Assembly (NCBI GenBank): GCA_910890315.1
Contig: CAJVGD010000014.1
Coordinates: 682,001 to 746,000 of the forward strand
Source: Serendipita indica DSM 11827
Lineage: Eukaryota > Basidiomycota > Agaricomycetes > Sebacinales > Serendipitaceae
Direction: 5' to 3'
DNA: 64,000 nt
The notes under the pieces are model-generated. The model searched no databases. It saw only the letters and a list, made by a program, of their open reading frames with translations, and had not been told where the DNA came from. Shown in pieces: positions 1 to 64,000 of this stretch (its first letter is position 1; each line of letters opens with the position of its first letter). Position numbers and translations under genes: made by a program.

Positions 1-1821
1 CTCGCCGATTGGACGTTCCATGGCGGTCGAAGTGCTGGGTCGGCTACCACTCGGAGAGGAAGTAAAGTGTCCTGAGCCAGATGGCGAATGTGAAGGTCCG
101 GGCGGTGCTACTACGTGATGCTTGTTGGGAGCATATGATGTCCTGTTAGGATTACCGCCACCGACAGAATTCGATTGGCGTACGAGCTTGTTCGGGGTAC
201 GCTGTGGACGACTTTGAGCGGGGTTTGGATGGACTGGGGGGTGGGCTATAGGAGGCTCTTCGTTCTGTGAAGGGAAGAAGTGATTGCGGTAGGGTTGACT
301 TGGTCCAGCGTTTTGATTGCTGAGCTGAGGTGGCATCATTGCGTGGAAGGGAGGATGCTCTGGTTGTCCCATCATGGGATGATGAATTGGACTTTGGTTC
401 ATAAGGTGGCTCATCGGTTGGTTCATCTGTCCTGGCACGTTTACGTGCATAGGCGGTCGTTGAACATGTTCGGGTGGTGGCGGATGGACCAGCGGGGGCG
501 AGATAGCATGGACTGTGTTTGCGTGAGGACGCATTGGCGGTGGATGCGCTGCATGAACTGGTGCATGCACCGATTGTTGAGCGTGAATTGGTGGGTTGAG
601 GTGATGTGGCGGCGGTGTTTGAGAGCTGATGGGATTTACAGCAACCGCTTGCGGGTCGTCATAAAGGGGAAGATCTCCGTTTACTCGTTGAGGCGTTTGA
701 TGTGCACTGGTCGGTGGATTTGCATTGCCTGTAGTATTTGCAGATTCCTCTTGCATCTGGCGCGCCATGGCCGCGTCCTTTTCCTCGCGAATGCGCCGCG
801 CCTCTTCTCGTTCAGCCTTTTCTTTCGCTTCCATAGCAGCGATCGCTGCTTTCGTTTCTTCCTCCAGTCGTTTTTCGCGCTCTTCCGCCGCTATTCTTTC
901 CCTCTCTGCTTGCAACGACATTTCCGCAGCCAATCGTGCGTCCTCGAGTTCGCGCTGTAGACGTTTGTTCTGTTCGATTTCCTCTGCAAGCCACCTCGCG
1001 CGCTCTTCCTCAATCCTTTTACGTTCTTCTTCCTCCCATTTTGCTCGTCGGGCTCTTTCCTCTTCTGCCCAGCGCTCTCGGAGCTCGCGTTCCCGTCGTT
1101 CAGCCTCCTCCCGCGCCTGTGCTTCTATTCTCTCGCGTTCGATCCTTTCAGCTTCGAGGCGCCGATTCTCCTCCTCGCGCTTTTGTCGTTCAATTTCGAC
1201 TTGCTGACGTTCAAGCTCTTCTCGTTGCATTCTGAGTCGTTCTTTTTCCAACCGGATTTCTTCGAACATTTTCCTCTCTTCCTCTTGGCGCATATATCCC
1301 TGTCGCTGGAGATCGAAGGCTGTGGTAGGATGCGGATACATCGTGCCGTTGAGGTTCATTTGAGAGAGCGGCCGTTGGAGTGCATGTTCCACGTATAACC
1401 CTTGATTTGGATTCTGACCAAGGGTAGCTGGCGGGGTCACCGCCTGCCCCACTCGAGGCGGCAAAGGAGGAGGTGGTGGCGGCACAGGAAAGGGGCTAGA
1501 TTCGCCTGTGACAAGTCCTTGAGCAGATAATGGTCTCTGAAAGGCGTCTGGGTGGGGTGGTCTTGCTGGCACGGGGGGCTTGGGCGAGCCATCGGAATGA
1601 TGGTTCAGCAACGGAGGCGGTGGATGGAAAACTGGGGGCGCGTTTGAAGGAATAGGAGGCAATCTATGGTAGTAATCTGACACAAATTCAGCAAGAGCTC
1701 CGGCATGACGGGGTCGGTGACATACTTGATGATTCTCCCTGTACAGGTGGATTTGGCTGGCGCATGCCTTGTGAAGCCTTTCTGTTACCTGCAAGGACCC
1801 TGATTCAAGACTCGATCGTAG
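1..1821 (-). CDS. Proline-rich and coiled-coil protein, partial (3' end off the window)
   Basis: The minus frame is open from about 1821 to the window edge, so the C-terminus is missing. A short helical N-terminal part (ERLHKACASQI..., then AEFVSDYYHRLPPIP) leads into a Pro-rich stretch. A long charged coiled coil follows (about 1290-730), dominated by Glu/Arg/Lys heptads such as RKRIEEERARWLAEEIEQNK. After it comes a His/Pro/Asn-rich tail. The start is unresolved: an in-frame stop lies just upstream of 1821, and a splice acceptor (CAACTAG) there suggests a small first exon in 1830-1960. The make-up resembles scaffold or stress-granule type fungal proteins such as NST1, but I recognise no diagnostic domain. 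Function unknown. Confidence 0.6.
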
Positions 1822-1962
1822 CTAGTTGCTGGCCCTTGGCAAGAGGGCGGGTCCAAGATAAAAGCACAGCGCTAACCACATCGAGAACAACAATCTCAAA
1901 AGTCCATCCGATTCTTGTTCGAGAGTTCAATCTACAATGACTAAACGATTTATTTCTGTCCA

Positions 1963-3817
1963 TTAGTCCTGGTATGCTGGCGGCGGCGCTCCTCCTTGGT
2001 CGTCCTTGGTGTCCTGACGTTCATTTCCGCGCAAAATCCGCTCCCTCTCCTCCCTTTCCAGACGCCTCTTCTCGTCTTCGGCACTTTCATGAGCGGGTGG
2101 ACGCCTAGTGGATGTAGACGCGACCAATCCACCTTGATGGCCACCATAGCCAGGTGCAGGTTCCGTCGTCTGGGCCTGATCTGCAGCAGCAAGACGACGC
2201 TTCTCGTCTTCGGCAGACTCGTGAACAGGCACAGCAGCAGCTCCGCCATATGCAGGTGCTTGCTCGCTATTTCCGACACCGTACCCTACCGTCGGTCGAT
2301 CACGCACTTCATCCTGTGCCTGGTTCAATGAGCCGGTGGCTGGCCCAGGACCCTCCTTTCCAGCTGTGACAGGAACGCCCGTCTCGGCCACTGTGGGCGC
2401 GTGAGGGACGACAGTCGAGCTGGCCGGGGTGGCCACAGGGTCATTGGGCGGTGCTAAACTGGTATGAGCAGCAGAGTCTGGAGCATGGTATGCCGTAGGT
2501 GGTGCACTGGTCGGAGCATTATAATGAGTTGGTGGCCCAGTCGTGGGAGCATCGTAATGATGAGGAATGGGCGCGGGATTGTTGTTCAAACTGCCTGGAT
2601 TGATCGGCGCACTGTTTTCGTGTCCATTGTCCGTCACGGTCGCAATTGTGCTGAGCTCGCTTGCATGAGTCTCGCCAAAGCTGCGTGTTTCTCCAGTAGG
2701 CGAACCCACGTTGAGAGGTAAATGCTCAGTCTTGGGAACGTAGCCACTGTCCAAGGCATTCTGAAGAGCAGCTCGAACTGCCGCAGTCTGCTGGTGGCCG
2801 GTATACTGCTCTGGTGGGGATGAAGGGAGGACACGAAGGAGTTGCTCTGAAGCCCCGGCGAGCAGGACTAATTTTTGCCCATACTGATCGTGGATGAATT
2901 TTGACTCTTTCGGATTGGGATCGATTTACATACCTCTTGCAACGCCTTCCACTTCATTGTCTCGCTTTCTTTGATAGCCGTCCGCTTCAACAACTCGAGC
3001 TCTTTCTCAAGTGGGGCATCATCTGCCTCGGCTTTCTTGAGCTGCGCTTCCAGCTCTGCGAGCTTGGTATCCACGCCTCCAGTTCTTCCGCCTTCTGTCT
3101 TGAACTTGTTCATCTGCTGGGTCAAGTTCGCACGCACTGCTCGTCGCGGCGCAAGCTGAGCCTCTGCGTCGCGAACATTCTTCCAAGCAGCACGACTCCT
3201 ACAAAGCATTTAGAATCACTTCACTCGTTTGTGACATACTCACTTGTCGAGATCGGTAGCGAGAGTATATGAGAGTGCGCCTTGTACAAACGTCAGGTAT
3301 GCGAGTCGGTCAGTCACATCTACATAGGGATCAGTGTGAGGATGGTAGGCAGAATCGAGATGCAGACCCTTGATATCATCTCCCTGGGTCTGTCCCCAAA
3401 GATAGAGTTCCTTGCTCTGGGCCTTGGATTCTCTACCAACTGCATCAAAGTCCAGAGCGACCCCCTTTGCTGCGGTGATGAGGAGCTGCAATTGACGGTT
3501 CTCCTGTGATACACCAGAGCTGTATTGAACCTGGAGGCTCCGAAGAGTGTGCTGTTTGGCGCGTTTCGCAGTAATCAGCCACTATACAGTAGAGATTTAG
3601 AGTCATAGCGTACCGAAATGGACTCTAAGCCGTGATGACGACCGCTCAGAGTTCCAGATTGCTCCTGCGTTGGGGCAGCGTACGAACTCTGTCCTGGAGT
3701 GGCGGTCGCTGTGGACGCGCTATCATGCGACTGCTGAGAGCTCGTCTTTCCAGATGCGCTTGCAAGAGCTGCTTGAGCCTTGTCTGTGAGGGATGCGATG
3801 AGTCCTTTGCCTGGCAT
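1963..3817 (-). CDS. PIL1: Eisosome core component Pil1/Lsp1 (BAR-domain protein)
   Basis: Pil1/Lsp1 proteins are BAR-domain proteins that coat plasma-membrane furrows (eisosomes). The start MPGKGLIASLTDKAQ is at 3817. Exons read on the minus strand: 3817-3614, then from 3581 (WLITAKRAKQHTLRSLQVQY), a short intron before DVTDRLAYLTF, and exons carrying SRAAWKNVRDAEAQLAP and YGQKLVLLAGASEQLLRVLP. The last includes the family motif GHQQTAAVRAALQNALDSGY. The BAR core is continuous through five exons with phase-consistent GT/AG introns. The C-terminal tail of about 260 residues is low-complexity, rich in Ala/Pro/Thr, and carries a duplicated HESAEDEKRRL segment. It is transcribed away from the quinolinate phosphoribosyltransferase gene across a 122-bp shared promoter. 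PIL1 and LSP1 paralogues cannot be told apart here. Confidence 0.93.
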
Positions 3818-3939
3818 TTTGCAAGAAAGATGGAGGTGGTAGGGCGTAAGTATGACGCGCAGTTTGGCAATCACGTCTAAACCCGAGTTCGCCAAGGTGC
3901 CCGCAAGAATTCCGAAAATAATATCAAACGATTGTATAA
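3818..3939. promoter_or_regulatory. Short divergent promoter between PIL1 and QPT
   Basis: Only 122 bp separate the two start codons, which point away from each other, so both promoters must lie here or overlap the 5' ends. AT-rich stretches occur near 3917-3940. No factor-binding motif is assigned. Confidence 0.6.
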
Positions 3940-4951
3940 ATGTCCTTCGCACATTTGTTACCTCCGAGCTGGAAAACACAGGTCACGGAATGGCTCCAGG
4001 AGGACACGCCGTCGTTTGACTATGGAGGATTTGTCGTTGGAGAGGTGGAGCGGACTGCATATCTCCTAGGTAAGGGGAAACAGACTGCTGTTCTTGCGGG
4101 AGTGCCGTTTGTAGACGAAATCTTCAAGCAACTCGATTGCCGGTACGTCTCTACAGCCTTGATACAACAAGTATTTCTAACAACTCTTTAGGGTAGAATG
4201 GCACATGAAAGAAGGAGATACATTTAATCCGGTCAAGAGAGTCGCTACCGTCACGGGCAAAGCCCGCTTTCTGCTCCTAGGAGAGCGCGTCGCCCTCAAC
4301 CTCCTCGCGAGATGCAGCGGAATCGCGACCAAGTATGCAGTACTACTACAACAAGACACTTCTAATGCGCTGTAGGTCTCGACGCTTCAGAGACATTGCA
4401 CGTGCCAATGGTTACAAGGGCATCATCGCGGGCACCCGAAAGACAACCCCTGGGTTTCGGTTGGTGGAAAAGTATGGAATGATTGTTGGAGGAATCGATG
4501 CACATCGCCACGACCTCTCTAGCATGATCATGCTCAAGGACAATCACATCTGGTCATGTGGTTCCATTACCAACGCCATCAAGACCGCTCGAGCTGCAGG
4601 TGGCTTTAGTCTGCTCATGGACGTGGAGGTCAGGACAGAGCAAGAGGCAGATGAAGCCATCGAAGCGGGTGCAGACGTCGTCATGCTCGACAATATGGAA
4701 GGGGAGGAACTACTTCAAGTCGCCCGAAGATTGCGCGAGAGATGGAGTGGAAGGCGGTTCCTTTTGGAAACGAGTGGAGGTATTGACGAAAACAACCTTT
4801 GTGAGAGGGCAGTAAACGGTGTGTCTGCTTCCGTTATCAGACAGGCACTCATTAGCCTCTAGAAATTGACATTCTGAGCACCAGTGCTGTCCATCAATCT
4901 GTACAGCACATAGACTTTAGCTTGAAGATACAGAAGAGCGAGGCCTCTTGA
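3940..4951 (+). CDS. BNA6: Nicotinate-nucleotide pyrophosphorylase (quinolinate phosphoribosyltransferase)
   Basis: The enzyme converts quinolinate and PRPP to nicotinate mononucleotide, the last dedicated step of de novo NAD synthesis. Exons: 3940-4142, 4192-4332, 4376-4818, 4863-4951. Family signatures are visible: [15 protein letters not shown], the PRPP/substrate segment [47 protein letters not shown] and [12 protein letters not shown]. The final intron (4819-4862) is easy to miss. Read through, it gives a wrong tail and an early stop. Spliced, it gives the expected [20 protein letters not shown] ending at 4951. Length (about 290 residues) is normal for the family. It shares a short divergent promoter with PIL1, and nothing looks broken. 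Confidence 0.95.
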
Positions 4952-5224
4952 ACCGCTCTTGTCAACCTCCAAGAATGGGAGATGGCCTATACAGCCTAAG
5001 GAGAGACTACAATGTCTCGTCGAACAAATTATGGTGGGTGATAACACCAATTTCCATTGTTTCGCCGTCTAGGCCCGGATCACTTTGCGCCAGCGCTGGC
5101 TTGATGCTGGCTGCAGCCAACAGCCAAGAGCAACTATAAGTAATTTGACGATGGGTTTCTTCATGTGGTGTAAATTTGATCAGCTAAGCTCCCTATATAC
5201 CTCAGCGACAGCACCCGACTTGCC

Positions 5225-6999
5225 ATGGCCCAGGTAGCTCCTCTTCGATTTGTCATCCCGCCTATATGTTCTCTATCAGCGGTTTTCGCGGCTTTAACCA
5301 AGTTCTTACGAGTCGTCCGACTAGCGGCATACAATGGGAGAGCCTCCTCCATTGACGACCTACTTCGACACATCGGCCCCAATTCGATCACCCAATTACA
5401 ATTATTACTGCTCCTCGTCGCTATGAGCAACATATATGGCCATCCAACCTCGTTTTATTCCCGACTTGATGCCGCGGTGGCTCCAGCCAGAAACTCCTTT
5501 ACTAAGCTCATTACGTCGAACTCCTTTTCAAGAACCAGGATCTCTTCGTGGAGAAAATTGGGGGTCTTTGACATCATCTTACTAGTCAACTTGACCGCTC
5601 AGCTCCTTCCGACCTCGCACATCCTAACTACCCCATGTCGACCGTTGATGACCAGAGTTCCGCAATGCCAAGACCTTATATTTCCACTCTCCACATATTT
5701 TATGGTCTTCTCTATCAATTTGATCCTCGTCATCGTCCTCGACGCCAGCTCTCGACAGCTGAAGATGGGGAAGTGGTCTGGAAATCATCGTATTCAACCC
5801 CTCTAGGGTGCTAGAAAATAGGAGATCGAGTCTCCTTCGGCTGCTTGTGGCAATTTCGTGCTTCAACGATGCATTTGGCCCACCATTGACACGCTTTCCT
5901 CGGAGTGGACAGGCACTTTTCCCAGTGACGGATCTCTTGGATTCTTCCATTAGGATGACCCTAGCAGCCTTTGTGACCGCTGCTGTGATCTCCATTTCTT
6001 GGGATATCACGGCGCCTTGGTCCCATTCGGACATGGTATGTTGATAAAAAGATTCCCAACTACACTGATAGACGAGTCTAGGTCCAGTCCGAAACTGGGC
6101 AAGACTCGGTCCACGAGTCTGATTCCTTCCGTACTGCCGTCAACGACTCGATCGCTGATCCATTCAAGATAATTCCAAGTCCATTATTGGTCGAGAAGAG
6201 GCGTTTGAAGAAATGGAGACGAACACCCAAACGACGACCTCTTACCCCTGAGACTTTCCTGCCATTGGACATCCCAAAAACACAAAGTCTTGATACTGTG
6301 CAATTGGGTACACCTTTGACTGATCCCGCACTTGTTGTCACCCAGTCAGAGACTTCCTTTGACCCAGTATCAGTGGAGCCAGTCACTCTACCCGAAGCAT
6401 CGTTCGAGGTGAGACCTTTCGTAGCCGTAAGCTTTTCTAATTGGGCATATAGTACGAGGAGACAGACGAACCAGTGAGGGCGGGTTCACTACAAGAGCCA
6501 TTTGAACGACCTGGATCGAGACTCGGTTTCGCGTCCAAGGCGGCGCATTCACGCATTTTTGATAATGAAGAGGAACTTGAGGGCATGGCTTCGGCTTTTG
6601 GCAAAGTACGTATCACAAATGTTGGTAATAATACTCTAATAATCCTGGTAGGGACGAACGAAGCACTCATCTTCACTACAGGTTGTATCAAAGCTTGATT
6701 ACCCGCCCTTTGCGCCAACTTCAGAAGCCGCGTCGAGCGATGGCTCCATGAGCCCACCATCGCCGGGATTCCTGCCATACGTACAACGATTAGAGGAGAA
6801 TGATAGCGACGAGGAGACTGTATTCGATAGTCCATCTAAATCTCCATACAATTGGCGGAACGTGTTGTCGCTTCTGGTCAAGGACACTTTTACAGAGTTT
6901 GTTGCTGAAGAGTTGGAGGAAGAGGAGGATGCGCGATATCTTGTCGCTCGTCGTCCTCTACTAGAGACAATCGAGGAATTAAGTGAAGAAGACGAATGA
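5225..6999 (+). CDS. Unrecognised multi-pass membrane protein with acidic C-terminus
   Basis: I do not recognise the family. The first exon (ATG at 5225) encodes several hydrophobic stretches, for example QLQLLLLLVAM, FDIILLVNLTAQLLP and YFMVFSINLILVIVLDA. The frame then moves, probably through an intron ending at the acceptor near 5806. It continues into another hydrophobic segment (MTLAAFVTAAVISISWDI), a basic Pro-rich stretch (KRRLKKWRRTPKRRPLTPE) and a disordered, acidic region ending in TIEELSEEDE at 6999. Small introns lie near 6038-6083, 6415-6452, 6604-6655 and possibly 6664-6682. The layout suggests an N-terminal membrane anchor with a long soluble tail. The exact intron at 5705-5806 is uncertain. 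Confidence 0.55.
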
Positions 7000-7282
7000 A
7001 TTTGTTTTGCCGAGTGTACTCTTTGACTGAAATCATGAATAGGCCGACGATGGTTGAAGAATGCTATCGCCGACCACGTTGACCAGTGATATAACTACCC
7101 GTGAGAAGCGTATTGATCCTTTGAAACAAACTGGTATCGCCTTGCGCCTGGCATCCCGCAGCACGTCCGACGCTGCTGTGGTGAGGGCTATGAGATTTCA
7201 TATTCGGCTCTGGGGCCGAGCTGCATCTATGTACTGTTAAAAGTACGATTTATCAACTCACTCCCCGTACGGCTGGCTCTAG

Positions 7283-7848
7283 ATGGACGCTGCTTGCTGC
7301 TGTTGTTACTATTGTTTCGGTGCATTCTGGGAATGGCTCCAAATTTGCGTCAAGTGTGCGTAGAGAGATATAATCTGCCACTTAATAAAGGCATCTACAG
7401 GCTATGAAAACTGCTGTGAGGGGCACGACAATCATCCTCCTCGGCTCAAGTATGAAAAGCATTCTACTTTCGCATCAAGGACAGCGATCTATGCATCATC
7501 TTACCACAACATTTGGAGCAAACCGTCTTTCTCCTGAAAAGGACGACCATCAAGTCGATTCAGGAAAAGGGGCACGGCCTACTGAATATTTTTGACGAAC
7601 ATGCCATGAATGCAATCCCTGCTAGTGACCGGGTGATTGTGACTGATTCACCCAAGGATCCAGAGGGGACTCGACTGTCACAGAAAGGGGCCCTCATGCT
7701 GACAGCGGACCAGAGGCTCTTTGAGGGCATTAGCGACGCAGGGGCACGGATGCTACTCAGAGGTGATCAAATAAGCTACAAAGAGCTGGAATTGAATGGA
7801 ATTGTGGATGCTGCTGAACTCCGTGCGAGAAGAAGATGGTTGGAATGA
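7283..7848 (+). CDS. Small protein with a Cys-rich hydrophobic N-terminus (putative)
   Basis: A phase-consistent model starts at 7283 with MDAACCCCYYCFGAFWEWLQ, splices at GTGCGT (near 7352) to YENC after 7400, splices again at GTGAGG (7415-7460), and runs on in the frame ending ELRARRRWLE at 7848. The product is about 160 residues. The N-terminus packs about ten cysteines with aromatic residues, as in palmitoylated or membrane-associated short proteins. The rest (VFLLKRTTIKSIQEKG, DRVIVTDSPKDPEG) is soluble-looking and unrecognised. It could have further 5' exons in 7000-7280, or be part of the preceding gene. No family match comes to mind. Confidence 0.4.
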
Positions 7849-8206
7849 CAGCCTGTACTTGGCTCTCTACCTTTCCGCCGAAGCCACAAACACGTCATAT
7901 TTCCAATTTTTATCATTCAAACTCGTCTGCTCTCCATTGATCGTTGACCAAGAACCCGTTGGATGAATGCCGGCATTTGCAATGAGGTTTCAGGTGCGAC
8001 CAGGGTTTACTCATTTGAATGCACCGGGATAGCCGATTTATACATCCAAATCGCGGGAACGCGGACCGACGAAGAAATTCCCAGATTTGGTCACTCGCCA
8101 CCCACCCGCCGCGAGTGGTTTCGGCAGGTTTGTTGGCATATAAAAGGGCGAATAAGCTGCTCACATTCCTTGACCATTATCCCCTTTTGTCGTCGTCGTC
8201 TGCATC
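7849..8206. other. Intergenic: 3' region of the small gene and promoter of the HsbA-like gene
   Basis: No coding region is supported here. The only clear element is a TATA box at 8139-8145. Confidence 0.6.
8139..8145 (+). promoter_or_regulatory. TATA box of the HsbA-like secreted protein gene
   Basis: A perfect TATAAAA lies about 60 bp upstream of the ATG at 8207. A strong TATA box fits a highly expressed or inducible secreted-protein gene. Confidence 0.7.
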
Positions 8207-9028
8207 ATGCGCGTCTTTTCCCTCTTCTCGTTGCTCGCCACTGCTGCGTTTTGCTATGGCCAGTCGGCTACCGTCGTCATAGGAAACATCCAACAACTCA
8301 CAACGATGGTATGTTTATTTTTTTCATTGCATCGACATCCTTTAGTCTGATTCTGCTGTCCCAGTCCAGCAACCTGAACACGGTCGTGTCCAATATCAAT
8401 GTCGTCGTAAGCCATTCCCCCTAATGGCCTTGTAGTTCTTCTGATTTACGGCAGAATGTGCTCATCCAAGGTCCAAAAGTCGCCCAGGGTACGTGTGTTC
8501 TCCCATCGTTCATGCACATTCCTCACCCAACTACTAGGCTTGAGTGCCATTAGCAACCAGGTCTACCAGTATATCAACCAGATGGATAACCCACCTCCAG
8601 TCTACGGTGATGTTGATGTATGTCCTTCGAAACTTGGATTCATGTACTCACCTTGCACCTAGGCTGTCGCCGTCGTCGGCGTGCTCAAGACATTCGTCAA
8701 GGTCCACCAGACTCTCCTCAACACGATCATCGGAAAGCATGGCTTGCTCAGCCTGTTCTTCTTCACACGTTTGTCGCGTTCATTCCCCTCTTGCAAATGA
8801 CCTCTCACACCCGCTTCACAGAGCCCGTTAGGGTTGCGCTCGTTTCTCTCGAGGCTGCAGTCGACGTAAGTCGTGCTCTTGTACCCATTTAACATCCTTT
8901 TCTCACATCTTTCATAGGCCCTCGCCCTCGGTCTCATCGATATGATTCCGACCCAAGCTCCAGAGGCGAATGGCCAGTTTGCGTCTCTCAAGATCACTAT
9001 CGACGCCGCGATAACCGTCTACTCCTAG
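8207..9028 (+). CDS. Secreted HsbA-like (hydrophobic surface-binding / cell-wall galactomannoprotein type) protein
   Basis: Seven short exons with clean GT/AG introns give about 175 residues. An N-terminal signal peptide (MRVFSLFSLLATAAFCYGQ) is followed by an all-helical, hydrophobic, Cys-poor domain. Stretches include SSNLNTVVSNINVVNVLIQG, LSAISNQVYQYINQMDN and LKTFVKVHQTLLNTIIGKHG, ending TIDAAITVYS. Size, signal peptide and the helical rhythm match the HsbA family (PF12296-like). These proteins are secreted, adsorb to hydrophobic surfaces and can recruit hydrolases. The TATA box upstream supports strong regulated expression. The family call rests on pattern, not a search. Confidence 0.7.
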
Positions 9029-9286
9029 TTCCCTCTCATTTCCGGTTACGAGTACTCCTGCTCCCGACAGTCCACACCATAGTTGGGCGATAGGTGGCGG
9101 TTGAGTTTCGTAGTAAATCCTTTCAAAAATTTCTCTCAATAAAAATTTGCTTCTTGCTCGCTTTGTGGCCATGAGATGATCGACTTGACCGCCCAAGTCG
9201 AGGCGCCTTCAAGGCTTCGAGCCTGCCACGACATTCCCCCTTTTCTCAAAACCAAGGCTCGAGAAAAACATTACCGATAAATCTTT

Positions 9287-12200
9287 ATGGAAAACGTCAC
9301 CTATACGAGTTCTGGCGCCTTGAGTCGCCAACATTACGCCCTCGTCAGTAAACAGGAACAAGCGGCTTCAGCTTTGGAAGCCGAAAGAGTGACGTGGGAT
9401 GCCTACGAAGAGATCAAGTCACGTATGGGCAAAAGACCGAGGCAAACTGGCTCCTCTTCCTCGATTGCCAACTTGTTTGCTGCTGGAGCGCGTGACTGGG
9501 GTCTCAGTCTACCGTCCTCGAGCGTTGCTTGGAATCCCGTATGTTCCGTCTTCATATTTATGATACTTTGTGGTCTAAACATGAGTCCCGCAATCTGTAG
9601 AAGCAGACGCGCGAGGATCTTCTCTTGTTATTGTATTGTCGGAATTCGTCCATGGAGAGTACACGCGTAATCTCCAAAGATGATCTTCAGTTTGCGTTGC
9701 CGGCGGCACTGACCCTCGCAGAAGCGGGAAAGACGGTTGACGAAAGGCGGACGGGTAGGTCTAACGTCTTTGACGCCCATGGTGAAGACCAATGATTCCT
9801 CTCAAGGGTACCTTTTCTGTTCTGAAATTATCTCGCCGAATCACGAAGCACACCTGTTGATCATCAACACGGTCAGAAAGGTATGGCGTGTCCCTTGACT
9901 ATCCGACACGAGACTGATGCCCCTTTTAGGACTTGGATTCAACCTTTGTGCCACGGATTCTGCTGGCTTTGGATTATTTGATTTCTTCACCCAATGCCGA
10001 CGCTATCCCGGCAGTCCTTACTCGACTGGAGACATTGCTGGCTTACAAGTCGTAAGTGAACAGACAACTCGTCTCTTCGTCCTCTTATGAAGAAAGTCCC
10101 CAAGTGCGATGTCGTGCATTACATGCGTTCCGTATACTCGGCGCGTTGGATCCAGAGATACTACATCACTGTCTTGATACACTTCCGAAGCGAATCCAAG
10201 ACCACGATATAAGTGTCAGGATTGCGGCACTTCTCCTTCTAGAGGCCTGCTTCGAGGTATTACTGAAGCGCTTTGTGTTACTCTGCCATGCTCACCGCCC
10301 TTACCCAGCGCAACGTGGTAGACCTCAAAACCACGGGTGACAGCCTCATGGAGATCATTCGGTCATTCAAATTCAAACAGAGCAAACTACCTCAACATCA
10401 AATCGCGCTCGTCCTTCGCGCAGTCGATATTCTCGGTCGCATCATGCCCAACTTTGAAGCGGATCGTGAAATATTTGCTACAATCCTTTTTCAACTTGGG
10501 GAACGGGCCGGTGCTCGACAAGCATGGGGTACATATCTCTTTCATACCTCGACTTCTAAGCTTACGCCGTTCTAAGCGCTTGTTATATCAATCTTTCGTG
10601 CACTTTCGAGAGTTCCGGAACAAGAGATCCTTGTACTGTTTGCACGAAGGGTGGCAAAAGGAAAAGATGTTACTCATCCGCTCTCCTTCTTGCACACCCT
10701 TTTGCGAACGAAAGATCCGAACTCGACGAGGATCCTCTTGCAAATCCTTTCAGTCTTGCCTGCAGTCGTATGGGCTGGTGGGACTACAAATGTGCGCATG
10801 CCCGTGGATAGAGTGTCAACAGTGTTTGACACAGGCGAACACACTCCCAACGAGAACGTTCACGCGGAAATTGACGCTGCAGATCTTTTCGGCGAGAGTG
10901 TGGACAAGGAGCCGCCTGCCTCAAGTTTACCTGAGGATCAAACCGAAACCACAAAGGTTACGTTTGCGGCACTATTTGATGAATCGTCCGTAGGTGCGCT
11001 TATCGGATTTCTCAAAGCAAGGGATATGGAAATACGAAAGCTTGTGAGTCTCGCATTTCTCAGGTTTTTCATCGGGCTCAGTGTCTATCTAGGCGATTTT
11101 GGTATTCACCAAGGCGGATCCATCCCCCGCTGGTTTTGTCTCGCAGTACATGACCCAACTTCTCTCTGCTCTTGCGGAACGGCAAGGATCTGTGGATGAT
11201 TCTGACCAAAGATATCAATGCGAACTTGCTTGCCAAGCACTAGAGGTCGCAGAGGTACTTCATTCTGATGATGGAGCGGCATATGCGCACGCCGTGATCG
11301 ATATTCTCCAACGGGCCGATGGACACTCTCTCAGCAGTCACCCAACATCACCAACATCAAGCAACAAAAGTACTACTTCTACTGGTACTCGGCGAAGTGG
11401 AAAGGGCCGTGGTGGTGTGATCGAAGCTGCTGTAGAAAAAGTACTTTCTATGCACGTAAAGGTCTGTGGTTGAAAATTATCAATTAATATGCTTATAGCT
11501 GAGAACAGACGACGTCTTCTTGCAATCATTTGCGGGATACTTGCTCCCCCGACACATTGGGACACCCAAAGGGACATTTCTGTTACCCTACTCGTCGTAA
11601 CAGCAGCAATAGCCTGCGAAGCGAGTGGCACACCGCTAAACACCGCTCAAATCCTCCTCGACTCATTTGGGCAATTACTCACATCGGTGTCGCGTACGTC
11701 TTTCGCATCTAGATAGTTGCTGACTGACAAAATTCGTCGGTAATAGTTACTATTCAAGAAATGCTTCTTCTGGCAATGTTGCGCCTCTCTGCAATAGAAG
11801 GCATCCAATTAGAACAAGCAACGGCCCTCATAGAGGATCTGCGACTGAAGTCTCGAAAACATATTGCCGATGTAAGTGAATTAGAAAAAGGGTAGCTTTG
11901 AGTTTGATCTTCTTATAGCGCTGTTTACAATGTCTTGACCAAATCTCCAATCTTCCCAAGTTTCGCAAAAAGTTGTCGGTTCTCTCATCAATGACAGTAC
12001 GTCAAATCAAACATGCGAACTTTTTCTGGAATTTCCTAGATCCCGGCATTATTATCAACGCTTGAGCCACCGCGCCAGCCCGAGGCACCGAGAGGAGCGA
12101 TACACGAAGGAGGGGAGCCTACAAACCTGGCAAGGAAGAAGTTTGATCCAGCTCCTCTGCGATACACTGCATATGAGCCCGCTGAAAAAACAGCCGGCCA

Positions 12201-12987
12201 CTCGCGAAAACCGTCTCAGTCCCTTCATACTGATCTGCTCAAATCAAGACTCCCGGGTCAGCGCCAATCCAGCAGCACATCGAAAGGAGATGACCTCATT
12301 CAGTTGAGTATCCTTGGTCGAAGTACAGACCGAACTCCTACCAGCTCAGTGAGCGGATAACTCTTGCGAGTATTTACCTATTGACGTCCTGCAAGCTGTT
12401 CTCGGGGCAGAATGAGAACAATGACAATGAATCTCCATTTGCTACGACAATCTCGACGACTCTATCGGACCTTGGACCCCCACCTTTCCTCTCACGTACA
12501 ATATCACCTCCAGTGTCCCCTCAACTATCTCCGAGGCGACCTATTCACTCCCCCCTTCATTCACCAGGCGTCAAGACCCCATCAGAGAGATCACCAGTCG
12601 CCCGTGCATTGCAACTTCAATCAAACGCCAAGATAGTGGACACAGAAATTAATTTTGATATCGAATGGGACCGACTTGGAGCTCAGACATCGACGACGTC
12701 ACGAGGGTGGTTTGAAGGGGAGATAGCAGCCATATTAGATATGCTACGCAAAAGACAGTCGCTTATTAAATTGACGACGATATTACACGACGGGACAGGT
12801 ACGCTTATTTGGTACGGAAGTCCATCAATCTGACTTGTTCACAGAGGCAAAGCTTCACGTTCGAGTCAATAATCAAACGGGCTTACTGCGCTTACGCCAA
12901 GAAGAAGATCAGTCAACACTTTGGTTGCTCAGATCGTCGGATTCAGCTTTGAGAGGGACAGTCAAAAGCGTCTTGCAAGAAAACTAG
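9287..12987 (+). CDS. Adaptor-protein complex large subunit (adaptin, AP-4 epsilon-like)
   Basis: AP-complex large subunits are ARM-repeat proteins of vesicle coats at the trans-Golgi network, endosomes or plasma membrane. Starting at MENVTYTSSGALSRQHYALV, the spliced product has the adaptin trunk pattern: REDLLLLLYCRNSS, TGYLFCSEIISPNHEAHLLI, INTVRKDLDSTFVPRILLAL, then VRCRALHAFRILGALDPEIL and LVLRAVDILGRIMPNF. The second half is a long Ser/Pro-rich hinge (SPRRPIHSPLHSPGVKTP), then a short folded ear-like end (EAKLHVRVNNQTGLLRLRQE) stopping at 12987. About a dozen small introns interrupt it. The trunk looks closest to epsilon adaptin, but gamma or alpha-like origin cannot be excluded by eye. 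It converges on the kinase-RhoGEF gene with only 49 bp between stops. Confidence 0.7.
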
Positions 12988-13036
12988 TGTACAGGACTAC
13001 ATGTGTTATATTTATCCTCTCCGAGATGACAGATAT

Positions 13037-16000
13037 TCAAATTCGCTGTAAAGACCACTGGTGTACTGAGAAAGTGTCCAATTCGTCGACATCAAACTGT
13101 CGAGAGCCAGCTTCTCCTCTCGCAGCTAGATGGAAATACCTTGATTCCGATCCAGTAGATATCTCCGGCTCGTGCGTTATGTAAAGTTCCTCGGCATCGA
13201 AGCGATCAACGAGCTTCCCGTTATGCACGAGTCGGGTCTCCAGAGTTGTTTTGCTGACAAGCAGAACGTATGGCGCAAGATAAAAGGCTTGGGTGACCTT
13301 GTTTGAGGTCCAATCAATGCATGCGCCCTGGACTGTACCTCCATCCTTGAGGAATACACCGAAATCTAGAATATGCTTAGAGATGGGAAGAACTCGAAAG
13401 AGTCGCTAACCTGAGTAGCATAGCAAGGTTATGTTGTTGTGTCGGATGATATTGATGGGCTTTGATGTTTGGCAGCGATGATAGGTCTGACTGGACGCTA
13501 GACCCTTGAATACCGGAAGAACAGTGGGATCTGACATCGACCAGCCTGACGCAAGCTGTCGATGCTCATCTGGTCGTTCCAAATTCACTTGAACAAAGCC
13601 GTCGGACCCCATGAGAACAATGCAGTCATCGAAGATGGCGCAGTCGTGAAGGATTTGTGCAACAGGTACCTCCGCCACCTGCTTGAACATGTTGCTCCAT
13701 GTTTGTTTGCCGCCAAAGAACGACGATCGTCTGCTCGTGCTGTCTAGTCCCACCACACCGCTGTCAAATATGCGAACTATTGATGACGTGTTCTGAAACG
13801 ACCATGAACCCAACACAGGAACGAGTTCGAGCACAACGTACATGGTTATGACCGACAGCAACAACAAGGAGTGGACGTCCTTTGTGCAATCGACAACGGA
13901 AGAAGATTACTGAACCTTTGGTGTCGACTTGGCGTGACGATACTTTAAATGCCGCGATATCTTCCAGCCGATAGGAGACAAGTGCCTGTGAAACGATGAG
14001 AAAATCCAGTCATATGACGAACGTTCGACCCACCTTTCCAACTAGGACCAAGAGTAATTGAAGTGAATGGACCACTGTGCAGTACCGGATGCTAACACCT
14101 TGAAGGAGTTGGCGGAGGCTGGATTCATGCCCAGCTCGTATCCATAAGCCATTGACTCTTGAACCTCCCACCACAGTGTAAATAACCCCATTCAAACCTG
14201 CAATGCTGTCAGCGGTTCATTCAAATGCACGAAGTAGCGTTCTCACTGAATTCAGCACTACAGGATGGGGAGAAGCTGACGCTCGCGACCAGCGCATGCT
14301 GAACGAACGCTGTCTAGATTTGTGTCAGTAATGGGTTTGCTCTGGACCCTCACAGGCCAACCTTCGGGAACCCATCTACAGAGCTCTCACGAGTCAATTT
14401 CGCGGCAGTCAAATGGCGCCTCCATTCCAACACCTCCAGCGTGGTGTGGCAAAGCAAAGTCAGCGTTTTCGCCGAACTTGTCTCTTCGAATTGGAGGGTT
14501 AATGGGGCCGCAATAACTTCTCCTTGTGGTGTATCTAGAAGGTAGAGATCGTGATAAGAGCTCGACTCGTCTAGATCCAAAATGGACAGGTTCTCCAAAG
14601 CGACGACTTCTTCCACTTGCAAGAAGGATAAGCCCCATCGCATTTGTGGCGTTGTGAGGATGACTGAGGCGTGTTAGGCCGGCTCAAATCAATAATGGTG
14701 CACGCACAGAAATTATCAAGAACGATCGCAAAGAGTTCGGTAAAACCAGATCCCTTCTCCTCTTGACTAGGAATGAGAACTTTTCCCTCGTGAATCAACT
14801 GACGGTGGGGATCATCGAGTCTCACGACCTAGACGAAGCTTGAGAATATAATCTACAGGGAAATGTGAACGCACCAGATCTTCCACTCCCTGCCATTGGA
14901 GCTGAGTAGCAAGCTGTCTGATTTCTGGACTACTTCCGCTGGCAGAAGACAAGTTATCGCAGACTTCTACGAGTTTGGTGATTGTTGAAATGCTCTCAAC
15001 AATGGGTTTGAGCTCCACATGATCATCTGGCGTCACATTCAGCAACAGGTGCAAGGCTTTGCTGAGTCTCCGTAGGTGCGTGATTGGAGCCCAAAGCAAA
15101 GACGCAATGTCATGGTCCATAATTGTTGGGCTCGAGATTGCCTAAGATGATCGTTAAAACGCCGCAGATTCGCGAAAAAAGAAATACTCACATGAACCAA
15201 GGGAAATATATCTGCACTGTGAGTTTCTAGCTCGCGTAGTGCATCACACAGCTGCGAAGAGTAGGTCGTGTAGGCATGTCCCCAGCTTGTAATGGTTTGG
15301 AAGACGACTTGGGGTACATCGGTCAATAAAGGATGGCTTTCAAGCTGATGTGCATGTAGGTGTTGCATGAGCTGCTGTTGGTGTTCTATGATAATGGCCA
15401 TGCTATCATATACTTTTTCCAAATCGGGCAGAACGAGTGCAGGGGACTGGACGATTCTTCGTAGCACGCCCTAGGATTAATCAGCCTTTGATAGGGAATC
15501 ATAGTGAACCGTTACCGAGTGGAAATCTTTCACTATGCGAAGGCAAGTCATTTGCGCCTCGATGAATTTGAAGATGACACTAAGGTGTGTGAGCTCGGCA
15601 ATTTCTTCAGAAAAGAGAGTACCTCTGCCGACTTTCCTCCATAAACGCCCGGGAATTCGTTCGTAGGACCAATTGTCGCCAATTATATACGACTTCGTCC
15701 CTACCCATCGCGCCTTGCCATTTGCTGAGCCTGGTCTTCATGAGAACTCCGACGAGTTCATCTTCCCTCAGCTTGAGGTCTAGTAGGGCTGCGCCCGACG
15801 CCTTTGGCTTTGCAAAGGCTATCAATTGCGAGAGCCGGACAAAAACAGTTTCGATCGACGCCAAAGGACTGCGAAGAAAGCGTTTCAGACGCATGTCGTC
15901 CTCTGAGCGCTGCATCCAGGCTCTGAAAGGGAAGTTGTTTTCCATTTCTTCGGTGAGTATATCCTCCACATTATAGATACCCTTTGCATAGTCTGGGTAA

Positions 16001-18823
16001 ATCATACAGAAGCAGTCGATTGTTCGGGTAAGAAGGGATATGACCGTAGGAACAAGGTCGGACGCAATCTCCTGCTCAGCAGACTTGAGTTCCCGAAGGA
16101 AATGTCCTCGCTGACCTCGAAGCTTGATGTAAGATCCCAGAACGCGAGTGAGGAAGTGATCAACTCGCTCGACGGGGATGACCGAAGGGTGTGCCATACG
16201 TATTCTTGAGCTGAGAACCGCATCATAAGTGTCTCTGAGCATACTTTCCTCGCCCTGTATTAAAGATTGTAGGATGGACATAGCAGCTTTCGGATCAAAT
16301 GATCCTTCGGTGCCAGATGTAGATTCAGTTGACGTCTTATCTGTACTGTTTCGCTTCCAGAACGAAAGCGAAGATAATCTTTGTCTACGCCTTGTGACAG
16401 GGGAACTTGGAGTAGAAGGCGGATCTGGATCCGGTGGAACTGGTGTTGCAGGAGTGATGGGTCGAGACCGGCGGTTCTGGTTCAACATGCTATCTAAACT
16501 GACCATTGACGAGTTTTCAGAGTTGAACATTGTCATGCTGCCAGTTTTTGGAGGTGATGGCTGGTCCTTCAGGTACAGTTCGGTTGGAACTGCGACAGGA
16601 GCCGATGATGACCGTGGTCGCGTCAAATCGGCTCGCGTCAGTGGTACATTGGGTCGCGAAGCTGGAAGTTCAGGCACCGAGTCGTGAATTTCAGCTTTCG
16701 CGAGGGTCGAATCGGTGGTAGACTTGCGCTTGTTTGATTTGCCCCGAGAGAGGGGAAGAGAAAGCTCGATAGCTGGGTGAACTTCCTTTTCGGCCACAAC
16801 GTAATTGATATCATGACTAGTCTCTGTAATGGGCGAGTCGATGAGAAGAGGTTCACTTGAAGCCTTGTCAGCGTCATTCGGCCACGTCGTCGGTGTAAGT
16901 GGTAACAAAGGAGTGTCGAAAGCGAGGAGAAGGCTCTGTGGTACAGGAGACCGGGCCTGCGAGGCATCTCGAATAGAGCGCATAGTCTCCGATATGGCCG
17001 TCATTGTGGGTCGCAAATTGGGGCGCTGGGTCCAGCATTCGTGCATTAACTCTAAGAGTTGTGGTTGCCAGTCATGGCGAACGTCTGATGCTCTTGGCTT
17101 GGATGGCAGCTCACCACGAACAATGGCAAGCATCACCGTTGGGCTGGTTTTGACGCGCCAGTACGGAACTTTACCGGTCATGAGCTCGTACACCGTCATT
17201 CCATAAGCTATTACTAATCAGTTTGACAACTCTCGTCAATTCGAATCAGCGTACCCCACACGTCGCTCCTTGGAGTAACCCCTTCCCATCTCTCTTTGTC
17301 TTCGGACGCTCTGGGTTTCTACAAAGAATATCAGCCGCGGTCTTTGACGCAATTCACACGAACCTCCGTTGTACCTGGACGATCACCCGCATCCTCTCCC
17401 GTCAGACTGACAGTGGACGGATGAGGCGAGGCACAGCTAGGTGGGTACTCGACTGGCTCCGAATGAAATAGTTCTGGAGCCATCCATCTCGTCGCACCAG
17501 CATTCGCTGTAGTCATCCCAACAGAAGTGTCGGTGGAAGCAGCTTCCATAATTTTGGATAAACCAAAGTCAGACAGCTGAGCTTGACCAGTACGAGAGAC
17601 TAGAATGTTTGCCTAGAGATATAAGCTCGATGAAATGCTATACACGTTCACATACCCCTCGCAAGTCACCATGGGTAATGGGTGGTTGACGTGTATGCAG
17701 ATACTCGAGACCATACGCAGCACCGACAAGAAGCTCGAGTGCGCCTGCGTCTGGGTTCGCTGCAAGGAAGGCAGATGCATTCCCATTGGGCATAAAGGGT
17801 GAGACCATTGCCAGTCCTTGCGAGGTGTTGCAGAGACCCCAGAATTGAAGTAAATGGGGATGCCGTAGTCCGTGCCACAGCTTGACTTCTCTTCTGAACA
17901 GCTGAGCCAAAATTAGAATGGCTTACCCCCCAAAGATAATACGTACCTTGTGCCGCTTAGTTGCTCCTGATCCACCTAAGATGCGCAGGATCTTGAGTGC
18001 GACCTTTTCCTGCCGAAGCCACTCCCCGGTATAGACGTCACTAAAGCCTGGAAGGAAATGTTCAACTCATCTACCAGAAAACAATGGTGGCACTTACCCC
18101 CTTTGGCAAATGGCTCTTCACTTATATCCGATATCTGAGCCGTGAGATCTGGTGCCTCAAGGGTTGCCTGAGAGTCTACCACTTGTAGGTGCATAAGCGC
18201 GGTGCGGATTTCGCCATACTCGTCGGAAGCCGGAGAGAGACAATCAAGTGCATTTTGGAGAAGAGCCATAGCCTTGTGTAGCGAAGTCGACGGAAGACAC
18301 TCCAGACGCTCGAGCCCGTCTGGACAGCGGAGTACGGCGAGAACGGCGAAGGGTGTGGATGATTTGCAGCTCTGACGGGCTCTCTTGTGGTACTAGTTCA
18401 GGTTAGACAACACCCTGCTTCCAAGCGCCGACCTACATCCTCGGGAATCGCGACATCGAACTCGGACATCCGTTGCTGAAGAAGTGCTAGAGTGTCGGGA
18501 ATTGCTTCGCACTGCATAAGGAGTTCTACTTGATCAAAATTCGCCCAGAGTTTGAGTGACTCGAAATATTCTGCAATGGTTCTGAGAGGCGGTCAGTGTC
18601 GCCAACTGGTGGTGTCCACACTTACCTGAGCCATTCTGTGTCACTTTCACGTTTCTCCCGGTTGCGTAAGATGATTTGAAGCAGTTCATCGCACACGGTC
18701 TGCAAGACCGGGTCACAACCATCGCTCGCGAGAGTTTGACCGACTCACTTGATGAATCGCCAGCCTCTGAACATTCTCTATCGCCTGAATATATTCCCCA
18801 TCGGCTACTGTCGTCGTTGACAT
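13037..18823 (-). CDS. Fused protein kinase - tandem DH (RhoGEF) - PH - CNH signalling protein
   Basis: Exons chain on the minus strand from MSTTTVADGEYIQAIENVQR (18823) to the stop at 13037, about 1,500 residues. Order: helical N-terminal region of about 220 residues. TKL-like kinase: glycine loop GFSDVYTGEW, VALKILR lysine, LRHPHLLQFWG, catalytic HGDLRGANILV, DFGLSKIM, RWMAPELF, so all catalytic residues are present. Ser/Pro-rich linker. A DH-like helical domain (ILQSLIQGEESMLRDTYDAV ... LKRFLRSPLASIETVFVRL). A second DH-like domain (LTHLSVIFKFIEAQMTCLRI ... ISSPTIMDHDIASLLWAPI). A PH domain (HEGKVLIPSQEEKGSGFTEL ... LEVLEWRRHLTAAK). A C-terminal CNH/citron domain (GLNGVIYTVVGGSRVNGLWI ... 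LCYS, FGVFLKDGG). DH-PH-CNH is the Rom2/Tus1-type Rho1 GEF layout of cell-wall-integrity signalling. The kinase fused in front is unusual. Exon borders in the CNH part are approximate. Confidence 0.8.
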
Positions 18824-19462
18824 ATTGTGAACTGCCGTCGCCGGCGAGAGAGTGGAAGGCGCCGACTTTTCCGCTAGAATCAGCTCAGGTATCCGGTACG
18901 CAGTCGGAATATGACAGGTCTAAATAATATTGTACACCGCAATTGATAATTTGGAGAGCTGTGGTGTAAGGACTAGTCTGGTGGGAGCCAAAAGACTAAT
19001 CAGCGCAAGTGGGCCGGCGGTTGAGAGAAGACACTCGGGGTTCGCATATGAACACATGATCCAAAGGATGTAGAGTATATTTACGCGCTGTTCAGACATT
19101 CTCAACTTGCACTAATAGCCATCTCGAATTCCACAACTTGAACCCGACCTCGACTCCGGACATACGAATCCTTGCTCTTGCCAACCCAAACCTGGCGTTT
19201 ATTTCAAGGCTTTTACGCCTCTCTATCCTGTCTTCACGTCGTGAAGTGTATCATATCAAGGTAGTTTGCCACTCAACGAACACTCATGAAAGTATCGCAC
19301 CCGATGCCAAAATGACACTATTTAATCCAGGCCCGTTCCATCTTTTACTCCAGCTCGAGCTTCGGGCGTCCTAGAAAGCAGGTTCAAGGTATACAGCCGA
19401 TCGCACGACGGACGGTCCTTGGTTGACCATAGGCAGAAGATAATCCAAAGTCTATAACCAAA
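18824..19462. other. Intergenic: divergent promoters of the kinase-RhoGEF and DNA ligase genes
   Basis: A 639-bp region between start codons pointing away from each other. I see no convincing coding exon. It should hold both promoters and 5' UTRs. Confidence 0.55.
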
Positions 19463-22400
19463 ATGAAGTCGGCAGCGAAACAAACCGACCTCAGTAGCAT
19501 GTGGACAAAGAAGAAATCCCAGCCCAAACAAGAGTCTAACGAGATGGACATAGAAAAGGAGGAGAAACCAATAGCAGGTGGTACTTTTTATAAATCTCAT
19601 TCTGATAACTGACAGTGCTCTAGGATCCAGCAAGACGAAGCGACAATCGCCTGCGTCTGATTCCGACGGTGAGAGCGACGTTACCTCCCAATGTTTTATT
19701 AAGCCGATGCACAGAAGACATGGAAGATGCGGTCGCTCGTCCCGCTACAAAGAAACGCCGCGTTGTTTCGTCCGACGAGGAAGACGAGATTCCGATCACT
19801 AAAGCCAGTACATCGAAAAAATCAACCGCAAAATCTAAAATTCCCGAGACCAAATCAAAGAAGGTCAAGGCAAAATTGCCAAAGGCTCCCAAGAGCGTCA
19901 GCAGCCGTGCCTCCTCAGTACCTGCCTCAGATGTGGATAATAGCGTGATCAACGAGGCGAGCAGTCCCGTAGCAGATGTGGATCCTGGAGAGGAGGAGCT
20001 TTCAGATGCACATTCAGAGGAGGCCGCAGTGGCTTCCAAGGCGTGAGTTGTTTGGCGACACTTTGTTCAACACTCACATTTACAGTGCTGAGCAACTTCT
20101 CAAGAATCAATTTACTGTCGACTTTAAAGGCGCATGGCCAGAGGGTGAACCGTGAGATTTGTTTGCGGTACCAAGTTCTCCGACTGACACTCTAAAGGGC
20201 GCCTTATGCCTTAATTACGCAAGCATTTTCTTTAATTGAAGGGACAACAAAACGAATTGAGAAGACTTCCTACCTTACCTCACTCTTATTCACCGTGATC
20301 AGCAGAAGTCGGCAGAAGGATGGAAGGGAACCTGATATTGACTCGGTGCTGCAGACCGTATACCTATGCATCAATCGGCTGAGCCCTGACTATATCGGGA
20401 TTGAGTTGGGAATAGGAGAAAGCTTGTTAATCAAGGCTATCAGCGAGTCAACGGGCCGTAGTGCACAAGTCATCAAGACAGAGCTCAAAAAGGAAGGGGA
20501 TCTGGGACTGGTGGCTATGGTAAGCCTTGTCGAAGACTGTGGCGCCACGTTGACCAACCGACAGAATTCCAAAGCCAGCCAGAAGACTATCTTCAAACCC
20601 AAGCCTTTGACGGTTCCTACAGTGTTTGCACGGCTGAAGGAGATTGCACTTACCAGCGGCGTCCAATCACAAGCAAAGAAAACGGGAATTATCACCAAAC
20701 TCCTCGCTGCATGCCAAACCACCATTGCCGGAAGCACTTCGTCCGAAGCCAAATTCATTATCCGCTCGTTGGAGGGAAAGTTGCGCATTGGCCTCGCTGA
20801 GCGCACAGTAATCGTGGCTCTGGCTCATGCTGCCGTGCTGGACGAGAAAGAGCGACGCAAGTTTGATTTCCTCCATTTCAAACCGTGATTCTGACATGAC
20901 TTAGTCAGCAAAAACTGGTCCAAAGAAAGGCTCTCGTCGAAACTGGAAGAAGCAACTGGAATTTTGAAGCAGGTATATAGGTAATATCCTTCCTCTGCCA
21001 GGTGACTATATCATTGCTGAACATTTATAGTGAGATTCCATCTTACGACCTCGTCATCCCAGCGTTACTCAAGTATGGAATATGGGACCTGCGAGCGCAT
21101 TGCAAACTCACTCCCGGTATTCCGCTAAAGCCCATGCTCGCAAAACCAACGAAAGCGATTGGCGAAGTCCTCGACAGATTTGAAGGAAAGAAGTTCACCT
21201 GCGAATACAAATATGATGGCGAACGTGCCCAAGTACATCGTTTGGAGGACGGTACAGTCGCAGTCTTTAGCCGAAACTCTGAGGACATGAGCAAGAAATA
21301 TCCAGACCTCATGGAGTCGCTGCCTCGAGTACGTGCTTTCAGATTCTGATTCACAGAATTCATAACGCTTTGCAGTGTATCAAGGATAATACAAAGTCGT
21401 TTGTATTCGATGCCGAGGCGGTGGCAATTGACAAGAATACGGGGAAGCTGATGCCGTTTCAAGAGTTGAGTAAACGCAAACGGAAGGACGTCAAGGTTGA
21501 AGATATTGCCGTGCGGGTCTGCCTCTTTGCATTCGACCTGCTCTACCTTAACGGAGAGGTACTTATAAAACCCTTATTTGAGCTTTTCTGAACCATTTCC
21601 AGCCTCTCTTGCACAAGTCTCTGGAGGAGCGACGAGCCCTGTTACGAGAGCATTTTGTGCCTGTGCCACTCGAGTTTGACTTTGCTAAGTCTTCAGATGG
21701 GGATACGACGGAGCAGATTCAAACTTTCCTCGAAGAGAGTGTCAAGGATGGTTGTGAGGGCTTGATGGTGAAAATGTTGCAATCCGATGAGAGCTTCTAC
21801 GAGCCCAGCCGTCGGTCCGTCAACTGGCTAAAGGTGAAATTTACCCGACTTCTTGAATTGGACCTGATGGCTACGCAGTTGAAAAAGGATTACCTCGCAG
21901 GAGTTGGCGACTCGCTCGACTTGGTAGTTGTCGGTGGATATCACGGCAAAGGCAAACGCACAGCGGTTTATGGTGCCTTTTTACTGGCTTGCTACGACGC
22001 GGACAACGAGGAGTGGCAAACAATTTGCAAGATAGGCACCGGCTTCTCTGATGAAGCTCTGCAAGAACACGCCAAAACTCTCAAGGAACTTGAGATCAGC
22101 GCACTCAGGGGTGATATCAAGGCAGGAGGTGCAAAGCCTGATGTGTGGTTCGAGCCGAAGGTCGTCTGGGAGGTGCTCGCAGCTGATCTCAGCTTGAGCC
22201 CAATTTACACTGCTGCACAAGGCTTGGTGAGTTGACTAGTTCAGCCTCAGCGTCTAGTATATTGATCTACTATCAGGTTGAACAGCGTGGCATCTCTTTA
22301 CGCTTCCCCCGCTTCATACGCGTGCGGGATGACAAGAGCGCAGACGATGCAACGGGCCCGGAGCAGGTGAGTTTATTTTGATTTCCTTATCGCCATTCAA

Positions 22401-22494
22401 CGAGATTCAGATCGCGGAAATGTACCAACGACAGGCGCTTGCTCAGAGCAAGGGTAAGAAAGGCAAGGGTGACGCGGATGACGATTTTTGGTAG
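19463..22494 (+). CDS. CDC9: DNA ligase I (ATP-dependent, replicative)
   Basis: It seals Okazaki-fragment nicks and acts in excision repair. The N-terminus [18 protein letters not shown] has a PIP-box-like QTDLSSMW for PCNA binding, then a disordered Lys/Ser/Glu-rich region. The DNA-binding domain ([40 protein letters not shown]) precedes the adenylation domain. The AMP-accepting lysine sits in [12 protein letters not shown], followed by [29 protein letters not shown] and EGLMVKML. The OB-fold holds [20 protein letters not shown] and [12 protein letters not shown]. The protein ends in the typical acidic-aromatic DDDFW. At least eight short introns are read. The product looks complete and functional. 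Confidence 0.96.
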
Positions 22495-23024
22495 TCGAGT
22501 TGGTTCATTATGCACGATTACGATTCCCTCCTTCTTGAACGACAGCCTCTGTGATGCAAAAATTCACTTTTCGGTCAGACCAACGTAGAAAAGACTGGAT
22601 TGAGAGTAGCAACAAGAGTCAAAACTAGTCAAAGCACCTAGAATATCAATTGGGTTAGTACGACTGACAGACACACGATCTTTTAACTTGGGAGGGACGA
22701 GTCAGATCCGAAAGATGGTTAACTTTGAAGGCAGCATCGAGAAAATTTCGCTAGCCATTCAAGGGATGCAATATGCATCATTCCGAGAAGATGTCATTGC
22801 ACTTACAGAATTTCGACGCTCATCGCTTCGAATAAGGCGCGGTCCAGGTTTGGGACAAACAAACTCAGAGGGCACGCAAATTGTGGATGTAGTATAATAA
22901 ACAGACAAAAGTCACAATGGAGCTTCAAGAATAGGATACAATAATCTCTGGCTGCATCCGAGGAGAGTCATAGGCTAAAGCCATCAGTTAAAAAGCAATA
23001 TAATAGAATTCAATGACCATGTCA
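22495..23024. other. Intergenic between convergent DNA ligase and SNF2 genes
   Basis: A 530-bp stretch between two stop codons. It is AT-rich in its second half and should hold both 3' UTRs. A 69-codon open frame at 22688-22897 has no supporting features. Confidence 0.5.
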
Positions 23025-26000
23025 TCAGTTGCCCAGACCAAATACTAAGAATGCGTGTGAGTGATCAAGGGCTAGAGGTTCTGGCCAGGACGTACGAGTA
23101 GCGAGTTCACCGATGGTCAGACGCACACGGCTGGAAGCACCTTCGCCGAGAGCAGCATCAGAAAGGCCTTGCTTTCTTTCTTGTATCAGCCGCATTCGCT
23201 GCTCGACCGTGTCCTTGATTGTCAAACGCTCGATGAATACTTCACGTTGTTGACCAAGACGGTGCGCACGGTCGAAGCATTGCTGGTCCGTCGCAGCATT
23301 CCAAGACATGTCGAGGGAGATGACACGAGATGCCCTCGTCAAATTCAAGCCTACGCCACCGCACTTGACAGACATCAACATGACGCTGACTTTGGATTTG
23401 GTCATGAATTTGCTAGAGAATGGTCAACAGCAATCGCTATTGCGCAAGGAAACCTACTTGACAGCCTCGGTTCGCGCCCGAGCGTTCATACTGCCTTGAT
23501 ATGTGACAAAGCTGATACCGCGTTCTCTGAGGTAGTCACTGCAGAGATCGAGTGCACTTGTCCATTGGGAAACGACCATGGTCTGGATGGCCGTCAAATC
23601 AATGTGTCGAGATTCGGTAAGACTGACCTTTTCGTCGGGGTTCGCTCTGGCCACCTCTTCAATGTAGCGCATCATATACTGTAGCTTTGTGCTGGGCATG
23701 AAGGAGGACATCATCTGCGGTTGCAGTACGGGATCGAAAATCAGCGTGCGTGAGGGTTTAGGCTCGCCATTGTCTTCAGAATCAGAGTCAAGGTCGATAA
23801 TCGCATCTTCGGCCTCCTTGATCTGCTTCCTCTCCGCATATTTCGAGACAGCCGTACGAATCTGATCGAGGACATCCATCTCGTCGTCACCATCGTCTGA
23901 GTGCAAGTATTCATCATCGTCCTCGTCCGGTTTCTTGATCTTGGACGCCTTGGATTTCGGTACTTCGTCTTCGGTATCGTCATCTGACAGTATGACACGA
24001 GGTTTGTGGCTGGTCTTTCGCTTGACTCTGTCCTTCGACTTATACGAGGCCTTGTCTTGATCTACAGTGTCATCGTCAACAATAAAATCCTCCAAATCGG
24101 AGTAGTCATCGAATCGACTCTTGCGGGATTTCTTCTTGCTAAATTTTGCCTGGTAGCTGCCTTTACCGTCTTCACCGACTGAAACCGAGGTGAGCACAAG
24201 AGAACTAGTGTGCAAGATGGGCTAACCAGTCCAACTGATTTCGAGCGAGTCGAGTGTGTCATCTGCGAGCTCTAACTCTTCATTCGTGGGTTCAAATGGG
24301 GCACGCTCGAAGAGAAGGTTGAGAGATATTGTTTGTCGACAGCACGGACAATCTCGTTCGTGATCCTTGAATTGATTATCCTCCTCGGTTCGAGGACGGG
24401 CTATATGGCCTTGAATACAAGCTACAGGGTGTCAGCAAGGCGCAGAGAGACAGCTTTGCGAAACATACGGCGGCAGAATTGATGTGCACAAGGAGCTGCT
24501 ACCACAGCATCGATACCAAACGGTTCGAGGCAGATGGGACAGTTGTCGTCAACCGTGGCCTCGTTTCCCTGCGATCTGGTGAGAAAAATCCGATATCACG
24601 AGGGTGAAGACGAACCATGAGCTTTTCATTCTTCATGTGTTCGATTGCAGCATCACGCAAGTTCTTTTTCACGAGGGCCACGAATGCGTTCGAGACTAGG
24701 TTTGCGGCATCTTCCACAACCTTTCTTGCTTCGGGAGCTCTTGTGTCGGTGACTGAAATGCATAAGAATGATATATCAAGTATATACGGTGCATTACCTT
24801 CAAATGCTGATTCGTATGCCTTGAGAAGACAAGGATGAACGCAGATTTGGCGAAGTCGCATGAGCATAACGAGAACCTAATCGAGCATGAGCAAATATAC
24901 AGTAAGATATAGGTTGAGCATTACTTGGGAGTAGTTTCTGGACCGTGAAGTCAGAGAGCGGCAGCGCAGATGAATCAATGCGTACTTAAGAACGGTTCCG
25001 GCTTGCAAGAAACGGTTGAATCGCACTTGAGATTTCTGTTCAACAAAGTCGTAGCTACGAGCAGGTAAGTGAATCATCGTCTAATGGCATGAGCGCTCAC
25101 ATTTCGCGTTCTTCGGGGGACATTGTCAGCTCCACCCAGTCCTCATTACGAGGCGGGAGTTCGATTATCTTGCGGCCTTCGAGGGTAGACTGTTTATTGC
25201 GCCGCATCATCACTGGACCAAAAATGTGCTGGAGTCGTTGAGCGCCCGTAGTCTCATTTGCGCGCATGATATGTAATCTAAACCGGTCCCAGTCTGCGAA
25301 AGGATTGTGCTGAATGAAGCGAAGGAGTCCGAAAGCATCGAGTAAACCATTTGTGAGAGGGGTTCCCGTCAAGCACCAGCTGAAATGTATTGTCAGCGAT
25401 GCCCAGGTAAAACGGCTTAGTGTTTACCGTTTTTCTGCGATGAGATGTGTCACTACTGATGATGCCCTTGTTCTGTGATTGCGAATATTTTGTGCTTCGT
25501 CGAGGACAACACGGTACCTAGGGGGGTTTCAGCTAGATCATTGAGATGAGGGAGTGGGGTACCAGTGAATATCCATCAAAGGGCCACACTTCTTCTTCTC
25601 TTCCTCTTCACCATCTTCTATGATGAAATCTTGCTCTGCATTTTTGGATTTCTTTTTCTTCTTGGACTCGTCCGGCCATTCATTGGCCAAGGTCTATGCG
25701 AGTTATTTCTAAGTCTGAATTTAAACCACGATGACGTACATGGTATGTGGTGAGGACGACGTCGTATTTTGAGATCTTCTTCTTGGACTTTGGACGATTG
25801 GGGCCGTGATAAATGAGGACCTTGAATGTATCTTCCTCGGTCTTCCACATGATTTCCTGTTTCCATTGTTCGAGCAAAGCAAGCGGGGCGACAATGAGAG
25901 TAGCGTGGCAATCAGGGTCACCTGAGGGGTTAGCACACATCAGACCAATCGTCTGGACGGTCTTCCCTGATATCGAGTCAGTGAACGTGTAGATTGATAC

Positions 26001-27552
26001 GGTATAAAACCTCACCAAGGCCCATGGCGTCAGCAAGGATACCACCTTGGCAATACCTCGCATTCTCAGCCTCTCTCGACTTCATCCACGCTACACCAAT
26101 GACTTGGTGAGCAAGCAAGGATGTGGTCATTCCAGGCAAGCACTCCCCGAGCTGCGTGAGGTCGAGCTTCTGGAGTCCGTCTTTGACGCTACTATCACTG
26201 CCAAAGTCCTCTGTGTCAAGGATCGTCAATCATGGGACAGTGATTCGGGCAGAAAATCTTACCCTGATTATATTGTTCAATAAAAGAGCGAACGCTGCCG
26301 GAATGGGATTAGAACATCCTCGAGCCATGATAAGAGCTTACTCTAGACCGGCATAGCGACGACCAGGGATAGAGCTATGGCCTTGGCGTTGGAAAGAAGA
26401 GAAATCATCATAGTCAAGTGTAGGATCAGCCGCAAGAGAGTCGAGAGCGGAAGATGCAAAATCGTTGAAGTTAGTTGCTTGTTGAGACGGAGTGGATAAT
26501 AGAGCTGATGCGGTGGGATATGGATTCGTGACTGGAACTCCAAAGCTGGCTGTCGTCGGTGCGATAGGGAAAGAAGTTGCAGGTCGAGCATGGACATGGA
26601 GTGGGTTGACCGTAGACGGAGTGAGCGAGGCCGCCGTTGATGTGGATGGTACTGGTAAGGCGACAGTGTTTTGTAGAGAAATGTTGGGAGCAAATGAGAC
26701 AGCTCCGGATGAGGTAGAAGTTGCATGCGCGATGGATGATGTGCGAGGAGAAGTATTCGTAGGGACGTTAGAGTTGACGGTTCCAAAGGGGACCTTGGAG
26801 GGCGAATCGAGTTTGACACGCTTTGCCTTCGGAGATTCGGTTTCGGAGTCTGAGAGCTCGATACAGTCACTAGACCGCTTGCGAGAAGGAGTCGGCTTCA
26901 CCGTCCTCATCTGGGAGAGCGAAGAATTCTCGGACGTCAGGTTCGAGGTGATTGGGGATGGGGTACCATTAGATGAGGATGGCTAGATAGAAGCAAATTA
27001 GAATGGAGGAAGACGGGGACAGTGTCGAGGCTGACATTGGGGTTGAGCCTGGCTTGTCGGCTCGCGACGTGTGCATCGTCGTTTGTGACGTGTTGCTAGG
27101 GAAAATGAGATGCGTGAACAGGAATTGGATGAGACGTACAGCGTAGTAGTTCAAAGGACCATAGGCCCCGACCTGGCTGTTCATTGCACTTTCGTAACTG
27201 CCCAGAAAATAGCTGAAGCTGCTGCAATTGGACTCTAAACAACTGAGGGTTCCGTCTGGAAAGCAATGGGCGTTAGCTAGTGTACCAACCAGCCGAGAAC
27301 GGCTTACAATTGCCATTCTTCGTGATGATGAACTGCGCGGGATAGCTTAGCAAAATATACTACTTGTGTCTCTACTCACATTTGTGTCGTGCGGATTTGC
27401 GGCCACGAACCTGTTGAGGTTTAAGGCGTAAGTGGGCGGCACGGTCGAGCTCTAGGTACAATCAGCGATCTTGATGAAACGTCATAGCTTTAAAAGACGT
27501 ACATAGGGGATTTGGATGGTCCTACGGGCTACGGCTTCGAGATGAGAGGCCA
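23025..27552 (-). CDS. SNF2-family helicase with inserted RING finger (Rad5/Rad16/Uls1-like)
   Basis: An ATP-dependent DNA translocase with a likely E3 ubiquitin/SUMO-ligase module. The start is MASHLEAVARRTIQIPY at 27552. An N-terminal Ser/Thr-rich region contains a possible SUMO-interacting acidic stretch (CIELSDSETESP). Helicase lobe 1: GGILADAMGLG then GKTVQTIGLM (Walker A, split by an intron), VVLDEAQNIRNHRTRASS (motif II is DEAQ), WCLTGTPLTNGLLDAFGLLR. The RING lies between the lobes: CPICLEPF, PCAHQFCRRC, CPCC. A Lys/Asp/Glu-rich insertion follows. Lobe 2: WTSALDLCSDYLRERGISF, VTYQGSMN, SVKCGGVGLNLTRASRVISL, DRAHRLGQ. The protein ends GELATLFGLGN, using a final intron. It probably acts in post-replication repair or turnover of SUMO conjugates. 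The exact subfamily is open. Confidence 0.88.
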
Positions 27553-27954
27553 TGGTCGACGTGGTTGGGAGCAAGCAAGCTTGCCATCCTTTGAACCCAC
27601 AGAGACTGGCTTTTTATAGAGTTCCCGAAGTCTTTAGATACTGGCTAATATAACTCTAATAGTCTCTTCGAGACACATTCTCGTACATTCAACGCGGCTG
27701 TCCATTTGAGTGCATTGCCACATGTTGCACGGCAGGCTCTCAGCACATTAACGCGTGTGAACCTGCCAATTCAGCTCTTTCAGTAATTTAAGGAGTATTT
27801 TTGTCACGGATTATACGTGACGAACGATTGCCATTTGAAACTCCGCTTGAAGCGCGTCAGTGAATAACTTTGGCCAATTGCCAACAAAGAGCGCCAAAAA
27901 AATAAGTAATATTCATCCAATACTATTAGATGAATCTCGATTGTACTATGACGA
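27553..27954. other. Intergenic: SNF2 promoter and 3' end of the esterase gene
   Basis: 402 bp between two minus-strand genes. It is AT-rich, and no coding exon or clear motif is seen. Confidence 0.5.
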
Positions 27955-29154
27955 CTAAATGAACCTGGGTCGTAGAATCGCAGCCACACCCTTTGCAACT
28001 TGCAAGTTCATTCTGAGGGATGTTAGCGACTTTGTCACGGAACATGTTCTACGACCTACGTGGGAGAGGAATGATAGTCGTTGCACCAGGCATACTGCGC
28101 CCCATCTCCATATGCCGTACTGTTGGTGATTCCGAACAACCGAGGGTGATCCAGGACAAAGTTGTAGACCGGTTCTGTGTCATAGAACCATGTCGTAACC
28201 TGAGAAGTGATGAATAAATCAATCCAAGTCTGTATGAAGGTTTACCCCTACCCCCTTTTTCTTCTTCGAAAGCTGTTTGGCTGCCGCTTTCACGCGTGCA
28301 TTGTAGTCCTGACGAATCTGCTTCTCCCGGGCATGAGCGGCATCATCCGCGATAGTCAACATCTGCTCGACGTTATTAATTCTGCTTTTTGGTGTATCGC
28401 GTAATTTACCAATGGTGAGCGCTCGATCGGGGGAACAGAGAGGAAAATAAAATTTCGCGCTCCTGCGGTGACAGTCTTGTCGACAATCTCAAAGTAGCGA
28501 TCAACGAGTTTCTGGTTGAAGCTGGCGTACTGTCAATTATCGGCACTGAACTGTTGAAAAGCGACCTACATGGTATGATTTGCATCACCCTCCTTGTCAA
28601 GATAGTAGCTGTTACCAATATCGTTGATTCCAATCCAAAAGGCGAAGATGGAGTTATCACCCTTCCACCCGGGATAGAACGATTTGCCCGGCGCATCATA
28701 GTTCAGGAAATCGTCCACCTGCGCGTACAAATGTTTCAATCCTGGTTTCCATGGAGTAACTAAGGCCTGTCAGACGGACCCGTGCATTGGGATTCTCATT
28801 TTACCAAGGGCGTCATCAATGACCGCTCCACCATACGCGTGATTATACACGTATACGAAGGAGGAGTTTAGCTGCGCAGTGGTTTGAGTCACCCAGTTAT
28901 TCACCGGGCCTGCGCATGCGGTCCAGCCCGGAAACCCCGGATTTCCGAGCGGATTGGCATAGTTTGGCTGCACACCTGTAACGTTGAACCAGGTCTGTGA
29001 GTATCTACGACGTTTAGAGTCTAGCCTTGTGGATATTATTGACTTATCACGAGTCCCCGAAGGAGAACCAGAACTTTTTTGGCGGCTTGGCGGAAGCACT
29101 TGTGATGCTGAGAAAGAGGATAGCGAGGGCACTGGCATGCATGAGACCTGTCAT
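27955..29154 (-). CDS. Secreted SGNH/GDSL esterase, CE16 acetylesterase-like
   Basis: It probably removes acetyl groups from plant oligosaccharides outside the cell. MTGLMHASALAILFLSITSA is a signal peptide starting at 29154. SGNH blocks follow in order: FWFSFGDSYTQTWF (nucleophile Ser, block I), YNHAYGGAVID (Gly, block II), FAFWIGINDIGNSYY (Asn, block III), and near the end WCNDYHSSPT (catalytic Asp/His, block V). At least five short introns occur. The last (28059-28013) splits the codon after the catalytic His segment. Without it the protein would stop right after DYHSSP. Spliced, it adds TMNLQVAKGVAAILRPRF and stops at 27955. The length of about 300 residues suits the family. Confidence 0.85.
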
Positions 29155-29682
29155 TTTTGGCGCAGAAAGAATGCGACACTCTAACTGGGAGGTAAGAGAC
29201 GAGTGTTCCCGCGAACCTCCCTTGCAGCCTTTAATATCTCCAGACGGACCTTTTGTTTGTATTAAACTTGTAATCGGAGCAGAACATGACCGAGCTTCAC
29301 GCGCTGCACTTCCTACAGGGGAGTACCGTAGATGCACCGATGAAACTACCGCGAGAACCCTGGTTCTATTTGAATCTGTATGCTAGAATTTTGTCTCCAT
29401 GTTGATCTCCGGACGAAAGAAGAGGGTCAAGGGCTGTTGGCCAGTGGGATGTCTTCCCGGTTGGACGGTCCGCCCCCAAGCGATGTAGAATGTCGGTACG
29501 GGCCCTGCATTTACCTCGTGATTACCCAGTTGGCAAGTTTGAACGAGCTGTCAATTTGCAGGCCCGCATCGTCGTGCGTTGGACGAAGCTATGGCAGTTT
29601 ATTCGCTCTTCTACAAACAGAAAATGATGCACAAATATTCCTGCAGGAAGCGAAAGTCGTCATGTCGCCGATGTGGATGGGT
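29155..29682. other. Intergenic: esterase promoter and 3' region of a GNAT gene
   Basis: 528 bp with no supported exon. Open frames on the plus strand here have no domain features or splice support. Confidence 0.5.
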
Positions 29683-30564
29683 TCAAGAGAGACGAGCCAT
29701 CCTTTTAGCCATCAATTCCTTGACTCCACTCTCCCACTCCTGCCAGCTGATGGAAAGAACAACAGTGTGTCTTCCTAGAGCCTCCTGTCGGCCATCTCTC
29801 ATCACCGGCTCGCCATAAGAGTCTCTGTCCTTGGGCAATACGACCTGCCAACGAATAGTTCCTTCGAATATAAAGCCCATCTTCTTCGCCGCCTCGACAG
29901 ACGGTTTGTTTAGGTGATTTGCTTGCCACTGCACACGCCTCATCTCAAGGTCCTCGAAGCACCACTGCAACAGTAGGCCACAGGCGTTTGTCGTAACGTG
30001 AGTACGTTGGAATGGCTTGCCAATCAAGACAAATCCAATCTCCACTGATAGATTCTGTGGCTCTGTGTTGATGAGAGCGATCATTCCCGCAAGTCTTCCT
30101 CGCCCCCAACGGGCATCTTCAAAGTCGTCGGTCAAATCGAGGACAGCGAAGAACAGACGGCCGGGATTCTGTCGAGTGTATACTTCTAAAAACTCGAGGA
30201 ATTGGTCCAAGTGCGTCCATGTCGAAAATGGCGAATAGATTAAATGGAAAATCTCTGGGTTAGGCCGTACGAGGTCGAGATATGCCTCAGCAAACCAAGC
30301 TGGCTAGAAGAGTTGCAGAGTATTATACTACAATACCATGAGCTCACGTACCACGAACGGGACTAAGCGAAGACGATCATTGGCCAGTGCTTTGACAGGA
30401 TAGAAGTAGTTAAAGTCCCACTGATATGCAGGATCTAAAATGAATGACAAGTCTCCAAGACCACAGGGCTCTGATGGTTGATACTTGTTTACGAATCCCA
30501 TGGCAGGCTGCAAGCTGTCGAGGGGAAGAGCAGGCGGAACGGAAGACCGCGTTCCGCCATACAA
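29683..30564 (-). CDS. GNAT-family N-acetyltransferase (RimJ/RimL-like), copy 1
   Basis: Two exons joined by a GTACGT...TCTTCTAG intron after LRLVPFV, giving about 275 residues. Acetyltransferase features: GMIALINTEPQNLSVEIGFV, then FQRTHVTTNACGLLLQWCFE (the acetyl-CoA region), RRVQWQANHLNKPSVEAAKK and MGFIFEGTIRW. The usual Gly-rich Q/RxxGxG loop is replaced by QRTHVTTN, which is shared with the neighbour copy and so is probably a family trait. The start could be at 30564 (MYGGTRSS) or at the internal Met near 30501 (MGFVNKYQ), which aligns with the paralogue. The substrate is unknown. It is a tandem duplicate of the next gene, 71 bp away. Confidence 0.8.
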
Positions 30565-30635
30565 ACTATCAATGTAACGACTTGGGATATAAATAGCTTC
30601 TGCACTAGCTTGGAGAAAACATACACTTCTCTTGC

Positions 30636-31466
30636 CTACGCCTTGCGGGCCATTCTAGCAGCCACTTTGTCCTTCAACCCAGCCTCCCATTCGTCCCAGC
30701 AAATTGCCAGCATCGCAGAGTGTCTGCTTGGGACCTCTTCACCTCGACCTCTGTCTACTCGTTGGCCAGTCTCCTTCTTATACATGGGAATCACTCGTTG
30801 CCATTTGATGATTCCCTCGAGTGTGAACCCAATCTTCTGTGCAGCCGAGATAGATGGTTCGTTGCGCGAGTTGGCTTGCCACTGAACCCTTCGAAGATGG
30901 AGCTCCTCGAATGTCCATTGGAGGAGTAGCCCAGTCGCGTTTGTCGTAACGTGAGTCCTTTGAAACTGCTTGCCGATGATCACTGCACCAACCTCTGCCG
31001 AAAAGTTGTACGGTTCGCAATACAAGAGTGCGATCATGCCGGCGAGTTGCCCCTTTCCCCACTTTGGATTCTCTATCCCTTTGGAAAGGTCGAGAACAGC
31101 AAAGATGATCCAGTCACTTTTTGAGTGTCCATAAGTGTCATACCAAATCAAGAACTCCTCCATGGTTTCCCAGGGTGCAAAGGGTAGCCATGTGAAGAGT
31201 TCTGGGTTCGGCTTGACCAGATCTAAAAACTCTTGCGCAAAGAGTGCCGGCTGTCGCAGTTAGGTCTAGACACCTATTTGTTTATGAAGACGTACGACGA
31301 ATGGAACCAGACGGAGACGATCGTTTTGTAGTTCCTTAACAGGGTAGACAAAGTTGAAGTCGAAGGGGATAGAAGGGTTCAACATTGCTTGTAGATCTAC
31401 ATCTCTCTTGGGTATGGGGGGGACTTTGTAGTTGTTGGTGAACTCCATGCTGATGGGGAGGGACAA
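30636..31466 (-). CDS. GNAT-family N-acetyltransferase (RimJ/RimL-like), copy 2
   Basis: This paralogue of the preceding gene has the intron at the same place and phase (after LRLVPFV, before PALFAQEFLDL). Shared features: VYPVKELQNDRLRLVPF, GMIALLYCEPYNFSAEVGAV, FQRTHVTTNATGLLLQWTFE, RRVQWQANSRNEPSISAAQK, IGFTLEGIIKW and a C-terminal AARMARKA. The product is about 255 residues starting at MSLPISMEFTNN (31466). The two copies look roughly two-thirds identical over the core, so the duplication is not recent. It probably acetylates a small molecule or an amino group; the substrate is not predictable. Confidence 0.82.
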
Positions 31467-31559
31467 TCCAGTCTGTAAGTCCTCTGAACGCCATAATAAA
31501 GCTCGACGCTTACCGATGACTCGGCCACTAGCCGAGAATCCCCGACAGACTTCTCTTTT

Positions 31560-32135
31560 TTAATTGGGCGTAAAGAGTGTAATAACCTTCCAACGCATGT
31601 CCTTGCCTTTTTCCCAAGCTTGTGGACCCCGTGCTTCGAATTCTACCATAATTCCAACGTTTGGCCATTCGAGCCAGATTCCAATCGAGCCAGAGGATGG
31701 CCCATCCCCTCCTCCTTTCCTCGGGGGTTCTCCAAAGGCATCGACAAAGTCCTTTCCCGTCGAGCTTGCTGAAACCAAGAAACTTGCACCATCTACCTTT
31801 GGGATGGCCAATGGAAGGTGCGAAAACGGAGAGTATCGTTGCTTGTTGGAGGAGTTTTCTGTCGTCGCGTTATACAGATCGACACTTTGAACAGTCAAGC
31901 GGTCATAGTCTACCGACGTGTCAAGTGTGCCAGGTCGGTATCCAGTGTCTGGGGCGAGCAGGATGCTGATCCCATTTTCAAAGTAGTTCAAGTAGACGGC
32001 GTCTGTGTATGACTTGATTTCGCAAGACGCGTTCTCCAATAGTTCACAGAGGACGTCTTGGACGACTTGAGAACTGACTTTGGAACCAAATGTTGACCGC
32101 AGGCGCGTCAATGCATCTACACCCAGTTTGCTCAT
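31560..32135 (-). CDS. Uncharacterised single-exon protein, 191 residues
   Basis: An uninterrupted frame from MSKLGVDALTRLRSTFGSKV to KVITLFTPN. In a neighbourhood where nearly all genes have introns, this one has none. No signal peptide or membrane segment is apparent. Recognisable stretches include YTDAVYLNYFENGISILLAP, a Gly-rich loop (EPPRKGGGDGPSSGSIGIWL) and WPNVGIMVEFEARGPQAWEK. It looks like a compact alpha/beta protein, but I do not recognise the family. It is transcribed divergently from the SH3BGR-like gene with only 75 bp between start codons. Confidence 0.7.
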   Translation of the reverse strand: MSKLGVDALTRLRSTFGSKVSSQVVQDVLCELLENASCEIKSYTDAVYLNYFENGISILLAPDTGYRPGTLDTSVDYDRLTVQSVDLYNATTENSSNKQRYSPFSHLPLAIPKVDGASFLVSASSTGKDFVDAFGEPPRKGGGDGPSSGSIGIWLEWPNVGIMVEFEARGPQAWEKGKDMRWKVITLFTPN

Positions 32136-32210
32136 GGCAACTCACGGGAGCCAAGTTGGGAATCCACTTGCACCTTTCCACTTCGGTCTTCCGTCTCAGC
32201 GGATTATCAA
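32136..32210. promoter_or_regulatory. Very short divergent promoter (75 bp)
   Basis: Only 75 bp separate two start codons pointing away from each other, so the promoters and 5' UTRs must overlap the genes or each other. Confidence 0.5.
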
Positions 32211-33165
32211 ATGCCGCCCCCAATTCAATTATTCTTGACCACTATTGCAAGCGAACCAAAATTACGGTCGAGACAGGTTCGTCGGTCTGAGATGGGTGTC
32301 TACTGTCGCGACCCTGACCTCTATGGACAGGAGTATCTTCTCCGCACACTACAAGTCAAGAAAATCCCATTTGTTTCTTATGACCTGGCGTCAGATCCCA
32401 ATGCAAAGCGGCTGTGGAGACGCAGAGCACCCAAGGATAATCAAGCCCTTCCCGGAATGCTGCTCGGGGGAGTCTGGCCCGGAGTGAGCCTTTAACTCTT
32501 GTTTGTGAAGTTTATTGACGATCAATAGACGTTTGAGCAATTCGAGGCCGCCGTGGAGACTGGGACGCTGGAGACCTTTCTTCGTGAGAGCTACCACATT
32601 TTGACTATCAGGCCATAACATCGTCCTAGGTATGAATGAGGACTATAATCCTGAAATTGATGGCAAAGTTCTCGAAGCGCAGCCAATTGGCGTTCCCGGC
32701 GCAGTAATGCCAGAAGCCATGACAGGTCAGAAGCCTAGCTTCGCACCAAATGGGCCAACCCCAATACGAAAGTCCGGACCAAAGGGATCTGCAGACGAAC
32801 TGGTGGATGCTGGCGACGTGCTCCCTGGCTTTGGTTTCCAGGGCATGATGGTGACGATCGGAGAGTTGACTGAGCTCGCTAAGGATCTCAAATTGGATGA
32901 CAAAGAGCAAGCTTCTGTTCTTGCAAAGGCAGCGAAAGCCTCCAAGCAGGCAACGTCCTCTAGCAGCAAGGAACCCTCAAAGGAGAGCGATGATACGAAA
33001 CCAGCACCAGTAGACACTGATAGAGAGCATGACGCAACAAAGGAACCTGGAGAAAAAGCCGCAGTAAAGACGGACGCTTCTCAGGAAGCAACTGCCCCCA
33101 CTCCACCGGCGGAGCCGAAAGCTGAAGCAGAAGTAAAGGAATCGGAGGCGAAGGAGACGGCTTAA
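32211..33165 (+). CDS. SH3BGR-like thioredoxin-fold protein with Lys/Glu-rich tail
   Basis: SH3-binding glutamic-acid-rich proteins are glutaredoxin-fold proteins that usually lack the redox cysteines. The start MPPPIQLFLTTIASEPKLRS is at 32211. An in-frame intron (GTTCGT...GGACAG) removes a non-conserved stretch, so RSRQ joins EYLLRTLQVKKIPFVSYDLA. The fold continues with SDPNAKRLWRRRAP, QALPGMLLGG and TFEQFEAAVETGTLETFLR, with two more introns. No CxxC is present in the fold, consistent with a non-catalytic glutaredoxin relative. The C-terminal half is disordered, rich in Ala/Lys/Glu/Pro, and ends at 33165. Role unknown; possibly adaptor-like. Confidence 0.8.
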
Positions 33166-33253
33166 TGACCACCATTGGGGTTTATCGCATTCTATCAATG
33201 TATAAAGGAGATAGGAGGACACACCATATATATAAGTTTAAAAAGTCAATCTA

Positions 33254-36200
33254 TCAGACGCATCTCCACCATGGCCGCTTGTGTACGTCCTCGCCTTCCT
33301 CGCGGACATTATTTTCTCGCACAATCTTAAGGAAAATGCTCTCCAAACTGACAGTGTCCACCGAAAATTCATCAAAGTCCTCCTGCTCAGATAAGATGCC
33401 GAAAAGATCCGCCAGTGTCAAAGCATGGCTTTCGTCTCCGGGACCTTGCAATGGAACCTCCCAACGAGTGGCAATGTCGTCTGCTTGACGCGAGCCAGGG
33501 ATCCGTGCCATGAGTTGCTGGGCTTTAATAAGTTCATCCCTGGTCCTAGTAGCGAGATGAATCTCGTAATAAGGATATCTTGAAGCGAGCTCGGCAGTCG
33601 TGCCAACAGCTACCCAACCGTCAACATAAATTGATCGTTTCAAAACAGATACCTACCAAGCATTCGACGAGCAATAATGCAGACTTTATTGGCCAATGCG
33701 GTCGCCTCTTCCATCGAGTGAGTGGTAATGACGACCTACAATCCGGTAAGTCTAGGGTGGAAACAAATCAACCAGCATACCGATTTGCCAACGTTGACAT
33801 TTCGGAAAGTCTTCCACATCGCTCGTTTTCTATAATGATGTGAGATTCAGTCAGGCAAGGCAACAATCTAGACACACGTATCAGGAGCAATTCCCGTGGA
33901 GAATTCGTCAATGAGCACCACTTCTGGGTTGCCTACAGAGGAAATTGAGGAGAAATTCTCTTTATTCGGAGAACATACCAATGAGGGAAATCGCCAAAGC
34001 GAGTTTGCGTTGGTTTCCGCCCGACAACTTTGAGGCAAGCCGATCCGCATATTGGGCTAACGCAGTAGCAGTAAGCAGAACCTCGATGTTTCTGTTCAAT
34101 TCTGCTCCGGCATGAAGGCCCTTGAGGCGTCCGTAGACTTGCAGATGTTCCCGCACGGTAAGTTGGCTGTCGATTGCCGTGAATTGAGGACAAACACCGA
34201 GCCCAACCCGCGCGCCCGCAGAGTTATGGGTAATAGACATCGCGTTGATGTATACGTCGCCAGTGTCCACAGTTGTCTCCCCGCGAATCATATTAAAGGT
34301 CGTCGTTTTGCCGGCACCATTGGGTCCTGAGCAAGGTCAGAATCTAGATTTTGGGAGCAAAAGAGGCATACCCAGGAGTGCACAGATGGTACCACGAGCG
34401 ACGCCAAAGCTGACGTCTTCTACGGCCTGATTCGAGCCAAATCTCTTGGACACATGAAGTACGCGGAGAGGGTCGTCTGAGCCTTCGACCTTTTCCGTCT
34501 CCTTGATCACGTCGGGCGGTGTCGATTCGGGAGGTTGTTGTGAAGCCCGACGGTGGAACGAAAGGAACGATGGCCAGGCGAATCCCCCATCGACAGCGAC
34601 CAAGATGCAGAATAGTATCAAGCCATATAAGATAAGATAAAGGATCGGAGAGCCCATGTATGCGAGGGCTCCAGGCGTTGTCTCAGGACTGTAGCCCTTG
34701 CAGTCGAGAGAAAATAGGTTGACCGATATCAACGTGGAGCGAACCTATCCAAATCGTCAGCAGGAGATCACGGGGGTCCCAGATACATACCAAACTATTG
34801 ATAGGCGCAAGTAGGGACATCGTATAGTCTAGGCAAGTGATGAGCGACAGACTATCACGGGGTGCAAAACCTACGTATAATTGTCATGTACCGAGACGTC
34901 GCCGAGACGGGAGCATATGTCAATGACAAGAGATATGCGCTGAGCTACAGAGTTCGTCAGCGTCTGCAGTTTGGCCAGAATGTACCTCTTACGTAGAGCA
35001 TGAACATGACAACTTGATATCCAGCGACGATTGAAAAGGCAGCTAGAGCCGACGCGGAGAAAAGCGTAACACAATATGCAAAGAGAATGGACGTATATCC
35101 ATAGAGAACCATGGTAAACCCCTAGGAAAGATTAACGAGAAGTGGCCGGTAGACTCTGGGTACGTACGTATAGACCCAGGTAGGAAAACTGTGTCGACAC
35201 CTTTGAGAAGACGACAGAAACAATAATGGCGACGACAACACCAAATATCCCATCGAAGAGTAAGTGACCAAGCCACAAGGAAGCAGGGTTTGCAATTCCG
35301 TTCGAGAGTTGCATCGCTTGCACCAAGGATCGTCGCTCCTTCGTGACATAGAGAGTGAAAAAGGCAGGGAAAGCCCCCATGGCAGCAGCGAAAAAGCCAA
35401 TCTGCGTAAGGGTCAGAGTGAGTTGGTACGACTCGCAATACATACCCATTTCATAGGATCCAACCCGGCCCCCGAGCGCGCAGCAAAAGGCATATAGTTT
35501 GCGGCAATCACAGGTGCTTCTCCACCACTGGTGGCGGATGCTATCCAGGTGTTGCTCGCGAGGTTGAGCAAAGTCGGCCCGTTGAGAATTTCGAGAGCCT
35601 GAAACGCGATGAGCGAGCTGTTACGAGTAGCATCCAGGAATAGGCCTCCAAAGCTGAGGCTGCGTGCGTTTTGTTGAATGTCGTTGATGAGGGCCTGCTG
35701 ATCACTAACTGTCGTGACGTTCACACTGGTGAAGAAACCACTCAGTGGCTCCAATGCATTTGGAGGAGCGATTATTGCAGTGTTCGAACTCTCCGTGTCC
35801 AAAAAGCCGGTATTGACAGCAACCGACCAGGGGAACAGAAGTGATTGTGCGAATGACGGCGAAAAATCGGGAACGCAAGTCTTGACTCGATCCTTCATGA
35901 AAAAGAGGGGAATGCACGCTCCCGAGCAGGCAATCGCCATCGCCAGGAGTGGCCCCAGCCATGCACGACGCATGATCAACAGTCGTTTCCAAAAGACTGT
36001 GCCAGCTTGCTGGAAGAACCAGGTTCTCCGGCCGTCAGAAAGATCCAATGGGGTACGGTCTTCCAATTTGGCAGGCGTTTCTTGTGAATCCAACTCGGTG
36101 CGTGTTGCCTTTTCGTCAATGGATCCCCCGGCTGATTGTGAATCACGAGTCATTAGAGACACGAAGATGTCCTCGAGCGAGGCACCGTTAGCGTCATAGG

Positions 36201-38939
36201 TCTGAATTTCTCCATTGTCTTTTGCACTTTGCAATGCAGTGAGTACCTGACGGACGACTTCGGCGTCTTTGGTACGCAACGCGAATTTCGCGCCATTATC
36301 AGATATTTGAATGCATCGAGCATGTGGAGCCTTGGGCAGGATTCGGGCGAGCACTTGCTCAGCTGCTGCTACAGTTTGGTGTTTCTCTGCGTCCGTATGT
36401 GGAAACGTAACACTGGTGGTATATCCTTCGCCAAGGGAGGACTTGAGTGAGACGGGAGTTCCTTGTGCAAGTAGACGACCAGGAGCTGCGAGAACTGCAA
36501 CTGAATCGCCGAGTAGGTCTGCCTCGTCTAGGAACTGGTATCGGATGAGTAAAAGCATAAGAAGAAAATAATCAGACTTACATGTGTCGTGAATATGATT
36601 GTCCTCTCGTGCTTGACAGCAGTCAAGGCTCTCCAAAGAGCACGTCGTGAAAGGGGATCTACTCCACTGGTCGCTTCATCCACAAGCAGTACTGCTCACT
36701 TGTCAATATGTCGACTTTGGGAAAGGGGATAACATACTTTCTGAGCCACCAACAAGGCCAATCGCGAGTTGCAGCTTGCGCTTTTGACCTCCAGAGAGAC
36801 TACCAGCCTTGTGGCTGACCTTTTTCCCGAGGTCGCAATCGTTCAAGAGACGCACTAAATCGGCCTTCCTCTCCTTCGAGCCGGATGGACGCTTGATAGC
36901 ACTCCACAGGCGCACCGTCTGATAGCAGGAGAGCTCTGGAATCAAAACATTCTTCTGTGGTACAATTCCTAATTTTCCTCGAGATGGACGATCAGCGCCT
37001 CCTTCAAAGGTCACGGTTCCACTGTCTCGACCAAGGAGATTGCCCAGCATAGACAGCACAGTAGACTTGCCAGCGCCATTTGAGCCTGATTCTATTAGCT
37101 AACCTTGTCTCCTAGTCACGCAGTACGCACCGAGGAGAATCCAGATACCGGTCTTGGGGACTGTGAACGAGAGGTCTTCTATGGCCGTCACTCTTTGTCT
37201 CCTTAGCAGATTACCCCCAGGGAACGTCTTCTTCAGGTTACGAACGGCAATTGCAGCTCCTTCGGGATGTGGTGGAACTTCTGGTCGCTTCTTCAATCTG
37301 GCAAAGAGACCTGTCCCTGGGTTCTTGGCGTTGTACCGAATATTCTCTACCATCAGTGCAAGCAGAGGATAGACGAAGATGTCTATCAAAGCAACGACGA
37401 AGAGAGCTGAGATGCGGGTTCCATGATCGGGGTCTGGCTGAGAAATCTTGGGGACAATATCTTGACCTTCGTAAGCACAGAGAGAGAGTATGGCGAACAC
37501 AAAGAACCCAGGGGGGAAGACCAGCGTATAAACTACGGCTAGGGTTGCACCACCTTTAAGCACGAGGGCTATGATCGCGAATAGAATGGCAAGAAATGTT
37601 GCGGCGATGGCAGCCAACTGTGGAGATTTGCCAAATGGTGATCCGACAAGCATAGACCACGAGGACAGAGAAAAGCTAGAACCTGGTAAGAAGAGTTGAG
37701 ACGTGGTTTTTCAGTCAAACCTGGTCAGAATGTTGATCAACACCATCACGCCGGGCGACGTGTTGGTAAAAATAGTTTTCTGCCATATCAAGGCGATAAT
37801 GATGTAGCCAGGCAGGTAAGGGAGGGTGATGCTGAGATGCCAGGATCTGAGATGGTCGTGAGCAAAGAGCCGACGCGGAGAAAGGTGTCCTACATGAGGC
37901 GGGCGCTGTCTAAAAGCCCCATCTGTTGCATGTGAATCGTAGTCATCGAGGCTCTTTCTCCCATAAAAGAACCTGGGAGGTGATAGACGACGCCGAGGAA
38001 TCCGACAAAGCTAAGGAATGTGAGCAAGAGTACTCGATCTTGGGGTGCAGACTCACAAGACGAGAACGAAGAGAGAGGCTATCCCTCCAATGTATACCTT
38101 TCGTATAAACTCGGTCTGTTCTTTGTTCGTCCTTTGTGTGAATGGGAGCTCTTGGGGAGGTTGGACAAAACGCCCAGCCCGCAGTTGAATGATAGCAGAA
38201 TCGAGTGCCCATTGAAGAGGAAGGACCCTCAGCTCGACATCGCTATTATGCTTGTCAACATTGACATAGCGTAATCCAGCGTCTGCTCGAATTGTATAAT
38301 TGACGCCAGAAAAGCCGGTAATGTCGTCGAAAATGACAGCAGCAAAGCATTCTGAGAAACCATTAAAGTTTTGTTGGCACTGAGGGTCAATGTCCTGTGG
38401 GCTATCGAGTTGGTGGACCAGCGACTTTTGCCAAGGTGAGAAGTTTGCAGTCACTCGGTCCATTATATCGCGTGGTGAAGGCGTTGCGGATCCATTCGTC
38501 GCGTCGACCCAGTAAAAGTTGTATCCGCTCTTGAAGGCCGACTCCAACGAAACAATGGACTGTGGCTGACCAACTCCAAGCTTGGCAGAGGCATCAGGCT
38601 AAGCAAATGTAGAGAGTACTGCAACTCACATTATTTGGTTTGATCAAAAAGAACTAATAATATGGCCTTAATTTGGGGTTTATGGCCACGTACTGAACCA
38701 CGTACCTGCGCAGTTGCCCTGTGAAGCATCAGTAACGTTCCCAAATGATATCCTATAATCTTACAAGAATATACCAAAGCCTATTGGGAAGACGAGACAT
38801 CTCAAGAGATTGAGCTGAGGGGATTCAAGTGAGCACGGCTTGTCGAATACCCTCCTGACTAGCGACGCACGATCCAATGTTGCAAGAGAACGATTAGATT
38901 TTTCCAAATGAGTGCGTTGAGCTGCCGAAAGAAGAGCAT
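33254..38939 (-). CDS. ABCA-family full-length ABC transporter
   Basis: Full transporters of this family move lipids across membranes. MLFFRQLNALIWKNLIVLL (start 38939) joins LNLLRCLVFPIGFGIFL, a first transmembrane helix typical of ABCA N-termini. Next come a large luminal loop, a helix bundle, NBD1 (KLGIVPQKNVLIPELSCYQT, signature GSLSGGQKRKLQLAIGLVGG), a regulatory stretch, and a second membrane half beginning RRTWFFQQAGTVFWKRLLIM. NBD2 has ARVGLGVCPQFTAIDSQL, signature KLSGGNQRKLALAISLIG, Walker B VVLIDEFSTGIAPD and H-loop VITTHSMEEATALANKV. The end is at 33254. More than fifteen short introns were inferred. The glutamate after Walker B is kept, but the D-loop aspartate appears as Ala in NBD2. 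Confidence 0.9.
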
Positions 38940-39151
38940 CCTGGCCCGCTAGACGGGAGCGGCTGGGTCCAAGAGAGCTCGTGTTAGAAGATTGAACAGG
39001 CGGACGGCATAAGAGAGTCTTGTCGACGACCGCAGTCGATGGGAATCTGACTGGAATCTTTTCGGAGACGCAAACTAGTTTGGGACGGGCCAAGGCTGGA
39101 GTAAGTCCGTCCTTTATTTGGATTCTTGAATTTCGACCTCGGCCACCAGCA
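38940..39151. promoter_or_regulatory. Divergent promoter between ABCA transporter and BRR2
   Basis: 212 bp between start codons pointing away from each other. No TATA box is obvious, which suits a housekeeping promoter on the BRR2 side. Confidence 0.5.
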
Positions 39152-42100
39152 ATGCCGCCAAAGGGTCAGCAGGATCTGTCTCAGTTCGCATATTCAGCGA
39201 TATCTTCGCTGGTATTGCAAGCAGGTAATGCTCAGAAATCACGTCTAACGAACAGCGCTAACTCGCAATTCTTGGTCAGATCGCTCTACTATCCCCCGAC
39301 GCGACAGAGAACCAGATGGCGCGCCAGAATCCCTCGCAGGAAGGATAAATGTCCGTGAAATGGGCTCTCGTGCCCACAGAGACGCGCCCAAGGACGTGGA
39401 GAAGAAGAAGCGTAAAGTTGCAGAAGACGGCGCCGAAAAGAGCCAAAAACGACGCGCTGCGGCTGCCAATGCAAACTTTGGATACGCAGATATCATTGAA
39501 GCGACTCAAGACGTCGAGGGAATCCGCTACCAACCGCGAACAGCCGAAACCAGAACGGTGTACGAGCTTATTCTCGGCTCTGTACATCGTATGCTTGGTG
39601 ATCAAGCGCATGACGTCGTCAGATCTGCTGCTGACACAGTCCTGGAGACTCTCAAGACCGAGGGACTCAAGGATTATGACAAAAAGAAAGAGGTTGAAGA
39701 AGTCCTGGGACATATGTCAAATGAGGATTTCACACAGCTCTTGAACCTCAGCAAAAAGCTCACAGACTATGCAGTAGAGGATGAGCAAATGAAGGATCCT
39801 GACGAAGAGCGCAATGAAGGCATGATCGATGACACTGCTGGCGTCGCTGTTGTCTGGGACGAGGAGGAAGAGGAAGACGAGGAAGACAACTACGAGCTAA
39901 GGGACGAGTCGGACGCTTCTGACGAGGAGCCTACAGGCGAGGGGGAGGTTCCCATCGACGGCGAAGGAGAAGAATCTCTCGTCTATGGTGGAGGCGCCTC
40001 GAAGCAGGTCTCTGGCGCAAAGACCGATTCTGACCGAATATCGCCTCACGACATTGACGGATTCTGGCTTCAGCGACTTCTCGCTGGCGTGTATCCAGAT
40101 CCAACGACAGCAACCGAAAAGACCACCGAAGCCCTTTCCATCCTCTCCTCTGAATCCAGCGTTCGAGACGCGGAAAATATGTTGATGGAGCTCTTCGATT
40201 TTAGCCATCACGAAATTGTCAGAACGCTGATCAAGAACCGAGATGTCGTTGTTTGGTGCACAAAGCTTGCAAGGAGTGATGAACAGGAGAGGATGAATGT
40301 CGAAGTCGCGATGCGAGAGCGCAATGTCGGGTGGATTCTAAAGGAGCTACGAGGCGATCGAACAAAGCGGCGAGCCGCCGACACAGATAGTATGGAGGTG
40401 GATGCTCAAAGCGCTGTGCCAAAGACTGGGACGGTGGCTCCAGGAAGTACTCTTCCTCCGCGACAGATAGTCGACCTCGACAGCATGGCATTCTCCCAAG
40501 GCGGTCACCTTATGTCTAACAAGAAGACAACTCTTCCTCCGGGCACGGTCAAACGATCCAAGAAGGGATACGAAGAAATCTTTGTTCCCGAAAAGCCCAT
40601 ATCCGTTCCAAAGGTGGACGACCGCGTTCCCATTTCCACAATGCCCGGATGGACACAGCCAGCGTTCCCAAGCCCCATCACCCATCTCAACCGTGTCCAG
40701 TCTCGATTGTATCCAATTGCCTTCGGGACAGACGAACCGATCCTTCTCTGCGCTCCGACCGGTGCCGGAAAGGTGAGTATAATCCTTCTACCGATTCACA
40801 ATCTCATTCTTATCCAGACCAACGTAGCCATTCTCACCATTCTGAATGAGCTCAGCAAAGTCAGGGACGAGGAATCGGGCTCATTTGATTTAGATGCCTT
40901 CAAGATTGTCTATATCGCTCCCATGAAAGCTCTTGTCCAGGAAATGGTCAAGGACTTCAGCGACCGACTCAAGATCTACGGCGTCAAGGTCGGAGAACTC
41001 ACTGGTGACAGCCAGATGACAAAACAGCAAATAGCAGAGACCCAAATCATTGTGACGACTCCAGAGAAATGGGATGTCATTACGCGCAAATCCACGGACA
41101 TGTCGTACACCAACCTCGTCCGCCTCATCATCATTGACGAAATTCATCTGCTTCACGACGAACGTGGACCAGTCCTGGAAGCCATCATTGCCCGAACTAT
41201 CAGGAGGATGGAGCAAACACGCGACTATGTTCGCCTGGTCGCTCTCTCTGCGACTCTGCCCAACTACCAGGACGTTGCCAAGTTTTTGCGGGTAGACAGC
41301 TCCAAGGGCCTGTTCTTCTTCGATGTCACCTATCGAAGTAGACCGCTGCGTCAGCAATTTGTCGGTATCACGGAGAAAAAGGCCATCAAGCGCTATCAGG
41401 TCATGAACGAGGTCTGTTATGAAAAAGTACTCGATCAAGCTGGCAAGAATCAGTCGCTAGTCTTTGTGCATTCTCGTAAAGAGACGGCAAAGACCGCCAG
41501 ATTCATCCGGGACATGGCGGTTGAAAAGGAGACTATCGAGCATTTCGTCAAGCCAGACTCTGGTACAAGGGAGATCCTTCTCTCTGAAGTGTCGAGCATC
41601 ACAGATCCTAACCTCAAGGATCTCCTGCCGTTTGGTTTCGCCATCCATCATGCAGGTCTGAACTCGACCGATCGAGGACTAGTCGAGGAATTGTTTAAGG
41701 ATGGTCACTTACAGGTGCTCGTTAGCACTGCTACCCTCGCCTGGGGTGTCAACCTTCCTGCGCACTGTGTCATTATAAAGGGGACGCAGATCTACAACCC
41801 AGAGAAAGGTCGATGGGTTGAACTATCGTCACAGGACGTCCTCCAAATGCTGGGCAGAGCAGGTCGTCCGCAGTATGACGAATATGGAGAAGGTATCATT
41901 ATCACCAACCACTCTGAACTGCAGTACTACCTCAGCTTGATGAATCAGCAACTTCCTATCGAATCCCAACTTGTCGCAAAGCTTGCCGACAACCTTAATG
42001 CTGAGATTGTACTGGGGACGATACGAAACCGTGACGAGGCTGTCCAATGGATCGGCTACACATATCTGTCAGTGTTTTCGTTCTGTTCCATTGGTATCGC

Positions 42101-45100
42101 TGACACACTTTCCAGCTACGTTCGAATGCTCAAAGATCCTGCGCTCTACAGCGTCAACTCGGACTATCTCGATGATGACCCACATCTCGAGCAGAAGCGC
42201 GCAGATATTGCCCACTCGGCAGCCGTTCTCCTGGAAAAGTGCAATCTCATCAAGTACGACCGCTCCTCTGGCCGATTCCAATCCACAGAGCTCGGTCGAA
42301 TCGCCTCTCATTACTATGTCACCCACAATTCGATGGCCACGTACAATCAACACCTGAAGCCGACAATGTCAACCATTGAACTCTTCCGTGTGTTTGCTCT
42401 ATCTAATGAATTCCGCCTCATTCCGGTAAGAAATCATCTTGACCTGATTCTCGAAGCCCTGAGCGCTGCGTAGGTGAGACAGGATGAAAAGCTGGAACTC
42501 AGCAAGCTGCTAGAAAAGGTTCCTATCCCGGTCAAGGAGAGTGTCGACGAGCCCGCGGCAAAGATCAACGTCCTACTCCAGGCATTCATCTCCAACCTCT
42601 CCCTAGAAGGTAAGTTGGTACGCTATCCATTGCTCTTTCACTCATTTGTGCAGGTTTTGCCCTTGTCGCCGATATGGTGTATGTACAACAATCTGCAGGA
42701 CGGTCAGTTCAAATCCACCCTTCACTTCCGAAGGTTCTGATCTCTTGTATAGAATTCTTCGTGCCATGTTTGAGATTTGCCTCAAGCGCGGATGGGCGAT
42801 CCCGGCCCGTGCTGCGCTCGACCTGTGCAAGATGGCGGAGAAACGGATGTGGAGCTCTATGACTCCTCTACGCCAATTTCCTCACGTTCCCGGAGACGTG
42901 TTGCGAAAGGCGGAAGCGAAACAGTTCCCGTGGTATCGCTATTTTGATTTGGACGAGGCGCAGCTCAGCGAACTGCTCGGTGTGGCACTCAGAACTGGAC
43001 AAGTTGTGCACCGTCTCGTGCATCAATTCCCTCAATTGGATTTACAAGCACACGTCCAACCTATCACGCGTTCGCTATTGAGGATCGATCTCGTTATTAC
43101 TCCCGACTTTGAATGGGACGACAGAGTGCATGGTGCATCCCAAGCCTTTTGGATCGTGATTGAGGATGTCGACGGCGAGATCATTCTTTTCCACGATACC
43201 TTCCTCTTGCGGAAACAGTATTCGGTCGGAAAGAGTGAATACAACGAGCACAATGTCACCCTCTATGTGCCCATGTTCGAGCCAGTACCGCCAAACTACT
43301 ACGTGTCCGTCATCTCCGATCGATGGCTGCATTCTGAGACGCGTCTACCCATATCCTTCAAGAACCTGATCCTGCCCGAGAAATTCCCACAGCCGACTGC
43401 ATTGCTGGACCTTCAACCGCCGCCATTCTCTGTACTACGGAATCCGGAGTATGAGAGGATATACTCCTCTTCGATCCCAGCTTTCAATAAAATCCAGACG
43501 CAAGTCTTGGAGGCGTTGTATGGTTCTGATGAAAATGTATTCGTCGGTGCTCCGACTGGGAGTGGCAAGACGATCTGCGCAGAGTTTGCACTCTTGCGTC
43601 TCTGGAATAAGAAGGAGTTGAAGCATCCACGGGCTGTGTGCATTCTTCCTTACCAGGAGATGGTCGATCAGCGAGTCAAGGAATGGACAGCCAAGTTTGG
43701 AAAGCTTCAGGGTGGAAAGGAGATTGTGAGCTTGACGGGAGATTCCAGCACCGACCTCCGGCAACTCCAGATTGGCCATGTCATTGTCTGCACACCGACA
43801 CAGGTATGTTCTATGGTCCAATGTTCTCGCTTGCTAAGCCAGTCATAGTGGGATATGATCTCTAGGCGATGGAAGAAACGGAAGCAAGTTCAAAACCTCG
43901 CTCTTTTGATCTGCGACGAGGCACATCTCGTTAATGCCGACATTGGTCCCGTATACGAGGTCGTCATCTCTCGCACTCGCTATGTTTCCAAGCAAACCGA
44001 GGTTGAGACTCGTATAGTAGCCCTCAGTGCCTCGCTTGCCAACGCGCGTGACTTTGGAGAATGGATGGGTGCACCCTCGCGCGCTATTTACAATTTCCCA
44101 CCAAGGTACGTTCCACAGTTACCCGGGCGCACTCGTCCTAACCGATACTCAGCGCACGTCCCCTCGATCTGGATATCCATCTTCAGAGCTTCTCCATCCC
44201 TCATTTCCCATCACTGATGATTGCCATGTCCAAACCGGCATATTTGGCCATCAAAGACTACTCGCCTACCAAACCGGTCATCATCTTCACCCCTTCACGC
44301 AAGCAGGCCCGCCTCACTGCGAGCGATATCTTGACACATTGCTTGGCGGACGAAAATCAGGATCTGTTCCTCAATTATGATCCTGAGCGGTTGAAGGAGC
44401 ATCTCGAACATGTCTCTGACCAGAGTCTCGTGGAATCACTCTCGCACGGCATTGGTTTCTATCACGAAGCACTCGATAAGCAGGACAAGAAGATTGTCGA
44501 ACGACTCTTCGAAGCGGGTGCCATTCAACTCCTTGTTGCATCACGGGTGCGTAGTAACGGAAAGTCTAGAACATGACCTGACGATGATGCAGGAAACCGC
44601 ATGGAGCTTGCCATTATCCAGTTACATGGTGATCATTATGGGAGTTCAGTACTTTGAAGGGAAAGAGCATCGTTACGTGGACTATCCCGTTGCGGATGTT
44701 CTCCAAATGATGGGCCATGCATGCAGACCGGCTGTTGATGATCGCAGTCGCTGTGTACTCATGTGTCAGCAAACTCGCAAGGACTTTTATCGCAAGTTCC
44801 TCAACGAAGGCCTGCCGATCGAGTCGCATCTCCCCACTCATTTCCTCCACGACTTTTTCCTCGCGGAAATTGCTGAAGAGACCATTGAGAATAAGCAAGA
44901 TGCCATTGTATGTCGTCAACTTTTGTCAGCCTCCCCATGCTCAATATCCGATAGGACATTCTCACATGGACTTACTTCTATAGGCGGTTGACTCAAAACC
45001 CCAACTACTACAATCTCAACAACATTAGCCATCAACACTTGTCGGACCACCTTTCTGAGCTGGTCGAGACTACGTTGTCTGACCTTGTGGCGGCTCACTG

Positions 45101-46313
45101 CATTTCAATCGGTGCGGCGTTGCTTGACTGATCACTTCATTGTTTGACATCAATTTCAGAGGACGAAGTCAATGTTGGCAAGCTGAACCTTGGTTGGATT
45201 GCAGCCTATTACAATATCTCCTGTAAGCGTTCCTCGATGTGTTGGCGTTCGGCGTTGACCTCTTCTATAGATGTCACCATTGATGTCTTTTCCATGTCCA
45301 TCACGGAGCGAACAAAGTTGAAGGGCTTGCTGGAGATCATCTCTTCCTCGACCGAGTTTGAGTCGATTCCGATCCGAAAGCACGAGGATATTGTGCTGCG
45401 ACGCATCTATGATCGCGTGCCGGTCAAAACGGAGAACAATCGCTACGAGTCTCCAGCCTTTAAATCGTTCCTGCTCCTTCAAGCTCACTTTTCGCGCCTT
45501 CAACTCCCACCGGATCTTGTGACCGATCAGGCACAAGTTCTGACTAAAGTCGTCAACCTGCTACACGCATGTGTGGATGTAATGGCGTCGAATGCCTACC
45601 TCAATGCCATGGGTGCGATGGACCTGGCGCAGATGTGTGTTCAAGGTGCATGGGAGAGCGACTCGCCGCTGAAGCAAATTCCTCACTTTGAGCCGGATTT
45701 GATCAAACGTTGCAAGGCAAAAGGCATCGAATCTGTCTATGACCTTATGGAGATGGAGGACGATGATCGGACCAAACTGTTGAACATGACGCCTGGACAA
45801 CTGTGAGTGCTCGAGGATGATTTTGTTTCATCACTAACAAATATGTCTAGGCGAGACGTGGCTACGTTTGTGAATGCGTACCCGAGCTTGGAGATTGCGC
45901 ACGAGTTTGAAGAGGGAGAATACACGTCGACGGAGCCTATCGGTCTCAAGGTGACGTTGAGCGGAGGAGATGAAGAGGACGAGGACGAGAGTCCGACCGA
46001 GCCAGTGGCCGTCGCGCCGTTTTATCCACTCAAAAAGATTCCCAACTGGTGGCTCGTAGTGGGTAATCCTCAGACGAGGCAGCTCATTGGTATCCGGCGC
46101 GTGACGATTCCGAAAAAGTCGTTGACGGTCGAGCTCAAGCTTACGCTGCCAGCTGGTTCGCACAAGCTCCATCTCTATGTGATTTGCGACTCGTACATGG
46201 GCGCTGATCACGACATTGTTCTGGATGCGATTCAAGTTGCGCAAGGCGAGGAAGACTCGGACGAAGATGATGATGACGAGGACGAGTCGGAAGACGACAA
46301 GATGAAGGAGTAG
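39152..46313 (+). CDS. BRR2: U5 snRNP RNA helicase Brr2 (Ski2-like, two cassettes)
   Basis: Brr2 unwinds U4/U6 during spliceosome activation. [20 protein letters not shown] splices to DRSTIPRRD, matching the conserved Brr2 N-terminus, followed by the plug/PWI-like region and an acidic stretch. The first exon after the N-terminal intron is very long. The N-terminal cassette is canonical: CAPTGAGK (an intron at 40774-40818 splits it before [12 protein letters not shown]), [46 protein letters not shown]. The C-terminal cassette has [45 protein letters not shown] and the degenerate QMMGHACRP. Sec63 units follow both. The tail ends in an acidic [16 protein letters not shown]. Roughly ten introns; about 2,100 residues, the normal length. 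Confidence 0.96.
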
Positions 46314-46462
46314 GTAGATTTTCCAATGTGCGGTAATGCTTTCTGTGCAATAATTTCAAGACGCCCTGGCCTCTAAACGTATGCGCGATGGAGAACACGA
46401 GTGGAATTTTTGCACAAGAGAGTATACACGACGATGTCCAGAAATGGAAATGGTATGTGTGG

Positions 46463-48770
46463 TCATCTAATTACAGACGCAGAAGAAGGTGCACGATAGA
46501 AGAGATTTTCTTCCTCGCGTTTGCGAACAGCCGGGTCGTCCCACTCTGAAGTGTCGATGGATCCAGGACGGGCGATAGACGTGCCGGTGATGGAGATGGA
46601 ACCCGACTTTTCGCTAGGGAGGATGCCATTGTGGAGGGATGTAGCCTCTGACTTGCGGCTGTACGCACCAGGCGGTCGTCTACTATAACCAGCGGGGGCG
46701 CGTGGGGCTGGGGGGATCATGGCCGCAGCGTTTGCAAGACTTGCGTCGTCGGTGAATGGATTCTCGAATCGTGGTGGAGTTGTCTCTGAAGAGAGTGGGC
46801 TGGGTACATTTGCGGTCGCAGTGGTTTGAATCTCTACGGAGCGTCGGAAACGTGGGGAAGTTGGAGACAAGGAAACGTCCATTCTTCGTGGTGTTAGACT
46901 GCCTAGCGAATCGTGGAGGGATCGCCAGGCGAGTGGTTGACCTGGCTGGATCGAGAGACGCTCATCTGCGACAGGGGTAAGGACTTCTTCGACGTCGGAG
47001 AGTGGGTGATAGTGGACGACTTGTGTCCATCGCTCGTCTTCGAATTCGTTTGTAGTCGAGTCGCTCTGGCGACTGGTCGGTCGATCGCCAAATGCAGAAC
47101 CGAGGGCAGACATGATATCCGAGGCACCATCTGGACGAACGACTTCGCCCACTTCTGCCACCATCGAGAGCTGTTCGCGTGTATGTGCGTGGTGTTGATA
47201 CGTCTGACTACGCGGACGACCTCTGGCAACGACTGGATCGGAATTGAGCGAATAAGCGCTACTCATGGGACTCGCAGCGTCTGAGAGACGCTCATCGTGA
47301 CCACTGCTTGAGACGTAGGACGGGTTATTGAATGGATCGGCATTGGTGGCGCCCGCCGCCGACGAGGACGCTGTCGGACCAAAGCCGGCGATCCATGCAG
47401 ACGGACTGAGTGGCTCGCCCTTTGAATTTCTCCGGGGTGACGAATCGCGACCGAGATCTGATGAGGAATCGAGCCGGACGGCTTGTTCGGTTGGGATTGG
47501 TGGTCGGACGGCGGAGAGACGTGCATGAGGCAATGGCGGATGAGCGGAGACTCTGCGTTGGACAAACGGGACAAAATCTGCAGTTATAGCACTCCCAGTC
47601 GATGAGCGTGCGCCAAAGGTGTTTCCACTCGTGGACGTGGTCGAAGCGGCCTTTGCAGGGGCAGAGGGGAGGGCAAGGACGGAGATGGGTGGGGAAGTGA
47701 TAACCTCTGGACCTGATTGCGGGGAAATCTGCCTGTCCTGTTGTGAATGGGATTTCTCCAAACGGCCGTATCCCACGGGTTCATTGACCTCTGACCAACG
47801 ATTGTGGGCAACTTGGCGCTTCCATTCGAGAAGCTCGCTACTCTGGCTGTCCCGGCGCGTTTCCGGGGATTTGTTTATACGCGCCTTTATGCGGTGAACG
47901 AGGCCAGTGAACAAGGATGTCGAGGGGAGATGTGGGCGTCGGAGAATTGGACGAGAGGAGGAGAGATTGAGGAGACCCTTTGTGCCCATTTGTCTGTTTT
48001 TATCATCAATGAGAAAGTAATTATGATGGATTTGTAGACGCACCTAACAAGATCTGCCGATGTAGTCCCTGGCTGGCGAAGGGAGAGACGCTGGAGTTGA
48101 GCATTCCGCCGTTTCTTGTAAAAGTAACTGCAAAGAGCACAGAACGAGGCCAATAAGATGACGACGACGATAACGAGTCCGGTGATAAGGCCTTCTTTGT
48201 TGGACAAGCTGGCAGAGAGGTTAGCAAATAATTTCAGCATGACCTTTGCGTACCTTTCACCGCCCGTGTTTAGGGTCCCAGACGAGTTGCCAGACGAGTC
48301 TGCGCCGTCCGATGTCCCTGCGTCGCCGGGGATGCCCGTTGCACGCGGACCAACCGTCGACGAGAGGGTAATCGTATTTGAGCCATCGACAGAGACAAAG
48401 ACGGTCGTTTGAGTGTTGATAGGGCACACATTGGAAGTAAATGTTCCCCGTCGTTGGTGCGCTACTCGCAGGGCCGTTGGGACTGAATCCGGGGCGCTAC
48501 TTTGTGAAATTGTCCATCAATAGTCCATCAGCGCGTTTCACCCACATGCACTTACCGATTAACAACAAGACTCGACGACGGAGTTGGGTGTACTTGTGAC
48601 GACAACTGGCGGCTTTGGGATGCACGAAGACTGGCTTCGAATCCCTGTACACCCGCCCAGTCGTCGAGATGAGACAAAGGAGAGTAAACAAGCTGATGGA
48701 CTTGTCTTGACGCTACAAGTCGACACAGAAACAAGAGAGAAACGAGTGTGGGGCCGGTTGGTGGATGCAT
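46463..48770 (-). CDS. Single-pass membrane protein with signal peptide and long Ser/Pro-rich cytosolic tail
   Basis: The start MHPPTGPTLVSLLFLCRLVA (48770) gives a signal-peptide-like N-terminus. After VVNR, an intron (GTAAGT...CACAAAG) joins SAPDSVPTALRVAHQ in phase. The outer part is short and contains NVCPINTQTTVFVSVDGSNT. One transmembrane helix follows (GLITGLVIVVVILLASFCAL), with a basic stop-transfer YKKRRN. The cytosolic tail of about 500 residues is disordered, with many Ser-Pro sites and the end EENLFYRAPSSASVIR at 46463. The layout resembles fungal cell-surface sensors (Mid2/WSC-like), but I see no WSC cysteine pattern, so that role is only a possibility. Family not recognised. 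Confidence 0.7.
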
Positions 48771-49635
48771 ATTGGCAAGAGGCAGGACGAGCAGCGTCAG
48801 GCTGAACTCGCTGCACTCTGTATGCTACTACGACGGGACAACGTCGACGAGGAGGAAAAAGTAAAGAGAACAAACAACAGCCGCTGCCTCGGGGATGATG
48901 GGCGGAGAAACCTCGTCCAGCGTCGACGGGAGCCCCCGAGGTTCACGACCCTTGGGTTTGGAGCTTTTTAGTCCCCGAATAATAATAATGCATTCCATTC
49001 CACTGGCGTTTATCTGTCGCCCTCGTTGTCACCCTGTCGCCGAAGGAACAGTCGCTAGCGCGCGTTGCCCACCATCCCTCCTTATTGGTCCCGTCACCTT
49101 CTAGTCGATCCTGATCCTCTACAGCCCATCCCGGTCCGGCCCTTGACACTGCATGATTCCATTTGGTCGTCGAGTTACTATAGGCGTATTCAGTGAATGA
49201 CTTAATGCCTTTACTTTGACTTCAACTCATACTCAACTAGTCCAATCACTGTCAAAACTTGTTTCGTACAAATATTCTCAGACTTTGTTTCGTACCTAGG
49301 ACATTATCCTCGCCCGCCGCCCATCACCCCCTATACAATTGCAAGAAGCTCAAGGCTCCCGATGGCATGCTCGCCTACGTTCTCAACTTCTATCCAGAGC
49401 ACACCTCATGTGCTCAAATGTCTTCTCTTATAGATTATTCCCGCCGCTTGTTCTGCCGGCACACAGCATGTGCTCGTTTTCGCCCACTCGAACATCTTGC
49501 TCACTCACATCCCCTGACGTACTGTATTGAAGCATATCAGAGGCGTACACGAATCCAATGTGCTTAAATACCACGACTGCGGCATTCGTAGCCTAACCTT
49601 GCCAACTTTGTCTGCTTCCACCCAAGCATCCCCAA
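48771..49635. other. Intergenic: upstream region of the secreted peptide gene
   Basis: 865 bp between the divergent membrane-protein and peptide genes. No convincing exon is seen. A pair of similar dyad elements lies at 49397-49415 and 49459-49475, and a weak TATA-like TTAAATA at about 49564. Open frames at 49259-49567 overlap these and lack a signal peptide or domain. Confidence 0.5.
49397..49475. repeat. Two copies of a GCACAC..CATGTGCTC dyad spaced 60 bp apart
   Basis: The first copy (49397-49415) is GAGCACA-CCTCA-TGTGCTC, a perfect 7-bp inverted repeat. The second (49459-49475) is GCACA-CAGCA-TGTGC plus TC. Matching positions are 60 bp apart, about 160-240 bp upstream of the peptide gene's ATG. 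They could be sites for a dimeric transcription factor. Confidence 0.45.
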
Positions 49636-49875
49636 ATGCGAACCAATCTCTTCACTCTGGCTTTCCTGGCCCTCTCGGCCGTCGCACTTGCGCTCCCCAT
49701 CGTACGTCGACTGCCACCCAACGAAAGGGGGAAACACTGACGGCTTTGCCAGGACAAGGATATCAACGCCTTACCCGGCCCAGGTAAACGCACTGATGGC
49801 GACATTGAAGGTTTACCTGGACCAGGAAAGCGTGCTGATGGTGACATCGAGGGTCTCCCAGGACCGGGCAAGTAA
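49636..49875 (+). CDS. Secreted repeat-peptide precursor with Kex2 (KR) processing sites
   Basis: Two exons (49636-49701 and 49753-49872, stop at 49873-49875) encode only 62 residues. The first is exactly a signal peptide, MRTNLFTLAFLALSAVALA, ending LPI. The second is three repeats: DKDINALPGPGKR, TDGDIEGLPGPGKR and ADGDIEGLPGPGK. The dibasic KR after repeats 1 and 2 matches the Golgi protease Kex2, and the last repeat ends at a lone Lys. Predicted products are about 12-residue acidic peptides ending LPGPG after Lys/Arg trimming. Repeats 2 and 3 share an identical DGDIEGLPGPGK but differ silently in 7 of 12 codons. There are no cysteines and no C-terminal CaaX box, so it is not a lipidated mating pheromone. 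It fits the broad class of fungal Kex2-processed repeat proteins. Function unknown. Confidence 0.78.
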
Positions 49876-50145
49876 TCCGCAAGTCCCCCCCTATATGACC
49901 GCGTGGCCCTTGCGCTGATGATAAACGTAGATCATCGTGAAGAGAGTCATCAAGGGTTATCCTTCTTGTCTCTAGATGCAAGACCGAATGGCCAATTGCC
50001 CCCTATCAGTTGCTTACTTTCGTAGAATTTTCACTGGCCCCCCACACTCGTTTATTTCAGACTTTTGTTTTACCTCCGGACGCTGAATCCATGTTATGAT
50101 CTTTGAGATAATCAGGGGGGCCATCGCCTCTTAGAGCCTACCAAG

Positions 50146-51060
50146 ATGCCCAACCCAACCACAGCCTGGTCCCTGTCACAGCAGCAGCGCTCAAGAGGGG
50201 TACTAACGTCGGAGAGAATATCTCCTCAACCAAGTCGTGGGCATTCGCCCAATCTGCGGTCATCCAAACTGCCTGGCCAGCCGCAAGCGTCTTCTACGTC
50301 CTCATCGCCCGAAGTTTTGCAGCTCCAAAAGATTATCACACAACTCCAGCAATCTGCTTCGACTAAACCAGGTGCAAACGTAAACATTGGCGGTGCGAAA
50401 GACCGTGTCGAGCAAGGTTGCTTCTGTCTTGCGCAAACGCACAAGTTGTCGCCATATACGCCGTTATGTGTATCATGTGGCCTCATCTTATATGAACTTC
50501 ATCCGCCGTATCGAAACTGTCCCTTTACACCATGCGGTCAACCGTTGCTCACGCCCCAGGCTCGCACGGTACTCATCCAGACGCTAAATGACAAAATTGT
50601 AGCGATGATAGAGGCAGAGGAGATGAAGAGGAGAAGGGAAGAGGAAGAACGTAGACAGGCGGCGGGTGCGTTTCCTATGCTCGCGCCTTCGTCTTCCCTC
50701 CACGTTCCTGGCACAAGTGGGAAACCCAGGACACCACCACCACCATCGTCAAATACCCCACACAAGGTGTTATCCTTGACGCAAAAGGGTGCCGTACTCA
50801 CCACGACGGTACGGAAAACGACGCCGACTCCCTCTGCCCAAGGCACAAAGGGTGATCCAAAGCCAGTCGTGCAGAGGGTGCCTATGCCACCAGAGGAGCC
50901 TGTGAGCTTTAAACCAAAGGAGAACATGGCGCCATGGGAGAGTCTTCGATTCCCTCGGATCATCTACGAGCCTCCGCCGCCCCCTGCAAACCCACGTCAA
51001 CCTACGAAACGACAGAAAAAGGGTCAAAAGAAGGATAATATAGAGGCGTCTGATCCCTAA
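50146..51060 (+). CDS. ASC-1/TRIP4-type zinc-finger protein
   Basis: A single exon of 304 residues from MPNPTTAWSLSQQQRSRGVL. The zinc-binding module is at about residues 92-134: GCFCLAQTHKLSPYTPLC, VSCGLILYELHPPYRNCPF, CGQPLL. The Cys/His spacing matches the C2HC5 finger of activating signal cointegrator 1 (TRIP4), a component of the ASC-1 complex acting in transcription and ribosome-quality control. A basic helical stretch (MKRRREEEERRQAA) and a Pro-rich tail follow, with a Lys-rich end (KRQKKGQKKDNIEASDP). The ASCH domain of animal TRIP4 is not seen, as is common in fungal forms. Confidence 0.8.
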   Translation: MPNPTTAWSLSQQQRSRGVLTSERISPQPSRGHSPNLRSSKLPGQPQASSTSSSPEVLQLQKIITQLQQSASTKPGANVNIGGAKDRVEQGCFCLAQTHKLSPYTPLCVSCGLILYELHPPYRNCPFTPCGQPLLTPQARTVLIQTLNDKIVAMIEAEEMKRRREEEERRQAAGAFPMLAPSSSLHVPGTSGKPRTPPPPSSNTPHKVLSLTQKGAVLTTTVRKTTPTPSAQGTKGDPKPVVQRVPMPPEEPVSFKPKENMAPWESLRFPRIIYEPPPPPANPRQPTKRQKKGQKKDNIEASDP

Positions 51061-51069
51061 TCTACACTA

Positions 51070-51750
51070 CTAATGCCCAACTCTATCCATACCCAATCGC
51101 GCACGGATTTCATCGTCGACTTCGATAACCTCTTCCTTGTACTCGCCATCCAACTCTTCTTGAACTTTGGCTTCCATCTCTGCCCGTTTCTCACTACTCT
51201 CCGCACCTTCGTCGAGGTATCCCTTCCATCTCCTCACGTCCTCTGTGATATCTTTGATATCGCAAATCCATTCTTCTATCCACTGCTTGTTCAGATCACC
51301 AGAGATGCCAAGTTGTAGCGATCTGTAGTCCAATCGTCCAAGTCGGATGCTCCTCTCTGGGTCCCACTGTACGCGAACCGCTTTACTTCCATTGACATTC
51401 ATTCCCGGTCCCGAGGTCGGTACAGCGCTCTTTAGTAGCGTGAGGAAACCCTCAAACTTCATAGTGATTTGGAGAATGTGCGATTGATTCTTGTCCTTGA
51501 AACTCCAGCCAGCTCGATACATGCCTGTTCGAGTCAGTTCGTTGGTATTTTAGGAATTAAGGGCCATACACCAATAAAAAGAGGGTTTGATCCATGTCAT
51601 GCGTGTCATGGAAAAGGCGTCCGAGGCGTTGAGGCGTTGATGCTCGACTGCGGCACTTGCTATCTTGGCATTGTACGCCTGGTACACGATAATCGTATCA
51701 GGTGTGGGTCTCCTAGCGCGTATCTGCTTGTATGGTACCCGCGAGGTCAT
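51070..51750 (-). CDS. DUF4291-domain protein
   Basis: Two exons. MTSRVPYKQIRARRPTPDTI (start 51750) continues as VYQAYNAKIASAAVEHQRLN and MTRMTWIKPSFYW. It then splices (GTATGG...CGAACAG) to CMYRAGWSFKDKNQSHILQI. The signature [RMTWIKPSF-W-MYR-GW] and the opening IR.......T.VYQAY are those of DUF4291, a family known mostly from bacteria but also present in fungi. The second exon adds QWDPERSIRLGRLDYRSLQL and an acidic C-terminus ending at 51070. No biochemical role is established that I can cite. It ends close to the 3' end of the convergent zinc-finger gene (9 bp between stops). Confidence 0.85.
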
Positions 51751-51858
51751 CTCGAAATGTCGTAGGGTTCAAAGTAGCGTTGGCGCCGACCGTCTCGTCG
51801 CCCGACTCAGGATTATGATGACTCATACAGTTCCTTGGCATTTGTATTGCTACGCTTT

Positions 51859-53759
51859 TTACATAAACTCCTTTGGACGAGTAGCTGGGTCACCTCCAGC
51901 TGTGTCGTACACCAGACCGGCCACCTTGAACGCGAGTTCTAACAAACGTCGTCAGCATGCATACCAAGGTAAATCGAACAGACATACCATCAGCTTCTGC
52001 CTTGTGCGCCGCCTCTGCATACACCCTCACGACATCCTCTGTCCCACTCGGACGCACAAACGCGCGTCCCTGACTATACCTCTTCATCAACTCGTCAAGT
52101 TTCTTCTGTAGACCCTCTGGCTCGACCAACTTTCGCTCCGCATCCGTCGTTTTGAACGCGTTACGGTCCTTGACGCTCACTTTGACCAGCCTATTGGGTA
52201 AATCAGTGTAGAGCGCGTCCCATTCGGCGCCGCCGTAGCCCTTGTGCGCGAGGACGGTTTCGACAAGGAGCATGTCCGAGAGGGCGTCACCGACGGTCTG
52301 GTTGATGAGTTCTGTGAGGGCGAGGAGGTTGTTCAGGGCCGTTTGTTGGGCTGGTGTATGTGGTTCGTGTGCCTTGATTAGGTGCAGTGCGTTTGAGGAG
52401 AAGAGAACAGTTCCGTGCCCGTTTGCTTCAAAGTAGACACCGATAGAGTATCGTTCTGCTGCGTGGTGCAAATGTTTGACACCAGTAGGTACACATTGGA
52501 CTGGCATGCGCTATATCAAAGGTAAGACGTTGAGCCGCATCGGTTGGGGGTGTTCACCTGGGTGAGATAGTCTGTCGATGCACCGTTTGCATAGGCAGTC
52601 TGGACGACGCCGACGGGCATACGCTCCGCAGGGATACCAGCCGCGTTCACCAGTTCGACCAGGAAGCCAGCAACAAGACCAGCAATCTTGTCGCCGTCGA
52701 GCATCCTAAAGGCACCCGTTTTGTCAAGATAGTAATACATGAGTCGATCCGCATCTCCGTCCAGCGAACAAGCACGTTGGTTGGGCTTGAGGAGTGGCGC
52801 CATGGACGGTGGCAACTTTTGTTGCGTCTTGACAAAGTCTGCACCACATCCCTTGTTGAGTACACCCAGCTTATTGATGCTCGTGTTGACGGGGATGAGT
52901 TTGATGTAGCCTTCGAGGTGCTTGGCTAGTTCTTCTGTAGCAGGATACCCGACGCCGTTTGCACAATCGATTAGCAATTCGCCTGATACGGATCCGTGGT
53001 GTTCATTCAGGGGTTTCTACAAGATGGTTGGCGAACCGGCGGTGAACGTAGAATAGGAACCTACCACCAGCGCCTTGAATGCTGCAGAGAGCTTTTCAAA
53101 GTATCCCTTGGGAGTGGGTTCACCGTATGCTTCTGGTGTACCCTGCGTATTCTTGCATCGCACAAGATAGTGCAAGATGGGGGTCGTGAGGACGCCTTCG
53201 TCCGTGTACGACGTCGGGGCGCCTGGAGCTGCCTGGAGGCCGTCTACGAGCGAGGCGACAAGTTCTGGGCCAGATGGGCGGGTATCTCTGGCGTAGATGA
53301 CGTTGGCCGGTTTCGAAATATCAATGTGCAAGGCTTCGACCATGTGTTGGATCTTTTGTTCGAGATCTTCTGCGGACTGGCAATTGGCAAGTGATGTTGC
53401 ATATCCTTCCCATGCTTGCTCAAGCATCTCTCCTCTGGGATCGACGAGCTTGACCCCGTTATCCTGCAAGGGTAAGGACAATGCGACGCAGCCAAGGTGC
53501 TCTGACCTCTTCTGGATTGTGAGATGCAGTGACCATGACGCCAATCACCCGGCTATCGAGCTTCTTGCTCCTGAGGGCGGCGACAATGCCCACTGTGAAC
53601 ATGACTGGGTCCAATCTGTCTGCTCTAGAGGAGTATAAGGAGACATAGGATATCATAGAATTGTTATTACTTCATCCTGAAACCTGCTGTCCCATATTGA
53701 AACGGAACGTTGATGGGTTTAAGGTGGCGATTGGCGAGATTCGTAAACGTGCTGGTCAT
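51859..53759 (-). CDS. PCM1: Phosphoacetylglucosamine mutase
   Basis: It converts GlcNAc-6-phosphate to GlcNAc-1-phosphate for UDP-GlcNAc, feeding chitin, N-glycans and GPI anchors. [20 protein letters not shown] (start 53759) leads through the QYGTAGFR motif, the phosphoserine loop [26 protein letters not shown], the metal-binding [14 protein letters not shown], the sugar-binding [14 protein letters not shown] and the phosphate-binding [16 protein letters not shown]. It ends [12 protein letters not shown] at 51859. All catalytic motifs are intact. At least five introns were read, and length (about 550 residues) is normal. This is a housekeeping wall-precursor enzyme. Confidence 0.95.
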
Positions 53760-54236
53760 GATGTCTCAAAGGGATTGATAGCACTTGAAATAGTCCAGTA
53801 ATTTGTGGTTTTGAGTGATCTAAGAATGTGGTAGGGCCCAAGAACGAACGGCATGTTTGCCGAGATGGGAAACTCTGAGCTTTTACATCTAATAATTGTA
53901 CTATATATGTGATTATATAATGCCTGTACTATCTTTCGCCTCATATATACTTCTCCTGAGAAGATGATAGCGGAGGTACCCTGAATCGTTATAAACATAT
54001 CAAATGTATTATAATTCTGTCATGTCCGATTGTTGTTCTGTCGGCGGCGGCCCATTAGATTGATGGCAACCATTCAGACTTTGCGCCCCAGTCTCTTGTT
54101 CTCCCCCTCGTCGGTCCTCTCTGCTAGGCTTGTCCTGCATTTCTTTCCTTTCTTTCCTTCTTCATCTACTCTCTACTTGACAAAGCTCCCAGCAGCTCAA
54201 TTTTCACGCTAATTCTTCAGACACAAGCAGCCCACC
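53760..54236. other. Intergenic: divergent promoters; pyrimidine-rich leader before 54237
   Basis: 477 bp. An AT-rich stretch lies at about 53880-54010 and a CT-rich tract (CTTTCCTTTCTTTCCTTC) at about 54140-54160, typical of highly expressed fungal promoters. No exon is supported. Confidence 0.5.
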
Positions 54237-55460
54237 ATGTTTGCTACCACCGGAGCTCAGGCAGTCGCCCTTTTCGCAGTCCTATCTTCTACTGCTGTCA
54301 ATGCATTCTCTCCGAGCTTTTCTACGCCGAGACAATGCGACTCGCTCAAGATTACCTGGTCCTCGATGCAACTCCCACCGTCCACCCACGGCCTCACCGA
54401 GTTTACAATGAGCCTGGTCCCTCTCGACGATCCAAAGCATCATACTCCGTCCCCTTATATGCTCACTGTGCCCTGCACGATGCTCGATGAAGAGGGCGCC
54501 CTCGAGGTCCCCGCTCTCCCATTCAGAGCAGGCACACAGTTTTTCGCCTCGGCAAATTTCCCAGGAGCATCCGGTCCAGTGCGTAGAATGGTCTCCGACG
54601 TCTTTACCGTCGAGCACTCTACCGACACAAGCTGCCTCGACACGGCGGTGCCGCCAAATGCCAAGAGACCCCGTGTCAAGACGTTTGGAAAGCGTCAAGT
54701 CAACGTTATTGGCGCTACAAGTGTTGGTGCATCCGCTTCTGCTACACCGTCTCCAGCTAGCTCGTCCGCCGCTGCCGGTGCTCCGATCAATGTGATTGGT
54801 GTCGGCATCATTTCGAGCGGCGCAGCAGGAGATAGCTCACAAGTTGCCTCGTCTACTAGCGAGGCGTCAACATCGTCAGCTTCCGCCCCAGCTGCAAGCT
54901 CCTCGAGCGGTGCAGTGCCTCCCATCCGTGTGATTGGATCGTCCAATATCCCTGCCACGGGTGGCGGCAATGCAGATACACCTGCAAACGCAGCTCCTGC
55001 TCCTCCGGCTGCATCGTCTACGGGGCCTGTTCCACCGATCAACGTCGTGGGTCCTGGTGTCATTCCTGCAGACGGCGCTTCATCCAGCTCTGCCAGCGCG
55101 ACCACCACCACGGCATCAGAGGGAGCACCAACAACGATTACAGTTGACAATGGAACCGTCGTCACCCCCACAGAGACTTCAACCCCTTGCACCGAAACTT
55201 CGACGGCATCCACCACGACAATGGCGATGGAGACACCGACATATGGAAATGACGACGATTCTGAAGAAGTTCCATGCGAGGACGAGGAGAACCCTAGCAG
55301 CACTGGGTACCCCGGAAAGCCAGCTACGACGACGCGCGCTGCTGGAGCCTTCAATACCGAGGTTGTCCAATATGGCTCGTTTGACGACATGGTCAACGCA
55401 GCTAACTCGGCCTTTCACGCATGGAACCCTTACAAGCCTGCGTATACGCCCTCGGCGTGA
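54237..55460 (+). CDS. Secreted Ser/Thr/Ala-rich protein with N-terminal Cys/Trp beta domain and spaced NVIG motifs
   Basis: A single exon of 407 residues. A signal peptide (MFATTGAQAVALFAVLSSTA) leads to a folded N-terminal domain of about 125 residues, with CDSLKITWSSM, a second Cys (LTVPCTM) and FRAGTQFFASANFPG. This resembles the small secreted beta-domain common in agaricomycete wall proteins. A dibasic site follows (KTFGKRQVNVIG). A long low-complexity region then carries four spaced variants of the same motif: VNVIGATS, INVIGVGI, IRVIGSSN, INVVGPGV. The rest is Ser/Thr/Ala/Pro (likely O-mannosylated). No GPI-anchor signal is clear at the end, YKPAYTPSA. Probably a cell-wall or secreted protein of unknown function. 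Confidence 0.8.
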   Translation: MFATTGAQAVALFAVLSSTAVNAFSPSFSTPRQCDSLKITWSSMQLPPSTHGLTEFTMSLVPLDDPKHHTPSPYMLTVPCTMLDEEGALEVPALPFRAGTQFFASANFPGASGPVRRMVSDVFTVEHSTDTSCLDTAVPPNAKRPRVKTFGKRQVNVIGATSVGASASATPSPASSSAAAGAPINVIGVGIISSGAAGDSSQVASSTSEASTSSASAPAASSSSGAVPPIRVIGSSNIPATGGGNADTPANAAPAPPAASSTGPVPPINVVGPGVIPADGASSSSASATTTTASEGAPTTITVDNGTVVTPTETSTPCTETSTASTTTMAMETPTYGNDDDSEEVPCEDEENPSSTGYPGKPATTTRAAGAFNTEVVQYGSFDDMVNAANSAFHAWNPYKPAYTPSA

Positions 55461-55743
55461 AGGCCTTGCCCTGCCCCTGCGAGCTAGATCTCCGCTTCAG
55501 CATTTTTGACTGATCTGTATTACCCAACCGCCGTGTTTTGCAAATCTTGCACCGGCTTGACTTTCTTTTCTTTGGTCCCGACGCAACCGACTCCATGCAG
55601 AGAGTCGACAGGTATTGATGTACCTATTATCCATGTTGTTGTGCAACAGGAATCTTCAGGAAAACTGATTCGTAAAACTCTAAGATGTATTCGAGAGTCC
55701 GTAAGGTATAAATGGCATGCGATCTAGGTAAGAGGGTCGATCC

Positions 55744-57275
55744 CTAATCCATCTTCCAATGTGTGTCTTCGTCGTCTGTGCCCCATACGAGCAATTCTAT
55801 GGACCACATGAGGAGGATGAAAAAGACGTTTGCCCATCGCCAGTAGACGTCGACATTGTGGTCAATCACTGAAACCCATCAGCCCACTGCTCACAACGAG
55901 AAGAAGAGAGCTCACAGAGGAGATGCGAGTAGACGGTGATGAAAATGGTTTGTCTGTAGGTGAGTATGAGGTTGGTCAGATGCGAGCTCTATGGACTGTG
56001 AGATTTTCGCAACAATGGATATTAAGCCAAGCGTACGGGGCGACCTTCCCATCCATTTGAAGCATCATCTTCTTCCCATCCGTCATCGCCCATCTTTGCC
56101 ACGATCCGTGAGGCCATTTGCAGAATTGCCAATCTAAATAGGAGGGCGGCAATCAACGGCCTCGGGAGAGCTTGGGTGATGAACTTGAACATGGTCTCCA
56201 TATGCGGAATGAGGTTTTCCACAAGGGCGTGCTATGCATTGTCAGTATATCCTAGAAGAAAGCCGACCGACGCACTATTGCGACCCAATGTTCGTCCAGT
56301 TATATCCCGCACCAAACGAGTCATCTGTGCATTGCCAGATATTGTAACTCAGAATCAAAGCTACTCCACTCGACTCGACGACATTCGTCCTGCGCAAGTT
56401 GAAGCCGATTCCAGTAAGGAAGAGCAACGACGTCAAGGCGCAGCCAAAAAGCATGGCCGTCATCGGCGTCGAAGCAGCATCCGCAAACGAGATGAAGAAC
56501 CAAGCAGCAGCAGCGACGTATGCGCTCGCAGACGCGATGAGAAGGCCGAATTGGTACCCTTCAGATACGCCCGCGAGCTCCTTGGATGCAATCCCGGCAG
56601 ATTGGATGACGATGAGGGATGCTAGCGCTTCGAGTCCTGCCATGATGGGCGAGGAGTAGCGCAGAAAGACGCCCCACCATGCTGCGATGGTATGCACGTA
56701 AGAATTTGGTGTCGCGAGGGCGGAGAAGATGTTGAAGACGAGAATGAGTAGTGCGGGTAGCGCGGGTATTTGTGCAAATGGTAAGAGGGATGGCAGAGAC
56801 AGGGTTCTTCCGGATGAAAACGTGAATGTTGGAAGTGTGAGGAGGAGCGTGGCATGGATGATAGATTGGATTGTTAGGAAAAGAGATAGTAGTAGAAATG
56901 CCGATTGAGAAAGTGTTGCAAGTGTAAGAGGCAAGAAAATCAGGTAGAAACTGAGCGTGGTAATGCTGTGGGCAAATGTCAGTGTTATTCGCAACAAGGA
57001 GACACAAAGGGGCGAAGATACAGCACGGCACTGTTCAATCTGCAGAGAATTGTGTATAACAAGCATCCTTTCCGTCCTTGAGACGGCGGGGCTCAACGAA
57101 TGAACCCCAAATAGACCAATCCAGGCCTCTTTGTAGTGCGTTCTCATTCCCTAATGATATAATATTCCAGTCGTTCCCTCAAGGCGCAGGTCCAGGCTCC
57201 GGGTCTGTGGAGTTGACGTTGAGCTACGTACCCTGCTGATTTTGTGACGGCATTCCAGAACATCAAAGCAGACAT
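55744..57275 (-). CDS. ICE2: ICE2-family multi-pass ER membrane protein (probable)
   Basis: Ice2 acts in ER shape/inheritance and links lipid droplets with ER phospholipid supply in yeast. This protein is almost all membrane segments: SFYLIFLPLTLATLSQSAFL, LLILVFNIFSALA, then PIMAGLEALASLIVIQSAG, YQFGLLIASASAYVAAAAWF and MLFGCALTSLLFLTGIGF. It has RRTNVVESSGVALILSYNIW and, after small introns, PRPLIAALLFRLAILQMASR and VDVYWRWANVFFILLMWSIE. It ends DEDTHWKMD at 55744. The 'LE-L-S-L-V-QS-G' and 'RR-NVVESS' patterns suggest ICE2. The 5' end is uncertain: a start MSALMFWNAVTKSAG at 57275, joined by a long intron to LNSAVLITTLS, is my best model; a start at 57147 is the alternative. Confidence 0.6.
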
Positions 57276-57490
57276 TGCGCGAGGAAATGCAGACTAAAAG
57301 GGACAAATGGAGGCTGCGGGCTTAGCCCTGAGAGGATTCCTTGTAGAAGTTGCAGTTCAAGTTGAATACTATTCAACCCAGAGCGCCACACTGGCCAAGA
57401 AACCGCGGCAAAGGGTATCAATTAAAAGCGTATACCTTTTAAATACATCGTAAACAGGGATGATGCTACAATCGTCATCTACAACAAGCC

Positions 57491-59025
57491 TCACTGGCTC
57501 TCTCGTGCAGGTCTATTGATCGGCGGAGGAAAAGGAGCAAACGAGGTGCCTCCAGGAATATCGCCATGAGGGATTGGCGCATCAAATGGTCGAAAGTCGT
57601 TGCCTGGTCGAGTCGGCTGTGGTGGTTGTGGCGGGCCACGCAAAATGACTCCAGGCTGACGCGAAGGATAGAACGGAACCGCTCCAGCGTTGATTGGTGA
57701 GAATTGAGGTGCCGGTTGGGGCACGCCAAAGGCTGGTGGTCCACTACGGCGTGGACCTGTTCTTCCATTTGCACCTTGCTGGAGGACATTCCGCACATCA
57801 GAAGGTGCACCAGTATCCTCCGGTATCAAAATTTGGGAGAGACGCTCGTTCTCCAGTTCTGCCTCTTCAATCTCCTTTCGCACCTCAGCCAGCTGCTTTT
57901 CGAGGTCTGGAATCGTCTCCTTGGAAAGCTTGTCGCGCTTGGCGGCAAGTTTTTCAGCTCGGTTTGTGGCAGTAGTGAGCTCGGATTGCAGGTCGGCGAT
58001 TCGCTTCTTATCCGCACGAAGTACTTGGTCGATCTCTGCCTCCCTTTGATTCAGAAGATCCTGCACTTGGGTATGTTCTGCTTCGACGGTTGATTCTTCA
58101 TCGCGAACACGAGGTAACGATTCTTCAACTTCCTGGGCCTGCGCTTCCACCTCGACGGTGGCCGAGAGTGTCTGCTTGACTGCTTCTTGTAGTGCAAGCA
58201 CTCGCTGCTTTGCACGCTGATCTGTAATAACTTGCTTCTCCGCTGCCTTTTTCAGTGCTTCTATTTCTGCCCGCGTCGTGTTTTCCGTCTTCTGCGACTC
58301 TTTTCGCGCCATTTTGAGTTGGGCGGACAGAGATTCGTGCTCCTGAGATATCGACGTCTTGGCGAGTTGCAATCGTGCTCGCTCCTCTTCGATGGTAATC
58401 CTCCTGGGGGGAGACGCAGACTCGGGGGTCACGGGCGGTGTCAGATCCCGCGATGGAACAATATCTGTGGACGAGATGGATACATCTGCATGAGTCTCCT
58501 CCAGTTCGGGCTCGCTTTGTGCGGCTGGTGATACTAGCAATATGTGTTTAGCACAAAAAAAATAGACGCGTCCTGAAGAGTTGTACCTGAGTCGTCCAGA
58601 GTTACAAAATCTCTGCACAGAGAGTCTTCCCCTTGCTCAATCGTGAGATCTACTTCATACTGCCTTCCTGGCCGCAATCCGTACAGAATCATGACTGCCT
58701 CTGATCCATCGTCTTCAACATGGAGAATATACGTATTCCAGCTGTTCCCATTGACCTTTACGGTATATCCTCGAGCCAACACCTCTGAAATCGACCGCTG
58801 GCACGGGCTAGGTGAGTCGCCCTCGAGCTGCAAAGAGGCCAATTGCCTATCGACATCGTCGTCGTTTGCATTTGCAGCCGCGAGGACAAAAGAGGCAGAT
58901 ATGGATGTTAAATCCTTGACTTGTATGGATATCCGGTCCAGAAACGGTCGGATAGTTTGCCACTGGGTCGTGGTCATGACCAAGGTCAATTGTGTCAGGC
59001 GAGCTGCACGGCCTGTAATGGACAC
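57491..59025 (-). CDS. Coiled-coil protein with N-terminal beta domain and Pro-rich C-terminus
   Basis: Two exons joined across GTACAACTC...TTGCTAG (after FVTLDDS, before VSPAAQSEPE). The start is MSITGRAARLTQLTLVMTTT at 59025; the second Met (MTTTQWQTIRPF) is an alternative. After a helical start comes a segment like a small beta sandwich (GNSWNTYILHVEDDGSEAVM, LRPGRQYEVDLTI), reminiscent of fibronectin-III strands. Then comes a coiled coil of about 220 residues (KKAAEKQVITDQRAKQRVL ... LAEVRKEIEEAELENERLSQ) and a Pro/Gly-rich tail ending RPARESQ. I recognise no named family; a scaffold or cytoskeletal role is only a guess. Confidence 0.72.
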
Positions 59026-59182
59026 TACCTAATGACTATAGGCAGAATAGTTCGAGCCCGACATTTTGTCGGCTATATTGCATGATGAGACTGAGAGCGT
59101 CAATTCAGCTCAAAGGGGCATTATACAAATCTGAAGCAGTATGAGATTGACACGTGGTGCCATATATTAGTACGGAAATCAA

Positions 59183-62100
59183 TCACAAGTGAGCGTCTGT
59201 TCGAACATTCGTCCAAGAGAGGTCACATCGAAAACGAGTGAAATCAAGCTTAGTTGCACGGAATGAAGTCGCCGTCGGTATGTTGAGACAAAGACATGGA
59301 TTTCGGAGGCCATACCGATTTTCCGGCGGTACCCAGAAGAGACGTTTGCCGGAAGATAACACCCACCCATCCTGCGAAAGAGAGCACTGCATAAATCCAG
59401 GGATAGCGATTCCCAAGTAAGAGCCTCCTGGTAGTTCTCTGTAGTCCTGGCCAAGGCTATCCCCATCGGCATCTAACAGCGGTTGTAAGTCGTGTCATAT
59501 GATCAACGATATGCTATTATACTCACCGGTGTCGTTATTCCACACTTGGATTGTCATGTCCTGAGAGCCAGAGATGATTCGTGTGCCACCTGGCGAGAAT
59601 CCGACGGCGGTGACCAGGCCATGGTGACGTCGGAGTGGCTCTCCCAATGACTGACCAGTGTTTGCATCCCATAGTCGAATCGTCGTCGGACGAGCCAGAG
59701 ACGATCCGTGAGCCATCTGGCGAGAATCCGACGGCATTGACCGAGCCTTGGTGTCCTCGGAGTGGCTCTCCCAATGACCGACCAGTGTTTGCATCCCATA
59801 GTCGAATCGTGTAGTCGTACGAGCCAGAGACGATCCATGAGCCATCTGGCGAGAACGCGACGGCGTTGACCGAGCGTTGGTGACCTCGGAGTGGCTCTCC
59901 CAATGACTGACCAGTGTTTGCATCCCATAGTCGAATCGTCTTGTCTTCCGAGCCAGAGACGATCCGTGAGCCATCTGGCGAGAATCCGACGGCGTTGACC
60001 GAGCCTTGGTGACCTCGGAGTGGCTCTCCCAATGACTGACCAGTGTTTGCATCCCATAGTCGAATCGTCTTGTCTTCCGAGCCAGAGACGATCCGTGAGC
60101 CATCTGGCGAGAATCCGACGGCATTGACCCAGCCTTGGTGACCTCGGAGTGGCTCTCCCAATGACTGACCAGTGTTTGCATCCCATAGTCGAATCGTCTT
60201 GTCCCACGAGCCAGAGACGATCCGTGAGCCATCTGGCGAGAATCCGACGGCGTAGACCCAGCCTTGGTGACCTCGGAGTGGCTCTCCCAATGACTGACCA
60301 GTGTTTGCATCCCATAGTCGAATCGTCTTGTCCCACGAGCCAGAGACGATCCGTGAGCCATCTGGCGAGAATCCGACGGCGCAGACCGAGCCTTGGTGAC
60401 CTCGGAGTGGCTCTCCCAATGACTGACCAGTGTTTGCATCCCATAGTCGAATCGTCTTGTCGGACGAGCCAGAGACGATCCGTGAGCCATCTGGCGAGAA
60501 TCCGACGGCCTTGACCGCGCCTTGGTGACCTCGGAGTGGCTCTCCCAATGACTGACCAGTGTTTGCATCCCATAGTCGAATCGTGTTGTCGGACGAGCCA
60601 GAGACGATCCGTGAGCCATCTGGCGAGAATCCGACGGCCTTGACCGAGCCTTGGTGACCTCGGAGTGGCTCTCCCAATGACTGACCAGTGTTTGCATCCC
60701 ATAGTCGAATCGTCTCGTCCCACGAGCCAGAGACGATCCGTGAGCCATCTGGCGAGAATCCGACGGCGTAGACCGAGCCTTGGTGACCTCGGAGTGGCTC
60801 TCCCAATGACTGACCAGTGTTTGCATCCCATAGTCGAATCGTCTTGTCGGACGAGCCAGAGACGATCCGTGAGCCATCTGGCGAGAATCCGACGGCGTTG
60901 ACCCAGCCTTGGTGACCTCGGAGTGGCTCTCCCAATGACTGACCAGTGTTTGCATCCCATAGTCGAATCGTCTCGTCCCACGAGCCAGAGACGATCCGTG
61001 AGCCATCTGGCGAGAATCCGACGGCGTTGACCCAGCCTTGGTGACCTCGGAGTGGCTCTCCCAATGACTGACCAGTGTTTGCATCCCATAGTCGAATCGT
61101 GTTGTCGGACGAGCCAGAGACGATCCGTGAGCCATCTGGCGAGAATCCGACGGCGTTGACCGAGCGTTGGTGACCTCGGAGTGGCTCTCCCAATGACTGA
61201 CCAGTGTTTGCATCCCATAGTCGAATCGTGTTGTCGGACGAGCCAGAGACGATCCGTGAGCCATCTGGCGAGAATCCGACGGCGTAGACCGAGTCTTGGT
61301 GACCTCGAAGAGCTATAGGCAGCCCAGGATACGTTGCTTCGAGCCCTCGAGTTACTTCCAGAGTATTCCTATGCATTTTGAGGCCCTCTATATGCAGATT
61401 CGACTTTGTCGGAGTAAAAGGAAGCGCAGAGATGTAGATGTGTGGAGCGCTGTCCTGAATCGGCACTGAAAACGCCATCAAGAATCGTTGGATTTCGTTT
61501 ATGCCGTTTTGGACCTCCTCTTCAAGCTGTTCACTGCGTGAGACAGTAAAGTTACATGCGATAAGGCACTCACTCTCTGGCGTGGAATAGCCCGAAGGCC
61601 AGTGATTGCTCGTGGTACACCTCCAATGAAGCTCAGTATCTCCATCCAGTATAGTACATGTGGAACTTGTATAATATTATGAAGTTCCTTTTTAAGTATT
61701 GATCGCCAATTGTCGTTGGTTTCCGCCGCATGAAACGGCCAATGAGAGCTGGCATACCGAAGTCGTCTGGAAATGAACTTTGATACCTTGGCGTCCAAGT
61801 TTGGAATCTCCCTATTTAGATAGAAAGATGATTCAAGTTGACATATATTAAACTTCAGGCCTTCACTTCGTGACTGGAGGCTCTTGAAACACCATGATGC
61901 CGCTCGACCATGTGCATTGGCCATGTCGATATATACCTTATTGTGCGCTTCGACAGTAGGGTTACTGGAGCAGCGTCGAAGGTACTCAACGAGAGTTGGA
62001 TGACGAAATTGGATTTGCTTTGTGGCTCCATCCTCTGTGAGTACGCTTCCAAGATTCCGCACCAACGCGCTTGCGCTTCCCTCTACTCTAGCATGCTTCA

Positions 62101-63932
62101 GGATGTCGTCCAGGTCGTCGGCGGTGAGAGGTTCAAATGCGGCGAGTAGAAGAGCAAGCATTTGATACATGACCGCATGATACTCGGGTGCTACCCGCTC
62201 GAAGATGAGGCTATACAGATCATCTATGGCCCCAGCCTGATCTATCGAGACTAGACGATTGTATGTGCTTTCCGCCGGGATCAAGCTGGTATAATCACTG
62301 AGCACTCGACATGCAGTGCTTGCCCAAATGAACAGCCCGTTGGACTTGTCGATCAGCTTCTGCCTCTTTTCTTTGGACAGGATTCCATCTAGCGATTGGT
62401 GTACATAGATTGTGATGTCACCGATATTATCGCTGTGACGGACATCGTGCAGGCGGTCCTCTAGCTTGGATTTGATGGAGAGTGGCCCTAAGACTGCGTC
62501 GATAACAGGGTCTGGGCGACTTGTCATGAATATCGTGAGATTTTTGTTTGCTTGAACAGCCGTAGATAGAGTTTCAACAAGCTCTCGTCGTTGTGATGTA
62601 GATTTGCATTCATCAAGAGCGTCAATAACAAGAATAACGCGCCCTTGACGACAAAGGAGCGGATCCGTGATGAGTGTCTTGAACTGTTCGTCAAGGGAGC
62701 TTCGCATGACGGAGAGGTTCCGCTTCACAGCACCAGCCACGTCCGGTGCCAGTTCGGGGATATGGTGAACAAGGTCTCTGGCGATGGTGGAGCAGAATTT
62801 TTCTGTGGTCGATGCTTCGCTGCTTGATATAGAGAAGAAGAATCGACCGCCTAGGACTCCTTTCTCCCTCCACGACTCAGCCACGGACATTGCGACTGTC
62901 GATTTGCCAGAGCCGGCAATGTCACAAAGCCAAAATATTGGCTTCTCTGACGTATCATCGTTGGCCCAGCGCCAGATGGTTTGAAGAACGGCTTCGCGCG
63001 TTCCTTTCAGGCAGGTCCTGTGGACTGAGGACGCAGCGAATGCGACGATTGGTAGTTGGAGCATAGCAGAGGCATCGGCTGGGAATGATAAGCGAGGGCT
63101 TCATACAGAATTCCAGCTTACCGTCTGTTAGAAGAACCTTGGTATTCTCTTCAATGACCTTGGTATTCTTCTCGATGACTTTGGTACTCTCCTCGATGAC
63201 TTTGGTACTCTCCTCGATGACTTGAACATGCACGGCGGTGAACACTCCCAAGGCCTCCTGTGTCAAATAGTCAGCTTCTGACTAGGACTAATGAAGCTCG
63301 TACTATAAGGTGCCTATGCCGTTCTTCGATATCTCGATTGAGTTTCAAGATCTCCCCTGCGTCAATCTTCATTTTGCTGAATGATTTAAAGAAGCCAAGT
63401 TTGCGGTCGCGTTTGGCCTGAAGATTGATGACCGTATCATGCATAGTTTGGAGGAATCTGCATCTCTCAGTCCATTAAGACAAACTCAGACTGTTTACCT
63501 ACTCGACGTAGTGAACGAGCGGCTGTCTGACTGCCTTGTCGATGGCCCTGCCCTCTACAGGATACGCCTCGATCAATACGATTCGTTCCTCGAGCGCAGA
63601 TGTATAATCTTTCAGACGTTGTATTAGATCGACCCATTCTTGTTGATTGTTTTCTATCGCCTGTCGGACTCCTTAGATGAAGGCATGCTATAACAAGCTT
63701 GCCAACTGACCTGGACGACTCCAAGGATCGATTGTGTTGTTCTACAAGCTGCTTTAAGAGGAGCGAGGATATCTGATCCCTCGGCGATGTTTGCCAATAC
63801 GTCGAGACCGACATTGGCCGTGTTGTATACTTGGCCACGCTTGCTTGTTTGGTTGTGTGCGCTTGATGAAGATCCAGAGGAATTCTCATTTCCGTGCTTT
63901 TTCTTGGATTTGGATGTGCCTTGGCCCGACAT
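59183..63932 (-). CDS. NLR-type STAND protein: helical N-terminus, NACHT, 14 WD40 repeats
   Basis: Fungal NLRs are intracellular sensors of non-self that trigger heterokaryon-incompatibility or defence-like responses. [20 protein letters not shown] (start 63932) begins a basic, disordered start. A helical bundle follows ([60 protein letters not shown]), resembling HeLo/MLKL-like N-terminal domains. A linker made of four VIEE(S/N)TK-type units comes next. The NACHT domain has Walker [17 protein letters not shown] and Walker [12 protein letters not shown]. Fourteen 43-residue WD40 repeats follow, then a conserved tail ([20 protein letters not shown]) ending at 59183. Intron phases fit throughout. 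Repeat 13 (about 59681-59690) is 2 nt short relative to its neighbours, which breaks the frame, yet repeat 14 and the tail are conserved in the expected frame. It is therefore either a recent pseudogene allele or a sequence error. Confidence 0.85.
59548..61310 (-). repeat. 129-bp tandem array encoding 14 near-identical WD40 repeats
   Basis: Unit of 43 codons, consensus [20 protein letters not shown]... ending LGEPLR. Thirteen units at 129-bp spacing are almost identical; the fourteenth is diverged ([18 protein letters not shown]). Amino-acid variation is concentrated at unit positions 4, 5, 7, 23 and 25. Confidence 0.95.
63139..63222 (-). repeat. Four tandem 21-bp units in the NLR linker
   Basis: Units at 63139-63159, 63160-63180, 63181-63201 and 63202-63222. 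The last two are identical in DNA. Each encodes seven residues of the pattern VIE(E/K)(S/N)TK, suggesting a short amphipathic or coiled-coil spacer between the helical domain and NACHT. Confidence 0.9.
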
Positions 63933-64000
63933 TGTCAAGGTGGTTGATTCCAAGATGGTCGGCGTCTGTGATGCCAGCCTCCACACGAGGTCGACGCACC

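What the first reader, a model, noticed from the sequence alone, without database searches (positions are those of the whole stretch)
49636..49875. Tiny secreted precursor built of three Kex2-delimited LPGPG peptides
Seen: exon 1 is just a signal peptide, and exon 2 is just three repeats separated by KR. Repeats 2 and 3 are identical over 12 residues (DGDIEGLPGPGK), although 7 of the 12 codons differ, all silently. This points to selection on the mature peptide, not to recent duplication. Known: Kex2-processed repeat precursors exist in fungi and include pheromones, repellents and RiPP precursors. Inference: this gene encodes an acidic peptide signal of about 12 residues, ending in a turn-forming PGPG. 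It is not a CaaX-type basidiomycete pheromone and has no visible RiPP-modifying neighbour (no UstY-like gene in the window). I know of no described peptide with this sequence.
Basis: partly seen in the sequence, partly recalled or inferred. Interest (0 to 1): 0.82.

Follow-up and report, generated by a model that had tools for sequence, protein, structure and literature searches.

The report
Fungal precursor of three short peptides
A basidiomycete fungus carries a tiny gene whose product looks like a secreted string of three near-identical 12-residue peptides to be cut apart by the Kex2 protease; this is a known kind of fungal peptide precursor, with a sequence I could not find described and a function still unknown.

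Summary
A two-exon gene (49636-49701, 51-bp intron, 49753-49875) encodes 62 residues: a signal peptide, then three copies of a 12-residue core ending in LPGPG, split by KR. Copies 2 and 3 agree over 12 residues while 7 of 12 codons differ silently; independently drawn codons would differ at 7.6, so silent sites are randomised and the peptide is held by selection. The genome has two kexin loci, S10 carboxypeptidases and a DPPIV_N gene, so processing is plausible. I found no second copy. [quoted passage not shown] The core was in no paper text searched and had no relative in two non-fungal collections. Verdict: a new, so far orphan, member of a known kind. New here: if the LP left after signal cleavage is removed, all three cores are 12-mers; and the core resembles a Coprinopsis cinerea peptide, DDDPEGPPAPSW (weak lead). 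Expression and function are untested.

The parts
49564..49570 (+). TTAAATA, TATA-like, 65 bp before the start codon (possible core promoter)
   Evidence: Position; picked by eye, no promoter test made.
49636..49701 (+). Exon 1: MRTNLFTLAFLALSAVALA-LPI. Signal peptide residues 1-19 (predicted cut ALA|LP), then LPI, of which I can be counted to the first core
   Evidence: residues 5-19 mean hydropathy 2.42; A at -3 and -1. No SignalP was available.
49702..49752 (+). Intron, 51 bp, phase 0, GTACGT donor, CTGAC branch-like site, CAG acceptor
   Evidence: The window holds 35 motif matches of this kind of 45-65 bp, against a mean of 14.0 (maximum 20) in 30 Markov sequences.
49699..49785 (+). Core 1 (spliced): IDKDINALPGPG (LPIDKDINALPGPG if the LP is kept); interrupted by the intron
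49786..49791 (+). KR, Kex2 site 1
49792..49827 (+). Core 2: TDGDIEGLPGPG
49828..49833 (+). KR, Kex2 site 2
49834..49869 (+). Core 3: ADGDIEGLPGPG
49870..49875 (+). Terminal K (removable by a Kex1-like carboxypeptidase, inference) and stop TAA

Best explanation
The gene encodes a KEX2-processed repeat protein (KEP). Shown by sequence: a hydrophobic N-terminal signal, three cores split by KR, a terminal K, and silent-only divergence between cores 2 and 3 over 12 codons. Inferred: the 62-residue precursor enters the secretory pathway and loses its signal after residue 19. Kexin cuts after both KR pairs in the Golgi, and a Kex1-like carboxypeptidase trims the C-terminal K and R. A Ste13-like dipeptidyl peptidase may remove the leading LP of the first fragment. 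The fungus then secretes three linear acidic 12-mers: IDKDINALPGPG, TDGDIEGLPGPG and ADGDIEGLPGPG. LPGPG is the longest run shared by all three and is my guess for the recognition end. The function I think most likely is an extracellular message read by the same species (about 0.4); the precursor-and-processing part I hold at 0.8.
For: Gene model and translation. 7 silent and 0 replacement codon differences over 12 codons, close to the 7.6 expected for independently drawn codons. Codon-usage score of exon 2 is +10.1 bits in this frame; the other five frames score from +1.1 to -12.1. Synonymous codon choice of the gene fits nearby genes better than 99.9% of 2000 uniform recodings. Two kexin loci on contig C1: both match the P domain over the Pfam cut-off, and an open stretch of one (L008) matches yeast Kexin structures at E 1.6e-83. 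A DPPIV_N gene and S10 carboxypeptidases are present. Published peptidomics shows linear, minimally modified KEP peptides in agaricomycetes (PMC9769878, abstract, results parts 1 and 2 of 3, discussion).
Against: No transcript or peptide data. No orthologue in another fungus could be sought, because no collection open here holds other fungal genomes. Only three cores, one of them diverged. The antisense frame of the same stretch is also fairly conserved between copies 2 and 3 (6 silent, 2 replacement changes), so the silent pattern alone does not fix the coding strand; codon usage and the signal peptide do. The S10 hits were not resolved into Kex1 and other carboxypeptidases, and the intactness of the two kexin genes was not tested.
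Confidence: 0.8

Rival explanations
1. It is a RiPP precursor of the dikaritin (ustiloxin) kind: the cores are cut by Kex2 and then cyclised by UstYa-type enzymes.
For: Same precursor plan, signal plus Kex2-split repeats (PMC7329392).
Against: The cores have no Tyr, Cys, Trp or His. No UstYa match in the genome, though no control genome rang. In Basidiomycota only 103 of 1680 KEP genes lie near a DUF3328 gene (PMC7329392).
Confidence: 0.05
2. The peptides are C-terminally amidated (LPGP-amide), because each internal core ends in the animal-type amidation signal GKR (signal recalled).
For: Cores 1 and 2 end GKR and core 3 ends GK; the amidating enzyme PAM is reported outside animals, in Chlamydomonas (PMC6313938, search listing only).
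Against: No Cu2_monoox_C match in the genome (no control genome rang). The G is equally explained as part of a PGPG motif.
Confidence: 0.03
3. It is an alpha-pheromone-like mating peptide in a basidiomycete.
For: KEPs with alpha-pheromone features occur in Basidiomycota (PMC6339444).
Against: No XA/XP Ste13 dipeptide after either KR; no STE2 match (no control genome rang); the genome has STE3 matches at 7 places, the receptor type of basidiomycete mating (recalled); the cores have no Trp or Cys.
Confidence: 0.03
4. Same precursor and processing, but the peptides act on another organism (plant, animal, microbial neighbour) rather than as a message within the species.
For: Characterised KEPs are mating factors, virulence factors and mutualism modulators (PMC9769878 discussion); six kep knockouts had no phenotype in pure culture.
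Against: Nothing in the sequence points to a target. The C. cinerea peptides tested showed no antibacterial activity. Acidic, hydrophilic 12-mers (charge -1.2 to -3.6 at pH 7) do not look membrane active.
Confidence: 0.35
5. Not a functional gene: a chance or decayed repeat, or the coding strand is the opposite one.
For: No transcript evidence; one genome only; an antisense frame is open for 112 codons across the stretch and is fairly conserved between copies 2 and 3.
Against: Silent-only divergence over 12 codons, codon usage that fits only the sense frame (antisense frame -10.0 bits), signal peptide, splice signals, stop right after the last core.
Confidence: 0.07

Closest known systems
KEX2-processed repeat proteins (KEPs), PMC6339444, PMC7329392, PMC9769878
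   Same: Signal peptide, near-identical repeats, dibasic Kex2 sites between them; core length within the 9-24 residue class that PMC6339444 reports as commonest in Dikarya other than yeast-like basidiomycetes.
   Different: Fragments of the core not found in the main texts of the three papers nor in the library; only three cores; very short precursor. Supplementary tables and figures of these papers could not be opened.
Coprinopsis cinerea KEP 447393, detected peptide DDDPEGPPAPSW (PMC9769878)
   Same: Acidic D-rich start, EG in the middle, alternating prolines near the end; 6 identities without gaps with ADGDIEGLPGPG or TDGDIEGLPGPG, reached by 0.54% and 0.19% of 100,000 shuffles.
   Different: Ends in SW and lies in a non-repetitive C-terminus. 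Core 1 shows only 4 identities (15% of shuffles). One comparison chosen after reading, so a lead, not homology.
Ascomycete alpha-type pheromone precursors
   Same: Secreted repeats split by KR, Kex2/Kex1 route.
   Different: No Ste13 dipeptides after the KR sites, no STE2 match, no Trp or Cys in the core.
Ustiloxin-type (dikaritin) RiPP precursors
   Same: Secreted Kex2-split repeats.
   Different: No Tyr in the core, no UstYa match.
Ustilago maydis Rep1 (from a passage of PMC6339444)
   Same: Basidiomycete precursor cut into repeated peptides.
   Different: Rep1 peptides are 37 residues long and control hyphal wall properties; here 12 residues and hydrophilic.

Membership tests
KEX2-processed repeat proteins (KEPs) | N-terminal signal peptide | tested here: met
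   Residues 5-19 mean hydropathy 2.42, A at -3 and -1; hydropathy and the -3/-1 rule only, no SignalP.
[quoted passage not shown]
   Cores 2 and 3 identical over 12 residues, core 1 shares D-x-D-I-x-x-LPGPG; tandem repeat 49771-49872, 42-bp period, 2.4 copies, found independently.
KEX2-processed repeat proteins (KEPs) | Kex2 sites between the repeats | tested here: met
   KR after cores 1 and 2.
KEX2-processed repeat proteins (KEPs) | Release of the core peptides in vivo | not testable with these tools
   Needs peptidomics.
KEX2-processed repeat proteins (KEPs) | Processing enzymes in the genome (not a published criterion; my addition) | tested here: met
   Two kexin loci, S10 carboxypeptidases (Kex1 not singled out), DPPIV_N gene.
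Dikaritin RiPP precursor | UstYa (DUF3328) gene nearby | tested here: inconclusive
   0 matches in the genome, but no control genome rang.
Dikaritin RiPP precursor | Tyr (or similar) residue in the core for cyclisation (rule recalled) | tested here: not met
   No Tyr in any core.
Alpha-type pheromone precursor | Ste13 XA/XP dipeptides after the Kex2 sites | tested here: not met
   TD and AD follow the two KR.
Alpha-type pheromone precursor | STE2 receptor in the genome | tested here: inconclusive
   0 matches, but no control genome rang.
Basidiomycete a-type (CaaX) pheromone | C-terminal CaaX box (definition recalled) | tested here: not met
   Protein ends GPGK and has no Cys.

The most novel reading that the evidence does not exclude
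This is a conserved mushroom-lineage peptide message with a fixed LPGPG end, part of a wider family of acidic peptides of the form D-x-D-x-EG-x-P-x-P to which C. cinerea DDDPEGPPAPSW also belongs, secreted as three 12-mers and read by an unknown receptor or peptide importer.
Probability: 0.12. Interest if true: 0.65.

Novelty: new member of a known kind. Interest (0 to 1): 0.36.

Why it matters
KEP functions are largely unknown (PMC9769878 abstract), and 2560 of 7878 had no homologue (PMC7329392). This one is unusually clean: 43 residues after the signal, almost nothing but cores and cut sites, one copy found in the genome, and silent sites randomised while the peptide of cores 2 and 3 stays fixed. 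That makes it a convenient test case, since the masses of three products can be predicted and a knockout should remove little else. If the resemblance to the C. cinerea peptide holds up in other mushroom genomes, it would be a handle on peptide signalling in basidiomycetes.

Tried and rejected
Relatives: scans of GTDB contigs (595 pattern stretches, none confirmed) and of IMG/VR (218 stretches, none confirmed), PDB sequences (0), Pfam (0). The first two collections are not fungal, so those misses say little.

Paralogues in the genome: the protein search found only the gene's own two exons. L-P-G-P-G-K-[RS] pattern: 3 matches, 2 being the gene. DIxxLPGxG pattern: 4, 3 being the gene. PGPGK-[RS] pattern: 5, 2 being the gene (core 3 ends GK-stop and cannot match; the backward control pattern itself gave 1 match). 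I read the frame that holds the motif at the four other places (C43:117 kb, C14:909 kb, C2:2398 kb, C19:526 kb), 240 bases or more on each side: no KR-split repeats. Two of the four read PGPGKS, not PGPGKR.

Antisense gene: rejected by codon usage and by the lack of a signal peptide in its translation, although its wobble positions coincide with those of the sense frame.

Amidation, RiPP and alpha-pheromone readings: see rivals. A 5.8S rRNA search meant to help name the species found nothing (39 of 783 candidates scored). Rfam and ARAGORN found nothing in the window. Only 20 stretches of the window's open frames were scanned with Pfam, not all of those listed. One search failed in part on a file name of mine and was redone.

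Full report
What is there. The stretch 49636-49875 on the + strand reads as a two-exon gene. Exon 1 (49636-49701) gives MRTNLFTLAFLALSAVALALPI. A 51-bp intron (49702-49752) with GTACGT, CTGAC and CAG follows. Exon 2 (49753-49875) gives DKDINALPGPGKRTDGDIEGLPGPGKRADGDIEGLPGPGK and TAA. Left unspliced, the first exon runs into a TGA within the intron (49738-49740), and from there to the TAA there is no ATG, GTG or TTG in frame. Motif matches of this intron type are commoner in the window (35) than in 30 Markov sequences (mean 14.0, maximum 20).

Is it more than chance. Cores 2 and 3 share 12 of 12 residues (DGDIEGLPGPGK) while 7 of 12 codons differ, all silently, by 8 base changes. If 8 changes fell at random, the peptide stayed unchanged in 0 of 200,000 trials for kappa 1 and for kappa 2 and in 1 of 200,000 for kappa 4, for each starting copy. 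Codons drawn independently from the usage of 2348 nearby codons (counted) would differ at 7.6 of 12 (standard deviation 1.6), so the silent sites look randomised. The repeat is therefore probably old and the peptide kept. The residue just before differs (T/A), and core 1 differs in residue from cores 2 and 3 at 3 of the 12 aligned codons; what all three share is D-x-D-I-x-x-LPGPG-K. No other exact KR- or RR-joined repeat of 6 or more residues occurs in the window, and none in 100 Markov windows.

Which strand. The opposite strand is open across the repeat for 112 codons, and its wobble bases coincide with those of the sense frame, so between cores 2 and 3 it also shows mostly silent changes (6 silent, 2 replacement). 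This is a result against relying on the silent pattern alone. Codon usage separates them: exon 2 scores +10.1 bits in the sense frame and -10.0 in that antisense frame; the other four frames score +1.1, +0.2, -5.3 and -12.1. By eye, the antisense translation shows no signal peptide.

The organism. STE3 matches at 7 places (17 rows), a NACHT-type and a WD40 frame side by side and short introns suggest a basidiomycete, probably an agaricomycete; that step rests on recalled knowledge, and the species is not identified. 5.8S rRNA was not found.

How it most likely works. Kexin is present at two places on contig C1: both match the P domain above the cut-off, the two loci share 85% DNA identity over 2501 bp in opposite orientation, and an open stretch of one matches yeast Kexin structures at E 1.6e-83. 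I did not test whether both genes are whole. S10 carboxypeptidases and a DPPIV_N gene are present. Kexin would cut after each KR and a Kex1-like enzyme would trim K and R. Signal cleavage at ALA|LP leaves LPIDKDINALPGPG; removal of LP, an X-P dipeptide of the kind Ste13 takes, would leave IDKDINALPGPG, so that all three products would be 12-mers of the form x-D-x-D-I-x-x-L-P-G-P-G. This equal length is an inference of this report. The products would be acidic (charge -1.2 to -3.6 at pH 7). Secretion of acidic linear peptides that act outside the cell is the likely outcome; who reads them is unknown.

What it is among known things. Le Marquer and colleagues (PMC6339444; passages and one of seven parts read) scanned for a signal peptide, internal repeats and Kex2 sites between them and named the class KEPs. 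All three features are met here. Umemura (PMC7329392; abstract, passages and section 6 read) counted 7878 KEPs in 1345 of 1461 strains, 2560 of them without homologues, so an orphan KEP is an ordinary finding. Vogt and colleagues (PMC9769878; abstract, results parts 1 and 2 of 3 and discussion read) showed linear KEP peptides in mushrooms; six knockouts had no visible phenotype in pure culture, and no antibacterial activity of the peptides tested was seen. The gene lacks the XA/XP signature of alpha-type pheromone precursors and the CaaX end of basidiomycete pheromones, and its core lacks Tyr. UstYa, STE2 and the amidating enzyme were not found, but in none of these three searches did a control genome ring, so absence is not proven.

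A lead. The C. cinerea peptide DDDPEGPPAPSW and ADGDIEGLPGPG agree at 6 places without gaps; 0.54% of shuffles do as well (0.19% for TDGDIEGLPGPG, 15% for core 1 with 4 agreements). The comparison was picked after reading, so it is a hint only.

What could not be done. No collection open here holds other fungal genomes; the scans of prokaryote and viral contigs gave nothing. Supplementary tables were closed, and the core could be listed there. The paper searches for LPGPG with fung (word starts only) and for LPGPGKR, DGDIEGLP, DIEGLPGP and GLPGPGKR (anywhere in a word) found no paper in the library's full texts; figures and supplements are not covered.

Noticed in passing
window 59538-63100, - strand: NACHT/NPHP3_N ATPase frame (61502-63100) next to a WD40 frame (59538-61676), perhaps one gene; 13.5 copies of a 129-bp unit at 95% match, 11 of 12 neighbouring copies in my register 91-98% identical, the first pair 26%, probably the edge of the array. 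Looks like a fast-renewing NLR-type recognition gene.
   Followed up: partly
L007 and L008 (genome contig C1, about 19 kb apart): Two kexin loci in opposite orientation, 85% identical DNA over 2501 bp: a local duplicate of the processing protease.
   Followed up: partly
window 49593-49931, - strand: Antisense open frame of 112 codons that also reads as PGPG repeats, because its wobble bases fall on those of the sense gene.
   Followed up: yes
window 51073-51549, - strand: DUF4291 frame (E 4.1e-31) beside AMG1-type phosphoacetylglucosamine mutase exons.
   Followed up: no
window 47890-48516, - strand: Frame with one apparent membrane span and a Ser/Thr-rich stretch (by eye), no Pfam match; upstream of the peptide gene, on the opposite strand.
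   Followed up: no
window 63139-63223: Four copies of a 21-bp unit, read on the - strand as VIEESTK-like repeats, just outside the NACHT frame.
   Followed up: no
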